From Candidatus Methanomethylicota archaeon (lineage in GTDB: Archaea; Thermoproteota; Methanomethylicia; Culexarchaeales; Culexarchaeaceae), in contig JAJHRD010000003.1 in the NCBI GenBank assembly GCA_020833005.1, positions 1 to 63,566 of the forward strand: 63,566 nucleotides of DNA, given 5' to 3'. Of this stretch, positions 1 to 63,566 are shown piece by piece. The notes beneath the pieces were generated by a model that saw only the letters and a program-made list of their open reading frames with translations, made no database searches and had not been told where the DNA came from. A program made the translations under genes and the position numbers. How positions within the stretch are numbered: the first letter of the stretch is position 1; the number at the start of each line of letters is the position of its first letter.

Positions 1-469
1 TAGAATCAAATCTCTTGGCAGGTGAACCACTGATAGTGTCTGGAAGTTTATTAACAACATTCAACACACTCCCACTTAGAGGTTTAAGTAAACCTTCAGA
101 ATACAACGTATCAAATAATACTGGCCCTCCACCCCAAGCAACATCAATATCCCCCATAGCATTAATTATACTGACCCACAAATGTGCTGCTGGAATTAAC
201 CACCGAATATCGGTAATATTGTACTTCTTGGCAACAGGTGAGGATAGGAATGCTGTTTCCACCTTCCCTAAAATGTCAAGGCCATGCCTACTAATAACCA
301 CCAAAGTTATCTGCTTAGGCTGAGGAGGCTGACCACCACCCCCAGAACTTGGAGGGGTACTAGGGCTTGGAGGAGGTTGGAATGATTGCCAAACGAAATA
401 ACCACCAATTGCAACAGCCAATGCAATTACAACAAACAATATATACGAATATTTAATTGAACCACTCAA
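1..469 (-). CDS. ABC transporter substrate-binding protein, N-terminal part (runs off left edge)
   Basis: I translated this from the minus strand; only about 156 N-terminal residues are present. It opens with a short polar stretch, one hydrophobic membrane anchor (about residues 7-27, YSYILFVVIALAVAIGGYF), then a Pro/Ser/Gly-rich linker (about 30-50) and an alpha/beta domain starting ITLVVISRHG. The domain contains a WGGGPVLFDTLYSEGLLKPL stretch typical of iron- or polyamine-type extracellular solute-binding proteins. Anchor plus linker plus binding domain is the usual archaeal design for a surface ABC receptor. The start is a TTG at 467-469, because an in-frame stop lies just upstream and no ATG or GTG intervenes. 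Its transporter partners would lie outside the window. The ligand cannot be told. It diverges from the surface protein at 553. Confidence 0.7.
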   Translation of the reverse strand, partial: MSGSIKYSYILFVVIALAVAIGGYFVWQSFQPPPSPSTPPSSGGGGQPPQPKQITLVVISRHGLDILGKVETAFLSSPVAKKYNITDIRWLIPAAHLWVSIINAMGDIDVAWGGGPVLFDTLYSEGLLKPLSGSVLNVVNKLPDTISGSPAKRFDS

Positions 470-552
470 CTCACAGCCACCATTCTTAATTAAAACTCAA
501 CCCAATAATAAGATATAAATATTTTCCAAAACAAAGATTTAAACGATGAGAC

Positions 553-1644
553 ATGAATAGGGCAACCAAAATTCTCGCCCTAACAATACTATTATCAATG
601 CTAATATTCTCCATGGGAATTGCAGAAGCACAAGTGAAGAAGCCAAAGATAGTTGTATGGCTTAAGGGGGCTACTGGTACAGTTAGGCAATATGAAGCTG
701 CTAGAAACGATTTAACCCAATATGAGTGGGTTAATGTAACGGGAACCTTAACCTCAAAAGACCTTGAAGGAGCATTTGCACTAATAGTCATACTAGTGGA
801 TTCATCACAGAAGATCACAAGTGATGAGATAAATGTTATAAAGAATTGGCTTGCCACTGGTAGAAAGCTATTATGGGTTGCAGGAGACTCAGACTATGGA
901 ACAGACATGTATAGGCAAGATACAGTGAATAATTTGCTTAAAAGTGTTGGAAGCGTCTTAAGGGTTGACTTAGCCGAATGTATAGATAAAACCATGAATG
1001 CAGGTGCAGACTATAGGGTTTTAGGGTTATCAGACAAATGTGATGATGAAGTTAAATTCCTAGTTGCAGGGGTTACCAGAGCATTATTCCACGGTCCAGC
1101 AGCAATAGTGGCTGAAGTTGATGGTAAATATGTGGCTTTAAACAAGGAGAAGGTTCCAAACGTTTATAGGATAATGTGGACTTCAGTTAATGGAACTATA
1201 AGTGAATTCAATGAACCACCATCAAAAGTGTATAAGATGGGCGTTTACGATAGGTATGTTCTAATGGCTCTGGAAGTGGATACAGCGAAGAAGAATGTTA
1301 TAATATTGTCTGGAGATGCACCATTCGACCACTATGAGGGGATGTATAAACCAGAACTTGGAAATCCAACGAGGTATGGTGTGCAGTATCCACAGCAAGG
1401 TGCAACCCTCTTAGCAAACATATTAAGCTGGACATGTGATATGGATAAATTCTTCACATACCTATCAATGCCTGGACAAATTTCAAGCCTAAATAAGCAA
1501 GTTTCAGATCTAAGCAAGCAAGTCTCAGACTTACAAGGCCAAGTGGCATACTTGAACTCCATGATGCCAGTATACGCAATAATAGCATTGATAGTGGGGT
1601 TAGTGATAGGATTCGCCATACCAAAGTATATACTCAAAAAATAA
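553..1644 (+). CDS. Secreted, C-terminally membrane-anchored surface protein with GATase-like fold
   Basis: A 363-residue protein of unknown function. Residues 1-26 form a signal peptide (hydrophobic run LALTILLSMLIFSMGIA, cut near AEA). Residues 30-300 look like an alpha/beta domain with successive beta strands (KIVVWL, ALIVILVD, KLLWVAGDSD, NVIILSGDAPFDH), reminiscent of class I amidotransferase-like domains found in archaeal surface proteins, though I see no catalytic Cys-His-Glu triad. Near 310-335 is a short coiled coil with repeated KQVSDL units, followed by a C-terminal membrane helix (about 338-358) and a Lys-rich tail. This layout places the body outside the cell. It diverges from a substrate-binding protein gene across 83 nt, so it may belong to the same surface system. 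A T-run follows the stop. Confidence 0.6.
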   Translation: MNRATKILALTILLSMLIFSMGIAEAQVKKPKIVVWLKGATGTVRQYEAARNDLTQYEWVNVTGTLTSKDLEGAFALIVILVDSSQKITSDEINVIKNWLATGRKLLWVAGDSDYGTDMYRQDTVNNLLKSVGSVLRVDLAECIDKTMNAGADYRVLGLSDKCDDEVKFLVAGVTRALFHGPAAIVAEVDGKYVALNKEKVPNVYRIMWTSVNGTISEFNEPPSKVYKMGVYDRYVLMALEVDTAKKNVIILSGDAPFDHYEGMYKPELGNPTRYGVQYPQQGATLLANILSWTCDMDKFFTYLSMPGQISSLNKQVSDLSKQVSDLQGQVAYLNSMMPVYAIIALIVGLVIGFAIPKYILKK

Positions 1645-1656
1645 ACACAACACACC

Positions 1657-1663
1657 CTTTTTT
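1657..1663 (+). terminator. T-rich archaeal-type terminator after the surface protein gene
   Basis: A C-rich to T-rich switch (CCCTTTTTT) begins 13 nt after the stop at 1644, the simple oligo-T signal used by archaeal RNA polymerase. There is no obvious hairpin. Confidence 0.4.
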
Positions 1664-1760
1664 CTTCCATTTAATATAATTTTATGAGGGAAATGTTACG
1701 TTCATAAAGAACTTCCATGAACTAGCTTCAAATGAGGATAGAAAGATTGTACTGACATTA

Positions 1761-3059
1761 TTGGAGGAAGGAGTTAAAGCATCAGATCCAATAGAAGCCA
1801 TAAAGAATAGCATAAATGTTTATGATGGTAAAATTGTGGTTAAAGGGGTTGAAGAATTTGATTTAAAGAATTTCCATAGAATTATGGTTATTGGTGCTGG
1901 TAAAGCAGCTGCAAGAATGGCTTTAGGCTTAGAATATATTCTTGGAGATGTGATATCGGATGGCATTGTAATAGCCCCAAGGGGGGTTAAATCGAATCCA
2001 AAGAAGATTAAGGTTTTGGAGGGGGATCATCCAATACCAAGCAATAGGAATGTTGAGAATACAGAGAAGATAATAGAACTCTTAAAGGATAGAGATGAAA
2101 TGGATCTGATAATAGTTTTAATATCAGGTGGGGGATCCGCACTACTAACAATACCTGAAAATGGGGTAGAAATAGAGGACATCATTGAAACAAATAAGTT
2201 ACTCTTAAAATGTGGAGCAGACATCAAGGAGATAAATACTGTGAGGAAGCAGATATGTAGAGTTAAGGGTGGAAAATTATTTGCAAGATACATATACCCA
2301 TCAAGAGCACTAACCCTAATAATATCAGATGTTGTGGGGGACGATGTGGAGGTAATAGCTTCAGGACCCACTGCTCCAAGTAAATCCACACCAAAACAGG
2401 CAAAGGAGATTTTAGAGAGGTATGGTATATGGAGTGAAATTCCAATTAGAGTTAGGAAGCGTATAGAGAAGGCGATAATTGAAGGGGGAAATGCTTTCAG
2501 CATGGAAGTGTTTAACAAAGTTAGAAATGTGGTGATATCAAGCAACATACAAACCCTAAAAGCCATCTATGGGAAAGCTGTTATGATGGGTTACAATTCA
2601 ATGATAATATCATCAAGAGTGCAGGGGGAAGCTAGGGAAGTTGGGAAAGTTATTGGGGGAATACTGGTGGAAGCCCATGAAAATGGGATACCAGTAAAAC
2701 CTCCAGCCACATTAATTGCTGGGGGAGAAACTACAGTTACTGTTAGGGGGGAGGGTAGTGGTGGTAGGAATCAGGAATTGGCTTTAAGTGTTGCAAAGAT
2801 AATCAATGGATACAAGGGGGTAACATTTGCATCCATGGGGAGTGATGGAATAGATGGAAATACGGATGCAGCTGGAGCCATAGTGGATTGGGAAACGATA
2901 AGTAAAGCTAGAGGTATGGGGTTAAATGAAGATGAATACCTAAGGAGGAATGATACGTACAATTACTTTAAGAAGCTTGGAAGAAGCCTAATAATCACTG
3001 GGATAACAGAAACAAATGTTAATGATTTAATGATTGGATTAGTGAGTAAGGGTTATTGA
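1761..3059 (+). CDS. Glycerate 2-kinase (GckA/MOFRL family)
   Basis: Phosphorylates D-glycerate to 2-phosphoglycerate with ATP, feeding glycolysis/gluconeogenesis. The 432-residue sequence has the family signatures: MVIGAGKAAARMA near 42-54, the SGGGSALL loop near 121-128, INTVRKQICRVKGGKLF near 158-174, ASGPT near 201-205, and the C-terminal MOFRL domain with GGETTVTVRGEGSGGRNQE near 322-340 and GSDGIDGNTDAAGA near 364-377. The first canonical in-frame start is TTG at 1761, but it has no Shine-Dalgarno. Homology clearly continues upstream: codons from about 1704 read IKNFHELASNEDRKIVLTLL, the usual N-terminus of this family, with no ATG, GTG or TTG before the in-frame stop at 1677. The true start is probably upstream (ATA at 1704, or an ATG disconnected by a 1-nt loss). 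The 3' end overlaps the convergent M20 gene by 7 nt. Confidence 0.9.
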   Translation: MEEGVKASDPIEAIKNSINVYDGKIVVKGVEEFDLKNFHRIMVIGAGKAAARMALGLEYILGDVISDGIVIAPRGVKSNPKKIKVLEGDHPIPSNRNVENTEKIIELLKDRDEMDLIIVLISGGGSALLTIPENGVEIEDIIETNKLLLKCGADIKEINTVRKQICRVKGGKLFARYIYPSRALTLIISDVVGDDVEVIASGPTAPSKSTPKQAKEILERYGIWSEIPIRVRKRIEKAIIEGGNAFSMEVFNKVRNVVISSNIQTLKAIYGKAVMMGYNSMIISSRVQGEAREVGKVIGGILVEAHENGIPVKPPATLIAGGETTVTVRGEGSGGRNQELALSVAKIINGYKGVTFASMGSDGIDGNTDAAGAIVDWETISKARGMGLNEDEYLRRNDTYNYFKKLGRSLIITGITETNVNDLMIGLVSKGY

Positions 3060-4264
3060 ACCTTCACTTCAAGCTTTCTAGATTTAAGCTCACTCTTAGC
3101 TTCATCAATCAACTTCTGATTGATGGCTAAATCAAGGCCAGTTAAGGCTAAGAGTTTAATCCCCAATATGAGTCCCCTATGCCCACCCTCAGACCCTGCA
3201 GCTTTAGCAAACTCCACAGAGTGACCAGGAGTCCCCCTTGGAACTATAGCCACATTTATCTCAAGGGATGGAACCACATGGCTAACGTTACCAAAATCTG
3301 TGGATCCAACATCCTCAACTTGCATTATCTCCTCCAATGATGGAGGCTTAACCCCAACATATTTGAAGTTCTCCATTGCAACCTTAATTAATGTTAGGTT
3401 TGGTATGAAATTCGCATAGGTATTAGCGGTTTTCGTAAACTTGTATTTCGCTCCAGTCTGCAATGATGCCCCCTCAGCACACCTCTTAACCTTCTCAACA
3501 ACCTCCATGAGATAATTTACATCCTCAGCCCTAACGTAAAATCTCCCACAAGTATAATCTGGAACTATATTTGGAGATACACCTCCATTCACAATTACCC
3601 CATGAATCAAAGTCCCCTTAACCAAATGCTGCCTCAAAGCATTTATGGATACAAAGGTTAATATTAGGGCTTCAAGGGCATTAATACCCTTATGGGGAGC
3701 TCCAGCTGCATGTGCAGCTTTACCGAAAAACTCTATTTTGAAAGCCTCTCTAGCAAGGGATCTATATCGCATGGAATCCCTATCAGATGGATGGATCATC
3801 AACGCCACATCAGCCTTAGAAATTTCATCAATCATCAAAACCTTACCACCAGCATTATCCACAGCACCCTCCTCAGCTGGAGTTCCAAAAACCATAACTT
3901 CACAATTCAAACCAGCCTCAGAGGCAATGGTGCTTAAAGTGATAGCTGCACCAATAGCTGCAGTACCAATTATATTATGGCCACATGCATGACCTAAACC
4001 GGGGAGAGCATCATACTCAGCGAGGAAGGCTATTTTGGGGCCTCCAGAACCACAAATCTTCCTGGCAACAAAGGATGTCTCCAATCCAGCAACTCCACGC
4101 TCAACATTAAACCCATAATCCTCCAATTTACTTGACAAAAGTTTTGATGCAAAGTATTCCTTATACCCAAGCTCAGGATTCGCATGTATAGAATCACTCA
4201 ACTTAATCATTTCATTAGAAATCTCATCAACAAAGCGAATCAACTTACCCTTCAAATCTAACAT
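3053..4264 (-). CDS. M20 family metallo-amidohydrolase (AbgB/PM20D2-like)
   Basis: A cytosolic di-zinc hydrolase of 403 residues that should release amino acids from N-acyl amino acids or short peptides. Visible hallmarks are the AEYDALPGLGHACGHN metal site near 82-97, the TPAEEGAVDNAGG catalytic glutamate region near 127-139, the HPSDRD ligand region, a dimerisation domain with the KAAHAAGAPHKGINAL motif near 186-201, and a C-terminal GTPGHS metal-site region. DALPGxGHACGHN plus TPAEE places it in the AbgB-like group rather than with DapE/ArgE. I chose the ATG at 4264 because GGAGGG lies at 4270-4275; an ATG 21 nt upstream lacks such a site. The exact substrate is unknown. A second M20 enzyme is at 52687. 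Confidence 0.85.
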   Translation of the reverse strand: MLDLKGKLIRFVDEISNEMIKLSDSIHANPELGYKEYFASKLLSSKLEDYGFNVERGVAGLETSFVARKICGSGGPKIAFLAEYDALPGLGHACGHNIIGTAAIGAAITLSTIASEAGLNCEVMVFGTPAEEGAVDNAGGKVLMIDEISKADVALMIHPSDRDSMRYRSLAREAFKIEFFGKAAHAAGAPHKGINALEALILTFVSINALRQHLVKGTLIHGVIVNGGVSPNIVPDYTCGRFYVRAEDVNYLMEVVEKVKRCAEGASLQTGAKYKFTKTANTYANFIPNLTLIKVAMENFKYVGVKPPSLEEIMQVEDVGSTDFGNVSHVVPSLEINVAIVPRGTPGHSVEFAKAAGSEGGHRGLILGIKLLALTGLDLAINQKLIDEAKSELKSRKLEVKVQ

Positions 4265-4285
4265 ATCAAACCCTCCATAAATCAT

Positions 4286-4447
4286 ATTGGAGGTATAAGA
4301 TTATGCTATAAAGCATTTAAAAGATTTACGTTCGACTTAATGGAGAGTTATGGAAAGCTAAATTAAGAAGGTAGTGGCATAGCCAAATATTAGAATTTCA
4401 TAGTATTAGTTCCAGTAAACATATCACAGATATGACGAAGTAAAAGT
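4286..4447. other. Intergenic region upstream of the M20 gene, with a promoter-like box
   Basis: This stretch and the pseudogene beside it (to 4644) form the longest gap without an intact gene. On the minus strand a TATA-like CTTTTAAATGC box sits at about 4310-4320, suitably placed for the M20 gene. The region next to the antitoxin remnant is where a toxin gene would be expected, but I see only short stop-rich frames and no readable PIN domain. Confidence 0.35.
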
Positions 4448-4644
4448 TTAATGGCGATCCTCTTCAGAGAACGGTTTTATCCTCCCCTTATCTAAGCCAA
4501 AAACTTCATTAAGCTTCTGTATACGATATTGTTTTATTAGTATCCGTATAGTTTCATCAATAGTGGATGAACCAAACTTTCACGCAACTTCTCTAACATC
4601 TCAAGAGTACTCCTTGAAACCTTAATCGCCACAGTCTCCTCCAT
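4448..4644 (-). pseudogene. Frameshifted ribbon-helix-helix antitoxin (VapB-like) remnant
   Basis: Starting from an ATG at 4642-4644, the frame reads MEETVAIKVSRSTLEMLEKL, a classic ribbon-helix-helix DNA-binding start, then runs to an early stop at 4537-4539 (35 residues). Moving to the next frame at about 4577-4582 continues with FGSSTIDETIRILIKQYR and then QKLNEVFGLDKGRIKPFSEE to a stop at 4448. STIDETIRILIKQ is the second half of the RHH domain of VapB-type antitoxins. One missing A in the run before the break (GAAAG where GAAAAG would give EKFG) explains everything, so this is a one-base deletion or a sequencing error. No VapC toxin is readable next door. If the frame is restored the protein would be about 65 residues. 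Confidence 0.65.
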
Positions 4645-4714
4645 AATATCACCGATAAAATGTCTTCCAGGCTACCCCCATCATGCTTAATACTTAATTT
4701 ATTTATGGTTTTGT

Positions 4715-5395
4715 TTAATTATATAGGAGTTTTTGAAGCCAATTTGGAAGTTCTGCAACGCTATTCAACACGATCTTTGCACCTGCAGCTCTCAATTCAT
4801 CCTCACTTCGCACACCAGTCTTCACTGCCACTGGAAATGCATTTAAAGCTAATGCTGGAATTATGTCGATAATGCTATCACCAACAACTATAACTTCGGT
4901 GGGGTTTAATTGCATTAAGCTTATGGCTTTCGCTAAATGTTCCACGTGAGGCTTAAAATTTCTAACATCATCCCTAGTGACCACAACGTCAAAGAACCTT
5001 TTCAAGTTAAATTTATCTAAAACCATTTCCGTTGATCTACGACTATTTAACGTTATTAAGCCACATTTAAACCCAATGCTCCTAACAAAATTTAAGGCTT
5101 CATATGCGCCTTCAATCAAGCTAGTTCTATTTGAAGCTTCAACTTCATATGACTCTATGATTTTAAATAGAGTTGATGATACATGATCAATAAACCACTT
5201 TTGAACCTTCATACCCTCAAGTACCCTAATAGTCTTCCTAACCATAGATATGGGATAATCTGCTTCCGAATATATTTGAAAGTGAATGTTAAACTTCCTC
5301 AAGCATTTCAGAATATCCTTCGTTAAATTAACCCTATCAACTGAATATCGAATTAAAGTTCCATCCAAATCGAAGAGCACACCACGGAAATTCAA
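4715..5395 (-). CDS. HAD-superfamily hydrolase (phosphoglycolate phosphatase-like)
   Basis: A 226-residue soluble phosphatase with all four HAD motifs: motif I DLDGTL near 9-14 (nucleophile and acid-base aspartates), motif II in GLITLNSRRS near 113-122, motif III lysine in RNFKPHVEHLAKA near 147-159, and motif IV VGDSIIDIIPA near 172-182. The helical segment between motifs I and II is a type C1 cap. This looks like the phosphoglycolate phosphatase/beta-phosphoglucomutase branch, but substrates in this group cannot be assigned from sequence. The start is a TTG at 5393-5395 preceded by GGTG at a spacing of five. It is a single gene, divergent from the PLP enzyme at 5467. Confidence 0.85.
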   Translation of the reverse strand: MNFRGVLFDLDGTLIRYSVDRVNLTKDILKCLRKFNIHFQIYSEADYPISMVRKTIRVLEGMKVQKWFIDHVSSTLFKIIESYEVEASNRTSLIEGAYEALNFVRSIGFKCGLITLNSRRSTEMVLDKFNLKRFFDVVVTRDDVRNFKPHVEHLAKAISLMQLNPTEVIVVGDSIIDIIPALALNAFPVAVKTGVRSEDELRAAGAKIVLNSVAELPNWLQKLLYN

Positions 5396-5431
5396 AGGGA
5401 CACCATAGAGATGGAGGGGATAGTTAAAATA

Positions 5432-5441
5432 AAACTTTAAT
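5432..5441 (+). promoter_or_regulatory. TATA-like box of the PLP-enzyme gene
   Basis: An AAACTTTAAT element is centred about 29 nt before the ATG at 5467. This spacing predicts a leaderless or near-leaderless transcript, consistent with the lack of a Shine-Dalgarno there. Confidence 0.4.
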
Positions 5442-5466
5442 TCTCCATATTGACAAACATTTAGTC

Positions 5467-6639
5467 ATGAGATATGGTACTAAAGCTGTATGGGTTGGAA
5501 ATGAGCCAGACTACACTGGAGCAGTTGTTCCACCAATATACATGGTATCAACATTTAGGCAAACGGATCCAGAAATAAAAGATAAATATGTTTACACTAG
5601 ACTTGGAAATCCAACAATTGAAAGACTTGAGAGGAAGATTGCAGCGCTGGAAGAGGGGAAGTATGCAATAGCCACATCTTCAGGGATGGCTGCAATAGAC
5701 ACAGTACTAAGACTACTGAAACCTGGAGACGAAATAATAACAATGGAAACACTCTACGCCACAACCATAAACCTCATGAAAACAACATACGCTCAGTATG
5801 GTGTAAAAGTGAAATTCATAGACCTAACAAAAACTGAGAATCTTGTGGGGAATATAAGTAGGGAAACCAGGATGATCTATTTTGAAACACCAACAAACCC
5901 ATTATTGAAAATAGTGGATATAGAAGAAGTGTGTAAGATAGTTAAGGATGAAAATAGTGAAGCAATAATTGTGGTGGATAATACCTTTGCATCCCCATAC
6001 AATCAAAGACCATTAACTCTAGGTGCAGACATAGTAGTCCACAGCACCACCAAATACATAGGGGGGCATAGCGACATCATAGGTGGAGCCATAATAACAA
6101 ACAATGAGGAAATATACAAGAAGTTGAGAGCTAACATAACAAGTAGTGGTGGAGTACCAAGCCCATTCGATGCATGGCTAATATTGAGAAGTATAAGAAC
6201 ATTCCATGTGAGAATGGAGAGACATAATTACAATGCAATGAGAATAGCGCAATACCTATCAGGGAAGGAAGATGTGGAGAAAACATATTACCCTGGATTA
6301 AAGAGTCATGAGGGACATGAAATCGCAAAGAAACAGATGAAAACACCATATGGAAGTGAAGGTTATGGTGGAATGATATCATTCCAACTTAAAGCAGATA
6401 TAAAGGGGGTTAGGAAATTCTTGAAAAGTTTAAAGATAATAGCATTAGCAGTAAGTCTTGGAGGGACGGAATCACTAATAGTTCACCCAGCAAGTATGCC
6501 ACCATACAAACCACTAACAATGGAAGAGAAGGAGAGAATGGGAATATGGGATAACCTAATAAGATTCTCAGTGGGAATTGAAGATGTGGAAGACCTCATA
6601 GAAGACCTTGAAACAGCATTTAAAGAGATGAAGAAATAG
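5467..6639 (+). CDS. Cys/Met-metabolism PLP-dependent enzyme (cystathionine gamma-lyase/synthase family)
   Basis: A 390-residue fold-type I PLP enzyme. It shows the family pattern: YTRLGNPTIERLERKIAALE near 37-56, SSGMAAIDTVL near 71-81 (phosphate-binding loop), TPTNPLLKIVDI near 141-152, VVDNTFASPYNQRP near 169-182 (the Asp that pairs with the pyridine nitrogen), and the Schiff-base lysine in VHSTTKYIGGHSDIIGG near 190-206. The C-terminus has the SLGGTESLIVHPASM substrate-binding stretch. Family members perform gamma-elimination or gamma-replacement on cystathionine, methionine or O-acyl-homoserine; sequence alone does not separate these. No sulfur-assimilation gene is adjacent. It is monocistronic, with the flavoprotein gene converging from the right. 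Confidence 0.9.
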   Translation: MRYGTKAVWVGNEPDYTGAVVPPIYMVSTFRQTDPEIKDKYVYTRLGNPTIERLERKIAALEEGKYAIATSSGMAAIDTVLRLLKPGDEIITMETLYATTINLMKTTYAQYGVKVKFIDLTKTENLVGNISRETRMIYFETPTNPLLKIVDIEEVCKIVKDENSEAIIVVDNTFASPYNQRPLTLGADIVVHSTTKYIGGHSDIIGGAIITNNEEIYKKLRANITSSGGVPSPFDAWLILRSIRTFHVRMERHNYNAMRIAQYLSGKEDVEKTYYPGLKSHEGHEIAKKQMKTPYGSEGYGGMISFQLKADIKGVRKFLKSLKIIALAVSLGGTESLIVHPASMPPYKPLTMEEKERMGIWDNLIRFSVGIEDVEDLIEDLETAFKEMKK

Positions 6640-6680
6640 AAGTGTAAAGGTGGCTTTACCAAGATAATGGCAACATATAA

Positions 6681-7898
6681 TTACTTTCTAAATTTCAAAG
6701 CCAATTCACCAATCTTAACACCAAACTTCTTTGCATTATCCAAATCAGAAGATGAAGGTGCACCTCTAACTGTAAGGAATGGTTCAACAAGATTAAAGCC
6801 CATACTCTTAAGTCTACCCATCAGAATACTGTAGGCGGATGGACCCCAACCATAACACCCGAATATTGAAGCATACCTACCAACCCCAAGCTTCTTAACT
6901 TCAATGAAATCCAACACATTAAGGATTGTTGGGAAAACGTTGGCATCATATGTTGGTGTACCAAATACCAGTACTGGAGCATCCAAAACCTCCTTAAGTA
7001 TGAAGCTCACATTAACCCTTGAAGCATCAAATGAAGCCACCCTAACACCAGTGGATTCAACACCCATACCAATAGCCTCAGCCAACATCTTCGTATGACC
7101 ATACATCGAACCATAAATTAACACAACTTTAACTTCAAATTCAGGTTTACTCCATGAAACATACTTATCAACAATTAAACGTGGATTAAACTTGTATATG
7201 GGTCCATGGGAGGGGGCAATTATCTTGAAATTTAAACCTAAACTTGAAAGCTTCTCCACAGCTTTAATAACATGTTCACGATAACCTACAACTATATTTG
7301 AAAAGTACCTCTTAGCTTCATCCAAGTAAATGTTTAAGTCAACTTCATTATCGAATAATTTACCATTTAAAGCTCCAAAGGATCCAAATGCATCACAGCT
7401 AAATAGAACCCCCTCAAGTTTTAGGAAGCTCATCATGGTGTCAGGCCAATGAAGCCATGGAGTTAAGTGAAATGTCAAAGTATCTCCACCAATATCCATA
7501 GACATACCATCATTAACAGATTTAACCATGTCTTCACCCAGATTGAAGAAGGCTTTATGTAAATTGACAGCGAATGGGGAGCATAAAATCTTGCAATTTA
7601 CAGCTTCCCTCAAAAGTGCAAGTATGGATCCACTATGATCATGCTCCAAGTGATGTGAAACTAAGAAGTCGATGCTCTTCAAATCCACCAAACCCTTCAA
7701 ATCCTCAATGAACCTTTCAGAGAACCTTTGAGGAACAGTGTCTAATAGTATGGTCTTCTCATCACCAAAGATTATATATGAATTATAGCTTACACCCAAG
7801 GGTAAAGGCCATAACGATTCAAATAAGTCTAAATCCTTGTCATCATAACTCAAGCAGTAAACCCTATCAGATACCTTCCCCACAGTCATAATCGACAC
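6681..7898 (-). CDS. A-type flavoprotein (FprA/ROO family), oxygen- or NO-reducing
   Basis: A 405-residue cytosolic flavodiiron protein. The N-terminal metallo-beta-lactamase domain carries the diiron ligands: H83-x-E85-x-D87-H88 in SHHLEHDHSGS, the histidine of LHWPDTMM, the aspartate of FSCDAFGSFG, and the histidine of APSHGPIYK. The C-terminal flavodoxin domain starts near 256 with YGSMYGHTKMLAEAI (FMN phosphate loop) and continues with FGTPTYDANVFP. No rubredoxin domain is fused, so electrons come from a separate donor, F420H2 in methanogen homologues or rubredoxin in others. The role is removal of O2 or NO, which fits an anaerobe. It is a single gene facing the PLP enzyme. Confidence 0.92.
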   Translation of the reverse strand: MSIMTVGKVSDRVYCLSYDDKDLDLFESLWPLPLGVSYNSYIIFGDEKTILLDTVPQRFSERFIEDLKGLVDLKSIDFLVSHHLEHDHSGSILALLREAVNCKILCSPFAVNLHKAFFNLGEDMVKSVNDGMSMDIGGDTLTFHLTPWLHWPDTMMSFLKLEGVLFSCDAFGSFGALNGKLFDNEVDLNIYLDEAKRYFSNIVVGYREHVIKAVEKLSSLGLNFKIIAPSHGPIYKFNPRLIVDKYVSWSKPEFEVKVVLIYGSMYGHTKMLAEAIGMGVESTGVRVASFDASRVNVSFILKEVLDAPVLVFGTPTYDANVFPTILNVLDFIEVKKLGVGRYASIFGCYGWGPSAYSILMGRLKSMGFNLVEPFLTVRGAPSSSDLDNAKKFGVKIGELALKFRK

Positions 7899-7942
7899 TT
7901 GTTAATGTATTTATTACATAGGTAAATTTAACGATTTCTAAA

Positions 7943-9241
7943 TTAACGTCTAAATCTCCTAAAGGATATTTTAGCTGTCAAAACCTTCTCACTCTTAAAG
8001 AATTTTGATGCAATGTACAGTACCGCCATGGAGAAAATGGCCATATACACTATTCCAATAATTAGGAAACTGTAGTTTTCCAGTAAAGCAGCTCTTGGGG
8101 AAGCCAATGTATAAGTGTATGGTATGAGGTAGAGTGGAATCTGGAGAGATATTGGGAGAGAGTTAACGTCGGTGAACATGGATACCATCATTGGAACTAT
8201 CATTAGGAAGTATAGGTAACCAACAAGCGTCTGAGCACTCCTAACATCCTCAGCGAATACCGCTATCAATAATGCCAACACAAGAGATGAAACCATACTT
8301 AGAAACAACGTTAAACCTGTAAGTAGAAGTCCAATGGGAGTCATAGTCAAACCAATATCGCTGAGTGACAAGTTAATCGTTGGAAAACCAAAGGAGGTTA
8401 CAGAGGTATAATAGTATGTGTATGCAAACATGAAGGATATTGAACCTAAAACTGCAAGCATCACTGAACTCATAAGCTTAGCTAACAAAATTGTAAATCT
8501 ACTGACTGGAAGCGTCAATAGGGTTTCAAGCGTCTTATACTCCTTTTCCAAAGCTATGGAAGTGGATGCAAACTGCATGGCAGTAATGAAGATTATCATT
8601 ATGGTTATGGGGACAAATATTGATTGAGACATAACGACGCTAAAAACAATTTGAGGTGAAACGTTAATAACTTTACCCTTCACAACAGAATACTCAACCC
8701 TACTAATTGGTTTAAGAAAGACTTCTGGGTCAATATTTGGAGCCACCTCCCTTATACGTTCCCGAACAATTTCACTATTCAAAAATTCGATGATGCTTGA
8801 AGGCATACTGGAAGCGCCACTCTCAGAAATACTTAAACTCTTCATCACCGTATATAATTCCACAATGGCACGTCTACCAATAGAAACATTGTACCCAAAT
8901 CCTCTTGGAATAACCATTACTGTGGAGAAATCTTTACTCAAAGCCAAATCAATGGCCTTTGAAACACTTAAATTACCAATCACCATCACCCTCCCACCAG
9001 ATGAGGAGGTTAATGAACTAGTAACGATATTGGATAGTAGGCTATTATCATAATCCACTATGATCACATTTGGATTCAAAACAGCCTCTTTAGCTGAAGA
9101 CATAACGAAATTCATAACTCCACTCATAACACCCATCAATAATACTGGTGCAATTATCATACCAATAAGTATCTTTGGATCTCTAAGCATCTCCTTAACT
9201 TCCTTCTTCAAAATCACCATCAAAATGCTATGCAAACCCAA
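7943..9241 (-). CDS. ABC-2 type transporter permease (NatB-like)
   Basis: A 432-residue membrane protein. One hydrophobic helix lies near 26-48 (ILIGMIIAPVLLMGVMSGV), then a large extracytoplasmic region to about 215, and a cluster of five or six helices near 220-415. This arrangement is the ABC2_membrane_3 type found in NatB and YhaP-like exporters. The N-terminus KKEVKEMLRDPKILI is the typical cytoplasmic elbow. It overlaps the ATPase gene upstream by 14 nt, so the pair is translationally coupled and forms one exporter. The TTG at 9241 is the longest start; an ATG 21 nt inside is possible. The substrate is unknown (sodium, drugs or peptides in relatives). Confidence 0.88.
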   Translation of the reverse strand: MGLHSILMVILKKEVKEMLRDPKILIGMIIAPVLLMGVMSGVMNFVMSSAKEAVLNPNVIIVDYDNSLLSNIVTSSLTSSSGGRVMVIGNLSVSKAIDLALSKDFSTVMVIPRGFGYNVSIGRRAIVELYTVMKSLSISESGASSMPSSIIEFLNSEIVRERIREVAPNIDPEVFLKPISRVEYSVVKGKVINVSPQIVFSVVMSQSIFVPITIMIIFITAMQFASTSIALEKEYKTLETLLTLPVSRFTILLAKLMSSVMLAVLGSISFMFAYTYYYTSVTSFGFPTINLSLSDIGLTMTPIGLLLTGLTLFLSMVSSLVLALLIAVFAEDVRSAQTLVGYLYFLMIVPMMVSMFTDVNSLPISLQIPLYLIPYTYTLASPRAALLENYSFLIIGIVYMAIFSMAVLYIASKFFKSEKVLTAKISFRRFRR

Positions 9242-9959
9242 CCACCTTCGAGAAAACCTCCTCGAGATTATTTGCAGAAAACTTGTTTTTAAGCTCTGAT
9301 GGTGTTCCTTCCAAAATTATTCTACCTTCATGTATCAATGCAACCCTATCACATAAGTATTCAACTTCAAGCATGTTGTGACTTGATATTATCATGGTTA
9401 CATTATTCCTCTTAGCATAATCCTTAATCATCCTCCTAACATACTGTGAATGAATGACATCCAATCCAGCTGTAGGCTCATCTAGAATGGCAAGTTTTGG
9501 GTGAACCATCAAACTCCTAGCAACAAGGAGCCTTCTAAGCATACCCTTACTATAACTTCCAATTTTATCCTTCAACCTACCATTCAAACCACATATCAAC
9601 TCAGCTTCTTCAATAAGCGCCTTAACTTCAGCCTTATCCTTAACATAAAGTGAAGCCATAAACTCCAAATACTCATATCCAGTCAAATACTTATATGCAC
9701 CAGCCTCCTCAGGAAGATAACTTATGATCCTCCTAACCTTATCAGCATCACTAACAACATCCATCCCAAAAACCTTAACAACACCAGATGATGGGAGGAG
9801 TAGTGTTGCAATAATCCTGAGAGTTGTAGTCTTCCCAGCACCATTTGGACCTATCAAACCATAAATCTCACCAGAATTAACATTAAAGCTTACATCCTTC
9901 AATGCATGAAAGCTACCATAAAACTTATTTAAACGCTTAACCTCAACAGCCAAGCTCAA
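9228..9959 (-). CDS. ABC transporter ATP-binding protein
   Basis: A 243-residue ABC ATPase, partner of the permease that follows. Motifs in order are Walker A GLIGPNGAGKTT near 35-46, the Q-loop region ISYLPEEAGAYKYLTG near 78-93, the signature SYSKGMLRRLLVARSL near 137-152, Walker B LAILDEPTAGLD near 157-168 and the H-loop IISSHNMLEVEYLCD near 190-204. It belongs to the CcmA/NatA-like branch that drives ABC-2 permeases. The start is a TTG at 9957-9959. It is first in a two-gene operon. The N-terminal segment LNKFYGSFHALKDVSF carries the A-loop tyrosine. Confidence 0.93.
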   Translation of the reverse strand: MSLAVEVKRLNKFYGSFHALKDVSFNVNSGEIYGLIGPNGAGKTTTLRIIATLLLPSSGVVKVFGMDVVSDADKVRRIISYLPEEAGAYKYLTGYEYLEFMASLYVKDKAEVKALIEEAELICGLNGRLKDKIGSYSKGMLRRLLVARSLMVHPKLAILDEPTAGLDVIHSQYVRRMIKDYAKRNNVTMIISSHNMLEVEYLCDRVALIHEGRIILEGTPSELKNKFSANNLEEVFSKVVGFA

Positions 9960-10047
9960 AATTACACACCAAACTAATGTAAGAGGGTGCAGAAATAAGC
10001 ATTACGCAACTAAAAGGGTTAAATTAATATGCCAATAAATTATTGGG

Positions 10048-10698
10048 ATGATGATTATGGAGGAAGACTTGATACGCGACCTAAACGCCATAATAATGAA
10101 TAGTGAGGTAAAGGGGGTTGTGGAATCAAGGAAGAGGGAATTCATGGAAAACAGATTTGGAGATGAAAGGGTATGGCTTACTGAACTAACATACTGCATA
10201 CTCGTGGCAAACACCAGTGCAAAATCAGGGTTAAAATGCATTAAAGCATTAACGGAGAGTGGAAAGCTATTCGATGGCTCCATAAAGGATATTGAAGAAA
10301 TTTTGAAAATTAATGGATACAGATATCCGAGGAAGAGAGCTGAATACATAATTGAAGCCAGAGGGAGAATAAAGGAGATTAAAGAAGTTGTTGAAAGAAC
10401 AATGGATCCCAATGGGAGGAGAGATTGGCTTAGAAGGAATGTTAAAGGGTTGGGAATGAAGGAATCAAGCCACTTCCTAAGAAACATGGGATACTTCGAT
10501 TACGCAATAATAGATAGACATATACTTAAAATTCTTTCAAAATATGGAATAACAAAAATAGAGCAGAAGAAACTAACGGTCAAAAGATATTTAGAGCTTG
10601 AGAAGCTGATCAAGGAGCTTTCCATGAAATTAAATGTGGAACCAGGAATATTAGATTTATACTTATGGTACATGGATACTGGAGAAGTGTTGAAGTAA
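10048..10698 (+). CDS. ogg: Ogg2-type 8-oxoguanine DNA glycosylase/AP lyase
   Basis: Excises 8-oxoguanine from DNA and cleaves the abasic strand by beta-lyase chemistry. The 216-residue protein matches the compact Ogg2 family of archaea, lacking the extra N-terminal domain of eukaryotic Ogg1. The helix-hairpin-helix-GPD core is visible: VKGLGMKESSHFLRNMG near 132-148 with the Schiff-base lysine K138, and DYAIIDRHIL near 151-160 with the catalytic D156. The C-terminus LYLWYMDTGEVLK ends in a lysine, as in the Methanocaldococcus enzyme, where the terminal Lys contacts the 8-oxoG base. Several ATGs lie close together at 10048, 10051 and 10057. The gene stands alone; endonuclease III at 34924 is the other base-excision glycosylase here. 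Confidence 0.9.
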   Translation: MMIMEEDLIRDLNAIIMNSEVKGVVESRKREFMENRFGDERVWLTELTYCILVANTSAKSGLKCIKALTESGKLFDGSIKDIEEILKINGYRYPRKRAEYIIEARGRIKEIKEVVERTMDPNGRRDWLRRNVKGLGMKESSHFLRNMGYFDYAIIDRHILKILSKYGITKIEQKKLTVKRYLELEKLIKELSMKLNVEPGILDLYLWYMDTGEVLK

Positions 10699-10794
10699 CG
10701 CTATAAATAAGTGTTACGTAAACATTTTAAGTTTAACCACTGAATATAGTAGGATTGAATCAACCAACTTAAACAATTCTGAGAGGAATAAGTT

Positions 10795-11547
10795 ATGGCG
10801 AAATATTTAGGTAGATATGATGATTTAAAGCTAAGATTAATGGTAATTGAAAGGCTTAGATTATTGAAGGATAAGTATTCATACAAGCAACTATCAAATT
10901 TAACAGGAATACCGGAATCAGTTTTATGTAGATACGTTAAGGGGTCAGTGCTACCTGGAGGGGAAACAGCCCTCGAACTATGGAAAAAACTTGAAAGTGT
11001 GGAGAGTTTAAGCTCAATTATAAGGAGCAAAATAGAGTATACGCCAGATGGTCTACTAAACCTAACAAAAATAGTATATAATCCATACATAATAAAGCTG
11101 GCTTCACAATATGCTGTAATGAAATTCTCTTCAAAGAAGATTAAAAAGGTGATTACCGCAGCCATAAATGGGATACCACTAGCCACTGAGATAGCTGTAA
11201 ACATGGAAAAGGAGCTTATAGTTGCAAAGGATGCAAAGGAAGTTGGAATAAAGGAGTTTGTGGAAGCATCATATCATCCAGGGGGGTCTTCGGAAATGAA
11301 AACACTATACATACCGAAGGGGTGCATAAAGCATGGAGACGAAGTTTTAATAGTGGATGATCTAATAAGGACTGGAAGAACATTAAATGCAATAGTGAAG
11401 CTCGTTGAAAAGAATAAAGGTAGAGTAGAAGGGGTTTTCGCATTGGTGGTTGTGGGGGATAAATGGAAAGAGCATGTGAAAATCGATTGTCCAGTGGAAG
11501 CGGGTTTAAAGATAGAAGAGGAAGAATTGGCAAAAAGAAGAGGGTAA
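10795..11547 (+). CDS. HTH-phosphoribosyltransferase transcriptional regulator (GfcR/PurR-like)
   Basis: A 250-residue fusion of a helix-turn-helix and a type I phosphoribosyltransferase domain. Residues 18-60 read as an HTH with YSYKQLSNLTGIPESVLCRY, where the recognition helix falls around 41-50. The PRT domain follows from about 85, with the PRPP-binding motif VLIVDDLIRTGRTLNAIV near 180-197 and the flexible-loop region before it (KEFVEASYHPGGSSEM). Haloarchaeal GfcR and bacterial PurR have the same architecture and act as PRPP- or nucleotide-responsive regulators rather than enzymes. I infer a regulatory role, possibly over the purine island at 40812-51180 or central metabolism. TATA-like boxes lie 60-90 nt upstream. 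It is monocistronic and faces the M48 gene. Confidence 0.82.
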   Translation: MAKYLGRYDDLKLRLMVIERLRLLKDKYSYKQLSNLTGIPESVLCRYVKGSVLPGGETALELWKKLESVESLSSIIRSKIEYTPDGLLNLTKIVYNPYIIKLASQYAVMKFSSKKIKKVITAAINGIPLATEIAVNMEKELIVAKDAKEVGIKEFVEASYHPGGSSEMKTLYIPKGCIKHGDEVLIVDDLIRTGRTLNAIVKLVEKNKGRVEGVFALVVVGDKWKEHVKIDCPVEAGLKIEEEELAKRRG

Positions 11548-11551
11548 TTTG

Positions 11552-12943
11552 TTAGAAGCTGGATATAAAACCACTAACACAATCCTTAATAGACTGTATT
11601 AATGGATGCTTAAACTTTAAGTTCTCCCCAAGAGAACCAAGCCTCAAAATCCTAAAGTAGACTGGGGGATGCGGATTCCATCTCAACCAGCTCCTAAGCC
11701 TATAAGCCTTATAACGCTCAGTAAAAGCGGAGGGGAAAGCTATCTTAATCAATGCATTCACAAGATGATCACCTGAACCAAGTAGCATATATGAATCTAA
11801 ATCAGCTCTAGCCTCAAAGAATTTAGCTATAAAGAATAGCATGGTTAAGGCGAATAGGAAGTATAGTAAATCCAATGGGAAGATGACTATGGAAAGTAGT
11901 ATGTAGACTCTAGATACATACTCCAAATTGCTCAATACAAATAATGCCAATGGATCTCTACGTATACAATGACTCAACTCATGCCCTAAAACAGCTTCAA
12001 TTTCATCATCATTCAACCTGTAAAGCAACCCAGAAGTTATTATGAACAATGCATTACTAACACTGGGACCTGAAACACCAGCATTAGCAATTATGGTATT
12101 TGATAACACAATTTTTGGGGGTTTAATATTGAGTTTACCACAAACATCCACAACCAACTTATATAGTGATACATGCTTAACCCTAATATTTTCCACAGGG
12201 CAATCAAGGTTGAAGCTTTTCAAAACATTTGAAACAATTTCAGGTGTAGGAGTAACCCCCCTCCCAAAAGTTTCACGATATATTTGCTCCTTAACCTTTA
12301 TAACTTCATTCCACCTCTTAGAAGTTATTTCACGGAAAACATTTAGAGGATAATGGCAACTTACAATGTAAATTTCCCCATGAGCTTCATCGATAGGCCA
12401 ATCACCCAAACTTGAAAGTATCTTTGGGGATAATAGGAACAAGATCAGTTGGAATGAAACTATACCCAGTGGGGCATAATATCCCATTAATAGGAAGAAG
12501 AAGACTCCAACTAAGAGGGATATTGCAAACATCATAGCCAAACTACCAGTGAAAATTCCATACAAAATCCTCTTAAATGGGCTCATCAACTTAATTGGCA
12601 CAACAGGTAAACCTGGAACGAAAACTAAAATTAAATTTCCCTCCCTAACCATGGAGTAAAACTCATTGGTGAAGTAATTTAAGTTTAAAGCAATGTTTAA
12701 AATATATTCGTATGGTAGTGAAGGATCGTAGGATAATGTGAGTTCTGGATTGAAATCTCCAATTAAGGTTGCTTCAACAATAGATTCACCATACTTAATG
12801 CTGAATAGAAGCTTATTACCATCAATGCTAATGGAATTTAAAGTGTACTTATACCACTCCCTCACCCTACCCTCAATGAAAGATAAGTACTCTGAAATCT
12901 TACCCAATGGAATCTCAAATCCAATTTCAAACCTCTTAATCAA
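11552..12943 (-). CDS. M48 family membrane metalloprotease (HtpX-like)
   Basis: A 463-residue integral membrane zinc protease. The catalytic motif is in LGHELSHCIRRDPLAL near 314-329 (HELSH, with the glutamate as general base), and the third zinc ligand is the glutamate in FFEARADLDSYML near 373-385. Hydrophobic helices occur near 130-170 (FTGSLAMMFAISLLVGVFFF) and 340-370, flanking the active site as in HtpX and Ste24-type enzymes. The N-terminal 120 residues form a separate soluble domain with no recognised family. The role is likely quality control of membrane proteins. The start is a TTG at 12943. It converges on the HTH-PRT gene with a 4-nt gap. Confidence 0.85.
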   Translation of the reverse strand: MIKRFEIGFEIPLGKISEYLSFIEGRVREWYKYTLNSISIDGNKLLFSIKYGESIVEATLIGDFNPELTLSYDPSLPYEYILNIALNLNYFTNEFYSMVREGNLILVFVPGLPVVPIKLMSPFKRILYGIFTGSLAMMFAISLLVGVFFFLLMGYYAPLGIVSFQLILFLLSPKILSSLGDWPIDEAHGEIYIVSCHYPLNVFREITSKRWNEVIKVKEQIYRETFGRGVTPTPEIVSNVLKSFNLDCPVENIRVKHVSLYKLVVDVCGKLNIKPPKIVLSNTIIANAGVSGPSVSNALFIITSGLLYRLNDDEIEAVLGHELSHCIRRDPLALFVLSNLEYVSRVYILLSIVIFPLDLLYFLFALTMLFFIAKFFEARADLDSYMLLGSGDHLVNALIKIAFPSAFTERYKAYRLRSWLRWNPHPPVYFRILRLGSLGENLKFKHPLIQSIKDCVSGFISSF

Positions 12944-12978
12944 AGCATGTCCAAAAACAAAGTATTCAGCAATGGAAA

Positions 12979-12990
12979 TAAATATTTAAT
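12979..12990 (+). promoter_or_regulatory. TATA-like box of the pxpA-birA-moeA operon
   Basis: A TAAATATTTAAT element lies about 38 nt before the pxpA ATG. It is followed by a strong Shine-Dalgarno, GGAGGTTG, at 13013-13020. This is the only good promoter candidate before the five-gene run. Confidence 0.4.
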
Positions 12991-13022
12991 CCACAAGAGA
13001 TAAATGGGTTCTGGAGGTTGAA

Positions 13023-13802
13023 ATGAAGTTTAAAGTGGATTTAAATTGTGATTTGGGGGAGAGTTTTGGGAGATACAAGTTAGGATCCGATGAAGAAATA
13101 ATGCCATACATAACATCAGCAAACATAGCATGTGGATTCCATGCTGGAGATCCAAACATTATGAGGAAAACTGTTAAGATGGCATTAAAGTATAATGTGG
13201 AGGTAGGCGCCCATCCAGGATTACCAGACCTAATGGGATTTGGAAGAAGATGGATTGAAGTGGAAGTGGAGGACGTGGTAAACTACATGCTATACCAAAT
13301 GGGTGCATTGGAAGCATTTGCAAAGGCAGAAAATGCAAAGATAATCCATGTAAAAGCTCATGGAGCACTATACAATAAAGCTGCAGTGGACGAATCAATA
13401 GCAGAAGCAATAGCTGAAGCCATAGAGAGATATAATCCAGAACTAATATTGGTTGGACTTGCAAAATCCAAAATGATTGAAGTGGCAAGGAAACATAAAT
13501 TGAAGTATGCCATTGAAGCATTCGCTGATAGAGCATATATGGATGATGGATCACTAGCCCCAAGAAGCGTGAAAGGGTCTGTTATAACGGATATCAATGA
13601 AATAATTGAAAGAGCCATAAATATGATCAAATATGGAAAGGTTAAAACAATAACTGGAAAGGAATTTGAAATAGGGGAGATAACGACAATATGCATACAT
13701 GGAGACACACCAGGAGCTGTCAAAATAGCATCAAACTTAAAGGAGAAGCTTCTAGAGAACAACATTGAAGTAACCAAGATGATAAACATAGTACAGAAAT
13801 GA
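13023..13802 (+). CDS. pxpA: 5-oxoprolinase subunit A (LamB/YcsF family)
   Basis: PxpA works with PxpB and PxpC to hydrolyse 5-oxoproline to glutamate using ATP. The 259-residue sequence is diagnostic: MKFKVDLNCDLGESFGRYKL at the start, ITSANIACGFHAGDP near 30-44, GAHPGLPDLMGFGRR near 62-76, VKAHGALYNKAA near 110-121, AFADRAYMDDGSLAPRS near 163-179 and CIHGDTPGAV near 225-234. No pxpB or pxpC gene is adjacent. Instead the next gene is biotin protein ligase, overlapping by 4 nt (ATGA). The subunit may act with distant partners, or LamB/YcsF may have another role here. First gene of the 13023-18435 run, with strong ribosome-binding site GGAGG. Confidence 0.9.
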   Translation: MKFKVDLNCDLGESFGRYKLGSDEEIMPYITSANIACGFHAGDPNIMRKTVKMALKYNVEVGAHPGLPDLMGFGRRWIEVEVEDVVNYMLYQMGALEAFAKAENAKIIHVKAHGALYNKAAVDESIAEAIAEAIERYNPELILVGLAKSKMIEVARKHKLKYAIEAFADRAYMDDGSLAPRSVKGSVITDINEIIERAINMIKYGKVKTITGKEFEIGEITTICIHGDTPGAVKIASNLKEKLLENNIEVTKMINIVQK

Positions 13803-14509
13803 AGATAATAGTGCTAGATGAAGTTGATTCCACACAAAATATAGCTAGAAAATTGCTTGAAGAAGAATTTGGGGATTTCATAGTAGTAGCTAAAAGGCAA
13901 ACTGCAGGATACGGTAGAAAGGGGAGTGTATGGATATCACCTGAAGATGGATTATGGTTTACAATGGTCATAAGAAATGTGAAAACAAACCTCTCCACAC
14001 TCCCAATGATAATAGCAGTTTCAACAGCAAAAGCCATAGAGAAACATGCTAAAATAAACATCAAACTCAAATGGCCCAACGACCTATACATTGGGGGGAA
14101 GAAGGTTGGTGGAATACTATGCGAAACAATATTGTCTGGAGAGGAGGTAAAGGCAGTATTAGTGGGGATAGGGTTAAATGTAAACATAAATGAGATCCCT
14201 GAAGAGATTAAAGGTAAAGCCACATCAATAAAGATAGAGACGGGGAAAGAACATAATTTAATGGAACTACTTAAAGTGATTGTAGAAGAAGTTTATGAAG
14301 ATTTGAAGAAGCCAATTAATGAAATAATGGAGGAATGGCTTAAAAGAGATATATTGGTGGGGAGGAATGTTGAATTGAAGGTTAATGGTGGGAGGATGAA
14401 GGCTTATGTATCAAAAATAAATGAGGATGGTTCAATAACAATAAGGCATGATTCATTGGAAGCTAAAATATATTATTGGCAGATTGATGGAATAGAAATA
14501 TTAAATTAA
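13799..14509 (+). CDS. birA: Biotin--protein ligase (BirA catalytic type, no HTH)
   Basis: Activates biotin to biotinyl-AMP and attaches it to the lysine of a carboxylase carrier protein. The 236-residue protein starts directly with the catalytic domain (VLDEVDSTQNIARKLLEEE), so the DNA-binding domain of E. coli BirA is absent and it is presumably not a repressor. Visible motifs are QTAGYGRKGSVW near 36-47 (the biotinyl-AMP loop, equivalent to GRGRRG), LKWPNDLYIGGKKVGGILCE near 88-107 and VGIGLNVNIN near 120-129. A C-terminal SH3-like domain ends it (GRNVELKVNGGRMKAYVS). It overlaps pxpA by 4 nt. No biotin carrier gene is in the window. Confidence 0.93.
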   Translation: MKIIVLDEVDSTQNIARKLLEEEFGDFIVVAKRQTAGYGRKGSVWISPEDGLWFTMVIRNVKTNLSTLPMIIAVSTAKAIEKHAKINIKLKWPNDLYIGGKKVGGILCETILSGEEVKAVLVGIGLNVNINEIPEEIKGKATSIKIETGKEHNLMELLKVIVEEVYEDLKKPINEIMEEWLKRDILVGRNVELKVNGGRMKAYVSKINEDGSITIRHDSLEAKIYYWQIDGIEILN

Positions 14510-14540
14510 AATCGTGATATTAGAGGGGAAGGATTAAATT

Positions 14541-15797
14541 ATGAATATACCCACCGGCTTTAAAACATTAACGAAGGTTGATGAAGCATTAAAGTTGATA
14601 GATGAAAGAGTAACCCATAAAGTGGAGGGTTATGAAGAAGTTGAAATTTCAGAGGCTATGAATAGGATATGCTATGAAGATGTAATATCACCAGTAAATG
14701 TACCACCATTCAATAGAGCTGCAATGGATGGATATGCTGTGAAAGCTGAAGACACAACATCAGCTTCAATAAAGAATCCCATAATCCTAAAAGTTATTGG
14801 ATGCATAGATGTTGGTGGAGCTGCGGAAATCGAGCTGAAACCTGGATGCGCCATAGAAATATCCACAGGAGCCCCCATGCCGAAGGGTGCAGATGCAGTC
14901 ATCCCATATGAGGAAACTAGGAGAATCAATGAATACATCGAAGTATATTCACAGGTGCATCCATGGAAGAACGTATCATTAATGGGGGAAGACATAAAGA
15001 TTGGAGACATTATATTGAGGAGGGGGACGATAATAAGGCCATGGGATATTGCAGTATTAGCATCAGTAAACATTTTGAAAGTTAAAGTTTTAAGGAAGCC
15101 AGTAGTGGGTGTACTTTCAACAGGATCTGAGGTTATAGAACCTGGTGAGAGTATTGAGGAGGGTAAAATATGGAATAGCACCAAGACTATGCTTAAAGCA
15201 CTAATACTGGAAGATTATGGGATACCATTAGATCTCGGCGTGGTGGAAGATGATGAAAACAAGATATGTGAAAAGATCATGAATGCACTACCTAAATGCG
15301 ACGTTATAATAACCACTGGAGGGACATCCATAGGTAGAAGTGATAAGACAGTAAATGCAGTGAAAAGGGTTGGTGGGGAAATAATATTCCATGGAGTATC
15401 CATGAGACCTGGAAAACCCACTGCCATGGCAATAGTTAAAGGGAAACCAATAGTTATGTTATCAGGATTCCCAGTAGCGGCATTAACGGGATATCAAAAC
15501 TTCGTTAGAAGAGTTTTGGAAAAGATATGCGGTATAAAGTTCCCACCACAACCAAGAATTAAAGCTAAAATTGATAGGAGAATTGCCTCCCAACTTGGGT
15601 CTAGAGAATATTTGAGGGTTAAGGTTTTGAGGAGGGGGGATGAATATATAGCAATACCACTAAGACTTACAGGTTCAGGTTTACTATCATCAATAACACA
15701 AGCCAATGGAATCGTGGTTATACCAGAAAATGTGGAGGGGTATGAAGAGGGGGATATTGTGGAAATAACCTTGTTAAGGGGGGTTGATGAATATTAG
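14541..15797 (+). CDS. moeA: Molybdopterin molybdenumtransferase MoeA (first copy)
   Basis: Inserts molybdate or tungstate into adenylated molybdopterin, the last step of cofactor synthesis. The 418-residue protein has the four MoeA domains: VPPFNRAAMDGYAVKAED near 54-71, STGAPMPKGADAVIPYEE near 108-125, GVLSTGSEVIEPGE near 189-202, and the MPT-binding ITTGGTSIGRSDKTVNAV with MRPGKPTAMA and LSGFPVAALTGYQNFV near 256-330. The C-terminal domain IV begins about 345. It starts 31 nt after birA and overlaps the second moeA by about 11 nt. Archaea often carry two MoeA proteins, one possibly specialised for tungsten. Confidence 0.95.
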   Translation: MNIPTGFKTLTKVDEALKLIDERVTHKVEGYEEVEISEAMNRICYEDVISPVNVPPFNRAAMDGYAVKAEDTTSASIKNPIILKVIGCIDVGGAAEIELKPGCAIEISTGAPMPKGADAVIPYEETRRINEYIEVYSQVHPWKNVSLMGEDIKIGDIILRRGTIIRPWDIAVLASVNILKVKVLRKPVVGVLSTGSEVIEPGESIEEGKIWNSTKTMLKALILEDYGIPLDLGVVEDDENKICEKIMNALPKCDVIITTGGTSIGRSDKTVNAVKRVGGEIIFHGVSMRPGKPTAMAIVKGKPIVMLSGFPVAALTGYQNFVRRVLEKICGIKFPPQPRIKAKIDRRIASQLGSREYLRVKVLRRGDEYIAIPLRLTGSGLLSSITQANGIVVIPENVEGYEEGDIVEITLLRGVDEY

Positions 15798-17763
15798 GAA
15801 GATATTCCACAAGTTGCTATCCATAGAGGAAGCACTTAAAATCGTAGAGGACAATATAACCTTAAAACCATTGGGCTTTGAAGAAGTTAATTTAACTGAA
15901 GCATATGGGAGAGTATTGGCTGAAAACGTAATTGCAAACATCGATCTACCACCATTCGATAGGGCAACCATGGATGGATATGCCGTGAAAGCTGAGGAAA
16001 CTTATGGTGCTTATGAAGATAATCCAGTGAAATTTAGGGTTATAGGTAAAATTGAACCTGGAGAAGAACCGAAAATTGAATTGAATAGTGGTGAAGCCGT
16101 AGAAGTATCCACTGGAGCACCAATACCAATAGGTGCAAACGCTGTGGTAATGGTTGAATATACACGTAGAGTTGAAGACTATGTATTCGTATATAAACCT
16201 GTAGGTGTTGGGGAGAATATTGCTCAAGCAGGCTCAGATTTAATGCTTGGAGAAACCATAATGAGAGCTGGGGAAATAATTGGTGTGAGGGAGATTGGGG
16301 TTTTAGCAGCCCTCGGAAGAATTAAAGTTAAAGTTTATAGGAAGCCAAAGGTGGCAATAATATCCACTGGAAATGAATTAACAAAACCTGGGACAATGCT
16401 TTCTCCATACAAGATCTACGACGTAAATACGTATAGCATATCCAGCTCAGTAATAGAGGATGGCGGAATACCAATAATCATTGGAGTAGTGGAAGATGAT
16501 GAAAATGAAATAAAGAGTAGGATTATGGAAGCTATGGGGGGATCAGACTTAATACTAATTTCTGGGGGGACATCAGCTGGAATTGGAGATTTAGTGTATA
16601 GAGTCTTGGATGGGATGGGTAGTCCAGGGATACTGGTTCACGGGTTAAAGACAAAACCTGGGAAACCAACCGTTATAGCCATAGTAAATGGGAAGCTCAT
16701 CATAGGTTTACCAGGATGGCCTGTCTCAGCATTAATGATATACAATTTAATAGTGAAACCCATAATTGCTAAACTAACTGGGAGGGGGAAGCCGGAGGAA
16801 TGGGAGGTTAAAGTGAAAATTGCAAGGAGAGTTAAATGTGAGAGGGGGAGAGCAAACCTAATACCAATAAGCATAATAACAAACGATGAAGGCAGATACA
16901 TTGGATATCCATTGATAGAGCATAGTGGAGCCATAGCCACATTGAAGAGGGCTGATGGATACATAGTCACAAAGGATACAACGGAATATGTGGAGGAGGG
17001 GGAGGAATACAATGCAAAACTATTCTCAAAGGAAATTAAAATTCCAGATGCAACTATAATTGGAAGCCACTGCCCAGCACTAGAAGAAATGGTTAAAAAT
17101 CTTGAGGGGGAAGGGTATAGGATTAAGCTAATACCATCAGGATCCACAGACGGCTTAATAGCAGTAATGAATGGTGAAGCAGACATGGCTGGAATACACA
17201 TATTGGATGATAAAACCATGAAGTACAACACCCCAATATTGGAAGAAATGAAGGTGAAGAATGCAGTACTGGTTAGGGGGTATAGGAGATTACAAGGATT
17301 GATGGTGGCTAAAGGCAACCCCAAAAGAGTAAATGGAGTGGAAGATTTACTTAGAGGGGATGTGAGAATGATAAATAGGAATAGGGGTTCAGGGACAAGG
17401 ATACTCCTAGACTATCTATTAAACACAATCGCGGAGAAGAGGATGGAACCCTTCGAAGATATTAAGAGGAGGATAAAAGGGTATAATGTTGAAGCTAAAA
17501 CACACTCCTCAGTGGCAATAGCCATAAAATATTCAAGAGCAGATGTAGGTATGGGAATAAAAACAGTTGCAATACAATACGACTTAGACTTCATACCATT
17601 AAAAGATGAAGAATACGATTTCATAATAAGTAAGAGGAGTTTGGGTAAAAGGGTTATAAAGGAATTCATAAACATATTGAAGAGTGAAGAATTTAAGAGT
17701 TTATTAAAATCAATGGGTATGGAGGCTCAGGAAAATATTGGCGAAGTGATCTGGGAGGGATGA
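15787..17763 (+). CDS. moeA: MoeA fused to a periplasmic-binding-protein-like domain (second copy)
   Basis: A 658-residue protein. The first 400 residues repeat the MoeA domains (DLPPFDRATMDGYAVKAEE, STGAPIPIGANAVVMVEY, ISTGNELTKPGT, ISGGTSAGIGDL, LPGWPVSALMIYNL). From about 425 a second domain begins, IIGSHCPALEEMVKNLEGEG, with SGSTDGLIAVMNGEADMAGI and MINRNRGSGTRILLDYLL; this is the PBP-like/LysR-type substrate-binding fold (PF12727) known from some MoeA proteins and molybdate regulators. I infer that it binds molybdate, tungstate or a cofactor intermediate. An ATG at 15787 follows GGGGGG; a TTG one codon earlier is possible. It is coupled to the first moeA by overlap. Confidence 0.93.
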   Translation: MNIRKIFHKLLSIEEALKIVEDNITLKPLGFEEVNLTEAYGRVLAENVIANIDLPPFDRATMDGYAVKAEETYGAYEDNPVKFRVIGKIEPGEEPKIELNSGEAVEVSTGAPIPIGANAVVMVEYTRRVEDYVFVYKPVGVGENIAQAGSDLMLGETIMRAGEIIGVREIGVLAALGRIKVKVYRKPKVAIISTGNELTKPGTMLSPYKIYDVNTYSISSSVIEDGGIPIIIGVVEDDENEIKSRIMEAMGGSDLILISGGTSAGIGDLVYRVLDGMGSPGILVHGLKTKPGKPTVIAIVNGKLIIGLPGWPVSALMIYNLIVKPIIAKLTGRGKPEEWEVKVKIARRVKCERGRANLIPISIITNDEGRYIGYPLIEHSGAIATLKRADGYIVTKDTTEYVEEGEEYNAKLFSKEIKIPDATIIGSHCPALEEMVKNLEGEGYRIKLIPSGSTDGLIAVMNGEADMAGIHILDDKTMKYNTPILEEMKVKNAVLVRGYRRLQGLMVAKGNPKRVNGVEDLLRGDVRMINRNRGSGTRILLDYLLNTIAEKRMEPFEDIKRRIKGYNVEAKTHSSVAIAIKYSRADVGMGIKTVAIQYDLDFIPLKDEEYDFIISKRSLGKRVIKEFINILKSEEFKSLLKSMGMEAQENIGEVIWEG

Positions 17764-17769
17764 TTTGAA

Positions 17770-18435
17770 ATGAGGATTATAGCCATAACGGATGTTCATG
17801 GAAGGTTAAACCAAGCATTAAAGATGGCTGAAACTGTTAAGAGGGAGGGGGTAAAAGCAATACTCTTAGCTGGAGACCTTTCAAGATATAAGTCCATTGA
17901 AGAAGCATATGAAATCCTAAAAGCATTAACCAGCGTTGGGGTAAAGGTATTCTATGTACCTGGAAACATGGATGACCCAAAAATATGTGAAGAAGTGAAT
18001 GTTGAAAATGCTATTTGCATACATGAAAGGACTGTGGAATTTGAGGGATATGTAATTGCAGGTATGGGAGGAGCCTTAAAAGGCCCATTCAACACACCAT
18101 TCGAATTAAGCGAAGAACAAATCCTTGAAATACTGAAGAAAGTAATGGATAAAATTGAAAGTGGAAAGAGAGCTATACTAGTAACACATAATCCACCATA
18201 CAACACTAAAGTTGATGAATTAGGTTTTAGAGAGCATGTGGGTAGTAGGAGTTTGAGGATGATCATTGAGAAATATAAACCAATACTGAATGTATGTGGA
18301 CATATACATGAAGCTAGAGGTATGGATAACGTTTATGGGACAATAGTGGTGAATCCAGGACCATTAATGCATGGCTACTATTCAATAATCGACATTGGGG
18401 AAGAGGTTAAAGTAAACTTGATGAAAATGCCCTAA
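17770..18435 (+). CDS. Calcineurin-like metallophosphoesterase
   Basis: A 221-residue dinuclear metallophosphoesterase. Motifs appear in order: ITDVHGRLNQAL near 5-16 (Asp and His ligands), LLAGDLSRY near 32-40, VPGNMDDP near 61-68 (Asn-Asp instead of the usual Asn-His), LVTHNPPYNTK near 137-147, and NVCGHIHEARGM near 174-185 (GHIH). The protein resembles the small archaeal Icc/YfcE-like group, likely a phosphodiesterase with unknown substrate. It is the last gene of the pxpA-birA-moeA-moeA run (6 nt after moeA), which makes a link to cofactor or nucleotide turnover possible but not shown. It overlaps convergent lysA by 4 nt. Confidence 0.88.
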   Translation: MRIIAITDVHGRLNQALKMAETVKREGVKAILLAGDLSRYKSIEEAYEILKALTSVGVKVFYVPGNMDDPKICEEVNVENAICIHERTVEFEGYVIAGMGGALKGPFNTPFELSEEQILEILKKVMDKIESGKRAILVTHNPPYNTKVDELGFREHVGSRSLRMIIEKYKPILNVCGHIHEARGMDNVYGTIVVNPGPLMHGYYSIIDIGEEVKVNLMKMP

Positions 18436-19712
18436 AAGACTTCATGTGAGAATATGTCTGCATAGCTTTCCCTCCTCCTAACCAATTTAACCTCCCCATC
18501 ACAATACATGACAATTGCAGGTTTAGGTCTACTATTATAATTGCTTGACATGGAAAATCCATATGCACCAACATTCATGATAGCCAATAAATCCCCCTGC
18601 CTAACCCTATTAAGTTTAACATCAAATCCGAATACATCGGAACTCTCACATATAGGTCCACCAACATTGTAAACTTCAACATCCTCATTGGATGATAAAT
18701 TGTATATTGGATGGTGAGCACCATACAGTGCTGGTCTAATTAGATCATTCATGCCAGCATCCACCAAAACCCATTTGACACCATAATTCTCCTTAACATA
18801 ATTAACTCTAGTTAGGAGTATGCCAGCATTTCCAACTATGAATCTTCCAGGCTCAATTATCAGTAGTGGTTGTGATGTGAAAATTTCCCTAGAGGCATTC
18901 TTCAACCTTTCAATGACCTTACAGTAATCATTCAATGGGAATGTTGGGTCTTCAATTGAGTATGGTACTCCGAATCCTCCACCTAAATCTATAATCTCCA
19001 ATTCCAATCCAAGACTTCTCTTAAGCTCAGCACAAAATGATAATATTTTATCCACAGCTATACTGTATGGTTGAATGTCAGTTATCTGGGAACCTATATG
19101 CACATGTATACCAGCAACATGAATATGGCTTAATTTCAAAGCCAAATTGTAAGCTTTAAATGCATTCTCAACACTTAAACCAAACTTATGAATCCTAGCA
19201 CCAGTACTAATATGACCATGAGTCTTTGTGGGTATATCAAAATTAACCCTAACACCCACAGAAACCTTAATGTTAAAGTCTCCTGCAAACTTATCTATCC
19301 AATACAATTCATCCATATTCTCAATATTTATGAGCAACACACCTTCAAAAACCGCATAAGAGAGTTCACCTGGAGATTTAGATACACCATCAAACACAAC
19401 TCTATCCATTGGAACCCCAGCAAGTTTAGCAGCATAAAGCTCACCCCCAGATACAACCTCAGCTCCAGCTCCAAGGGAATTTAAAAGTTTCAGTAAAGCT
19501 ATACAAGTGTTCGCCTTATATGCGTAGCATATTAGAAATTTATCGTAAACTCCACCTATGGCATTCCTCAAAATCTCATAATTATGCTTAACAACATCAC
19601 CATCAATGAAATATAATGGCGTACCATACTTCTCAGCCAGATAGTTTAAATCAACCCCTCTACCTTTCAGCTTTCCAATATAGTCTAAGAATATATCGCT
19701 TTTAACATTCAT
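18432..19712 (-). CDS. lysA: Diaminopimelate decarboxylase
   Basis: Decarboxylates meso-diaminopimelate to L-lysine. The 426-residue PLP enzyme of the alanine-racemase fold shows YAYKANTCIALLKLLNSLGA near 62-81 (PLP lysine), GAEVVSGGELYAAKLAG near 81-97, HVHIGSQITDIQPY near 198-211, LDLGGGFGVPY near 241-251, EPGRFIVGNAG near 287-297 and the intersubunit active-site motif CESSDVFG near 355-362. Its presence argues for the DAP route to lysine, rather than only the LysW route used by many Thermoproteota. It lies 7 nt downstream of the M55 peptidase gene and follows GAGGT, so the two are cotranscribed. Confidence 0.93.
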   Translation of the reverse strand: MNVKSDIFLDYIGKLKGRGVDLNYLAEKYGTPLYFIDGDVVKHNYEILRNAIGGVYDKFLICYAYKANTCIALLKLLNSLGAGAEVVSGGELYAAKLAGVPMDRVVFDGVSKSPGELSYAVFEGVLLINIENMDELYWIDKFAGDFNIKVSVGVRVNFDIPTKTHGHISTGARIHKFGLSVENAFKAYNLALKLSHIHVAGIHVHIGSQITDIQPYSIAVDKILSFCAELKRSLGLELEIIDLGGGFGVPYSIEDPTFPLNDYCKVIERLKNASREIFTSQPLLIIEPGRFIVGNAGILLTRVNYVKENYGVKWVLVDAGMNDLIRPALYGAHHPIYNLSSNEDVEVYNVGGPICESSDVFGFDVKLNRVRQGDLLAIMNVGAYGFSMSSNYNSRPKPAIVMYCDGEVKLVRRRESYADIFSHEVF

Positions 19713-19719
19713 TTAGCAG

Positions 19720-20550
19720 TTACCTCACAAGAGTTGAAGCTAAATATATCATTGAGCGTAAAGCTTTAAAGCACTTCAAATAATCATCTGAAATATATTC
19801 AACGGTTAATGCATCTACCCTCCTCACATCCGGAATCATGGTTGCCAATTCAGCCATAGCTGAATTCATGAATGTTAAATTGAGCTTTATGGGTGGATTG
19901 AATGTGAATGGGGAGAATGAATCAATATTCTCCAGTGCACGCTTAGCAGTAGACTTTATCAACTCACGCGCCTCAGAGGGGTGAAGGCAGAGTGCAGAAT
20001 ACCTTCCCAAAGCCTCCTTAACCTTAACTGTGAATACATTTCCAAGAAGCTTTTTAGCTTCATCAGTAACTGCAGAATCTCCAGTAACTAGAACCACTGG
20101 AACCTTATAATATCCAGCTATACCAGCATTAATTCCAACTTCACCAACACTTAAACCATTAATTGAAACATCACGAACCACCGAACCAGATATCGTATGA
20201 TCCATAATAGCATTTATACTACCGAACTTGGCATGATAACCTATGAAGAATACTGCATCAAAAGTTTCATCTATGCCAGCCATCATCGATAAGATCTTTG
20301 GGGAACCAGTTATCAATTTAGCTTTTGGATGCAATTCTTCAATTATTATATTTCTCATGGAGCCATGGGAATCATTAACCACGATCTCCTTAGCTCCACC
20401 TTGAATAGCACCCTCCACAGCAGCATTAACCTCCATGGTCATCAATCTACATGCACGTTCATAATCCCTACCACCAGGATTTGTCTGATCACTATGTACA
20501 ACTCCACATACTCCTTCAAGATCTGCGGAAATAAATACCTTAAATCCCAT
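19720..20550 (-). CDS. M55 family D-aminopeptidase (DppA-like)
   Basis: A 276-residue zinc peptidase of the DppA family, which forms large self-compartmentalising rings and removes D-amino acids or cleaves peptides. Signature pieces are ISADLEGVCGVVH near 6-18 (Asp-x-Glu metal ligands), EIVVNDSHGSMRNI near 58-71, FIGYHAKFGS near 101-110, DHTISGSVVRDVSINGL near 116-132 and VLVTGDSAVTDEAK near 153-166. The ATG at 20550 is preferred over a GTG two codons upstream. Being paired with lysA suggests peptide or amino-acid metabolism. D-specificity is not certain, since archaeal members are mostly uncharacterised. Confidence 0.88.
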   Translation of the reverse strand: MGFKVFISADLEGVCGVVHSDQTNPGGRDYERACRLMTMEVNAAVEGAIQGGAKEIVVNDSHGSMRNIIIEELHPKAKLITGSPKILSMMAGIDETFDAVFFIGYHAKFGSINAIMDHTISGSVVRDVSINGLSVGEVGINAGIAGYYKVPVVLVTGDSAVTDEAKKLLGNVFTVKVKEALGRYSALCLHPSEARELIKSTAKRALENIDSFSPFTFNPPIKLNLTFMNSAMAELATMIPDVRRVDALTVEYISDDYLKCFKALRSMIYLASTLVR

Positions 20551-20736
20551 AAACACTTCACAAATAAATTTATAGTAAATGATACCTTTAAAAGAGTAAT
20601 TGTTTGAAGGTAAACAAAAGGTTCCTTACATAAGTTTTTCAAGTCAGTAACTAATCCAACACATTTTATAAATAAACCAAGTGAATAAAAAGTTTGAAAT
20701 AGAATAAAGTTAAATAAAAGGGTTTGTATGTAGTGC

Positions 20737-21891
20737 TTACCATTCAAATAGTTCGACGTTGGCTCTTGGAACTATGACTCTTCTACCGTCTTGTAGCTCT
20801 ATTTCAACAACTCTCACTGGAGATTCTGTTTCGACTAGTTGTAGTTCGATTGGTAGGTTTACTACTTTAGCTAGCTCTCCAAAGTATGGGGCTCTGATAA
20901 CTCTAACTTTAGTTCCAGGTTGCATGCCTCCAACGTAAATTTCGGATTCTAATGGTAGTGATAGGGGGTCAACGTCATCTCTTGGGATGACTATTTCAGG
21001 TCTAATTACGCCTGCTCTGATTTGTGTTGCACCATCGAAGCATGCAAGTTTACCTTCATTAGCTTTAAATAGGTTGAATGTTCTTGAAGCCATTGGAATT
21101 CTGCCAAACCCTTCAGTTATTATTAGAGTCATGGATATATCTTCTCTACCAGTAATTGCAACTCCAATTTCGTATCCGAGGAAGTCTCTTATATCTTTGA
21201 AGTCTACGCCACCCACAACTATTCCAGCAGCCCCAATTTCCATAGCCTTTTTGAGGACCTCAGCTGATGCATACGACCCACCAACAACAAGTTTACCCTT
21301 CCATTTTGGTGAAATCATATCCATAGTTAACTCATCCTTTGGAGAATCAACGGCTACGAGTATTTCACCATGCCTCTCGCCTCCAATGCCAAATATCCCC
21401 TCAATGAATGTGGATGCACAATCTATCACTACACCCTCATTTGGAATTATTTCCGTTACTATTCCAGGTATGTATGCATCAAGCTCCACTGGTATTGGAG
21501 GCTCCCTAACAATTATTTGCCCAGTAACTTCAGATATATGCTCAATGTAACCATCAACTGGCGATTTAACTTCAGACTTCAATAATCCAAAGAATGCTTT
21601 GTAACTTGCAATAACCTCACCTTTCTTAACTGGTTCACCAACCTTCTTCTTAACATATAATGGTAATTCTTCAGGTTCAACACCTAGAATTGCTGCAGCA
21701 CTAATTATCTGTATGTCGCCTGGCAGTTTAGTTCTTGCAACAATATCGGAATAGTTTACTTTGTCACCCTTATTTACGAGGACTTCCCCTGGAATTGGTA
21801 GCCTCCTAGTCTTTCTAAATCTGAATAGTTCAGATATTCTTAAGCCCGGAGTATATGCATGTGCAGATTGGGAAGATCTCTTAGAAGACAT
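20737..21891 (-). CDS. GlmL-associated protein with barrel-sandwich hybrid and KOW-like domains
   Basis: A 384-residue protein whose function I do not recognise. Residues 25-75 hold a short beta region (GEVLVNKGDKVNYSDIVA). Residues 80-150 resemble a lipoyl/biotinyl-type barrel-sandwich hybrid (VKKKVGEPVKKGEVIAS, SEVKSPVDGYIEHISEVTGQ, IPGIVTEIIPNEGVVID) without a recognisable modified lysine. Residues 185-290 look alpha/beta (KGKLVVGGSYASAEVLKKAM, GIVVGGVDFKDIRDFLGYEI, ITGREDISMTLIITEGFG). The C-terminus, about 320-384, has a KOW-like strand turn (GTKVRVIRAPYFGELAKV) and ends RVIVPRANVELFEW. It is 14 nt downstream of the GlmL-like gene, and its ATG is preceded by GGGGGTGA. The pair probably works as one system, perhaps handling a cofactor-bearing partner. 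Confidence 0.6.
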   Translation of the reverse strand: MSSKRSSQSAHAYTPGLRISELFRFRKTRRLPIPGEVLVNKGDKVNYSDIVARTKLPGDIQIISAAAILGVEPEELPLYVKKKVGEPVKKGEVIASYKAFFGLLKSEVKSPVDGYIEHISEVTGQIIVREPPIPVELDAYIPGIVTEIIPNEGVVIDCASTFIEGIFGIGGERHGEILVAVDSPKDELTMDMISPKWKGKLVVGGSYASAEVLKKAMEIGAAGIVVGGVDFKDIRDFLGYEIGVAITGREDISMTLIITEGFGRIPMASRTFNLFKANEGKLACFDGATQIRAGVIRPEIVIPRDDVDPLSLPLESEIYVGGMQPGTKVRVIRAPYFGELAKVVNLPIELQLVETESPVRVVEIELQDGRRVIVPRANVELFEW

Positions 21892-21905
21892 TCATATTCA
21901 CCCCC

Positions 21906-23756
21906 CTAAATCTTCTCCTTACTCATAATGGTTTCTGGATAAGCATTCAATGCCTTAAACCACCTCAACAATGCCTCTCTACGCTGGCGGAAGTCTTCTG
22001 GAAGCTTCAATGGTCTACCTCTGGCATCTATAACTATACCAGCAGCTCCACCCCAAACAGTTGCCTCCCTCCTCTTCCCAGGACCCATACCAACATCGAA
22101 ATCACCTGTTGGCTCAATAATAACAGTTGCAGTTTCATCATCACGTAGAGGTATCCTATCAATATCACCATAATTGACAACCTTCTCCACAGTTCTACCA
22201 TCAGGCATATGGGCAGTAACCTTCACTGCAGGTCCAGGAGACTTGGCATGACCATCAAGAGCTATAACTGTCCCAAGCTTCACGATACAATCCCTCTCAA
22301 ATATTTCCATGGCAGCCTTCGGATGTACAGTTGATAAGACGCCGAGATGTGGCATCATGAATATGCTATCACACATAAGCCTTGTAACACCCTTTGGCTG
22401 GAATGCATCTATCAATATGAGTGCAGCTTGTTGTCTACGTGGAGTATGGGATAATAGGCCTCCAGTTCCACCAATCAACTGGATATTCATCATGTTTATG
22501 TATGTTTCAGTCTCCATGGATTGCTCAAATATATCTGCAATAGTCCTCCTCCTCTGAACACCCCTCAAACCCCTAGCCAACAACTTATGATGCTCAAATC
22601 CAAGCCTAATGGCTTCCCTTGCAACTGCATGCTCCACAAGCAGATCATCCAATGTTTGAGGTAAAGTGGTTGGTCTAATCATTTTATTTGCCAACCTATT
22701 CCTAACCTCCCTCTCATCCATCTCAAATGGTAACCACCTCATTATATTAGTTACACCAGCCTCCTTCAAAACATTGGTGATACTATAACTCATACCCAAA
22801 TTCGCACTAACAGTTCTAACGAACTTCCCCTCATAAACGGAGTAAACGTTTGTTGTAGCTCCACCCAAACCTACACCCAAAACGTTAATATTCCACATCT
22901 TTGCAATAGTTCTAAACATCATACCCTCACCGGCAGGCGTTGGCATGACTGGAACCATAACCCACTCAGTTAATTTATGATATCCAGGGGCATGAGCCAT
23001 AACATGCTCCATGAACAATCTATGTATGGCATCCCTAGCAGGCTCCACAACCTCAACTTCCAGTACAGGTCTCAAATTATCCACAATGGTTAAATCAAAT
23101 GTTTCGCCAAGAGTCTTCTTTATATGTTCCCTAGCATCCTTATTTCCAGCATAAACTATTGGAAGCTTGTAGCCTAATCCAAATCTTGGTTTTGGTTCAG
23201 CTGCCTTTATAAGCTCAGCCATCTCCACAACATGCTTTATAGTTCCACCATCAGTTCCACCAGCTAGTAGTATCATGTCAGGTCTTAGGAAACGCATCCT
23301 CTCAATCTTCTTATGTGGAGGTCTACCATCATCTATTGCCATAACATCCATAACTATTGCACCAGCACCAAGGGCAGCCCTCTCAGCGCTCTCAGCAGTC
23401 ATGGTCTTAACGACACCTGCAACCATCATCTGCAATCCACCACCAGCACTACTCGTCGATACGTATAGATCTACACCCACATTATTCCCTTGATATGGGA
23501 TTATGAGACCAGAACCATCTGGTTTTAGTAGTTTATGTCCAGTTAATTCTTCAACTTCAGTTATGGCATTCCTCAACCCCATGGTTACATCTTCAAATGG
23601 CTTCTCAACAGTGGTTGGAGCTTCACCAGCACATATAAACCTCCAAACTCCATCCACCTTCTTAAACAATCTAGCCTTCGTCGTGGTGCTACCAACATCA
23701 GTTGCTAAGGCAACTTGCATTTTCTCAACATCAAATTTCATAACTTTTACACTCAT
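21906..23756 (-). CDS. GlmL/MutL-family actin-like ATPase
   Basis: A 616-residue protein of the GlmL family. The ASKHA ATPase core begins with ALATDVGSTTTKARLFK (phosphate-1 loop) and continues with STSSAGGGLQMMVAGVV, DMILLAGGTDGGTIKHVVEMA (adenosine/phosphate-2 type loops), VLGVGLGGATTNVYSVYEG and LIGGTGGLLSH. GlmL is encoded with the B12-dependent glutamate mutase GlmES in some bacteria and is thought to act like a reactivating chaperone. Here no mutase, B12 gene or reactivase small subunit is nearby, only the barrel-sandwich/KOW protein downstream. The ATG at 23756 follows GGTG at a spacing of six. It is first in the two-gene operon. Confidence 0.85.
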   Translation of the reverse strand: MSVKVMKFDVEKMQVALATDVGSTTTKARLFKKVDGVWRFICAGEAPTTVEKPFEDVTMGLRNAITEVEELTGHKLLKPDGSGLIIPYQGNNVGVDLYVSTSSAGGGLQMMVAGVVKTMTAESAERAALGAGAIVMDVMAIDDGRPPHKKIERMRFLRPDMILLAGGTDGGTIKHVVEMAELIKAAEPKPRFGLGYKLPIVYAGNKDAREHIKKTLGETFDLTIVDNLRPVLEVEVVEPARDAIHRLFMEHVMAHAPGYHKLTEWVMVPVMPTPAGEGMMFRTIAKMWNINVLGVGLGGATTNVYSVYEGKFVRTVSANLGMSYSITNVLKEAGVTNIMRWLPFEMDEREVRNRLANKMIRPTTLPQTLDDLLVEHAVAREAIRLGFEHHKLLARGLRGVQRRRTIADIFEQSMETETYINMMNIQLIGGTGGLLSHTPRRQQAALILIDAFQPKGVTRLMCDSIFMMPHLGVLSTVHPKAAMEIFERDCIVKLGTVIALDGHAKSPGPAVKVTAHMPDGRTVEKVVNYGDIDRIPLRDDETATVIIEPTGDFDVGMGPGKRREATVWGGAAGIVIDARGRPLKLPEDFRQRREALLRWFKALNAYPETIMSKEKI

Positions 23757-23831
23757 CACATACACCTAAGAAATTACTGTAAACATCATTATAGCTTAGT
23801 GTAATTTAAACTTTATTATTATTTTGATTGT

Positions 23832-24311
23832 CTACAGATGGTTATTTGAAGTGGGATTGGCAGCATCTCCACTCCCCCCAGATTGCTTGGATTCCACGGT
23901 CTCTTCCTTAACCCTCTCCCCTCCTGAGAAGCTTAGCTTAATGTAAGTGTTTTGAGCACACTCATTAATATTTGATTTCAACAATATTATTCTTATAGCC
24001 CAAACCACCGCTACCCCAACACTCAATATTATTAGGTTAAATTCAATTAGTGGTAGGATCACTATCAATATGAATAGTAATACTGAGATATTAAGCCTAT
24101 AACCAAACCTAACGAAATCACCTTCATCTATAACGTATATCTTCGCTTCACCGAATATATCGCTATATATTAAGTCAAACCCCCTCTCCCTAGAAACTTT
24201 AGTTGTAAGCCCCCTACGCCTCATCTCCTCAGCAAACCCCTTAATGAAATCACTCCTCAAACCACCAATTTCGGGGAAAAGCCTCTCACTAACAGACACA
24301 CTAACAGACAT
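23832..24311 (-). CDS. Small membrane protein of unknown function
   Basis: A 159-residue protein with no family I recognise. Residues 1-70 are soluble and mixed charged (RLFPEIGGLRSDFIKGFAEE, FDLIYSDIFGEAKIYVIDEG), followed by two adjacent membrane helices (about 74-92 ISVLLFILIVILPLIEF and 93-110 LIILSVGVAVVWAIRIILL). A short soluble region and a low-complexity Gly/Ser/Asn tail end it. The soluble N-terminus may face the cytoplasm. It is 40 nt downstream of the PIN-PilT-KH ATPase gene on the same strand, so cotranscription is likely. Codon use looks like its neighbours. Confidence 0.6.
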   Translation of the reverse strand: MSVSVSVSERLFPEIGGLRSDFIKGFAEEMRRRGLTTKVSRERGFDLIYSDIFGEAKIYVIDEGDFVRFGYRLNISVLLFILIVILPLIEFNLIILSVGVAVVWAIRIILLKSNINECAQNTYIKLSFSGGERVKEETVESKQSGGSGDAANPTSNNHL

Positions 24312-24351
24312 TCTGATCAAACATAGTTTATTATTGAAAGTATATTAACGT

Positions 24352-26172
24352 TTACTGTTGTTGTGAAGGCTTAAACTCAATGTTCAAACCATTCCTCAAA
24401 GCATCACTCAAAATCTTGCCAACATCACTGGAAATGTTAAATACTATTCTAGCACGCTTATCACACTTATACGAACCCACATATCTACCATCAACATAAA
24501 CATCCATATTACATTTAGCATAATCTCTACCAAAATAGAATATTAGGCTACGTTTAGTCTCACGATAACTATAATCAACACTCCCAGAATGCATTGAAGA
24601 TGAAACTCTTGGTTGAAGTTCAATTCTAACATTAAACCTCCTTTCAATACTACTTATCAAACTCCCATTCCTACCAACTATACGTGGAATAACATCCCTA
24701 TCAACCTTAACAATCACAGAATTATCTGAGATAACATCCAATTCAGCATTGGGATCGAACCGCCTAATATACCTCAATAAATCATCAAACCTCCTCCCCA
24801 AACTCCTACCCCTAGCTTCCCCCCTAATTGGAACTATAACCGTTTCCTCACCAAATGCATATATCTCATATTCAACCTCACCACTCTCAAAATCCCTAAC
24901 TTCAACCACAGGTCTAGCTAGATCCTCATCAGTCATACCATGAGGAACCTTAACAACCAAATCCAACTCATAAACCTTCCTGACAGATCCATCCTTAATG
25001 AATATCACAGTGTCAATGACTTGTGGTATAACACCATAATCTATCCTACCAATAAATCTATGTATGGCATCAACAGGTGAAGATGCATGAACCACACCAA
25101 TCATCCCAACACCAGCAAGCCTCATATCCACGAAAACCTGGAAATCCTCAGTTTTCCTCAACTCATCAAAAACAGTGTAATCGGGTCTAACTAGCAATAG
25201 GATTTCAGCAGTCTTATAAAACTCCCCCTCCAAAGGGGCATACTGAGTTATTTCATCGTTAACCTGTAAATCCCTAGGAGACTCCATGGTCTTAACAATG
25301 GCATTCTTTGTGGAGCGATAGAATTCAGCTAGAGCTGAAGCAAATGTGGATTTACCAGCACCAGGGGGGCCGCATATGAGTATACCCTCAGCCCTCTCCG
25401 CAAGCCTCCTCTTCAACCTATCAGATAAAGCGTAATCTTCAAGGGAAACCTTAACTATGGGTCTCACGGCCGTTATCTCCAATCCATCTGAAAATGGAGG
25501 TCTAGCTATGGCAATCCTATAATCTCCAAGTTGCACCACCATTGCACCATGCCTAACAATTTCGATGAATGCATTGCCATTAGAGTGACATCTCCTAAGT
25601 ATATCCCTAACTAGATGCTCAAGCTCAGCCCTCTCACAAACACGATCCCTAATTTTAACAAGCTCCCACCTCCCAGGTCTACCACGCTTAGCATATGGTG
25701 GAACCCCCTCCTTCAAATGAACACTCATGGTGTCATTGGTAAAGAAGTCTTCAATCTTCAGATTTGCATAATCAGACTCTAAACCAATAAACCTAACCTT
25801 AACACCCTCAGCTTCAGCCACAAGTGACTGAACATAATCCATTGTGTAAAGTGTGGCATCATACTTCTTAGCCACATCCCTAATCAAAGCATCAATCCTA
25901 CCCATACCAGCCATCTTAATATCTTCAATGGATGCAATTTCACCAACAATATTGATGCTAATCCCCCTATCCCCAGCCATCCCCCTCAACTTAATAATCT
26001 CATCAAGCCCCCTGAAGCCACTCTCCCTACCATTCGAAGCTTGAGCTTGCAACTCATCTAAGACTACCCTCGGAATAATTATTTCAACATCCCTAATATC
26101 CTCTTCCAAAATAATCTTGGAAAGCCTACCCTCCACCAATACACTTGTATCTGGAACTATCCTATTCACCAT
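24352..26172 (-). CDS. PIN-PilT-KH ATPase (archaeal PINc-VirB11-like)
   Basis: A 606-residue archaeal three-domain protein. The N-terminal PIN domain carries the acidic residues in VPDTSVLVEG near 6-15 and VVLDELQAQA near 36-45, plus DAT-LYTMD near 105-112. The central PilT/VirB11-type ATPase has Walker A GPPGAGKSTF near 268-277, the DYTVFDELRKTEDF Asp box/Walker B region near 330-343, and a His-box-like VHASSPVDAI. A KH RNA-binding domain near 490-535 has GRNGSLISSIERRF. The family is widespread in archaea, with a suspected RNA-processing or ribosome-linked role, but the function is unproven. ATG at 26172 follows GGAG; a GTG is three codons upstream. Confidence 0.9.
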   Translation of the reverse strand: MVNRIVPDTSVLVEGRLSKIILEEDIRDVEIIIPRVVLDELQAQASNGRESGFRGLDEIIKLRGMAGDRGISINIVGEIASIEDIKMAGMGRIDALIRDVAKKYDATLYTMDYVQSLVAEAEGVKVRFIGLESDYANLKIEDFFTNDTMSVHLKEGVPPYAKRGRPGRWELVKIRDRVCERAELEHLVRDILRRCHSNGNAFIEIVRHGAMVVQLGDYRIAIARPPFSDGLEITAVRPIVKVSLEDYALSDRLKRRLAERAEGILICGPPGAGKSTFASALAEFYRSTKNAIVKTMESPRDLQVNDEITQYAPLEGEFYKTAEILLLVRPDYTVFDELRKTEDFQVFVDMRLAGVGMIGVVHASSPVDAIHRFIGRIDYGVIPQVIDTVIFIKDGSVRKVYELDLVVKVPHGMTDEDLARPVVEVRDFESGEVEYEIYAFGEETVIVPIRGEARGRSLGRRFDDLLRYIRRFDPNAELDVISDNSVIVKVDRDVIPRIVGRNGSLISSIERRFNVRIELQPRVSSSMHSGSVDYSYRETKRSLIFYFGRDYAKCNMDVYVDGRYVGSYKCDKRARIVFNISSDVGKILSDALRNGLNIEFKPSQQQ

Positions 26173-26225
26173 AAACTCCACAATACCTTAGAGAGAAGAA
26201 TGTATAAAGAAACTAATAAACTTAA

Positions 26226-26918
26226 TTAAACCCTTGAAATACTTATCATCCTAATAACATCAGCAGTATCCTCACATTTATCAACGACAGCCTCAATATT
26301 CTCCACAGCCTCCTTAATCATTAACCATCTACTAATCTTCGGATAATTTTCACCCCAACTCAATATCATCATTATAAGTCCAACCCTATGATCATCAATC
26401 TTCTCCTCCAACCTCTCCACCTCCTCCGCAACATCAACAGCTTTACGTGGATCCATAACCAGAACCTCAAATGCATCCTTAAGTTTAGATGTTATTTGGA
26501 AGGATAAGTCTGCAAGCACCCTCAAGCCATCACCAATATCCTTTGGAAGAATAGCCCCCCTAGCCATACAAAACTTCCTACCAGCAGACTTAGCATTTGA
26601 AGCTATATCATCTGCAGTTAAAATTAAATGCATAATCTCCTCCTTATCAGCTGGATGGAATGGCCCCTTAGAAAGCTCATCCAAAATCTTCTCCTTAACA
26701 TCATCAGCATCCCTCTCCCTCTGAAATATAATTTTGAATATACGATCAGCTTCATCGAAATTCCCATCACAAACAGTGTAAACGAGATCCCTCAAAGCCG
26801 AAATAGTCGATAAAATGCATTCAAAATGCACTTTAACAATATTTAAAACCTCCAACTCACGCTTCCTACCAAACCAAATAGCGGAATATGTTGGCTTGAG
26901 GTTCAATAAATCCACCAC
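26226..26918 (-). CDS. DUF47/PhoU-like phosphate transport accessory protein
   Basis: A 230-residue all-helical protein of the DUF47 (COG1392) family, related to PhoU. Metal-binding ExxxD-like patterns are visible in EADRIFKIIFQRERDADDV near 53-71 and EVERLEEKIDDHRVG near 158-172, and helices repeat PhoU-like three-helix bundles. Such proteins are typically encoded beside PiT transporters and regulate their activity. Here it diverges from the PiT gene across about 137 nt, which supports that pairing. It starts with GTG. The gene could be coregulated with the transporter through the shared intergenic region, which holds several AT-rich TATA-like stretches. Confidence 0.88.
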   Translation of the reverse strand: MVDLLNLKPTYSAIWFGRKRELEVLNIVKVHFECILSTISALRDLVYTVCDGNFDEADRIFKIIFQRERDADDVKEKILDELSKGPFHPADKEEIMHLILTADDIASNAKSAGRKFCMARGAILPKDIGDGLRVLADLSFQITSKLKDAFEVLVMDPRKAVDVAEEVERLEEKIDDHRVGLIMMILSWGENYPKISRWLMIKEAVENIEAVVDKCEDTADVIRMISISRV

Positions 26919-27055
26919 TCAAAAATAGAGGGATGAAACTATGATATAAAAGTTTCCCTCAATTAAATTTCAACGCATCAGCGTTAGTAAGGTTTTAAAT
27001 AATTCATTGATAATAAAACTGAACACGTCCCATTGACTTGTGGAGGCTGAATTGC

Positions 27056-28087
27056 TTGCTCGACACTACAACCATACTACTAGCAATTGGACTAGCATTA
27101 TCCTTCCTCCTCTCAATAAGCATGGGAGCTAACGATGCAGCAACACCGACAGACTGCGCAGTAGGCGCAAGAGTGGTTTCCATAAGGAGAGCCATAACCC
27201 TATTCGCAATATTCACATTCATAGGGGCTACGACGCAGGGATTCATGGTTATGAAGACTATAGGTAAGGGGGTTGTTAGCGAAATAGACATTGCTGGAGC
27301 GGTTTCAATATCAATAGCAACATCAATATGGGTTTTGTACTGCTCATATAGGGGGTTGGATGTTTCAGTAACCCACACCACAATTGGAAGTGTCATTGGA
27401 TACGGTTTAGCAGCCTATGGATTATCGGGAGTAAATTATGATGTACTATGGAATGTTGTTATAAGCTGGATTACATCACCACTATCTGCAATAGCACTAT
27501 CATATATACTATACAAGTTAACAGCAAAAATACTTACTGGAAAACCATGGACGTATAGACTTGAACAGGCAATCTCAGCAATCCTAATAATCTCATTATG
27601 CTTCTCAGCATACTCCTTCGGTGCAAATGATGTTGGAAATGCCACGGGAGCATATGTTACAGTAGCCATGAAGGTTGGTAGAATGCCAGACTACCACACA
27701 ATGCTACTACTATCAATAATGGGGGCTATTGGAATAGCCATAGGGGGATTTGTTTGGGGTAAAAATGTGATTGAAACAGTTGCATTCAGGATAACTAGGA
27801 TAGATGTGATTACGGGTGCAATAGCCGAATTCAGCAATGCACTAGTAGTATACCTATTCACAACAATACCATACATGATCTTTGGATATGGAATGCCAAT
27901 ATCAACATCCATAGCAAGCAATTCATCAATAATAGGGGTTGGATTAGCAAAAGATTATAAGGCAGTAAACTATAGAACTGTATTCAAGCTCGTCGCTGGA
28001 TGGATATCAACAATCCCAATGGCAGCAATGATCAGTGCAATTATATATATGGCGTTAAAAATGATGGTGGGGGTTCCGACAATATGA
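27056..28087 (+). CDS. PiT family inorganic phosphate transporter
   Basis: A cation-coupled phosphate transporter with about 10-11 membrane helices and the inverted repeat of the family. Each half contains the GAND signature: SMGANDAATPTDCAVGARV near 28-46 and SFGANDVGNATGAYV near 188-202. The first repeat is slightly unusual, GANDAATPTD instead of GANDVANA. I chose TTG at 27056 because GGAGG at 27042-27046 is 9 nt upstream; the TTG at 27038 lies before that site. The length, 343 residues, is normal. Its stop overlaps the adenylate kinase start (ATGA), so phosphate uptake and adenylate kinase are coupled in one operon. The DUF47 partner is divergent. Confidence 0.9.
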   Translation: MLDTTTILLAIGLALSFLLSISMGANDAATPTDCAVGARVVSIRRAITLFAIFTFIGATTQGFMVMKTIGKGVVSEIDIAGAVSISIATSIWVLYCSYRGLDVSVTHTTIGSVIGYGLAAYGLSGVNYDVLWNVVISWITSPLSAIALSYILYKLTAKILTGKPWTYRLEQAISAILIISLCFSAYSFGANDVGNATGAYVTVAMKVGRMPDYHTMLLLSIMGAIGIAIGGFVWGKNVIETVAFRITRIDVITGAIAEFSNALVVYLFTTIPYMIFGYGMPISTSIASNSSIIGVGLAKDYKAVNYRTVFKLVAGWISTIPMAAMISAIIYMALKMMVGVPTI

Positions 28088-28722
28088 GGAAAATAGTGAT
28101 CATGGGTCCACCTGGATCAGGTAAGGGGACTCAAGCAAAAATAATATCGGAGAAATATGGGCTACCACATATATCCATTGGAGACATATTGAGGGAAAAC
28201 ATCATGAAAAGGACTGAGCTTGGAGCCTTAGTTAAGCAGTACATTGATAGGGGGGAGCTGGTTCCAGACAACATAATAATCGAGTTAACACTCAACACAC
28301 TTAGAAATATGTTGAGGGAATTTGGTGGATACATACTGGATGGATATCCAAGGACAATTGCACAAGCTGAAGCCTTAGAGCAAACAGAAATGAAGCCGGA
28401 AATAGTCATAGATATAAGGTTAAGTGAAGAGGAATGCGTCAAGAGGTTGACGAGTAGAAGGTACTGCCCAAAATGTGGTGAAATATACAACATGATACTG
28501 AAACCTCCGAGAATAGATGAAATATGCGATAAATGTGGAAGCAAACTACTGGTTAGGGATGATGACAAGGAGGATGTTGTTAGAAGGAGGTTTAAAGAAT
28601 ACTACGTTAAAACCAAACCAGTTATGGAATACTATGAAAAGCTTGGAAAGCTTAGAGTTATAGATGGAAGTGGAAGCGTAGATGAAGTATCGAGGAGAAT
28701 TATTGGAGAATTAGGGTTGTGA
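28084..28722 (+). CDS. adk: Adenylate kinase (zinc-binding LID)
   Basis: Interconverts ATP+AMP with 2 ADP. The 212-residue protein is the long, bacterial-type Adk, not the short archaeal AdkA. It has P-loop MGPPGSGKGTQAK near 7-19, the AMP-binding DGYPRTIAQAEALE near 86-99, and a LID domain with a four-cysteine zinc site, C-x2-C in YCPKCGE and C-x2-C in CDKCGS near 129-155. DDKEDVVRRRFKEYY follows near 160-174. I chose ATG at 28084, where the P-loop sequence begins 7 residues later and which overlaps the PiT stop by 4 nt; upstream in-frame residues have no homology. It overlaps convergent threonine synthase by 12 nt. Confidence 0.94.
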   Translation: MRKIVIMGPPGSGKGTQAKIISEKYGLPHISIGDILRENIMKRTELGALVKQYIDRGELVPDNIIIELTLNTLRNMLREFGGYILDGYPRTIAQAEALEQTEMKPEIVIDIRLSEEECVKRLTSRRYCPKCGEIYNMILKPPRIDEICDKCGSKLLVRDDDKEDVVRRRFKEYYVKTKPVMEYYEKLGKLRVIDGSGSVDEVSRRIIGELGL

Positions 28723-29946
28723 TAGGGCCTTTAAAACATTATCAACATTACTTGGGACTACGGGAGGTTCACCCACAACACGTAAAGTTGCTGAAACATC
28801 TTTCAAACCAAACCCAGAAATCACGCATACCACAACATCACCCCCATCAATTATGCCAGACTCAAACAGCTTCTTAGCTAAAGCTAATGGGGCTGCTGCG
28901 GCAGGCTCCGCATAAATCCCCTCAAATCTTGCAAGCATCTTATAAGCTTCAATGATTTCATCATCAGAAACAGCTTCAACAAGACCATTACACTCCCTCA
29001 AATACCTATTTAGGAGTGGCCAGCCAACAGGATTTCCAACGGCAATAGCGCTTGCAATGGTTTTAGGCTCCATGACGGGCTCCACAAATTCACTATTGGA
29101 TTTAAATGCTTTAACCATGGGGGCACATCCCTCAGCTTGGACACATGCAATCCTAGGCATACGTCCAATCCAATCAAGGTTTAAAAGCTCCTTAAACCCC
29201 TTACATGCACCTATAGCCGCAGTTCCCATACCCACAGATTGAATATACCAATCTGGAGAGCTCCAGCCAAGTTGCTCACAAATCTCGTAGGCAAGGGTCT
29301 TTTTACCCTCCTGCCTAATTGGATTCACAACACCACCATTATATATCCATCCAAGTCTATCCGCCACAGCCTTAGCCAATCTACTTGCATCATCAAATGT
29401 TCCATCAATGAGGAGTACACGGCTCCCATACATCATTATGGATGCAACCTTCTCTCTAGAAGCATATTTTGGAGCTAAAACTATACTCCCAACATTAGCC
29501 AAGGCACAATATGCAGCTTGAGCAACACCAGCATTCCCAGTGGAGAACCCCACAAGTCCAGGAGCCTTCAATTCTAAAGCCCTACTAACAGCAGCTGAGG
29601 CCCCCCTATCCTTAAATGACCCTGTGGGGTTAAGTGAATCTAGTTTGAAATATAAATTCTTCAAACCTAGATTTGGACCTAAACGCCTACTCTTAATAAG
29701 TTGAGTCCAACCCTCACCCATACTGACAATATTTGAGTAATCCTCTATTGGAATGAACTCCCTATAACGCCACATATTAAACCCCCTAAGAGATATCTTA
29801 GCCTTACTCACAATAGATCCTATGACATCATAATCCATTTGAAACTCAACTATGGAACCACAATTCAAACAGAAGTTTATGTTCTGATGATGATCAAATT
29901 CACATCCACACCTAACACACTTCAAAGAAGCAATCCTACTGGGCAA
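28711..29946 (-). CDS. thrC: Threonine synthase (zinc-ribbon type)
   Basis: Converts O-phosphohomoserine to threonine. The 411-residue fold-type II PLP enzyme begins with a zinc ribbon (LKCVRCGCEF and FCLNCGS near 8-32), then PLP domain motifs: LDSLNPTGSFKDRGASAA near 95-112 with the Schiff-base lysine, VGFSTGNAGVAQAAYC near 128-143 and LAPKYASREKVASIM near 154-168. The zinc ribbon is common in archaeal threonine synthases. Start choice: TTG at 29946 with GGTGAT four nt upstream; the longer frame reads through hydrophobic codons unlikely to be translated. Related threonine dehydratase-like activity cannot be fully excluded. It diverges from the class III aminotransferase gene. Confidence 0.85.
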   Translation of the reverse strand: MPSRIASLKCVRCGCEFDHHQNINFCLNCGSIVEFQMDYDVIGSIVSKAKISLRGFNMWRYREFIPIEDYSNIVSMGEGWTQLIKSRRLGPNLGLKNLYFKLDSLNPTGSFKDRGASAAVSRALELKAPGLVGFSTGNAGVAQAAYCALANVGSIVLAPKYASREKVASIMMYGSRVLLIDGTFDDASRLAKAVADRLGWIYNGGVVNPIRQEGKKTLAYEICEQLGWSSPDWYIQSVGMGTAAIGACKGFKELLNLDWIGRMPRIACVQAEGCAPMVKAFKSNSEFVEPVMEPKTIASAIAVGNPVGWPLLNRYLRECNGLVEAVSDDEIIEAYKMLARFEGIYAEPAAAAPLALAKKLFESGIIDGGDVVVCVISGFGLKDVSATLRVVGEPPVVPSNVDNVLKALSQP

Positions 29947-30055
29947 ATAAATCACCACAAATAGACTACACACCACAACAATATAACCACTACTATGGGG
30001 ATTCAAAAACGTTAAAAACAAATCACATAAGTACATTTAATTGAGGTGAAATTGT

Positions 30056-31348
30056 TTGGGAACTGAAAATTCACGTAAACTATATGAACGTGCAATGAAG
30101 GTTACGCCTGCAGGGGTTAGTTACGCGATAAGATACTTTGAACCATACCCAATATACGTAAAGAGGGCAAGTGGATGCAGAGTATATGATGTGGATGGAA
30201 ACGAATATGTGGATTACTGGGTTGGTCATGGTGCACTAATAATGGGACACAACCCACCAATAATGCTGAAGGCTTTAAGGGGAATAATAGAAGTTGGAAC
30301 ACACTTCGGACTACCACATGAATATGAAGTGGAATTTGCAGAGCAAGTTGTAAAGATGGTTCCAAGTGCAGAGATGGTTAGATTCACAAATAGTGGTACA
30401 GAAGCCAACATGTACGCCATAAGATTGGCGAGGGCATACACTAAGAGAGTGAAGATAGGTAAGATGGAGGGGGGATGGCATGGAGGGTATGATGCACTAC
30501 ACGTTGCAGTAAACTACCCATTCGAAAAACCAGAATCAGCTGGACTAACTGAGGGAGCAACGAAAGACACGATCCCCCTACCATTCAACGACCTTGAAAC
30601 AATAAGTAAAGTTATGAGGGGGAATGAGCTTGCATGCATAATAGTTGAACCAATACTTGGAGCTGGAGGATGCATACCCCCAGAAGATGGATTCCTACAA
30701 GGATTAAGGGAACTATGCGACGACTACGATACACTACTAATATTCGATGAAGTAATAACTGGATTCAGACTATCACCTGGAGGGGCTCAACAATATTATG
30801 GCGTTAAACCAGACATAACAGTGTTGGGGAAAGCTGTGGGTGGAGGTGGGTTAAGCATAGGAGCTGTATGTGGTAGGAGAGATATTATGGAGCTAATGGA
30901 TCACATAAAATACAAGGATAAGAGTGAAAGGGTATTCCATGGGGGGACATACGTTGCAAATCCATTGGTAAGCTACGTTGGAACAATAATGCTTAGGGAG
31001 TATGAGAAGGGATACATATATCCACACATAAACAAGCTTGGGGAGAAGCTTAGAAATGGATTAGAGGAAGTTTTCAGCAAGTACAATGTAAATGCACATA
31101 CAACTGGAGATGGATCCATGGTTGGAATACACTTCACAAAGAAGAAGCCGAAGAATGCTAGAGAAGCAAGTGAAGGGAAGAATGAAGAGTTAGCTAAGGA
31201 GTATCATAGATTCCTATTGGAAAATAAAATAATAGTTGTGAAACCCACACTACCACATACATTCATAAGCTACGCCCATACGGAAAGAGAGATACAGCAA
31301 CTCATAGATGTAACAGAGGAATTTGCAAAGAAACATAAGGGGGAATAA
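30056..31348 (+). CDS. Class III aminotransferase (glutamate-1-semialdehyde aminomutase-like)
   Basis: A 430-residue PLP enzyme of the HemL branch. Key parts are TPAGVSYAIRYFEPYPIYV near 17-35, GNEYVDYWVGHGALIMGHN near 48-66, FTNSGTEANMYAIRLARAYT near 114-133, GGWHGGYDAL near 142-151, LIFDEVITGFR near 227-237 (Asp for the pyridine nitrogen) and LGKAVGGGGLSIGAVCG near 260-276 (Schiff-base lysine). HemL makes 5-aminolevulinate, but this sequence has no tetrapyrrole genes nearby, and many HemL-like archaeal enzymes act on other substrates. The TTG start follows GAGGTG at a spacing of six. I therefore leave the specific reaction open. Confidence 0.85.
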   Translation: MGTENSRKLYERAMKVTPAGVSYAIRYFEPYPIYVKRASGCRVYDVDGNEYVDYWVGHGALIMGHNPPIMLKALRGIIEVGTHFGLPHEYEVEFAEQVVKMVPSAEMVRFTNSGTEANMYAIRLARAYTKRVKIGKMEGGWHGGYDALHVAVNYPFEKPESAGLTEGATKDTIPLPFNDLETISKVMRGNELACIIVEPILGAGGCIPPEDGFLQGLRELCDDYDTLLIFDEVITGFRLSPGGAQQYYGVKPDITVLGKAVGGGGLSIGAVCGRRDIMELMDHIKYKDKSERVFHGGTYVANPLVSYVGTIMLREYEKGYIYPHINKLGEKLRNGLEEVFSKYNVNAHTTGDGSMVGIHFTKKKPKNAREASEGKNEELAKEYHRFLLENKIIVVKPTLPHTFISYAHTEREIQQLIDVTEEFAKKHKGE

Positions 31349-31354
31349 TTTTCC

Positions 31355-31525
31355 CTAACCCCCAACAACATATTCCCCTAAACTTGATGAACAAATGGGA
31401 CACTTCATATGAAGCTTAACACTGCAAATACCACAAAATATATGCTTCTTACCACAAACATAGAAATCATCTGACACGAAAACCTTTTTACCACACCTAA
31501 TACATCGCCCCACAAGGATTGTCAT
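31355..31525 (-). CDS. Tiny zinc-ribbon/RING-like protein
   Basis: A 56-residue reading frame, starting ATG at 31523-31525 and ending TAG at 31355. It contains a dense cysteine/histidine array: CIRCG near 8-12, YVCGKKHIFCGIC near 22-34, then HMKCPICSS near 39-47. Four C-x2-C-like pairs with an intervening histidine suggest two zinc sites in a rubredoxin-, treble-clef- or RING-like arrangement. The frame is free of stops, and the cysteine spacing is hard to explain by chance, so I regard it as a real gene. It converges on the aminotransferase gene with a 6-nt gap and diverges from the phosphohexomutase at 31629. Function unknown; small zinc proteins of this kind bind nucleic acids or proteins. 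Confidence 0.65.
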   Translation of the reverse strand: MTILVGRCIRCGKKVFVSDDFYVCGKKHIFCGICSVKLHMKCPICSSSLGEYVVGG

Positions 31526-31628
31526 GAAAACACCCCATAAAAATTGAAAAACTTAAATATAAGCATAATCATAGGAGCGGAAATAGCAATAATAAAGGAA
31601 ATATAATGAAAACTAAATAACTATAAGT

Positions 31629-32966
31629 GTGAAGAAGATTGATTTTTGGAAGATAAAAAGCTACTCAGGAGTAAGGGGGATATATGGATTAGAATTAACC
31701 CCTGAAACCACATACTACCTAGCCAATGCATATGCCTCCATAATGAAAACCCATAAAGTCATTGTTGGTAGAGATACAAGACCATCGGGAATCCCACTAA
31801 AACATTCAACAATATCAGGATTAACATTAGCTGGATGCAAAGTAATTGACGTGGACATTGCACCAACACCAGCAATACTATACTTCACGGAGAAATTGAA
31901 AATGGATGGTGGGATAATAATTTCAGCTTCACACAACCCCCCAGAATATAATGCAATGAAAATGTCCGATGAAAATGGGATACTAATATGGGATGACAAA
32001 CTAGATGAAATAATAAGGAGAGCTGAGGAGGGAGAACTGGAAATATCAAAGAACCCTGGAACAGTAGAATGCAAAGACATAAATGATGGATACATAGAAG
32101 CAGTTATAAAATTCATGGGCATGGAGAATATTGGAAACAGCAAATTAAAGATTGTTGTAGATCCAGGTGGAGGGGCAGGCTCCCTAACAACACCAAAAAT
32201 GCTATCAAAACTGGGTTGCAAAGTAATCTCAATAAACGCCATACCAGGAAAATTCAATAGACCAATAGAACCAACAGAAGAAGCTCTCAAAGAAACTTCA
32301 AAGATAGTGAAATCCATAAGTGCAGACTTGGGATTAGCACACGATTGCGATGCAGATAGACTCGTATGCATAGACGATACTGGCAGAGTAATAGGGGAAG
32401 ACTATAGCATGGCAATAGCATTAAAACACATACTCAAAAGGAGGAGGGTAAGTGGAATAGTGATAAATGTAGCTTCATCAAAAGTTCTACAAGATATAGC
32501 AGAAGAATATGGAGTGAAAGTATACTGGTCAAAAGTTGGAGAAGCAAACATGATAAAAACAATGATGGAAACCAATAGTGAAATAGGAGTTGAAGGAAGT
32601 AGTGGAGGACTAATAATGAAAGAATTCCACATGGCAAGAGATGGAGCAATAGCGGCACTGGCAATAATAGGGGAAATAATGGAAAGTGGGAGGAAATTGT
32701 CGGAAATAGTATCTGAAATGCCAAAATACCACATGATAAAAACAAGCATACAAAAAGGTAATGTGAACTTAGAAGATAAAATTGATAAACTGAAAATTCT
32801 GGGAGAAATAAGCTTAATGGATGGAGTGAAAATATCATCAGAAGATTGGTGGGCACTAATAAGACCATCAAGAACGGAACCAAAAATAAGAATAATTGTA
32901 GAAGCAAAGGATAGGGAGAAAGCCTTAGAAACTGTTAAAAAAGTGGTTGATATAATATCAAATTGA
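31629..32966 (+). CDS. Phosphohexomutase (phosphoglucomutase/phosphomannomutase/GlmM family)
   Basis: Moves phosphate between positions 1 and 6 of hexose or glucosamine phosphates. The 445-residue alpha-D-phosphohexomutase has the N-terminal GVRGIYGLELTPE near 14-26, VGRDTRPSG near 46-54, the phosphoserine loop IIISASHNPPEYNAMK near 96-111, the magnesium site HDCDADRLVCID near 238-249, the sugar loop VEGSSGGLIMKE near 319-330, and the phosphate-binding RPSRTEPKIRIIVEA near 418-432. Substrate cannot be fixed between glucose, mannose and glucosamine. The GTG start follows an upstream in-frame stop. A TATA-like ACTTAAATATAAGC lies near 31551-31564. The membrane protein gene starts 4 nt downstream. 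Confidence 0.9.
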   Translation: MKKIDFWKIKSYSGVRGIYGLELTPETTYYLANAYASIMKTHKVIVGRDTRPSGIPLKHSTISGLTLAGCKVIDVDIAPTPAILYFTEKLKMDGGIIISASHNPPEYNAMKMSDENGILIWDDKLDEIIRRAEEGELEISKNPGTVECKDINDGYIEAVIKFMGMENIGNSKLKIVVDPGGGAGSLTTPKMLSKLGCKVISINAIPGKFNRPIEPTEEALKETSKIVKSISADLGLAHDCDADRLVCIDDTGRVIGEDYSMAIALKHILKRRRVSGIVINVASSKVLQDIAEEYGVKVYWSKVGEANMIKTMMETNSEIGVEGSSGGLIMKEFHMARDGAIAALAIIGEIMESGRKLSEIVSEMPKYHMIKTSIQKGNVNLEDKIDKLKILGEISLMDGVKISSEDWWALIRPSRTEPKIRIIVEAKDREKALETVKKVVDIISN

Positions 32967-32970
32967 ATAG

Positions 32971-33948
32971 ATGATCATGATGAACGAAATAAAAATACTT
33001 GAAATAAGGAGAGACGACAAAATAATAGAATTAACAAACGAACACCTTAGAGTTAGAGAAGGACCCTTCATAGATAGAACTAGAAGAATAGGCATACCGA
33101 GGGAAAGATGGTTTGCAATGGAGGAATATCAGCTAACCTTGGAAAATGAAATACCAATAAACAAAATAGTCACAGTAAACTATGAACGTGGAAAATTGAG
33201 AATACTATGGATGAAGAGGGAAGGGGAAAGATTCGAGAAACCGGAAGAATATGAAATTAAGTTAATGGCATATGAAGCTGAATTAATAATGGAAGTTTTA
33301 AATAGGTTGAAGAAGGGGGAAGACCCAATAATACTAGCAAAGGAATATTCACAAACATTCATTGGATATAGGGAAGAAATACCTGAAGCAGACATTATAG
33401 TCAGCATAGAAGGAGACTACGTGAAAATAGAGAGTGGGGAGATGAATAGAATAATTAGCTATAGGTACATAGTACCATATGTAGCATTACTATTTGGAAG
33501 GTTATCAGAAATATATGCTGAAAGGATACCAATAAATGAGATATCAAACGTTGAAATGGAAGTGTACGTTAAGAGTTCCGGGGAAAACGAATATCATGTA
33601 AAAATAGCATTGAAGAACGGTAAAATCAAAGATATAAACTTCCATAAGTGGAAGGATAAAGCTGAGACATTTACAAACACCTTAAATAAAATATTAACAT
33701 CATTGAAGAAGTATAGGGATAAAGAGGAGAGGATAAGATACGAAATACAATACAAACCACTATATGAAGAAGAGGGGGTTAAACGTATAACCAGTAATCT
33801 AAAATCCATAGCAGCACCAACACTAATGATATTCCTAATACTAGCAACACTAGCCAGCCAATATATAGATAGAGATTTAGCAACAATGATACTAGTATTA
33901 ATACTATCAATTGTGCTTGGAGCTATATGGAAGAAGATTAGGGGATGA
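32971..33948 (+). CDS. Uncharacterised protein with two C-terminal membrane helices
   Basis: A 325-residue protein that I cannot place in a family. Residues 1-270 look soluble, rich in beta strands and charge (about residues 60-110 and 125-160 each begin with short hydrophobic strands; many Glu/Lys). Residues 285-303 (APTLMIFLILATLASQYI) and 307-322 (LATMILVLILSIVLGAIW) form two membrane helices, so most of the protein is likely cytoplasmic and tail-anchored. It follows the phosphohexomutase by 4 nt and is surely cotranscribed with it, which hints at a role at the membrane in glycan or sugar-phosphate metabolism. That is inference only. Confidence 0.6.
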   Translation: MIMMNEIKILEIRRDDKIIELTNEHLRVREGPFIDRTRRIGIPRERWFAMEEYQLTLENEIPINKIVTVNYERGKLRILWMKREGERFEKPEEYEIKLMAYEAELIMEVLNRLKKGEDPIILAKEYSQTFIGYREEIPEADIIVSIEGDYVKIESGEMNRIISYRYIVPYVALLFGRLSEIYAERIPINEISNVEMEVYVKSSGENEYHVKIALKNGKIKDINFHKWKDKAETFTNTLNKILTSLKKYRDKEERIRYEIQYKPLYEEEGVKRITSNLKSIAAPTLMIFLILATLASQYIDRDLATMILVLILSIVLGAIWKKIRG

Positions 33949-33955
33949 GGAAACC

Positions 33956-33966
33956 CATTTATACAG
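33956..33966 (+). promoter_or_regulatory. TATA-like box of the arginine-deiminase-like gene
   Basis: CATTTATACAG is centred about 38 nt before the ATG at 33999, and GTGAT lies just before the start. It could direct a short 5' leader of about 10 nt. Confidence 0.4.
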
Positions 33967-33998
33967 AAAAGAAACAGACAATATTAACAGTGATTTAA

Positions 33999-34934
33999 AT
34001 GGGGTATGGAGCGCAAAGCGAATATGGAAAATTGAAAAGTGTGTTAATGCACATTCCAGGAGAAGAGGTAAACATAGTTAATGGAAGTAATAGGGAAGAT
34101 TACCTTTTCAGGGAAGTGCCAGACCTAGATAAATTTAGGGAGGAGCACGAGAAATTCGTTAAAATACTCAAAGAGGAAGGGGTTAAAGTGTATCTGGTGG
34201 AAGAGGAAGTTGATGGAGAATTACTTGAAGCTATAAAATTATGTCCAAACATGGTATTCACAAGAGACACAGGAACAGTAACAAAGAATGGAGCTATAAT
34301 AGGGAGAATGAAACATCATGCGAGGAGCGTTGAACCAATAATAGTTATAGAAGCATTGAAGAATATAGGCGTTCCAATACAAATGGTTATGGATGCACCA
34401 GCAATATTTGAGGGTGGAGATGCCGTATGGTTAAATGAAGAAACATTAATGATAGGTTATGGACCTAGAACCAATGAAGAAGCAGTAAAGAAAATAGTGA
34501 TGAATGGACTTGGTAAAACCTTCAAAAACTTAATTTCAGTTCCACTACCAATGAGGAGAGTGCACTTAGATGGGGGGCTTATGATACTTTCAAACAACAT
34601 TGCTGTAACTAGAATTGAAGATATATCCATGTATCCATCAAAAATGTACATGGAGGATGGCAAAATCAGAATAATAAATTTAGCTAAATGGTTGATGGAG
34701 AAGGGCTACGAACTAATAACTGTAACCGATAGAGAGGATAGGATGTTTGGAGCAAATCTAGTGGCAATAGGCGATAGGAAGGTGTTATCGTATGTATGGA
34801 ATAGGAGGATTATGAGGGAACTTGAAAGGAGGGGTTTTGACGTTATAGGAGTTGAAGGATACGAATTGGTTAAAGGTGGAGGAGGATTGCACTGCATGAT
34901 ACTACCAATAGAGAGGGAAAGCATTAAGATTTAA
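33999..34934 (+). CDS. Arginine deiminase/DDAH-like guanidino hydrolase
   Basis: A 311-residue member of the guanidino-group modifying superfamily, five-bladed beta/alpha propeller. The catalytic set is visible: FTRDTGT near 87-93, AIFEGGDAVW near 130-139 (Glu/Asp), RVHLDGGLMIL near 188-198 (His) and GGGGLHCMILP near 295-305 (nucleophile Cys). Members include arginine deiminase, dimethylarginine dimethylaminohydrolase, and amidinotransferases. The length of about 310 residues fits archaeal ADI/DDAH-like proteins better than the 400-residue bacterial arginine deiminase, which has a helical insert. The substrate is therefore uncertain. No ornithine transcarbamoylase or carbamate kinase is adjacent. 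It overlaps convergent nth by 11 nt. Confidence 0.85.
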   Translation: MGYGAQSEYGKLKSVLMHIPGEEVNIVNGSNREDYLFREVPDLDKFREEHEKFVKILKEEGVKVYLVEEEVDGELLEAIKLCPNMVFTRDTGTVTKNGAIIGRMKHHARSVEPIIVIEALKNIGVPIQMVMDAPAIFEGGDAVWLNEETLMIGYGPRTNEEAVKKIVMNGLGKTFKNLISVPLPMRRVHLDGGLMILSNNIAVTRIEDISMYPSKMYMEDGKIRIINLAKWLMEKGYELITVTDREDRMFGANLVAIGDRKVLSYVWNRRIMRELERRGFDVIGVEGYELVKGGGGLHCMILPIERESIKI

Positions 34935-35616
34935 TACTCCTCCAAAAACTACACATAACCTTAACTGGGCAAGCATCATGCCTTGGATTCCTAGCAGTGC
35001 AAAACTGTCTACCAAGAGCTATGAGTAACAAGTGTAGACGAAGATAATCTGATGCCCTATACATCTTCATCCAAACACCCCTAATTTCTTCATAATCAGC
35101 ATTAGCGCTTACAATTCCAAGCCTCTTGGAAACTCTAGTGATATGTGTATCCACTGGGAATGTTGGGCATTTACCAGTAAAAAGCAGTATTACATCCGCA
35201 GTTTTAGCTCCAACACCTGGAAGAAGCATTAAAGCACGTCTAGCTTCATCACAAGGTAAATTTAAAATGTTATTCAGATCACCATCATAGTGTTCACAAA
35301 TTATCCTTGATAATTCAATGATCTTAACTGCACGTTTAACATTCATACCAGCAGGTTTAATTAGCTCAGATAAAGTTTCAATTGGAATATTGCTTAAAGT
35401 TTTAGCATCAACATTAAACTTTGAAGATAGATTATTGTATGCCTTTATGGCATTCCTATCATTAGTATTCTGGGAGAGTATGGTCATTATTAGGAGTTTG
35501 AATGGATCTGATGAGCGATGAGCAATTACAGCAGCATAACTTTCATAATCCAATTTCACACCATCAGACAGCATCTTCAAAAACAATTTTGGATCGAAAA
35601 ACTCCATGAAACCCAC
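34924..35616 (-). CDS. nth: Endonuclease III-like DNA glycosylase with a His-substituted Fe-S loop
   Basis: Removes oxidised pyrimidines (or T/U mismatches in some archaea) and nicks the strand. The 230-residue protein has the HhH motif LLPGVGAKTADVIL near 131-144 with catalytic K138, and FPVDTHITRVSKRLG near 153-167 with D156. The iron-sulfur loop is C206-x6-H213-x2-C216-x5-C222. The normal pattern is C-x6-C-x2-C-x5-C, so the second cysteine is replaced by histidine with spacing otherwise exact. Either the cluster has a His ligand or it is altered. Further N-terminal parts (SQNTNDRNAIKAYNNL) match Nth. The longest ATG start is at 35616. Confidence 0.9.
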   Translation of the reverse strand: MGFMEFFDPKLFLKMLSDGVKLDYESYAAVIAHRSSDPFKLLIMTILSQNTNDRNAIKAYNNLSSKFNVDAKTLSNIPIETLSELIKPAGMNVKRAVKIIELSRIICEHYDGDLNNILNLPCDEARRALMLLPGVGAKTADVILLFTGKCPTFPVDTHITRVSKRLGIVSANADYEEIRGVWMKMYRASDYLRLHLLLIALGRQFCTARNPRHDACPVKVMCSFWRSIKS

Positions 35617-35735
35617 ATAAAATACTATAAATCATCACATAAGAAATAGTTTACCATACAAAACCAAGTGAAAACTTAAGTTTCCAAAACCCTTAAATGC
35701 ACAGTACGCAATAAATCATCAATCGGTGCATTAAA

Positions 35736-36932
35736 ATGAAGAGGAAGCAATATAATGGTTATAAATCATTCCAGTATCTTGAATCAAACAAGGATTATAA
35801 AGCCTTCAAACTGGCAAAGGAGATAGATAGAGTTCCATCTAGGAATATAGAATTAAGTAAAAGCGAGGAGGAAAGGGTTGAGGAGATCTTGGAGAAATAT
35901 ATTGTCATATCACTACACGACCACTCCACAGTATTCCCAGAAAACCCACAAGAAATATTACCATACGTGAGGGAGGGGAGAATGTTCACAGGATACGAGG
36001 GACTTGCAATTTCGGGTATAGACGTAATTTTCGATGGACTATTCGATGGTATAGGGTTAGCGCCATCAAGAGACCCTTGGAGCTGGGATAACGTAGTTTA
36101 CCAAATTGGGATGTTCACTTCAGACATAGACCACCAAAACCTGGCATTCATAGTTAGGAGAATTGAAGATGTAGAGAAAGCCCATAGGGAAGGGAAGATA
36201 GGGGTAGTTATCCATATGGAAGGCACTCCTAGGATTGGTGAAGAAATAGATAGAGTTGATGTGCTGTATGGATTGGGGGTTAGATGCATGGGGATAACAT
36301 ATAGTAAGGGGAATGAGTTTGGAAGCGGCCTTGCAGATAAATACGATAAAGGACTTACAGACTTAGGCTACAAACTTGTTGAGAGGATGAATAAAATTGG
36401 AATGGCAATAGATATAGCTCATTCAAGTGATAAAACATCCATGGATGTAATTGAAGCAAGTAAGAAACCAGTTTTCATAACACATGCAGGTGCAAGGAAG
36501 CTGTGGCCAACGAGAAGGATGAAACCCGATGAAGTTATACAGGCATTAGCTGAGAAGGGGGGAGTAATTGGAGTGGAAGCTTCACCACACACAACACTGA
36601 CACTTGAGGATAGGAGGCATAGCATAGAAACCGTGATGAAACACTTCCAATACATAGAAAAGCTGGTGGGAATAGATTACGTTGCCTTCGGGCCGGACAC
36701 ATTATTCGGAGACCACGTTGCACTACACAAAGTATTTACGAGAGAACTATCATTAACTGAAACAAGAACTAAGGAACTGGAATACCAGGAAGTTGAATAT
36801 GTAGATGGCTTAGAAAACCCATCACAATTCAAAAATATAGTTAGATGGCTTGTGAAAAATGGGTATAGTGATGAAGAAATAGGTAAAGTTATTGGAGGAA
36901 ACGTCCTAAGAGTTCTTAGGGAGGTATGGTAA
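35736..36932 (+). CDS. Membrane dipeptidase-like M19 metallopeptidase
   Basis: A 398-residue zinc amidohydrolase-fold dipeptidase of peptidase family M19 (renal dipeptidase-like). Visible are SLHDHSTVFPENP near 53-65 (first metal pair His-x-His), HMEGTPRIGEE near 159-169 (bridging Glu), LYGLGVRCMGITYSKGNEFG near 177-196, AIDIAHSSDKTSMDV near 221-235, FITHAGARKLW near 243-253 (His) and VAFGPDTLFGD near 310-320 (Asp). Bacterial and archaeal members cleave dipeptides, including those with a D-residue at the C-terminus. No signal peptide is present, so it should be cytoplasmic. It has a TATA-like CCCTTAAATGC near 35689-35699. Together with the M20 and M55 enzymes it supports a peptide-using lifestyle. 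Confidence 0.9.
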   Translation: MKRKQYNGYKSFQYLESNKDYKAFKLAKEIDRVPSRNIELSKSEEERVEEILEKYIVISLHDHSTVFPENPQEILPYVREGRMFTGYEGLAISGIDVIFDGLFDGIGLAPSRDPWSWDNVVYQIGMFTSDIDHQNLAFIVRRIEDVEKAHREGKIGVVIHMEGTPRIGEEIDRVDVLYGLGVRCMGITYSKGNEFGSGLADKYDKGLTDLGYKLVERMNKIGMAIDIAHSSDKTSMDVIEASKKPVFITHAGARKLWPTRRMKPDEVIQALAEKGGVIGVEASPHTTLTLEDRRHSIETVMKHFQYIEKLVGIDYVAFGPDTLFGDHVALHKVFTRELSLTETRTKELEYQEVEYVDGLENPSQFKNIVRWLVKNGYSDEEIGKVIGGNVLRVLREVW

Positions 36933-36957
36933 GGCCGCTGAATTTAATATTATTCAG

Positions 36958-37605
36958 CTACTTCTCCAACCTATATTTTGTTAATCTTGAACCCAAAATG
37001 GAGTTACATGGAACATATACAAGCTTGTTATCATCAGTTGACAGCACAACATATAGTGCTGTAATATCCTCAACTCTACCAGCAACTCCACCAACTTCAA
37101 TCCTATCACCTATCTTAAATGGCCTTGACAATAATAATAGTATTCCAGCAATAACCTGCCCCAAACTCTGTTGTGAAGCATAACCGATCAACATGCCGAT
37201 AAATCCACCTAGGGCAACGCCAGCTGTGGGATTTGATAAAGCCCCGGCAAGGGTTGTTAACATAGCCCCCACACCCAATAGTCTAAATAGGCTTCTCATA
37301 GCAGCTGCCGTTGCATGATCGTACTTAGACCTAATAGACCAGTAAATTAATTCAGAGAAGTATTGTATGATTAAATATCCGAAGCATAGTCCCAAGGAAA
37401 TGTCAATGTAAATTTTATATCCAGATATATCAATATTGAGAAATGCTACTAAAACGTAGCTTACAATGTACTGTGTTAATGCTGAAGTTAATAGGTATAG
37501 TATGATTGTGGCAATGAACTTGCGTAATGCATGTCTAAAGCCTTTACGAACGTCAATGGACATATACTCACTCAATAAGGAATCTGCATAATATTGCTTA
37601 AGCAT
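36958..37605 (-). CDS. MscS-family mechanosensitive ion channel
   Basis: A 215-residue small-conductance mechanosensitive channel. Three to four membrane helices come first (about 30-55, 65-85 and 105-150), including the pore helix TM3, GVALGGFIGMLIGYASQQSL near 131-150, with the Gly/Ala packing typical of MscS. After that a beta domain begins, SRPFKIGDRIEVGGVAGRVE near 161-180, the SM-like core of MscS. The C-terminal alpha/beta domain of E. coli MscS is missing, as in short archaeal homologues. Its role is turgor relief. It is transcribed toward the M19 gene, which converges from the left. Confidence 0.88.
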   Translation of the reverse strand: MLKQYYADSLLSEYMSIDVRKGFRHALRKFIATIILYLLTSALTQYIVSYVLVAFLNIDISGYKIYIDISLGLCFGYLIIQYFSELIYWSIRSKYDHATAAAMRSLFRLLGVGAMLTTLAGALSNPTAGVALGGFIGMLIGYASQQSLGQVIAGILLLLSRPFKIGDRIEVGGVAGRVEDITALYVVLSTDDNKLVYVPCNSILGSRLTKYRLEK

Positions 37606-37675
37606 TTCGTTTCTATGGATTTCATCCCTCTTTTTAAATTATGATGTTTATTGTTTTTAAATTGCATTTAAGAAG

Positions 37676-37999
37676 TCATTTCCTAATCCATCTATCAGCA
37701 TCCCTAACAGTATACTTTTCCACGCACTTCTTTAATGCATCACCCATATCGATGCCATAATAGTTGGATATGCATGTTAATGCAAATAAGACATCTCCAA
37801 TCTCCTCCACTAAAGCCTTCATATTACCGCAGCCTTTACCACCTTCAAGTGAGTTTAAAGCTTTAGCCAACTCGCCAATCTCTTCAACCAGTGCAGCAAG
37901 CATAGATAAGGGACTCCAATACCCTCCACCGAACTTTTTAATCCAATCATCAACCATGCGTTGAATATCTGAAATCTTTAATTCACTCATGGAGAACAC
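37676..37999 (-). CDS. MazG-type nucleotide pyrophosphohydrolase
   Basis: A 107-residue single-domain all-alpha NTP pyrophosphatase. The metal-binding motif is clear: SMLAALVEEIGELAKALNSL near 32-51 (ExxE) followed by ALVEEIGDVLFALTCIS near 63-79 (ExxD). It should hydrolyse non-canonical or excess nucleoside triphosphates to monophosphates. The protein ends with VRDADRWIRK, a common tail in this family. The gene lies 6 nt downstream of the saccharopine-dehydrogenase-like gene, so the two are likely cotranscribed, although no functional link is evident. Confidence 0.85.
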   Translation of the reverse strand: MFSMSELKISDIQRMVDDWIKKFGGGYWSPLSMLAALVEEIGELAKALNSLEGGKGCGNMKALVEEIGDVLFALTCISNYYGIDMGDALKKCVEKYTVRDADRWIRK

Positions 38000-38005
38000 T
38001 ATAAA

Positions 38006-39133
38006 TCATTGCGATTCAAAAACTTTTATACCCTTACCCTCAATAATCCCTCTAAACACTTTGAAGTAATCTAAATTCATACCAATAGCTTCGGGAGGCA
38101 TTAAACCCTTCTCGGTAATAATTCCATCCAAAACCATTTTTGCTATAGTGGATTGCGTGAAACCAGTAACTTTAGCCATGGCAGTCATTTTCAATGAATG
38201 ATCATATTTAACATCCATGAAGAATTTCTTGCAAACACCAGTATTGGAGTAAGCTTCAATATACATCACCACACGATCTTCAATATCACTAAGCAAAACT
38301 CTACGCAAAATTTTGGCGGTTAAAACGTTCATTGGAATTTCAAATCCATCAACCCTAAAGAGTTCACGACTTAACATTCCAATCTTCTTAAGTGAACTCA
38401 TTATCTCCAAATGCCCCTTATATCTCAAAACATACTCTACAAGCTCTTGAACTCCGCTGAAAGTTTTAAGCATAGTTCGAATACCATCACAAACAAAATA
38501 TTCAAAAATGCCAAGACCTGGAATATTTATTTCACCAGTATTCGATAATGGATCTAAAGAGACTTCAGAACCATTAATTATGGCTCTAGCAGGCCTAATA
38601 TACTCATCAATTAAATCTTCAACAGACCATGTTAACGCCAAGCCCAATGGAACATTTGGATTCAGCGAAAGACCCCCATCATATATTCTACCAATCTTTA
38701 ACCCTCCAAACTTGGAATGGAAGTAGCCTAAGAATATATTGCTTAAACCGGGCACCCATCCAGCATCCACAATTATTAGGGAACCCTTCTCCCTTGCAAT
38801 AGAGTCAAGGGGCCATGGAGATTCGGGGAAAAATGATACATCCACAATATTAACACCCAACTTCAATAAATTACTCAAAACACTATATGCAATGGAACCT
38901 GGCAATGCAGTTATAATTACATTGAAACCATGCAACTTATTAAGCGAGGAAATTTTTGAGACATCCAACTTTAAGGTTTCCAAACCAAACTTACTGGAAG
39001 CATATTTCAACCTTTCATCAGATATATCAATAACTTTTGGGTGAATACCAGAATTAATTAGATCTATAGCTACCGCTTGACCAATATTTCCAAAACCAAT
39101 TAAAGCCACTTCACCCATTCCAACCACATTCAA
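38006..39133 (-). CDS. Saccharopine dehydrogenase/lysine dehydrogenase-like oxidoreductase
   Basis: A 375-residue NAD(P)-dependent enzyme. The Rossmann fold opens with VALIGFGNIGQAVAIDLINS near 9-28, followed by LKLDVSK and NVIITALPGSIAYSVLSNLL, then VDAGWVPGLSNIFLGYF near 122-138, typical of the saccharopine dehydrogenase family. The C-terminal region keeps the AMAKVTGFTQSTIAKMVLDG and LMPPEAIGMNLDYF parts seen in lysine 6-dehydrogenase and saccharopine reductase. The substrate is not clear; an amino-acid or imine dehydrogenase is likely. It precedes mazG by 6 nt. LysA at 18432 is the only other lysine-related gene. Confidence 0.8.
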   Translation of the reverse strand: MNVVGMGEVALIGFGNIGQAVAIDLINSGIHPKVIDISDERLKYASSKFGLETLKLDVSKISSLNKLHGFNVIITALPGSIAYSVLSNLLKLGVNIVDVSFFPESPWPLDSIAREKGSLIIVDAGWVPGLSNIFLGYFHSKFGGLKIGRIYDGGLSLNPNVPLGLALTWSVEDLIDEYIRPARAIINGSEVSLDPLSNTGEINIPGLGIFEYFVCDGIRTMLKTFSGVQELVEYVLRYKGHLEIMSSLKKIGMLSRELFRVDGFEIPMNVLTAKILRRVLLSDIEDRVVMYIEAYSNTGVCKKFFMDVKYDHSLKMTAMAKVTGFTQSTIAKMVLDGIITEKGLMPPEAIGMNLDYFKVFRGIIEGKGIKVFESQ

Positions 39134-39169
39134 AAGTAAAATGTGATTGGAAACAGATTAAATAAATTG

Positions 39170-40435
39170 TCATTCATACTTTATGCGCGGCTCTTCAAAG
39201 TAGTGTAAGATTAATATTGCATTAATCCATCCAACAATGGATGGAATTATGAAAACCAATCTTTTAGATACATTACCATAAATGTAACCACCAATTAACC
39301 CTCCAAACATCGTTGCTATATTGTTAATTAGACTGAAGGAAGCCATTATCCTCCCACGATATTCACGGGGCATATAATCGGCAAACAATGCTGAAGAAGC
39401 TGGTGCAGAAGCTGCGGATAGAAACGTCGAAAGAATAAGCCAGAAATACACTTCAACCCAGCTCTTACTATATGCAAATCCTATATTTGTTATTGGAGAT
39501 ATGAAAGCTGATGGAATTATGAATTTCAATCTACCAAAACGTTCTGAAACATCAGACATAGCAGCAAATGTTGGGCTTACAACCATATTCTCAAATCGCC
39601 TAATACTATCAAGGACCCCCCAACTGGATTTACTCAAACCAATAACGTTAACTGCATAATCAACCCAATAGGGGCCTGCAGCAGCCCCAAACATCGTACC
39701 AGTAAAACTTATTATAAGCCAAACCTTAAGGGGCTTACTCATATGATCAAGTGGAGGAACAACATTACGTAAAATTTCCGACACAGACACACGGCTACGC
39801 ATACCCCCAGAAGCCGTTGTTAAAGTTTCCTTCAAATACTTAATTCTAATAAGGAATGCCGTTGTTCCACAGAGGAATGTTATGAAGTGGAATATACGCA
39901 TCATATAAACTAAACCATATAAGTCAATCAACCCCCCAGCAATTATTGGTGATATTAAACCAAACATTGGTGGTAGGATTTGCCATGCAGCATAAGCCAA
40001 AGCCCTCTTATTTACAGGAGTGGAATCAGCTATCAAAGCACTGAAGGCAGGCTCCCTAAGCCCTCCAATAAAACCATCATATATCCTTTGTGGTATAGCA
40101 TACCTCCAATCCGGAATTAAAGCAATATATAGATCTTCAATTGCAACTGCAAAACTTAAATGGGCAACAAGAAACCTCCTACCAATCCTATCAGCAAGAT
40201 AACCCCCAATAATGATGGAGAATATTCTTGCAAAACTCCATAGGGCAGTTAAATACCCTATATCTGCATATGATGCTCCAAGGCCAAGATAATACAATGT
40301 GTCGAAGGGGGCTGCAAGAGAACCTCCAAAAGTCCATATCCCACTACTAACAATCATTACAAGAAGATTTCCACGTAAAACTTCACCCATAGATCCAATG
40401 GCTGTGAGGGGATTCCTCCTCCTATCACCGCCCAT
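39170..40435 (-). CDS. MFS transporter
   Basis: A 421-residue membrane protein with about 12 hydrophobic segments, of the major facilitator superfamily. The MFS loop 2-3 signature is present as GGYLADRIGRRFLVA near 70-85, and a second LADRIG-like repeat occurs after helix 8 (AMSDVSERFGRLKFIIP). Helix-rich runs are interspersed with loops such as PREYRGRIMASFSL, the characteristic MFS loop 10-11. The substrate is unknown (drug or metabolite efflux is common). I chose the ATG at 40435, after which MGGDRRRNPLT reads as a normal cytoplasmic start; the longer frame to 40510 is less likely. It is divergent from the RAM-domain gene. Confidence 0.82.
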   Translation of the reverse strand: MGGDRRRNPLTAIGSMGEVLRGNLLVMIVSSGIWTFGGSLAAPFDTLYYLGLGASYADIGYLTALWSFARIFSIIIGGYLADRIGRRFLVAHLSFAVAIEDLYIALIPDWRYAIPQRIYDGFIGGLREPAFSALIADSTPVNKRALAYAAWQILPPMFGLISPIIAGGLIDLYGLVYMMRIFHFITFLCGTTAFLIRIKYLKETLTTASGGMRSRVSVSEILRNVVPPLDHMSKPLKVWLIISFTGTMFGAAAGPYWVDYAVNVIGLSKSSWGVLDSIRRFENMVVSPTFAAMSDVSERFGRLKFIIPSAFISPITNIGFAYSKSWVEVYFWLILSTFLSAASAPASSALFADYMPREYRGRIMASFSLINNIATMFGGLIGGYIYGNVSKRLVFIIPSIVGWINAILILHYFEEPRIKYE

Positions 40436-40517
40436 CACTAAACACCACTCCACAGGCAAATCATAATATGGAAGTATGTGGTGGAAATAAAGTTTTAGTT
40501 TCAATGTCAATGAAAAG

Positions 40518-40528
40518 TAATAAATAAG
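40518..40528 (+). promoter_or_regulatory. TATA-like box of the RAM-domain gene
   Basis: TAATAAATAAG is centred about 37 nt upstream of the ATG at 40560. It lies in the divergent gap with the MFS gene. Confidence 0.35.
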
Positions 40529-40559
40529 TGTATAGGTAGAGATATTATTAAGATTGAAA

Positions 40560-40805
40560 ATGCCTGTAAAAGCATTCGTATTAATAAATACTCAGATAGG
40601 GTCTGAGGAAGAGGTACTTAAAGACTTGAAAAGTTTGGAAGAGGTGGAGGAGGCACATATAGTTTATGGAGTTTATGATATAGTGGCGAAGGTGACTGCT
40701 GAAGATATAAATAAACTTAGAGATATAGTGACGATGAAGATTAGGAAGATGAAGAAGATAATGTCAACGACAACCATGATTGTCATAGAAGAAAGGAGGA
40801 AGTAG
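40560..40805 (+). CDS. Stand-alone RAM (Lrp/AsnC ligand-binding) domain protein
   Basis: An 81-residue protein that is only the AsnC C-terminal effector-binding domain, without any helix-turn-helix. Residues 3-14 (VKAFVLINTQIG) form strand 1, followed by EEVLKDLKSLEEVEEAHIVY, a Gly-Val-Tyr-Asp turn (GVYDIVAKVTAED) and a C-terminal strand (MSTTTMIVIE), the usual alpha/beta sandwich. Such RAM proteins bind amino acids and can form mixed oligomers with full Lrp proteins, which would modulate them. No Lrp gene is in the window. The ATG at 40560 is preferred; a TTG two codons earlier is also possible. Confidence 0.8.
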   Translation: MPVKAFVLINTQIGSEEEVLKDLKSLEEVEEAHIVYGVYDIVAKVTAEDINKLRDIVTMKIRKMKKIMSTTTMIVIEERRK

Positions 40806-40811
40806 GAGGGG

Positions 40812-41984
40812 TTAATTGGGGGTTAACTCAAACTTTACATTCTCAGACTTAACTATGACCCTATTAAATCCATCAAAATTTTTCTCAACAACCCCCATAT
40901 TAAACACTTGAACCCCATACTTCTCACATATACTGGCTATGGAATCAATAACACTTGGCTCAACAATAACCACAAAACCCACACCCATATTGAAAACCGA
41001 ATACATATCCCTCCAATCAGACCTACAAACCCTCTGAATCAACTTAAATATTGGTGGAGGTTCTGGTAGATTATTAATTACGTAGTTAACACTATATCCA
41101 ACCTTTAACATCTTTGTAAATCCACCACCAGTTATATGAACCATGCCATGCACATAACCACCATATGATGATAATATTTCGGCAATTATTGGTGTATATA
41201 TCCTTGTTGGTGAAGACAAAGCCTCCATTACTGTCATTCCAAGTTCATCAACATAGGAATCCAATTTGTAAGGTCCAGAGTATCGTAAACGATTATTTGG
41301 ATCGAAGGTTTCGGGATACTTTGAAGCATAATACTCATTTAAGAGTACATGTCTAGCTAGAGTCAAACCATTACACATGATCCCACTATTCTCAATATGC
41401 TCATATTTAGCCTTCCCAGAACTGCTCAAACCTAGAATTACATCCCCACTATTGATCTTCATCCCATCAATAATATATTTGCAATCACCTTCCCCATAAA
41501 CTGCTCCAGCAACATCAATTGTCATCAATTGATCTGGCATATCTGCAGTTTCACCACCAACGAAGATTGGCGTAAAGGATTTCGACGATTCACTTAACCC
41601 TACAAGTGTTTGTAAAGTTTTGGAGAAACCGGAGGCTATATACTTGAGGACACTCTCCCTATCAAGCCTAAATGGGTTCAATGCAATATAATCCACAAAA
41701 AGCATAGGCTTAACCCCAACTGCAACAATATCATCTAAATTCATTGCTAAAACATCTTGAGCTAAATGCTGGAAGAAGCTGTAGTCACCAAACTCTTTGC
41801 AAATTAAATATGCAATTATAGGTTTACTTCCAGCACCATCAACATGTAAAGTTACACATCTCCCATCACTCAACTTTAAAACATTGGTAAACGCATGGGG
41901 GAAGGAGCTCTGCACCACACTTTCAATGATCTTAACAGCCTTCTTTAAAGCATCAACACCCATAGAACCATATATTTGAGACAT
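40812..41984 (-). CDS. purM: Phosphoribosylformylglycinamidine cyclo-ligase
   Basis: Closes formylglycinamidine ribotide to AIR with ATP. The 390-residue PurM-fold enzyme (longer than the 345 residues of E. coli) has TLHVDGAGSKPIIAYLICK near 47-65, DVLAMNLDDIVAVGVKPM near 79-96, GETADMPDQL near 143-152, GDVILGLSSSGKAKYEHIEN near 179-198 and the GYVHGMVHITGGGFTKMLK region near 269-287. The sequence is divergent relative to bacterial PurM. It diverges from purE; their 5' ends share the 106-nt gap, with a TATA-like box at 42016-42027 on this strand and GGAG before the start. Confidence 0.88.
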   Translation of the reverse strand: MSQIYGSMGVDALKKAVKIIESVVQSSFPHAFTNVLKLSDGRCVTLHVDGAGSKPIIAYLICKEFGDYSFFQHLAQDVLAMNLDDIVAVGVKPMLFVDYIALNPFRLDRESVLKYIASGFSKTLQTLVGLSESSKSFTPIFVGGETADMPDQLMTIDVAGAVYGEGDCKYIIDGMKINSGDVILGLSSSGKAKYEHIENSGIMCNGLTLARHVLLNEYYASKYPETFDPNNRLRYSGPYKLDSYVDELGMTVMEALSSPTRIYTPIIAEILSSYGGYVHGMVHITGGGFTKMLKVGYSVNYVINNLPEPPPIFKLIQRVCRSDWRDMYSVFNMGVGFVVIVEPSVIDSIASICEKYGVQVFNMGVVEKNFDGFNRVIVKSENVKFELTPN

Positions 41985-42015
41985 AAACCAGCTCCAAAGA
42001 ATATTCTGGAAAACA

Positions 42016-42058
42016 AGTATTTAACGGTGCCCTCAACATCAAAGAACAATTATAAAAT
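42016..42058. promoter_or_regulatory. Divergent purM/purE promoter region
   Basis: On the minus strand a GTTAAATACT box (42016-42027) lies about 37 nt before purM. On the plus strand CAATTATAAAAT (42047-42058) lies about 38 nt before purE, which also has GGTGA at 42082-42086. Both purine units thus share one control region. Confidence 0.4.
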
Positions 42059-42090
42059 ATGAGTTGAAAGAGAATATAGTTGGTGAATTC

Positions 42091-42531
42091 ATGCCAAAAG
42101 TAAGCGTCATCATGGGAAGCGAAAGTGATAAGGATATTGGAGATAAAGTTGTTCAAACACTACATGAATTCAACATAGAAGTTGATTATAGAGTGATGTC
42201 TGCACATAGAAATCCAGAAGAACTTTCAGAGTACATTGAAAAATGCGATTCAGAAGTATTCATAGCCATAGCGGGATTATCAGCAGCGCTACCAGGATTC
42301 ATAGCATCAAAAACCATTAAACCAGTAATAGGGGTTCCAAGGGAAGTGAAGCTACTTGGATTAGATGCATTACTATCCATAGTTCAAATGCCCCCAGGAA
42401 TTCCAGTGGCATGTGTTGGAATAGATAATGCTAGAAACGCTGCTCTATTAGCCGTGGAAATATTGGCATTGAAATATGAGGAATTGAAAACTAAACTATT
42501 GGAGTATAGGAGGAAGATTAGGGGGAGGTGA
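42091..42531 (+). CDS. purE: N5-carboxyaminoimidazole ribonucleotide mutase / AIR carboxylase
   Basis: Makes carboxyaminoimidazole ribotide (CAIR) in purine synthesis. The 146-residue protein has [17 protein letters not shown] near 5-21 (phosphate loop), [13 protein letters not shown] near 41-53, with [21 protein letters not shown] near 66-86, and [31 protein letters not shown] near 104-134. AHRNPE and the AGLSAALPG signature are diagnostic. The ATG at 42091 follows GGTGA. Whether it is the class I mutase (needs PurK) or the class II carboxylase is not clear; purK is not in the window, and AGLSAALPG rather than the AGGAAHLPG of class I fits class II better. It overlaps the start region of purB. 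Confidence 0.92.
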
Positions 42532-42536
42532 AAGAA

Positions 42537-43898
42537 TTGTCCACAGAAATATGTCCACTGGAATGGAGATATGGAAGTAAGGAAATGAGGAAGCTATTTA
42601 CAAGAGAAGAGATTATGAGAAGGAGATTGGAAGTTGAAGTTGCAATAGCATATGGATTGGCAAAAGCTGGAATAGTTGAAGAATGGGTTCCTGAAAAGAT
42701 AAAGGAAGCTGTCTGCAAAGTTGAAGTAAGTAGAGTGGATGAATTGGAAGCAAAACTTGGACATGATATAATGGCATTAGCCACAGCATTAGCCGAGAAA
42801 TCTGGTGAAGCAGGGAAATATGTGCATCTCGGTGCAACAAGCTACGACATAGTTGATACAGCATGGAGCCTAATAATGAGGGATGCATTGAAAATATTAG
42901 AGGAGAAAACAGTAAAAGTAATCAATAAACTAATCGAGTACAGCATAAAATATAAAAACACTATTATGGCTGGCAGAACACATGGTCAACATGCAGTTCC
43001 AATAACACTTGGATTCAAATTTGCAAACTACGTATACGAATTTACAAGAAGCCTAGAGAGAATGCATGAAATGGAGAAGAGGTTGATAAGAAGTAAGATT
43101 TCAGGAGCTGTTGGGAATATGGCATCATGGAAAGATAAGGGACTAATAGTTGAGGGGGAAGCATCAAGAATCCTTGAACTCAAACCACATGAAATCTCAA
43201 CACAAATAGCACCCAGAGATGGATTTGCAGAACTTGTAGCAAACATAGCAATACTTGGAAGTCAATTGGATAGACTTGCATTGGAAATTAGAGAACTCAT
43301 GAGACCAGAGATAGGGGAATTAGCTGAGGGAGTCAAGGGGAGGGTTGGAAGTAGCACAATGCCCCAGAAAGCCAATCCAGTAACATCGGAGAAAATATGT
43401 GGATTAGCAAAGGTTTTGAGATCCATGGTCATAATTGCATTGGAGAATATACCATTATGGCATGAGAGAGACTTAACAAATAGTAGTAGCGAGAGATTCC
43501 TAATATCACACACAATACTAACACTGGATGAAATGCTAGATTCCATGATGGAAGTATTGGAAAACCTAGTGGTAAACGTCGACAACATGAGGAGAAATCT
43601 TGAAATAACTAGGGGGGCTATGATGAGTGAAAACGTCCTAATGAAACTTGTGGAGAAGGGGATGGCGAGAACGGAAGCCCATGAAATTCTAAGGGAAATA
43701 ACTAGGAGAGTTGCATTGGAAAAGATTGAATTCAAAGATGCATTACTACAAGACAATAGAATTATGAAGCTCTTAAAGAAGGAAGAAGTGGAGGAACTAT
43801 TGAAACCAGAAAACTATCTTGGAGAAACAGAGAAGTTAATTGAAAGAGCCATAAAATATGCGAAGGAGACCATTTCGAAAATAACTCACACTAAATAA
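42537..43898 (+). CDS. purB: Adenylosuccinate lyase
   Basis: Cleaves SAICAR to AICAR and adenylosuccinate to AMP, both with release of fumarate. The 453-residue protein has YGSKEMRKLFT near 10-20, ATSYDIVDTAWSLIMRDAL near 98-116, AGRTHGQHAVPITLGFKFA near 142-160 (His base region) and the signature GRVGSSTMPQKANPVTSEKI near 267-286, with the catalytic serine loop in SSTMPQK. The start is most likely the TTG at 42537, because GGAGGTG (42524-42530) is six nt upstream; a GTG at 42528 lies inside that site. The C-terminus overlaps convergent purQ by 8 nt. Confidence 0.93.
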   Translation: MSTEICPLEWRYGSKEMRKLFTREEIMRRRLEVEVAIAYGLAKAGIVEEWVPEKIKEAVCKVEVSRVDELEAKLGHDIMALATALAEKSGEAGKYVHLGATSYDIVDTAWSLIMRDALKILEEKTVKVINKLIEYSIKYKNTIMAGRTHGQHAVPITLGFKFANYVYEFTRSLERMHEMEKRLIRSKISGAVGNMASWKDKGLIVEGEASRILELKPHEISTQIAPRDGFAELVANIAILGSQLDRLALEIRELMRPEIGELAEGVKGRVGSSTMPQKANPVTSEKICGLAKVLRSMVIIALENIPLWHERDLTNSSSERFLISHTILTLDEMLDSMMEVLENLVVNVDNMRRNLEITRGAMMSENVLMKLVEKGMARTEAHEILREITRRVALEKIEFKDALLQDNRIMKLLKKEEVEELLKPENYLGETEKLIERAIKYAKETISKITHTK

Positions 43899-44697
43899 TT
43901 TCTTCAATGATGTAGTCACACATGGATTTAAATATCCAGTAGCCATCACCATGAACAGATTCAACATCACCATAAATTTTTGAAGCAAAATCTGGATACT
44001 GCCATAAGTATGTTGCACGTTCAGGGTGAGGCATTAAACCCATAACATTACCATTAACATTACATATGCCAGCAATATCCATGTAAGAACCATTTGGATT
44101 GAATGGGTAAACTCCATTGGCTAGAGAACCATTTGGCATTGCATACTGAAACAATATCAACCTTCTCTCCATTAAAGTCTTCAAAACATCATTTGAAGCA
44201 ATAAATTTACCTTCACTATGGGCAACTGGCATCCTAATAACCTTATCGGGAGTATAATACTTCATGAAAACTCTATTATCACTATTTGGTTTGAGGTAAA
44301 CCCATCTACACTCAAATTTACTTGAATCATTTGGCGCTAGAGATACGCTACGTAAACCAAACTCATCTAAACCTGGAAGGAGACCCATTTCAACTAAAAC
44401 TTGAAATCCATTGCATATTCCAAGTATGGGTTTACCTGAACTTGCGAAGGAAACAATTTTGTCCATGAGCTTTGAGTAAAGCTTTGAAGCCCATATAGCA
44501 CCAGCCCTAACATAATCACCGTAGGAAAACCCTCCAGGGATAACTAATCCATGGAATGAAGATAAATCCACGATCCCATCAATCAGTCTCCTAGTATGAA
44601 TTATCTGTGCAGAAGCTCCAGCCTCTTCCAATGCTCTAGCAGTCTCAGAATCACAGTTCGTTCCAGCAACACGTATAATTAATATCTTGGGTTTCAT
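43891..44697 (-). CDS. purQ: FGAM synthase, glutaminase subunit
   Basis: Supplies ammonia from glutamine to PurL. The 268-residue class I amidotransferase has MKPKILIIRVAGTNCDSET near 1-19, GLVIPGGFSYGDYVRAGAIW near 50-69 (oxyanion/PGGFSYGDY signature), GKPILGICNGFQVLVEMGLLP near 87-107 with the catalytic Cys in GICNGFQ, and VMGLMPHPERATY near 228-240 with the His-Glu pair. The ATG at 44697 overlaps the purL stop (ATGA), which is typical of a coupled PurL/PurQ pair; the longer frame is unlikely. It is the last gene of the minus-strand purine chain. Confidence 0.94.
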   Translation of the reverse strand: MKPKILIIRVAGTNCDSETARALEEAGASAQIIHTRRLIDGIVDLSSFHGLVIPGGFSYGDYVRAGAIWASKLYSKLMDKIVSFASSGKPILGICNGFQVLVEMGLLPGLDEFGLRSVSLAPNDSSKFECRWVYLKPNSDNRVFMKYYTPDKVIRMPVAHSEGKFIASNDVLKTLMERRLILFQYAMPNGSLANGVYPFNPNGSYMDIAGICNVNGNVMGLMPHPERATYLWQYPDFASKIYGDVESVHGDGYWIFKSMCDYIIEEII

Positions 44698-47072
44698 AGC
44701 TTTAAGCCACCCTTCCAACACTTCCTCAAAATTTCAATTTCCAAATCCATGAGAATCCTACCATTTAAACCATGAATAACCATACGTGGACTCTTTGAAA
44801 CAAAACCTATCTTACCGGCACTACAACCATACGAATTAACCAGCTCATGGAATTCCTCTTCAAATCTCCCATCAACCTCCAATAGAAACCTACCATTACT
44901 CTCAGAAAACAGTATAATGTCATCTCTATTCACATTAGCTCTCGGAACTTTATCCAAGTATATTTCTGCACCAAAATTGCTGGATATAGCCATCTCAGAT
45001 ATGGCTACGCCCAATCCACCATCAGATATATCGTGGCAAGCCCTCACGTAACCCTTATCCATAGCTTCAATAATCATCTCCATAACCTTCTTGGAAGATT
45101 TAACATCAACTTTTGGTACAGATGAACCAATATACCCCATTAAACGATAATACTGTGAACCTCCAAGTTCAGGTAGCGTTAAACCAACCAGGTATATTGG
45201 GTTACCAGCAGATTTAAAATCTAAGGTTACAGCTTTCCTAATGTCAGGTATAATTCCCACAGCAGTTATGAGTAGAGTTTCAAGTACTGGTCCAAGTGGA
45301 GATTCATTGTACAAGCTATCTTTACCTGAAATGAATGGAACATCAAAGCCAACTGCAAAATCATAACATGCCTTCACAGCTCTAACCAAGCTACCAAGTC
45401 TATCGGGCTTCTCAGGATTCCCCCAAGTGAAATTGTCGAGTATTGCAATCCTCCTCCCACCAACACAAACATTATTCCTCAAAGCTTCCTCAATGCTTGA
45501 AGCAGCCATCCAATATGGATCAATCCTACTATACCAAGGTTTAACACCAACAGAGATCACAACACCCCTCCAAGATTCTGAGATAGGCTTTAAGATGACA
45601 GCATCACTTGGGCCACCGTAATCCCCATGTAGAGGTTTAATTACAGTATTACCTTGAACTTCATGATCATACGTTCTAATAACATCCTCCCTACTACAAA
45701 TGTTAGGTGAAGATAGCAATTTGCATAGTACATCACCATAATCCATAGGTTCTTCGAAAACTGGTTCACATAATTTTGGTGCAGACCACTTAGCAACATA
45801 CTTAGCTTTTGGGGGACGTAATAGGAAATTCGTCTCAATATGGCATAAGAGATTTCCACGGTAATATACGTCGATGAATGGATTTCCAGTCAATTCTCCA
45901 ATAACTGAAGTTTTTAAATCCTCTTCATAGGCAATCTCCAATACCCTATCAACATTCTCGCTTGGAACTATTAATAGCATCCTCTCTTGAGATTCTGATA
46001 TCCATATCTCCCATGGAAGCATGTATTCACGTAAATGAACTTTATCCAAGAATACCCTAGCCCCACCACCAATCCTATCAGCCATTTCAACCACAGCAAC
46101 AGCCAATCCACCACCACCAAGGTCAGTTATACCCGATGCAAGACCTTCATCTCTAATCCTAATTATTGCACGCCTCAACTTCTCCTCTTCAACTGGATCG
46201 GGGATTTGAACTGCGGATCTAGAGATCCTCTCAGAATCCTCCTTTAGATCGCTACTGGCGAAGGATGCACCATGAATTCCATCCCTACCAGTAGAATTCC
46301 CCATTAAAATCAATTTATCACCGGGTTTAGCTGTAAACTTGTAGGAGGATGTTGGCAGAATCCCTATGCAACCAGCATAAACAACAACATTACCAACATA
46401 CCCCTCATCAAAACATATTGCACCAGCAACTGTTGGAATACCCATATTGTTACCGTAAAACCCTATCCCCTTCACAACACCCCTAAACAGATATTTTGGA
46501 TGCTTAAACCCCTTTGGAATTGCATCCATTGGGTAATCTAGGGGGCCGAAACATAATACATCAATGCAAGCTATTGGTGAAGCCCAAACGCCGAGAATAT
46601 CCCTAATTACACCACCAACACCAGTGGCAGCACCACCAAATGGATCTATTGCTGATGGGTGATTATGAGTCTCAACCTTTACAGCTATGGAATAATTATC
46701 ATCAAATTTAATTATACCAGCATTATCTTTTAGGAACGAAACAATCCAAGGCTTATTACACTTTTCAGTTGCTTTTGCAATATAGCTCTTCAACATATCA
46801 TCAACTATTGGTTCCCCATTTTCATCAACAATTAAACCTCTAAAAACCTTATGCCTACAATGTTCAGACCATAATTGAGAGAAGGAGTGCAATTCTAAAT
46901 CGAAAACACCCCTATTAAGCTTAGTTCTAAAATATTCCCTAATGCTCTTCAACTCCACCAAATTCAGATTTAACCGTAAACTTTCCGATAAATTGATGAG
47001 CTCCTCATCTGATGATTCAGATATATGGAAGATGTAAACTTCTGGGGGTATATTGATTACCTCATACTTCAT
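44694..47072 (-). CDS. purL: FGAM synthase, ATP-binding large subunit
   Basis: Converts formylglycinamide ribotide to formylglycinamidine ribotide with ammonia and ATP. The 792-residue protein, small PurL type, has FSQLWSEHCRHKVFRGLI near 60-77 (SEHC region), VETHNHPSAIDPFGGAATGV near 126-145, DGIHGASFASSDL near 265-277, ITDLGGGGLAVAVVEMA near 307-323 (ADP-binding core) and PFISGKDSLYNES near 592-604. Small PurL needs PurS and PurQ, and both are adjacent. The ATG at 47072 overlaps the purS end by 11 nt; a GTG at 47084 is an alternative start. The following purQ overlaps by 4 nt. Confidence 0.94.
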   Translation of the reverse strand: MKYEVINIPPEVYIFHISESSDEELINLSESLRLNLNLVELKSIREYFRTKLNRGVFDLELHSFSQLWSEHCRHKVFRGLIVDENGEPIVDDMLKSYIAKATEKCNKPWIVSFLKDNAGIIKFDDNYSIAVKVETHNHPSAIDPFGGAATGVGGVIRDILGVWASPIACIDVLCFGPLDYPMDAIPKGFKHPKYLFRGVVKGIGFYGNNMGIPTVAGAICFDEGYVGNVVVYAGCIGILPTSSYKFTAKPGDKLILMGNSTGRDGIHGASFASSDLKEDSERISRSAVQIPDPVEEEKLRRAIIRIRDEGLASGITDLGGGGLAVAVVEMADRIGGGARVFLDKVHLREYMLPWEIWISESQERMLLIVPSENVDRVLEIAYEEDLKTSVIGELTGNPFIDVYYRGNLLCHIETNFLLRPPKAKYVAKWSAPKLCEPVFEEPMDYGDVLCKLLSSPNICSREDVIRTYDHEVQGNTVIKPLHGDYGGPSDAVILKPISESWRGVVISVGVKPWYSRIDPYWMAASSIEEALRNNVCVGGRRIAILDNFTWGNPEKPDRLGSLVRAVKACYDFAVGFDVPFISGKDSLYNESPLGPVLETLLITAVGIIPDIRKAVTLDFKSAGNPIYLVGLTLPELGGSQYYRLMGYIGSSVPKVDVKSSKKVMEMIIEAMDKGYVRACHDISDGGLGVAISEMAISSNFGAEIYLDKVPRANVNRDDIILFSESNGRFLLEVDGRFEEEFHELVNSYGCSAGKIGFVSKSPRMVIHGLNGRILMDLEIEILRKCWKGGLKL

Positions 47073-47319
47073 GGCTCGACACACTCACAAAATACTTATC
47101 TTTAATAGGATTAGCCAAAAGCCTTTCACACATATCAACAACTATCCTTTCAGCTTCACTTGGCGACTTAGATTCAACAATGAATGTATAAACTTTACCA
47201 ACCCTAACTCCAAACACATCGTAGCCTAAATCCTTTAAAGCCTCCTCAACGGTTTTACCTTCAGCATCCACAAGCTCATCCTTCAACCAAACTTCAACCC
47301 TAACTTTGAATCTAGCCAT
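47062..47319 (-). CDS. purS: FGAM synthase, PurS subunit
   Basis: The small dimeric subunit that bridges PurQ and small PurL. The 85-residue protein has RFKVRVEVWLKDELVDAEGK near 3-22, TVEEALKDLGYDVFGVRVGK near 23-42, and ESKSPSEAERIVVDMCERLL near 49-68, closing with LANPIKDKYFVSV. This beta-alpha-beta pattern is PurS. ATG at 47319 follows GGTGATG. It overlaps the purF stop by 8 nt and purL by 11 nt. Its position between purF and purL is the common archaeal and Gram-positive order. Confidence 0.93.
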   Translation of the reverse strand: MARFKVRVEVWLKDELVDAEGKTVEEALKDLGYDVFGVRVGKVYTFIVESKSPSEAERIVVDMCERLLANPIKDKYFVSVSSHEV

Positions 47320-48805
47320 AAACATCACCATCAAACTCTTCAGTTATCCTACCCTTAACCTTAACTCCCTTCAAAGCTAAATTCATAGCTAAACGTGAAA
47401 GTTTCATGGCATATCTTGTTGGATAGTTTAGGGTTAAGCAACCTAAACATACATTCTTGGAGGATATGCAATCAACAAAGTCCTCTATGGTCTGATAATT
47501 GACGCTGTCAGCACCAATGAATTTACGTATCTCTTCATCACTCCTATTAAATGCCGCCAACTCTTGGAATGTTGCCATATCAATACCATAGAAGCATGGC
47601 CCTATAATCTTTGGGAATGTTACGAAAACATGTATCTCTGAAACTCCACTCTCACGCAATGTTGAAACAAGAGTTTTCAAAGTGTCACCCCTAACAATAC
47701 TATCATCTATCAATGCAATCTTCTTACCACGCAACCTATCAAACATAATATTGTACTTGTGTTGTAAAATTACCCTTCTATCCTCAGGGAACAATATGAA
47801 AGCCCTCTGCTTAACATACCTATCCCTAACGATCCATTGCTGCAACGGTTTACCTGAAACTTCATGGAATCCATAGGCTGCATCCACAGCAGTTTGAGGA
47901 ACTGGAACAACACAGTCAACCCTACTTGCAATATCACTATATCTAATGGCAAGCTTCCTACCAAGATCTTGCCTAACTTCACAAACATATTTACCATTAA
48001 ACTTAGAGTCAGGTCTAGCGAAATATGCAAATTCAAATGAACATAAATGTTCACCGGGGCTATCTGCAATCTTAACAATTTCATTTCCACCTTCCTTAGA
48101 AAACATGTGGAGGAAGCCTGGTTTCACAACTTTAAAATCCCTAATCCCATTGGCATTTAACGCTACACTTTCAGATGCAACTATTAGCATACTTCCATCA
48201 CCACTGAATCCATAAACTAGAGGCCTAATACCATATGGATCTCTGAAGAATATTAGAGTTCCATCATTTAGTAATGCGGTGACAGAGTATGCTCCATCCA
48301 CCATCTCCATAACATTTTTAACGCTATCTTTAATGCTGTAACCCTTGTTAAGCCAATGCAACATCATCAAAGCAAGAACCTCGGAATCGGAAGTCCCCCT
48401 AAACTTGTATCCAGCATTGGATAAGTACCTTCTAAGACTATTAACGTTCACTATGTTACCATTATATGCCAAGCAAAGTTTAATATCATCACCAACGATT
48501 ATTGGCTGAGCATCTAAAGCTAAATTGAATTTTGAGGATTCACCACTAGTAGCGTATCTCACATGGCCAATACCAACATCCCCCGTAAGCTGCTTAGCCA
48601 TGGAAGTAATTTTATCAATGGGGATATCGGAGATCAATCCAAGATCCTTTAATGAGTGGAAATCTCCATCATAGGTTACAATACCATACGATTGATGCCC
48701 CCTATGATTCAATGAAACCAAAGACCAATACAAGTATTCCAGTACACTACCACCATCAAACCTATATACAGCGGAAACACCACAGTTGTGTCTTAAATAA
48801 TCCAT
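47312..48805 (-). CDS. purF: Amidophosphoribosyltransferase
   Basis: Commits PRPP to purine synthesis using glutamine. The 497-residue protein begins with a 7-residue propeptide then Cys8 (RHNCGVSAVY), the Ntn nucleophile once cleaved, followed by GHVRYATSG near 100-108, AYNGNIVNVNSLRRYL near 133-148 and FRGTSDSEVLALMMLHWL near 154-171. The PRT domain has IALIDDSIVRGDTLKTLV near 365-382. Four cysteines at the usual sites (HLCSFEF, GPCFYGID and two in VCLGCLTL) predict a 4Fe-4S cluster, as in Bacillus-type PurF. It is downstream of purC by 13 nt and feeds purS by overlap. Confidence 0.95.
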   Translation of the reverse strand: MDYLRHNCGVSAVYRFDGGSVLEYLYWSLVSLNHRGHQSYGIVTYDGDFHSLKDLGLISDIPIDKITSMAKQLTGDVGIGHVRYATSGESSKFNLALDAQPIIVGDDIKLCLAYNGNIVNVNSLRRYLSNAGYKFRGTSDSEVLALMMLHWLNKGYSIKDSVKNVMEMVDGAYSVTALLNDGTLIFFRDPYGIRPLVYGFSGDGSMLIVASESVALNANGIRDFKVVKPGFLHMFSKEGGNEIVKIADSPGEHLCSFEFAYFARPDSKFNGKYVCEVRQDLGRKLAIRYSDIASRVDCVVPVPQTAVDAAYGFHEVSGKPLQQWIVRDRYVKQRAFILFPEDRRVILQHKYNIMFDRLRGKKIALIDDSIVRGDTLKTLVSTLRESGVSEIHVFVTFPKIIGPCFYGIDMATFQELAAFNRSDEEIRKFIGADSVNYQTIEDFVDCISSKNVCLGCLTLNYPTRYAMKLSRLAMNLALKGVKVKGRITEEFDGDVYG

Positions 48806-48818
48806 GGGAGGTACCTCT

Positions 48819-49781
48819 CTAAATGAACTCCTCCAACCCCTTTAAGGGTAATTCATCAATACATCGACCTAAAGCTATAACTTCATATGCACCCCTAACC
48901 CTCCAAGCCACCTGCCTAATAACATCCATAGGTATCTGTGGAGGAGCTCCAGCACCATTAAACCCTTTAGCCATCAAATATGCCCTCAAAAACTCCTTAT
49001 CCAAACAATATCTCTCTTGAGGTTTACCAACACAATAATACTTCTTAACCCATATCCTAGCTGAATCATGTGTGGGAGCTTCATCTATCTGTATCAATTC
49101 ACCCTTAAACCTTCCAAACTCAAGTTTAATGTCAGCAATAATTAAGCCAACACTCTCAGCAACACTATTATAGTATGAGTATAGTTTAAGGGATGCTTCT
49201 TCAAGTTCACCCCACTCATCACGTGAAACAAGACCTCTATCAATAGCTTCACCCTTACTAATCTCCACATCATGACCAACATCAGATTTCGTTGTAGGGG
49301 AGAGTATTGGTTGAGGAAGCTTCTCAGCATAACTTAAACCATTGGGGAGCTCAACACCAGATATCACCCTCTTACCACTCGAATAACTTCTCCAAGCAGA
49401 CCCATACAAATATCCCCTAACAATCCACTCAATATCAATACGATTAGCTTTAACAACTTTAATTGACCTATCATCAACCATTTCAACGAAATGATTTGGG
49501 AATATGTGTTTTGTACGTTCAAACCAGAATGCTGTAAGTTTATTGAGGTAAATACCCTTCATGGGTATAAGCTCCCTTAAAACGACATCGAAGGCGGAGA
49601 TCCTATCGCTATGGAATAGTATTAAGTGATTTCCAAGATCGTATATGTCTCTAACCTTCCCCCTCCTAAGCAATGGGAAATTTAGATTTGAATATCTAAC
49701 GGCATCAACGAATCCACCATCTGAAAATGGGTTTGGATACTTCTCCACAATATACAAATCAACCACCCATTCACGTGACAA
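48819..49781 (-). CDS. purC: SAICAR synthetase
   Basis: Joins CAIR with aspartate using ATP. The 320-residue sequence has LRRGKVRDIYDLGNHLILFH near 38-57 (the KxRDxYD signature), SDRISAFDVVL near 58-68, EWIVRGYLYGSAWRSY near 123-138 and GLIIADIKLEFGRFKGELIQ near 213-232, ending with EAPTHDSARIW near 235-245. It is longer than the 240-residue bacterial PurC and closer to the 300-residue eukaryotic/archaeal type, with extra C-terminal residues (AYLMAKGFNGAGAPPQIP). It overlaps purP by 11 nt and precedes purF. Confidence 0.93.
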   Translation of the reverse strand: MSREWVVDLYIVEKYPNPFSDGGFVDAVRYSNLNFPLLRRGKVRDIYDLGNHLILFHSDRISAFDVVLRELIPMKGIYLNKLTAFWFERTKHIFPNHFVEMVDDRSIKVVKANRIDIEWIVRGYLYGSAWRSYSSGKRVISGVELPNGLSYAEKLPQPILSPTTKSDVGHDVEISKGEAIDRGLVSRDEWGELEEASLKLYSYYNSVAESVGLIIADIKLEFGRFKGELIQIDEAPTHDSARIWVKKYYCVGKPQERYCLDKEFLRAYLMAKGFNGAGAPPQIPMDVIRQVAWRVRGAYEVIALGRCIDELPLKGLEEFI

Positions 49782-51180
49782 GGAGATCTAAAGCCTTCAT
49801 CTTAACTGCACGCTTAATCTCCAAACCTATCCTCTCACCCAAACTTATACGCCTATTATACCTAACATTGGAGTACTGACCACCAATACCCATATGCACA
49901 TTAGTTCCACCACCATGCCTAAAAGCAACATCTTGAGTGACAGGTATATGCATTGGGGGGTTTTCACCAAAACTATCATATAAACCAAACCCTAAACCTT
50001 CAACTTCAAAATCTGGTTTAAACCCTGCTTTCAAACCATATTCACTTGGTCTACCCCAAGTTATTACAGTCTGAAGACACCATGATCCAATAATTCCAGG
50101 TGGAAGCTCTCTTCTCAAACATAATAGGAGTCTATTAGCACATCTCAATACATCCTTTATAATGGATTCACGTATACTAACCATAGCATGAAGTGTAACT
50201 TCGAAAGATGGTAAAATCTTCTCCTCAAGTTTAGATTGAACATCTACTGGAAGCCTCTTCAATCCATCGAGGATTGTTTCCCTACGCTCATCTATGGATA
50301 GGAATTCATTGGCCAAACATACCCTAGCCTCCTCCAAACTTAAATTATATAGTTTCGAATAATACTCCTCAACGCTACCCCAACTCTTAATTGAATTTAA
50401 TGGTGAGAAGAAGAAGTTGAAGTTGGCATGAGGACCTAGAATTAACTCCTCAACCCTAGCAGCCTTTAAAGTCTCCTCATTTAAATATCCATCTTTAATA
50501 GCCTTCTCAACTTTACGTTCAAGATCATTGGAATCTGCTGCAAAAATGAATACCCTCTCAAAAATCCTCTGTGGATGATAGGTTTTCAATATTAATGGAT
50601 TTTCATATGGCTCCTTAAACCTAATACCACCACTATAAATCTCATATCTAATGCTCTTGGGGTATGGTATGCCAGCCCTTTCAAGATACCAGTAATAATC
50701 CTTCTCAATCCCCCTATTCTCAATTTTAAGAAGCCTCCTAGAACCTACAATTGGAACTGCAAAATCATTTTCAATAACACTACAATAATCGTCACCACCA
50801 ACATAAACGGAGAAAGCCCTATTTGGAATCTGTAAAGCTTCCAATTCAATAAGGTCATCCACATGCTTCACAATATCAGAATACCTATCCAAAATTAGAA
50901 TGGCATACCTCCAATCTCCAGATAAATCACGTAAATCTTCAACAACATGAACATCCCTAGAGACAACTTGCGGTAAATCTTCAATGAATTCATCGGGACC
51001 TCCAGCTATAGCATTATGAAGATATATTACAGCCCTCTCCCTCGTAGTGTAAATTATACATCTCAAACCATTACCCCTAGCTCCACTCCAAGCATCAAGA
51101 GCTGAATGAGACCCTATAATTAGCATACATGGATTCCTATAACCACGAACTATCTCACGCATCTCCTCAACCTCAATCAT
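49771..51180 (-). CDS. purP: PurP-family FAICAR synthetase-like ATP-grasp enzyme
   Basis: Archaea use PurP to make FAICAR from AICAR, formate and ATP, replacing the transformylase half of PurH. The 469-residue protein (typical PurP is about 360) has the DUF1246-type N-terminus (MLIIGSHSALDAWSGARG near 19-36), an ATP-grasp-like region (RAGIPYPKSIRYE near 168-180, PLILKTYHPQRIFERVF near 195-211), then PHANFNFFFSPLNSIKS near 253-269, and the DUF1297-type C-terminus with GIIGSWCLQTVITWG near 366-380 and HGGGTNVHMGIGGQYSN near 423-439. About 100 residues are extra, mostly a helical insert at 275-350. First in the purine chain. A GTATAAA box (51206-51212) is 29 nt upstream. Confidence 0.9.
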   Translation of the reverse strand: MIEVEEMREIVRGYRNPCMLIIGSHSALDAWSGARGNGLRCIIYTTRERAVIYLHNAIAGGPDEFIEDLPQVVSRDVHVVEDLRDLSGDWRYAILILDRYSDIVKHVDDLIELEALQIPNRAFSVYVGGDDYCSVIENDFAVPIVGSRRLLKIENRGIEKDYYWYLERAGIPYPKSIRYEIYSGGIRFKEPYENPLILKTYHPQRIFERVFIFAADSNDLERKVEKAIKDGYLNEETLKAARVEELILGPHANFNFFFSPLNSIKSWGSVEEYYSKLYNLSLEEARVCLANEFLSIDERRETILDGLKRLPVDVQSKLEEKILPSFEVTLHAMVSIRESIIKDVLRCANRLLLCLRRELPPGIIGSWCLQTVITWGRPSEYGLKAGFKPDFEVEGLGFGLYDSFGENPPMHIPVTQDVAFRHGGGTNVHMGIGGQYSNVRYNRRISLGERIGLEIKRAVKMKALDLLVT

Positions 51181-51205
51181 ATGGTAAACACCTAACTAAT
51201 TCTAT

Positions 51206-51212
51206 GTATAAA
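51206..51212 (-). promoter_or_regulatory. TATA-like box of the purP-purC-purF-purS-purL-purQ chain
   Basis: Reading the minus strand, TTTATAC is centred 29 nt before the purP ATG at 51180, with no Shine-Dalgarno seen, so a leaderless transcript is likely. Further AT-rich sequence lies upstream of it. Confidence 0.45.
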
Positions 51213-51313
51213 TGTTTATTTATATTTTGTATTTAAAGGTCAATTAAAATTTAAATAACTGATTAAATATGGAAACATTAAAATTCAAGCTTACATATGA
51301 TTGGAAGGGAATT

Positions 51314-52690
51314 ATGAAGATAAAGATTATAGCGACTCTTGGACCATCAACAAAAAATCTGAAAACTGTAAGAGAAATGGTGTTGGAAGGGGTATCAGCT
51401 TTCAGAATAAATTTTAGCCATGGAAATGAAGAAGAATGGAATAAACATTTAAAGAATGTTAGGAAAACTGAAGAGGAATTAAGAATGGTAATAGGGGTTG
51501 GAGGAGACTTAAAAGGGGGGAGTGTAAGATTAGGATATGTTGAAGAACCAATAAAACTAAAACAAGGCATGGAATTAAAAATGGTAAATAAAGTGGAGGA
51601 TCATGAGGGAAACATACCATTACCCAATGATGAATTCTACAACATAGTGGTTCCAGGAGATGTAATACTAATGGATGATGGAAATATAAGTCTAAAAGTA
51701 GAGGAGGTAAGGGAGGGGGAGGTAAAGGTAAGGGCATTAACACCTGGAAAGATAACATCAAGGAAGGGGATAGTGATAAGAGGGAGGGAATTCAACATAC
51801 CATCAATAACGGAGGAAGATTTGAATAGCATAAAATTCGCCGTGAAAAACTCCATGGACTACATAGGATTAAGCTACGTTAAAAGTGGAGAGGATGTGAA
51901 GAAGCTTAGGAAGATATTGGCGGAAGAAGGGGTGGAGGATATTGCGATAATGTCTAAAATAGAATGTGTAAGTGCAGTGAAAAACCTAGAGGAAATAGTT
52001 AGAGAATCAGATATGATACTAGTGGCAAGGGGAGACCTTGGAATGCAATTCCCATTGGAAGAAATACCAATACTACAACACAAGATAATTGAAACTGCAA
52101 GGCTCATGGGTAAACCAGTAATAGTTGCAACACAAGTACTTGCATCAATGATGGAAAATCCAGCACCAACAAGAGCTGAAGTAACTGATGTTGCACATGC
52201 AATAGCTGAAGGGGTTGATGGAATCATGCTAACCGGAGAAACAGCTGTTGGGAAATACCCGGTGGAAGCTGTGAAGTGGCTTAGAAGTATAATAGAAGCA
52301 AATGAAGAAAGAACCGATGTGAAATTAAAACCAATAGATGATGATATTCAGAAAAGATTTGCACATAGCATAGCAGTATTAGCGGAATCAATAAGCTCCA
52401 AACTAGCAATATACACGCAAAAGGGTAGAATGGCCATTAGAATAGCTGCATATAGACCGAAAATCCAGATATACGCAGCTTCAAACAACATTAAAACACT
52501 TAGAAAACTCACCATGGTATGGGGAGTAAAACCAATAAAAGTTGAAGCAAACGATTATAAGGAGGGGTTAGAAGCAACATATCAAGAATTGTTGAAGAAC
52601 AAGTATATATCGGAATATGAAACTGTCGTATTAACCTATGGATTAATTGAAGAGGGGGAGCATATAGTAAAAATAAAGAGGAAGGTTTAG
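51314..52690 (+). CDS. pyk: Pyruvate kinase
   Basis: Converts phosphoenolpyruvate and ADP to pyruvate and ATP. The 458-residue protein starts MKIKIIATLGPSTKN, with FRINFSHGNEEEWNKH near 32-47, GGDLKGGSVRLGY near 67-79, DIAIMSKIECVSAVKNLEEI near 209-228 (catalytic Lys, Glu), RGDLGMQFPLEEIP near 239-252, and ATQVLASMMENPAPTRAEV near 271-289, then GVDGIMLTGETAVGKYP near 299-315. The C-terminal regulatory domain is complete (to about 458). I chose the ATG at 51314, where homology starts; the longer frame to 51269 adds 15 residues without similarity. Its stop overlaps the convergent M20 gene by 4 nt. Confidence 0.94.
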   Translation: MKIKIIATLGPSTKNLKTVREMVLEGVSAFRINFSHGNEEEWNKHLKNVRKTEEELRMVIGVGGDLKGGSVRLGYVEEPIKLKQGMELKMVNKVEDHEGNIPLPNDEFYNIVVPGDVILMDDGNISLKVEEVREGEVKVRALTPGKITSRKGIVIRGREFNIPSITEEDLNSIKFAVKNSMDYIGLSYVKSGEDVKKLRKILAEEGVEDIAIMSKIECVSAVKNLEEIVRESDMILVARGDLGMQFPLEEIPILQHKIIETARLMGKPVIVATQVLASMMENPAPTRAEVTDVAHAIAEGVDGIMLTGETAVGKYPVEAVKWLRSIIEANEERTDVKLKPIDDDIQKRFAHSIAVLAESISSKLAIYTQKGRMAIRIAAYRPKIQIYAASNNIKTLRKLTMVWGVKPIKVEANDYKEGLEATYQELLKNKYISEYETVVLTYGLIEEGEHIVKIKRKV

Positions 52691-53883
52691 AATCCATGGG
52701 CAAGGTAATGGTATGCTAAGGCAGCATATGATGCTGAACCATACTTCAAAGCACTCTCATCAATATCAAATCTTGGATTGTGATGTGGAGAAGTTATCCC
52801 ACGCTCAACATTCCTCGTCCCAAGCTCTAAGAATGCTCCAGGAACTTTCTCAAGATAATAAGCGAAATCCTCTCCACCCATACTAGGCTTAACTTCAACA
52901 ATATTATTTAAACCAACAATCTCATTTAAAACACTCTTAGCCATCCTAACTGCAATTGGATTATTTATAGTTGGAGGGACACCATCAGCAAGGGTGACCT
53001 TACATTCAGCATTAAATGCCTTGGCAACCCCCTCAGATATCTCCTTAATACGCTTCTTCAATAAATCCCTAACCTCAAAGGTTAAAGCCCGATAAGTTCC
53101 AATGATTTTGGCAGATTCTGGAATTATGTTAAAGGCAGTCCCTGAATGAATGGAACAAGCACTAACAACACCAGACTCCAATGGATCCAGATTGCGACTC
53201 ACAATGGTTTGTAAATTCAATATTATACTTGCAGATACAACTATAGGGTCTATGGCTAAATGGGGGGATGCTCCATGTCCACCTAAACCCTTAACATCTA
53301 TTTCAAATCTCCCAGTTGAAGCTAATATTGGACCCTCCCTCAACCCAATTTTACCAGAATCCAGATTATTCCATACATGGAAGCCAAAAATTGCTTCAAC
53401 ATCGGGATCCTTCAAAACCCCCTCTTCAATCATCTTGAAAGCACCACTCAAACCACCACCCAACTCCTCGGCTGGTTGGAATATGAGTTTCACAGTCCCC
53501 CTAAATTTATCCTTCATTTCAGATAGAATCCTAGCTGCAGTTAAGAGCATAGCTACATGGGCATCATGTCCACAAGCATGCATAACGCCTGGAACCCTAG
53601 ACTTATATGGAACTTCATTCTCCTCTTGTATTGGTAGTGCATCCATATCAGCCCTTAAAGCCACAACCCTACCCTCACCACACCTTAAAATCCCAAGAAC
53701 TCCAGTTTCAGCAATGCCAGTATGAACTTCATAACCCCACTTACCAAGCATTTCAGATACAAGTTTAGCTGTACGCTTCTCTTGAAATCCAAGTTCTGGA
53801 TACATGTGTATTTCACGTCTAAAAGATATTGTTTCACTCTCCAACTCCACAGCTCTATTCAAAATCCAATTGTAAACAGACAT
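52687..53883 (-). CDS. M20 family amidohydrolase (carboxypeptidase Ss1/hippuricase-like)
   Basis: A 398-residue zinc amidohydrolase of the hippurate hydrolase/CpsA-like branch. It has REIHMYPELGFQEKRTAKLV near 24-43, LRADMDALPIQEENEVPYKS near 76-95, GVMHACGHDAHVAMLLTAAR near 98-117 (CGHDAH metal motif), FQPAEELGGGLSGA near 137-150 (EE), and PSMGGEDFAYYLEKVPGAF near 334-352 near the end. These match enzymes that hydrolyse N-acyl amino acids, including Sulfolobus carboxypeptidase. The substrate may be acyl-amino acids or peptides. The first M20 gene at 3053 is only distantly alike. It lies downstream of LUD, AKR and AmrS-like genes on the same strand. Confidence 0.9.
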   Translation of the reverse strand: MSVYNWILNRAVELESETISFRREIHMYPELGFQEKRTAKLVSEMLGKWGYEVHTGIAETGVLGILRCGEGRVVALRADMDALPIQEENEVPYKSRVPGVMHACGHDAHVAMLLTAARILSEMKDKFRGTVKLIFQPAEELGGGLSGAFKMIEEGVLKDPDVEAIFGFHVWNNLDSGKIGLREGPILASTGRFEIDVKGLGGHGASPHLAIDPIVVSASIILNLQTIVSRNLDPLESGVVSACSIHSGTAFNIIPESAKIIGTYRALTFEVRDLLKKRIKEISEGVAKAFNAECKVTLADGVPPTINNPIAVRMAKSVLNEIVGLNNIVEVKPSMGGEDFAYYLEKVPGAFLELGTRNVERGITSPHHNPRFDIDESALKYGSASYAALAYHYLAHGF

Positions 53884-53980
53884 TTAAGACGCCAATTAAA
53901 TATATCTGTGAAGATGAATTAAAGACTTTCCAAACATTATGATTGCAAATAAAATATAGTGTTTTGAATTTGAGTGAAGC

Positions 53981-54628
53981 TTAGAAACCAAGATTTGCAT
54001 TAACCAAAACTACATGATAGTCTCCAGCTTGAGGTTTACGCTCAATGATCTCAATAACCCTAACAGGACAATCTGCTGAATCACAATCAACACAATATCC
54101 AGCCTCAGCGCATGGAACTTTAACTCCAAGTCTACGTGAATTCATGGGAGCTGCAACATTATATATCCTCCACAAAGCCATATCAAGATCATATACAATC
54201 TTATTAACACCAACAACCATTATCACGTTTTTAGGACCAAAGGCTAAGGCTGCAACTCTATTACCAGAACTATCAGCATTAACTATAACGCCATCAATTG
54301 TTAAAGCATTACAACTTGAAAGGAAGAAGTCACTACTAATTTCCATCATCCTAAGCCTATATGAATCTTCAGGGCTCAACCCTCTAATCCAATGGTGAAT
54401 AACCTTAACCCCCCTAGACTCCAAATCCTCAATTATCCCAAGCTCCCTAATAGTGACAGAGCCACCCACACCAACAGTGGCATTTTGAGGTATCATTGAT
54501 AGAATATAGTTCTTAGCCTCCTTAACATCATCAAAACATTTAGCTTTAAATCCACGTTTAATTAGATTTTCTGCAACAATATTTAAATTGCATTTGGAAT
54601 GCCACTCCCTATACTCCTTAAAAGCCAT
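53981..54628 (-). CDS. LUD domain protein with C-terminal cysteines (LutC/LutB-related)
   Basis: A 215-residue member of the LUD family. VAENLIKRGFKAKCFDDVKE near 18-37 and ATVGVGGSVTIRELGIIE near 51-68 form the characteristic N-terminal piece; GVIVNADSSGNRVAALAFGP near 113-132 and VIMVVGVNKIVYDLDMAL near 135-152 follow. A cysteine cluster CVDCDSADCP near 180-189 could bind a metal or Fe-S cluster. LutB and LutC act in lactate oxidation, but single LUD proteins with this cysteine tail are widespread in archaea and Firmicutes with unknown roles. The ATG at 54628 is chosen over one two codons upstream. It is downstream of the AKR gene, so possibly cotranscribed. Confidence 0.8.
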   Translation of the reverse strand: MAFKEYREWHSKCNLNIVAENLIKRGFKAKCFDDVKEAKNYILSMIPQNATVGVGGSVTIRELGIIEDLESRGVKVIHHWIRGLSPEDSYRLRMMEISSDFFLSSCNALTIDGVIVNADSSGNRVAALAFGPKNVIMVVGVNKIVYDLDMALWRIYNVAAPMNSRRLGVKVPCAEAGYCVDCDSADCPVRVIEIIERKPQAGDYHVVLVNANLGF

Positions 54629-54679
54629 GAAGGTCACGATAAAAATGTGTATTTATGGAGGTATATAAGTGATTTCAGT

Positions 54680-55831
54680 TTATCTTGGGCGGCTGAAAAG
54701 CCTCCTAGCTCTATCTAGCCAAAGCCTTATCTCAATATGTTGCGGGCAAAGCTCTTCACATTTACCACATTTAATACAATTTTCAGCTCTACCATTGGGT
54801 GGAATTTTGAGGTTATATTCATCTATTACAGATGGATCCCTACCCCTCTTAAAGTAGGCATTATAATATGCAAATATGTCTGGAATTAAAACACCATTGG
54901 GGCATGGTTGACAATATCTACAACCACTACAATTTATGAAACCCCTACCACGTATTATTTCTCTAGCCCTATCAAACAGAGCCAACTCCTCTTGACTGAG
55001 GATGTTTGGAATGGCATTCTCAGCATACTTAACATTCTCAATAACCTGCTGCATGGTACTCATACCACTCAATGCCACTGAAACTTCTGGATGATTCCAA
55101 ACCCACATTAAAGCCCACTCCACAGGGCTACGCTTAACCTTAGCTTCATTAAACACATTTATAACTTCAATTGGAGGTGATGCAAGCAATCCACCAGCCA
55201 AAGGCTCCATTACAACCACGGCTATACCTTTAGAAGCAGCGTACTTTAACCCCCTAATCCCAGCCTGATAATCTACATCTAAATAGTTGTATTGAATTTG
55301 ACATAAAGTCCAATTATATGAATCTATAATTTCCTTGAATAGATCGAAGGTATCATGAAAGCTGAATCCAATATGCTTTATTTTACCACTGGATAGAGCA
55401 TGTTCAATCCATTCGAAAACCCTAAGCTCCTTAAGTTTCTTCCACCTTTCCCTATTTAAACCGTGAAGTAGATAGAAGTCCACATAATCCATGCCCAATC
55501 GATCCAACTGCTCATCCAAAACCTTATCCATATCCGACTGTGAATTAACGAGGTAAACGGGCATCTTCGTAGCCACACGGACACGTCCATGATAACCATC
55601 CACAGCTCTGCCCACTATAACTTCACTTTTACCACCATGATAACCATAAGCAGTATCAATATAGTTTATCCCATGCTCAATACCATACCTAATCATCTTT
55701 ATAGCTTCATCCTCATCCACATTACTATAATTGTCACCGATAACTGGAAGCCTCATAGCCCCAAAACCAAGCACTGAAACATGCCAATCTAAACTTCCAA
55801 AACGCCTATACTTCACAGTATCCACCTTCAC
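54680..55831 (-). CDS. Aldo/keto reductase fused to a 2x[4Fe-4S] ferredoxin domain
   Basis: A 383-residue cytosolic oxidoreductase. Residues 1-280 form the aldo/keto reductase barrel: SVLGFGAMRLPV near 19-30, NYIDTAYGYHGGKSEVIVGR near 55-74 with the catalytic Asp and Tyr, VATKMP (Lys) near 86-91, YLLHGLNRERW (His) near 119-129 and GFSFHDTFDLF near 154-164. The C-terminal quarter has two Cys clusters, CSGCRYCQPCPNG and CIKCGKCEELCPQH, each able to hold a 4Fe-4S cluster. This architecture is typical of anaerobes, in which electrons may pass from ferredoxin. The substrate is unknown. It is situated between AmrS-like and LUD genes on the same strand. Confidence 0.9.
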   Translation of the reverse strand: MKVDTVKYRRFGSLDWHVSVLGFGAMRLPVIGDNYSNVDEDEAIKMIRYGIEHGINYIDTAYGYHGGKSEVIVGRAVDGYHGRVRVATKMPVYLVNSQSDMDKVLDEQLDRLGMDYVDFYLLHGLNRERWKKLKELRVFEWIEHALSSGKIKHIGFSFHDTFDLFKEIIDSYNWTLCQIQYNYLDVDYQAGIRGLKYAASKGIAVVVMEPLAGGLLASPPIEVINVFNEAKVKRSPVEWALMWVWNHPEVSVALSGMSTMQQVIENVKYAENAIPNILSQEELALFDRAREIIRGRGFINCSGCRYCQPCPNGVLIPDIFAYYNAYFKRGRDPSVIDEYNLKIPPNGRAENCIKCGKCEELCPQHIEIRLWLDRARRLFSRPR

Positions 55832-55879
55832 CCAAGTTAATAGACTAATAGACTACTCTACGGTAATATGCTTATAAAC

Positions 55880-56926
55880 TTATAGTATGTCCCGAAGCCA
55901 TCCACCACCAGCCCAAAACTTTCCACGAACATTAACGCTATACCCACATTTCGGGCATTTAAGGTCTTCAGTAATATTGTATGCTAAAACCTGGAATCCA
56001 TACCTCTCAATCAATAATTGACCACATTGTGGACAGTAGGTGTTTTCCAGTCTAAGTTCAGGTGCATTACCAACATAAACATGCTTTAATCCGGAATTAC
56101 GGGATATCTCATAAGCCTTCTTAAGCATATAACTTGGCGTTGAAGAACGATCATATAATTTGTAGTCTGGATGAAATCTAAGGATGTGGAATGGGGTTTC
56201 AGGGCCAAGGTTCTCAACAATCCATTTAGCTAAATTTTCAAGGTCCCTCTCCCACCCATCAATTCCAGGTATAAGTAGATTGGTTACTTCAATGAAAACC
56301 CCCTTCCTCTTCAATTCCAATAGGCAATCGAAAATTGGTTGAACATCAAATACGCTAGATAAAGTTTTATACGCCTCAGGATTTGCTGAACATTTGAAAT
56401 CCACTGTGGCGGCATCAAGATATGGGGCTATGGTATCCACAGCTTCAGGGGTCATATAACCATTAGTTACGAATGTATTGAATAAACCCTTACTCTTGGC
56501 AATCTTGGCAGTGTCATATGCGTATTCAAAGAATATTGTTGGTTCAGTATAAGTGTAGCTTATACCTTGACAATCATTCTTCAAAGCCAATTCCACAATC
56601 TTCTCTGGAGGCAACTCTCTACCATAAATCTCTTCCTCTTGACTTATAACCCAATTATCACAGAATAAGCATCTAAAATTGCATCCAATAGTAGCTATAC
56701 TCAAGACGGATGCACCAGGATTATAATGGAATAGAGGCTTCTTCTCAATTGGGTCACAAGCCACAGAGCAAACTTTAGAGTAAACGAGGGAGTATAATTT
56801 CCCACCCACATTCCTTCGTACACGGCAGAAACCAGTTTTACCTTCAGGAATTATGCATCTACGACCACACAAATTACATTTAACACTTCCACTACCCATG
56901 GATTCATATAACATTGCTTCCTTCAT
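55880..56926 (-). CDS. AmrS-like radical SAM enzyme (AmmeMemoRadiSam family)
   Basis: A 348-residue radical SAM protein. It opens with a zinc-like CNLCGRRCIIPEGKTGFC near 16-33, then has the radical SAM Cys motif GCNFRCLFCDNW near 77-88 (C-x3-C-x2-C), SYTYTEPTIFFEYAYDTAKI near 115-134, FHILRFHPDYKL near 236-247, and NTYCPQCGQLLIERYG near 289-304. This matches the AmmeMemoRadiSam system enzyme (AmrS). In that system AmmeMemoRadiSam A and B are the partner proteins; neither is adjacent here. The function in archaea is unproven. It is first in the minus-strand run AmrS-AKR-LUD. ATG at 56926 starts MKEAMLYES. Confidence 0.88.
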   Translation of the reverse strand: MKEAMLYESMGSGSVKCNLCGRRCIIPEGKTGFCRVRRNVGGKLYSLVYSKVCSVACDPIEKKPLFHYNPGASVLSIATIGCNFRCLFCDNWVISQEEEIYGRELPPEKIVELALKNDCQGISYTYTEPTIFFEYAYDTAKIAKSKGLFNTFVTNGYMTPEAVDTIAPYLDAATVDFKCSANPEAYKTLSSVFDVQPIFDCLLELKRKGVFIEVTNLLIPGIDGWERDLENLAKWIVENLGPETPFHILRFHPDYKLYDRSSTPSYMLKKAYEISRNSGLKHVYVGNAPELRLENTYCPQCGQLLIERYGFQVLAYNITEDLKCPKCGYSVNVRGKFWAGGGWLRDIL

Positions 56927-56992
56927 GGGAAATCCAAGTATAATATTGTGGAAGACATAAATATAACCATTGCCTATAGGGCATTGCAAAAT

Positions 56993-57007
56993 CTTTATCT
57001 TATATGT
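56993..57007 (+). promoter_or_regulatory. TATA-like box of the EamA gene
   Basis: TCTTTATCTTATATG lies about 29 nt before the ATG at 57029. It is a plausible basal promoter in the divergent AmrS/EamA gap. Confidence 0.35.
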
Positions 57008-57028
57008 TAACGTTAAGTTTCATACTGA

Positions 57029-57871
57029 ATGAAGGAGTACATAATACTTGGGATAGCGGTATTCAGCGTATCATGGGCTTCAATATTTGTGGTGTTATCA
57101 AATGCACCTGGAATAGTGTGCGCATTCTGGAGGATGACACTATCATCAATACTAACACTGTTAATCATGATGGTGAACGGTGAATATAAGGGGATAACCA
57201 AATTCAGCCCCCTAATAGTAATCTCAGGATTAAGCCTAGCAACACACTTCACACTATGGATGGAATCACTACATATGATCCCAGTAGCCATTAGCACAAC
57301 AATAGTAAACCTACATCCAATATTCTCTACAATCATAGGAAAATTCATGGGTGAAAGGGTTAGTGGAAAGAGGCTAATGGGAATAATCACTTCAATAATT
57401 GGATCCACAATGATGGTTACTGGGATTAGGGAATTAAATATAAGTGAAGTCAATATTCAGGGAATAATTTATGCATTGATAGGTGCAGCATCATTCTCAA
57501 TATACTTGTCAGCCAACAGAATACTTAGAAATGAGATGAGCACACAAGCTCTTACAGCATGGGTTTATGGGATAGGTGGAATAACCACATTGACATATAT
57601 ATTTGCGAACAACATAAACTTTACATCATACAACATAAACACATGGACATACATCATATTACTAACAATAGTGCCAATGCTAATGGGACACACATTACTA
57701 AACTATTTACTTAGAAGCCTTGGACTAATAACTGTAGCTACATCAACATTAGGGGAACCTATAATATCAACTATACTTGCATACATGATTTTAGGTCAAA
57801 TCATTGACTGTATCAAGATGTTGGGTATGATGATCACATTAATGGGGATATATCTAGCCATATCACAATAA
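57029..57871 (+). CDS. EamA-family (DMT superfamily) transporter
   Basis: A 280-residue membrane protein of the drug/metabolite transporter type with about ten hydrophobic helices in two EamA repeats. The first repeat covers about 1-130 (VFSVSWASIFVVLSNAPGI, FWRMTLSSILTLLIMMV, IVNLHPIFSTIIGKFMGERV), and the second about 145-280 (GIIYALIGAASFSIYLSANR, LITVATSTLGEPIISTILAY, MILGQIIDCIKMLGMMITLM). NxxP-like LHPIFSTI and LGEPIIST are typical end-of-repeat motifs. The substrate is unknown (metabolite efflux is common). It is a single gene, convergent with the nuclease-like gene 20 nt downstream. Confidence 0.88.
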   Translation: MKEYIILGIAVFSVSWASIFVVLSNAPGIVCAFWRMTLSSILTLLIMMVNGEYKGITKFSPLIVISGLSLATHFTLWMESLHMIPVAISTTIVNLHPIFSTIIGKFMGERVSGKRLMGIITSIIGSTMMVTGIRELNISEVNIQGIIYALIGAASFSIYLSANRILRNEMSTQALTAWVYGIGGITTLTYIFANNINFTSYNINTWTYIILLTIVPMLMGHTLLNYLLRSLGLITVATSTLGEPIISTILAYMILGQIIDCIKMLGMMITLMGIYLAISQ

Positions 57872-57891
57872 CGAATGCCATGAAAATCACA

Positions 57892-58920
57892 CTAAACACC
57901 ATTAAGTAAAGCGTTAGATAATGTGGATAACATGAATGGATTAAAACCAGTATCATCGATGATTTCAATCCCCCTCAAACCCAACTTATACTTAACACCC
58001 CTAGGAGCTTTAACCATTGAAACCACAAAGGCTTTTTTGGGTCTATAGAGAGATTGATAGACTTCAACGACATCCAACGCCTTAACATTCTCCAATTCCC
58101 CATTAGTGAGATTTCTAATACCCTTAGATAATCTTGAACTCTTCCACCAACCCTCAACTTCTTTACATTCAATTATAATGTAGGGGCGCTTAATGATAGA
58201 ATCCATTTTCACCCTACGATCTTTATTCTTCAAAATATTTTTGACGAAACCCCGATATATCATTATGTCCGGTCTTGGAGCTGCATGAAGAGGTATTTTT
58301 GAACTCTTCCTAACCTTCCTACTCCAATCAATAGGTCGAGGGGCCTCTATGAAGAAGCTGAATCGCCTACCATCAATCTCCAAGACATAATTGGGTGGGA
58401 GAGAATCGTTATTCTGAACCCCCTTCCTAGACAATATTATCCAACCATTCTTGGGATAAACTATTTTGGGATTATGTGAGTGGAGATTGTAGGGTATAGA
58501 TAAAGCAACAAAATTTTGGAATATCATCTTAAAATTCACATCAATACACTTCTTAATGGTAAGATTAATCGATGAAGCAAACTTATTAACATCAACTCCC
58601 ATGGAAATTAGATTGAAAGCCTTCTTAATGAAAACATCAATTATGTGATTCATGGGATTTTCCAAGAAGTGGGAAAGCTGTTTAGTGTGAATTATATGCG
58701 GAGAATTCAATATGATTTTAACATCATCGCAAAAGTCATTGTATAAATGTACATATTTATCGACCTCACCAATGATGCCACTTAAATTTTCTTCAATATA
58801 ACACTCCGCAAGTTTCCTATACAAGTTTTCATCAAAAACCCTCATGGAGCAAAGCTTTTCATACATTGACTCCCACATGCCATACACCATCAAAATTCCA
58901 AGCACAATGAATATTGGCAT
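57892..58920 (-). CDS. Candidate PD-(D/E)XK nuclease-fold protein
   Basis: A 342-residue protein with no family I recognise. Its N-terminus is hydrophobic (PIFIVLGILMVYGMW, a possible membrane anchor or an overlong start), followed by a helical region to about 160. In the second half a restriction-endonuclease core is suggested: HAAPRPDIMIYRGFVKNIL near 216-234 with the PD acid, then RPYIIIECKEVEGWW near 244-258 with the ECK of an E-x-K motif. Spacing of 20-30 residues between them is normal for such nucleases. It sits beside another nuclease-like gene on the same strand, 173 nt downstream. A role in defence or DNA repair is possible but unproven. Confidence 0.55.
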   Translation of the reverse strand: MPIFIVLGILMVYGMWESMYEKLCSMRVFDENLYRKLAECYIEENLSGIIGEVDKYVHLYNDFCDDVKIILNSPHIIHTKQLSHFLENPMNHIIDVFIKKAFNLISMGVDVNKFASSINLTIKKCIDVNFKMIFQNFVALSIPYNLHSHNPKIVYPKNGWIILSRKGVQNNDSLPPNYVLEIDGRRFSFFIEAPRPIDWSRKVRKSSKIPLHAAPRPDIMIYRGFVKNILKNKDRRVKMDSIIKRPYIIIECKEVEGWWKSSRLSKGIRNLTNGELENVKALDVVEVYQSLYRPKKAFVVSMVKAPRGVKYKLGLRGIEIIDDTGFNPFMLSTLSNALLNGV

Positions 58921-59093
58921 CGCCACACATTTTAAATGGAAAATAGCTAGTTGTAATAGACATGAAGGGTAAATAAAAGTAACTAATCAATTAACATCAA
59001 AAGACTAAGCATCAACAAAACTGCACTATAATCCCCACATATCTGAAGCAACAGACCAACACAACAAAGAAACATATTTCCATATACCAATTC

Positions 59094-59783
59094 CTATGGA
59101 TGAACCCTAATCACCCTCAATGATGGAATTATCATTAGAATATCATTTATGAAGGAATTAAGTTTGAATATTGAAACTACTGGTAAACCATCATAGATCC
59201 CTGCCACATAATCTAGAAGTGTAACCACAACTGGAATGAAAACAAGTTCTCCACTATAATGATCAATCAGAGGTTTAGGTGGGAATTGTAAGGAAAATAT
59301 TGAAGTTTTCCTATAATGATTTTCCAAAGAAGATTTTAATGCTGATAAACGACCTTCAGACCAGTGTTTACAATCTAAGCAAATAATGTATGGAAGCTTA
59401 TATCCAACAACATCTATTTCAAAACGTTTTGAACCATACTTAAACCTTACGTTCCTATCAACATGAAAATCAAATTCCCTCAAAACATCAGAACATAATA
59501 CTTCAAATTCCCTCCAACTAAGAAACTTTGAAACCTTCTCAACATCAACACCTAAATCAATCAAGTAATATGCAAACCTAAATCTATCCGGAACATTAAC
59601 ACTAAGAGAGCCATCTACATCAACCAGCTTTATCAACCCACGCATCTCAAACTCCTTCAATACATCCATTATGGAATTCAATGAAGCAAAACTTTTCTCA
59701 GCAACTTCCTCAACACTACAGAAGGGGCGATCCATAGTTAACATAAGAATATACAACCCAACATTACGAAACAAAACATTCAA
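59094..59783 (-). CDS. Candidate wHTH plus restriction-endonuclease-like protein
   Basis: A 229-residue protein. Residues 1-70 have a winged-helix pattern (CSVEEVAEKSFASLNSIMDV and LKEFEMRGLIKLVDVDGSL) with a beta-hairpin wing. The C-terminal part holds KFLSWREFEVLCSDVLREF near 85-103, like Mrr-type nuclease helices, then KRFEIDVVGYKLPYIICLDC near 118-137 and KHW. D123 and the DCK of LDCKHW fit the D-(x)n-(D/E)-x-K nuclease signature, where Cys stands between Asp and Lys. The start is TTG at 59783 after GGGGATT. It is an orphan pair with the nuclease-like gene downstream; archaeal relatives of this type are common and mostly uncharacterised. Confidence 0.6.
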   Translation of the reverse strand: MNVLFRNVGLYILMLTMDRPFCSVEEVAEKSFASLNSIMDVLKEFEMRGLIKLVDVDGSLSVNVPDRFRFAYYLIDLGVDVEKVSKFLSWREFEVLCSDVLREFDFHVDRNVRFKYGSKRFEIDVVGYKLPYIICLDCKHWSEGRLSALKSSLENHYRKTSIFSLQFPPKPLIDHYSGELVFIPVVVTLLDYVAGIYDGLPVVSIFKLNSFINDILMIIPSLRVIRVHP

Positions 59784-59945
59784 CTAAAATCCCCAAACAT
59801 GTATTGCAAATGTGGATATTAAGATTTGTATAGCGATGGTAAAATCATGACGATTAAATGATGATAGCTTTATAGCAACATAGCAAGTTAGGTTTAAACA
59901 AGTGGAAAAGACTATGAGGAAAGATCCCCCATGAAACTTTAAACA

Positions 59946-59959
59946 CGAATTTAAATAAC
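59946..59959 (+). promoter_or_regulatory. BRE/TATA-like element before the small zinc protein
   Basis: CGAATTTAAATAAC, resembling a BRE plus TATA box, is centred about 47 nt upstream of the ATG at 60000. Other AT-rich stretches are closer to the start, so the assignment is tentative. The rest of the 59784-59999 gap shows nothing I can identify. Confidence 0.35.
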
Positions 59960-59999
59960 AACTTAATTAGTACATAATATACAATATATTTGAAACCTA

Positions 60000-60230
60000 A
60001 TGTCGAGAAGGAGAGCAACAGCAAGAGACAGATGCTATATCTGCGGTAGAAAACTTTCAAGAAACAGTTTAATAGAGCATGATGGGGAAATGGTATCAAT
60101 GTACGAATATGTATTAAAGAATGGTGAGAGGAAAAGCGTATGCGTAACATGCTTCAACAAAATTATAGGAGGAGAATTCATGGATAAAATAAGAGAGAAA
60201 AGCAACATAAACAACATTAAAAACTTATGA
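60000..60230 (+). CDS. Small zinc-binding protein of unknown function
   Basis: A 76-residue protein, basic at its N-terminus (SRRRATARDR), with a CYICGRKL knuckle (C-x2-C near 12-15), about 32 residues of mixed sequence (NSLIEHDGEMVSMYEY), and a second CVTCFNKII knuckle (C-x2-C near 48-51). Four cysteines in two pairs should bind one zinc. A basic start plus a zinc finger suggests nucleic-acid binding. It has a promoter-like element upstream and stands 51 nt before nnr on the same strand, where a separate TATA-like box for nnr is also visible. I do not recognise a family. Confidence 0.65.
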   Translation: MSRRRATARDRCYICGRKLSRNSLIEHDGEMVSMYEYVLKNGERKSVCVTCFNKIIGGEFMDKIREKSNINNIKNL

Positions 60231-60249
60231 TGAGTAACCAGCAAATACC

Positions 60250-60258
60250 TATTTATAA
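60250..60258 (+). promoter_or_regulatory. TATA-like box of nnr (leaderless)
   Basis: TATTTATAA is centred 28 nt before the nnr ATG at 60282, which has no Shine-Dalgarno. This is textbook spacing for an archaeal leaderless transcript. Confidence 0.5.
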
Positions 60259-60281
60259 TGGTGGAATATAGATAAGCTTGT

Positions 60282-61832
60282 ATGAGTAAAGGGTTAAGTT
60301 CAGATGAAATTAAAGCCATAGATATAAACTGTGAATATCTAGGCGTTCAAAGACTCATTCTAATGGAGAATGCAGGTGCAGAAGTTGCCAGAATAGTACT
60401 TGAAAGAATTCCTCTCAAAAATGGGAAGATAACAATAATTGCTGGAACAGGGAATAAGGGTGGAGATGGATTTGTCACAGCAAGACATCTAGCATCAAGT
60501 GGACATGAAGTTACAGTGATACTGGTAGGTAAACCTGAGAATATAAGGACAAAGGAGGCACAATCAAATTGGAATATTGTAAGGAATATGGAGAAATCAA
60601 TAAAAATCATCACGATTGAGGATACAAGCCAAATAGATCTTGTTAAGGAAACCATATTGAAATCAGACATCGTAATTGATGCATTACTTGGAACTGGAAT
60701 AAGAGGGACTGTAAACCCACCATTCTCAGAAATAATAAAGTTAATTAACCAATCAAAGGAGAACGGTGCAAAAGTAGTTTCAATAGATATACCATCAGGA
60801 ATAAACCCAGACACGGGAACTCCCATGGGCATAGCTGTAAAAGCAGACATAACAGTAACTCATCATAAACCAAAAGCTGGATTGGAAAGTATTGAGGGGG
60901 CTAAATATGCTGGGGAAGTAGTTGTGTCGAATATAGGGGTGCCACCTGAAGCAGAGATATTTGCAGGACCTGGAGATGTAGCAATAAGCATAAAGAGGAG
61001 GAGGGAAACTGCACATAAAGGAGATTTTGGAAGAATATGTGTAATCGGTGGAAGCATAGAATACACTGGTGCACCAGCATTAACGGCATTGGGGGCATTG
61101 AGAGCAGGGGTTGACATATCAATGATAATGGCTCCAAGCCACATTGCAAACGCAATAAGAAGCTTCTCACCAAACTTAATAGTCAAGGAGTATGAGGGAG
61201 AATACTTGAATAAGAATGCCATAAAACTATTTGAAAGAGAAGCTGATAGAATAGATACGATAGCCATAGGACCAGGATTATCATCAAATCAAGAGGTTTT
61301 GGAAACAGTATTGGAAATATTGAAGATAGCTTCAGATAAAGGTAAAAACATAGTTATAGATGCAGATGCATTGAAAGCCTACGCAAAGGATCCAGCAATA
61401 ACCAAAGGGGCAAAGACCGTTATAACACCACATGCTGGGGAATTCAAAATAGTAACTGGAATAACCCTACCAAGCGAAGAGGGGGGTGGATGGAAGAATA
61501 GGATACCAATAGTAATGGAGCAAGCTAGAAGGATTGGAGCAACCATACTGCTTAAATCACATTACGATATAATATCTGATGGTGAAAAGTTTAAAGTTAA
61601 TAGAACTGGAAATCCTGGAATGACTGTAGGTGGAACTGGAGATGTCCTTACCGGGATTACAGCTACATTCATAACGTGGACACAAAACCCATTCAGAGCA
61701 GCAGTTGCAGCAGCATTCATAAATGGGTTGGCTGGAGATATAGCTGTAATGGAGAAGGGGTATCACATAACCGCCACGGATGTTATTGAGAAGATACCTG
61801 AAGCATTCAAAGTTGTAGAAAAATACCTATAG
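60282..61832 (+). CDS. nnr: Bifunctional NAD(P)H-hydrate epimerase / ADP-dependent dehydratase
   Basis: Repairs damaged NADHX and NADPHX. The 516-residue protein has an N-terminal YjeF epimerase domain (GVQRLILMENAGAEVARIVL near 18-37, IIAGTGNKGGDGFVTARHLA near 51-70, DIVIDALLGTGIRGTVNPPF near 129-148) and a C-terminal ribokinase-like dehydratase domain (KGDFGRICVIGGSIEYTGAP near 246-265, IGPGLSSNQEVLE, VIDADALKAYAK near 361-372, ITPHAGEFKIVTG near 382-394, TGNPGMTVGGTGDVLTGI near 444-461). The two activities are fused in most archaea. An intact ATP/ADP-binding GGTGDVL motif is present. It converges on the PHP gene with a 10-nt gap. Confidence 0.95.
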   Translation: MSKGLSSDEIKAIDINCEYLGVQRLILMENAGAEVARIVLERIPLKNGKITIIAGTGNKGGDGFVTARHLASSGHEVTVILVGKPENIRTKEAQSNWNIVRNMEKSIKIITIEDTSQIDLVKETILKSDIVIDALLGTGIRGTVNPPFSEIIKLINQSKENGAKVVSIDIPSGINPDTGTPMGIAVKADITVTHHKPKAGLESIEGAKYAGEVVVSNIGVPPEAEIFAGPGDVAISIKRRRETAHKGDFGRICVIGGSIEYTGAPALTALGALRAGVDISMIMAPSHIANAIRSFSPNLIVKEYEGEYLNKNAIKLFEREADRIDTIAIGPGLSSNQEVLETVLEILKIASDKGKNIVIDADALKAYAKDPAITKGAKTVITPHAGEFKIVTGITLPSEEGGGWKNRIPIVMEQARRIGATILLKSHYDIISDGEKFKVNRTGNPGMTVGGTGDVLTGITATFITWTQNPFRAAVAAAFINGLAGDIAVMEKGYHITATDVIEKIPEAFKVVEKYL

Positions 61833-61842
61833 TGTACGGGAT

Positions 61843-62493
61843 TTATTTGGATAATTTTGAGAGTATGTGGGGTGCATCCATCAACTTCCTAAGAATGTAG
61901 GGTTTACGCATTACTGGGAGAACTCTCCCACTAACAATTGAATGAAGTATTTCATCACCACTACAATTTGAATGAGGAATGTAGGTATATGCGAAACCCA
62001 CAGTGTATGGAGTATGCGAATCTGAACCGGCAATTAATGGGATTTTAAGGGAGTATACATCAAAAACGTCACTAAATGGATAAACTTCCAAAGCATCGAA
62101 AACCCCCTTCAATTCAAAAACCCTTCTACCAACCCCTGAAGACCTAAATATATGTGCAGCAATAACAATACCACCACACCCCTTAACAAATTCACGAAAT
62201 TCCCAAATATCATGTAAAATTCTATTCGGGAAACTCAAGTTGAAGTCTGGGAAGACTGCCAATACATGTCCAAAATCAAAGGATAATTCAAATCCAGGTA
62301 AAATTGTAAATCCATCAAACTTCACCCTTCCATAAATCTTAAAGCGCCTTTCAAGAATTTTCAATTGATCCATAGAATTTATATGATCAGTAAATGCTAA
62401 ACCATCAACTTTACCCAATGCACCCTTAGCAGTTTTTAAAGGTGAAGATAAACCATCGGATAAACATGTATGAACATGCATATCGATGCGCAT
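61843..62493 (-). CDS. PHP-domain metal-dependent hydrolase
   Basis: A 216-residue PHP phosphoesterase. Metal ligands are visible in RIDMHVHTCLSDGLS near 2-16 (HxH), GLAFTDHINSMDQL near 31-44 (Asp-His), LPGFELSFDFGHVLAV near 66-81 (Glu), VIAAHIFRSSGVG near 113-125, and GSDSHTPYTVG near 164-174 (Asp-His). PHP domains act as histidinol phosphatases, nucleases or tyrosine phosphatases, and sequence does not decide among these. The ATG at 62493 begins MRIDMHVHT; the longer frame upstream is unlikely. A single gene diverging from the AAA+ ATPase gene. Confidence 0.85.
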   Translation of the reverse strand: MRIDMHVHTCLSDGLSSPLKTAKGALGKVDGLAFTDHINSMDQLKILERRFKIYGRVKFDGFTILPGFELSFDFGHVLAVFPDFNLSFPNRILHDIWEFREFVKGCGGIVIAAHIFRSSGVGRRVFELKGVFDALEVYPFSDVFDVYSLKIPLIAGSDSHTPYTVGFAYTYIPHSNCSGDEILHSIVSGRVLPVMRKPYILRKLMDAPHILSKLSK

Positions 62494-62587
62494 AATTAAC
62501 AATAAAATTGTAGTTAAATCCAAAGTTATATGATTAACTGAGAATAATTTATAGGGTTGCTGAAACATAAATAAACCATGAATACAA

Positions 62588-63566
62588 ATGTATGAAAGTT
62601 TGAATTACCCATTTACAGCAATAGTTGGTCAAGAGAATGTTAAAACAGCACTACTCACAATACTCGTAGACCCAACAATAAGTGGAGTGCTGATAATAGG
62701 CCCAAAAGGATCTGGGAAAACCACGATTGTAAGATCAATAATAGACTTGCTACCAGAAATAGAAGTTATTGAAGGATGCCAATTCCATTGCAACCCATAT
62801 AAACCAGAGGAAATGTGTATGAAATGTAAAGAGACTATTACAAGTGGGGGGAGTATACGTACAAGGAAAATTAAAATGCCATTTGTAGAGCTACCATTAA
62901 ACGCCACGGAAGATATGGTTGTTGGATCCATAAATTGGGAAAAGGCCATAAGGGAGGGGGTAAAAGATTTCGAACCAGGAATATTGGCAAAGGCAAATAG
63001 GGGGATACTATACATAGATCAAGTAAACCTCCTCCCAGATGCATTAACAGATGTAATACTTGATGCAGCAGCTTCAGGATGGAACATAGTTGAAAGGGAG
63101 GGTGTAAAGGTAGTTCACCCAGCAAAATTCATACTAATTGGAACCATGAACCCGGAAGAGGGGGGTTTAAGACCTCAAATTTTAGATAGATTTGCAATTT
63201 GCGTAAAAATGGATGAAATAAACCGCATTGAAGATAGAAATGAAGTTATTAGTAGGAATATAGAATATGAGGAAGATCCACAAGGATTCATAATGAAATG
63301 GGTGGAGAAGCAAGAAGAGTTAAAGAAGAGAATTAATGAGGCTAGGAAATTACTGCCCATGATAAAGGTAAGTAGAGAAATAGAGGAAAAGGCTGTGGAA
63401 TTATGTGCAAAAATGCATGTTGATGGACATAGACCAGATATAACCATCATTAAGGTTTCAAAGGCATTAGCCGCTTTAAATGGTAGAATCGAGGTAACCA
63501 TCGATGATATGCTAAAAGCAGCTGAAATGGTTTTACCACACAGGATGAAGAGTGGTGAATACACGC
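62588..63566 (+). CDS. Magnesium chelatase ChlI/BchI-type AAA+ ATPase, N-terminal part (runs off right edge)
   Basis: I translated this by hand; about 326 residues are present. It begins YESLNYPFTAIVGQENVKTA, as in BchI/ChlI proteins. Walker A is IGPKGSGKTTIVRSI near 37-51, then EGCQFHCNPYKPEEMCMKC near 59-78 forms a four-cysteine insert, LPLNATEDMVVGSINWEKA near 100-118 is the signature, GILYIDQVNLLPDAL near 139-153 is Walker B, and GTMNPEEGGLRPQILDRF near 186-203 is the sensor/arginine region. Chelatase subunits insert metal into tetrapyrroles, but similar archaeal ATPases pair with VWA proteins in other roles. Partner genes would lie beyond the edge. Confidence 0.8.
   Translation, partial: MYESLNYPFTAIVGQENVKTALLTILVDPTISGVLIIGPKGSGKTTIVRSIIDLLPEIEVIEGCQFHCNPYKPEEMCMKCKETITSGGSIRTRKIKMPFVELPLNATEDMVVGSINWEKAIREGVKDFEPGILAKANRGILYIDQVNLLPDALTDVILDAAASGWNIVEREGVKVVHPAKFILIGTMNPEEGGLRPQILDRFAICVKMDEINRIEDRNEVISRNIEYEEDPQGFIMKWVEKQEELKKRINEARKLLPMIKVSREIEEKAVELCAKMHVDGHRPDITIIKVSKALAALNGRIEVTIDDMLKAAEMVLPHRMKSGEYT

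Follow-up and report, generated by a model that had tools for sequence, protein, structure and literature searches.

A MutL/GlmL-family actin-fold (ASKHA) protein and the companion protein encoded beside it in a culexarchaeal genome very likely belong to a conserved six-component system, the other four members of which form a membrane cassette, DUF6754-mB-mC-mD. We lean toward a reading in which MutL and the companion form a cytosolic unit that is driven by nucleotide and shared among interchangeable membrane modules of four subunits each, with solute uptake as the most likely role. Both genes lie in the window, a stretch of 63,566 nucleotides analysed from contig JAJHRD010000003.1 of assembly GCA_020833005.1 (Candidatus Methanomethylicota archaeon). 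The host is close to Candidatus Culexarchaeum, in which C. Culexarchaeum nevadense contig JANZKA010000007.1 bears the same gene with 96% identity.

MutL and its companion

An earlier note, made from the DNA letters, had described two minus-strand ORFs 14 nt apart, a companion of 384 residues, and the loops STSSAGGG, LAGGTDGG, and GVGLGGATTN in MutL, all of which we observed (Table 1). The MutL GTG start lies three codons before an in-frame ATG at position 23756, which provides an alternative start. The short gap between the genes, with its ribosome-binding-like stretch, suggests that MutL and the companion may be co-transcribed.

Table 1. Coordinates of MutL, its companion, and their parts in the window
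Feature	Positions	Strand	Remarks
Companion, 384 aa	20737..21891	-	N-terminal barrel-sandwich, alpha/beta middle domain, C-terminal KOW/SH3-like barrel
Companion C-terminal KOW/SH3 barrel, residues 325-384	20740..20919	-	KOW match and Foldseek
Companion alpha/beta domain, residues 185-303	20983..21339	-	near-invariant TLIITEGFG...GATQIRAGVxRPE
Companion barrel-sandwich hybrid region, residues 79-129	21505..21657	-	sub-threshold matches and AlphaFold2 model
MutL stop to companion start gap, 14 nt	21892..21905	-	G-rich ribosome-binding-like stretch
MutL/GlmL-family actin-fold (ASKHA) protein	21906..23765	-	619 aa, GTG start, PF13941 match
MutL C-terminal extension, residues 494-619	21909..22286	-	outside Pfam/NCBIfam GlmL models
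MutL PHOSPHATE-2 loop GVGLGGATTNVY, residues 297-308	22842..22877	-	archaeal form
MutL PHOSPHATE-1 loop LATDVGSTTTKA, residues 20-31	23673..23708	-	conserved in all full-length members

PF13941 matched MutL residues 20-493 with 406 bits (E 2.6e-121; cut-off, 27 bits) and gave one match in the window's genome, the sole MutL copy. The ASKHA core is thus common to MutL and the GlmL/MutL family (NF040745, NF040744, TIGR01319; PF13941), the partners of which are GlmE/GlmS or ornithine mutase; MutL here has the companion and a membrane cassette instead. The earlier description of a full-length GlmL needs correcting: MutL carries a conserved extension of about 125 residues and reached none of the GlmL-type cut-offs (GlmL, 210 of 475 bits; Or-4, 211 of 600; TIGR01319, 143 of 204). 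The extension is kept in archaea and bacteria (G573, G576, D580, R582, G583, P585, and W602), and archaeal and bacterial members together have 149 invariant positions. Many genomes of the phylum also gave weak "MutL" matches, ~50-70 residues long, which we set aside because they cover mostly the N-terminal ASKHA loop within unrelated-length hits to other proteins.

The ASKHA phosphate-1 pattern DxGSTxxK is matched by DVGSTTTK in MutL. The phosphate-2 loop reads GVGLGGATTN in archaeal MutLs versus GVDIGGATTD in bacterial MutLs, so that the archaeal form GVGLGGATTNVY lacks both Asp, the expected acidic residues, of the bacterial form GVDIGGATTDVF. Further fixed differences between archaea and bacteria are D145/N and E280/V. 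Because both phosphate-2 Asp are missing, ATP hydrolysis by archaeal MutL is not assured; the acids of the active site may have been relocated, or nucleotide may be bound without hydrolysis.

A barrel-sandwich region and a KOW-like C terminus had been proposed for the companion, and both were supported by our searches and modeling. The barrel-sandwich region (residues 79-128) gave RnfC_N and biotin_lipoyl matches that were sub-threshold but consistent, and residues 325-345 gave a sub-threshold KOW match. In an AlphaFold2 model built on a 19-sequence alignment (mean pLDDT, 84), the N-terminal half was rich in beta structure and was followed by an alpha/beta middle and a KOW/SH3 barrel. Foldseek searches with this model retrieved Spt5 KOW domains with probability 1.0 and a TM-score to target of 0.82-0.83, which confirms the barrel alone. 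The companion regions thus resemble the RnfC/NqrA barrel-sandwich and the Spt5/NusG KOW domain by sub-threshold or fold-only matches, but the companion here has no quinone, flavin, Fe-S, or transcription context. We rejected a biotin/lipoyl carrier role for the companion, as the aligned K105 does not sit at the spacing seen in carriers and neither an E-x-M-K-M nor a DKA motif is present. Sequence profiles of PDB entries gave no convincing relative of the companion, DUF6754, or mC, comparison of the companion with DUF6754 detected no homology, and the companion profile found no companion in viral, plasmid, and phage collections.

Some members of the GlmL family are linked to mutases, and the Pfam membership of MutL could be read to mean that it is an ordinary GlmL serving an overlooked B12 mutase of the window's genome. 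The earlier note had reported no mutase nearby and had named a mutase elsewhere in the genome as evidence that would count against its proposal; the absence extends to the whole genome, in which we found neither GlmE (PF06368) nor any other B12 mutase. Only two proteins of this genome contain the B12-binding domain PF02310, and neither is of the mutase type: one is a corrinoid protein adjoining an MttB-superfamily methyltransferase (246 bits to a solved trimethylamine methyltransferase), and the other is a radical-SAM protein. A B12-enzyme reactivase, which would exchange damaged cobalamin at the expense of ATP, would likewise find no client enzyme here. The paper describing the Culexarchaeia does not mention glutamate mutase. 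Furthermore, GlmE scored above the cut-off in 0 of 22 genomes bearing the system, in agreement with the earlier claim of a unit independent of glutamate mutase. Service to an overlooked mutase would require that enzyme to lie in the missing ~5% of the metagenome-assembled genome, is at odds with the 22 system genomes without GlmE, and would have to accommodate the companion, the C-terminal extension, and model scores under every GlmL-type cut-off. We consider it extremely improbable.

A four-gene membrane cassette inherited with the pair

In a related archaeon (G201), the MutL-companion pair lies between two copies of a four-gene membrane cassette. The first gene encodes DUF6754 (PF20539; up to 304 bits in archaea and 411 in bacteria), and the other three (mB, mC, and mD) match no family. 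All 52 complete cassettes examined, some of which come from overlapping loci, have the order DUF6754-mB-mC-mD on one strand. The window's genome contains six DUF6754 copies; five belong to complete four-gene cassettes, and the sixth cassette is truncated at a contig end. The cassettes could not be seen from the window because all of them lie outside it; the closest one known is on the same contig at a distance of ~82 kb.

DUF6754 has two transmembrane (TM) helices and an alpha/beta soluble domain, and mC has two TM helices and a domain of ~220 aa. By the positive-inside rule, two-TM forms of DUF6754 were N-out in 29 of 31 cases, placing the soluble domain in the cytosol, and two-TM forms of mC were N-in in 38 of 39, placing the soluble domain outside. 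mB is polytopic with ~5 TM helices, as is mD, with mostly 3-6 predicted. Some bacterial DUF6754 proteins have an extra N-terminal extracytoplasmic region that reads as fibronectin-III-like. DUF6754 and mC showed no homology to each other (hhalign probability, 1.9%). Foldseek returned nothing usable for DUF6754, the query model being poor (pLDDT, 62), and with that same model for DUF6754 no subunit had detectable sequence or fold similarity to known transporters.

Full-length MutL and DUF6754 occurred together in the same 6 of 300 genomes sampled from the phylum of the window's genome, and the other 294 had neither; a stray 19-bit DUF6754 match in one MutL-less genome fell below the cut-off. 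The other five genomes with full-length MutL contained 3-7 DUF6754 copies each. Scanning the companion profile against the GTDB species collection (84,980 species) located the companion in Culexarchaeia, Bathyarchaeota, a Nitrososphaeria bin, candidate division WOR-3, Armatimonadetes, Elusimicrobiales, and Neomarinimicrobiota. Companion-bearing genomes outside Culexarchaeia, from several phyla, had MutL in 16 of 16 cases and DUF6754 in 14 of 16. Among 120 genomes from the phylum of the Neomarinimicrobiota member, MutL was found in 74, the companion in 76, and DUF6754 in 70; 69 genomes had the full set of three and 43 had none of them (Fisher p < 1e-23 for each pair, in a test that ignores phylogeny). 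MutL was present in 73 of the 76 companion-bearing genomes of this sample, and several exceptions to the co-occurrence were located at contig ends. From both sets of counts we regard the companion as an obligate partner of this MutL. The pattern was repeated in both Archaea and Bacteria, in counts uncorrected for shared ancestry. A companion occurring widely without GlmL, which would also have spoken against the earlier proposal, was not what these genomes contained.

Gene arrangement further connected the components. A Neomarinimicrobiota contig and several relatives carry MutL, companion, DUF6754, mB, mC, and mD in one run, and two of these relatives encode MutL and the companion as a single fused ORF (1006 and 1003 aa) directly before DUF6754. 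In WOR-3 and Armatimonadetes, MutL, the companion, and the cassette occupy separate loci. Our definition of the system calls for a companion adjacent to or fused with MutL and for a genome with one or more DUF6754-mB-mC-mD cassettes, and both were found. The fusion ORFs are the strongest single hint of a permanent MutL-companion physical complex, which we regard as quite likely. They also argue that the companion, which had been proposed as either a client or an adaptor of the ATPase, is a permanent subunit or adaptor and not a client.

The earlier note had further interpreted the pair as a stand-alone chaperone or cofactor-handling unit, a reading that draws on the mutase-linked members of the GlmL family and on a genome in which no mutase was found. 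Against this interpretation stand the membrane cassettes, with which the pair is inherited almost without exception and shares operons, and the MutL-companion fusion, and we consider it improbable; the pair is instead genetically inseparable from DUF6754-mB-mC-mD cassettes.

One pair and several cassettes

In Culexarchaeum, genomes have 6-7 cassettes versus one MutL-companion pair (seven versus one in genome G062 and six versus one in the window's genome). Two bathyarchaea have nine DUF6754 matches versus 2-3 MutL matches, some of the latter being fragments. A tree of concatenated cassettes contained at least four cassette types common to Culexarchaeia and Bathyarchaeia, so the cassette paralogues are ancient and divergent; in this midpoint-rooted tree, bacterial cassettes formed one clade nested among the archaeal types. 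Within G062, DUF6754 paralogues were more conserved (mean, 40%) than those of mB, mC, and mD (29-32%), which fits the expectation that DUF6754 alone must fit a shared cytosolic partner. We did not accept mirror-tree correlations (r, 0.85-0.90) as proof of a complex, as they mostly reflect orthology across genomes and the within-genome distances are saturated.

Archaeal cassettes adjoin amidohydrolases, M20, M24, M81, and TldD/PmbA peptidases, S-methylthiohydantoin-desulfurase-like proteins (S-Me-THD), and DUF885, as well as aminotransferases, acyl-CoA dehydrogenase, and PYC/OadA. C-N-bond hydrolases (amidohydrolases, metallopeptidases, and S-Me-THD) made up 9 of 47 immediate neighbors, or 11 of 47 with DUF885 included, versus 1 of 30 genes drawn at random from positions at least four away in the same loci. 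This enrichment is modest and uncorrected for relatedness (one-sided p of 0.042 and 0.016, respectively). The linkages to DUF885, PYC/OadA, and acyl-CoA dehydrogenase were each seen again in a second genome from another family. The bacterial cassettes examined had no consistent catabolic neighbors, and in bacteria the system may instead serve the envelope in a housekeeping capacity.

The same six components could form an envelope-spanning machine rather than a solute transporter, with MutL acting as a cytosolic ring or clamp on bitopic membrane proteins in lipid or polymer handling, secretion, surface assembly, or mechanical or energy coupling. PilM and FtsA are cytosolic actin-fold proteins coupled to bitopic membrane proteins, and MutL resembles them by analogy, with no sequence relation found; the searches run likewise linked neither the companion nor the cassette to genes of the pilus or divisome. 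The pairing of an actin-fold protein with bitopic membrane proteins that have soluble domains on both sides is consistent with such a machine, as are the fibronectin-III-like region of some bacterial DUF6754 proteins, the mostly single cassette of bacteria (1-3 in genomes searched) without consistent catabolic neighbors, and a 12-TM protein of ~930-990 aa that adjoins the WOR-3 companion. In contrast, a single envelope machine hardly accounts for archaeal genomes in which 6-9 cassettes, ancient and divergent, adjoin different catabolic genes, an arrangement that comes naturally to solute-specific modules, and we consider an envelope machine of any of these kinds unlikely, though deserving of serious attention.

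A membrane-bound redox or ion-pumping complex, with an RnfC/NqrA-like companion and MutL as an HgdC/BadFG-like ATP-driven electron-transfer activator, appears quite improbable. The companion's weak matches to RnfC_N and NQRA_N and the placement of MutL in the ASKHA group of BadF/BcrA (a weak match) are compatible with this complex. However, because the companion, DUF6754, mB, mC, and mD have no invariant cysteine, they have no conserved Fe-S ligand set; moreover, no flavin family was matched, and the cassette counts do not follow those of a single bioenergetic complex.

A proposed shared unit for interchangeable membrane modules

The components combine one domain outside and one inside the membrane with two polytopic subunits and a soluble unit for nucleotide binding, as a transport machine does, and we propose a clamp or switch acting on DUF6754. 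Group II ECF-type vitamin transporters have one shared cytosolic energy unit and several unlinked substrate-specific membrane parts. The one-to-many arrangement of MutL-companion resembles this shared energizing module by analogy and not homology, which led us to propose MutL-companion as a putative shared nucleotide-driven clamp or switch. The two differ in that an actin-fold protein here stands in place of ABC ATPases and that the membrane part has four subunits, of which one bears a large extracytoplasmic domain. No ABC-type ATPase match was found in MutL or the companion, and no ABC gene was constant at the loci examined.

In the proposed model, MutL-companion would be the shared cytosolic half and the DUF6754-mB-mC-mD cassette the membrane half of the system, with one MutL-companion complex serving a number of diverged cassettes within a cell. 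Recognizing a solute and passing it on would fall to mC and the polytopic subunits, while the actin-fold MutL clamp would open and close with nucleotide. The companion, permanently attached, would relay this motion to the cytosolic domain of DUF6754, and the relayed motion would drive or gate solute passage. Each cassette would take a different organic solute for processing by the neighboring catabolic enzymes. Contact of MutL-companion with DUF6754 is an inference, as are the use of nucleotide and both the transport and the direction it would take. That the system transports solutes at all we judge to be evenly balanced, and primary active transport powered by an actin-fold (ASKHA) protein instead of a P-loop ATPase is a more tentative proposal. 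Similarly tentative is a new class of primary transporter with a shared motor-adaptor, interchangeable four-subunit modules, a distribution across Archaea and several bacterial candidate phyla, and a chemistry at the nucleotide site that differs between the archaeal and bacterial branches.

PF20539 records no function or system for DUF6754, and the name is absent from the open-access papers searched; the present analysis adds its context of MutL, companion, mB, mC, and mD. The system matches no described kind found in open-access PMC papers, and a description in a subscription journal or preprint is possible; within that literature, the suggestion that the pair marks an undescribed system is borne out, and we found no account of a comparable six-component membrane system in which one subunit is an actin-fold protein that binds nucleotide. 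Naming by homology as "methylaspartate mutase accessory protein" would misannotate proteins across whole phyla and falsely suggest B12-dependent glutamate fermentation. Cassettes of the system occur in 6-9 copies in deep archaeal lineages of poorly known nutrition. The logic of one motor with many modules is testable genetically in any cultivated host, and once the cargo is identified, ideas on how Culexarchaeia, Bathyarchaeia, and Marinimicrobia feed could be tested directly.

Gene neighborhood of the MutL-companion pair

The gene order PhoU-like, PINA, small protein, the actin-fold protein MutL, and its companion (384 aa in the window) is shared by Culexarchaeum and a further two related genomes (loci L036, L038, L039, and L040). 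In the window, a PINA-type protein and a membrane protein of no family lie upstream of MutL. The pair is followed immediately downstream by same-strand genes for a D-aminopeptidase (M55) and diaminopimelate decarboxylase (lysA), a placement found in 3/3 Culexarchaeum genomes. The window also encodes a MoeA-PBP-like domain fusion, with a second MoeA-like ORF just upstream.

Locations of features (window or locus-internal coordinates)
Feature	Location	Detail
MoeA-like ORF	window 14541-15797	
MoeA-PBP-like fusion	window 15784-17763	659 aa; NF011068
M55 and lysA	window 18432-20556	
MutL phosphate-2 loop	window 22842-22877	
Membrane protein	window 23832-24320	162 aa
PINA-type PIN/ATPase/KH protein	window 24352-26181	NF010335, 786 bits
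Soluble protein	L037 12684-13559; L065 17069-17950; L071 5738-6679; L080 5521-6396	~291-313 aa
Small membrane protein	L201 4489-4911; L202 8427-8843; L203 3272-3697; L205 7640-8074; L206 6872-7297	~140 aa
G300 cassettes	L155 6468-9243; L156 8233-11200	
Tubulin/FtsZ-family GTPase	L087 6150-7208; L081 11371-12456	
WOR-3 protein plus companion	L067 3567-7488; L068 6311-10346; L074 7045-11128	931-986 aa (neighbor)
G313 second MutL	L189 6438-7994	518 aa

Candidate components and irregular loci

A soluble protein adjoins archaeal copies of the four-gene membrane cassette (DUF6754-mB-mC-mD) and is possibly a seventh component of the system; its L037 copy had no NCBIfam match. In Neomarinimicrobiota relatives, a small membrane protein starting W-x-x-H/Y-P is encoded close to MutL or DUF6754 and may be an extra component. 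Cassettes of the bathyarchaeon G300 contain split or shortened DUF6754 or mD frames, which may reflect assembly errors or decaying modules. A tubulin/FtsZ-family GTPase gene adjoins one Culexarchaeum cassette (L087, also L081).

Variant forms of MutL and the companion

Three WOR-3 genomes encode the companion directly after a protein with 11-13 predicted TM helices that reads like DUF2723, apart from MutL and DUF6754. In genome G313, a divergent second MutL, lacking a phosphate-1 match to the pattern used, is followed by a companion-like ORF, which hints at a degenerate or specialized second set.

Among aligned system MutLs, the phosphate-2 loop reads GVGLGGATTN in archaea, whereas bacterial proteins have GVDIGGATTD. 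Further fixed archaeal/bacterial swaps occur at residues 145 (D/N) and 280 (E/V). Judged from these alignments, the MutL active-site acids appear to be switched between the two domains.
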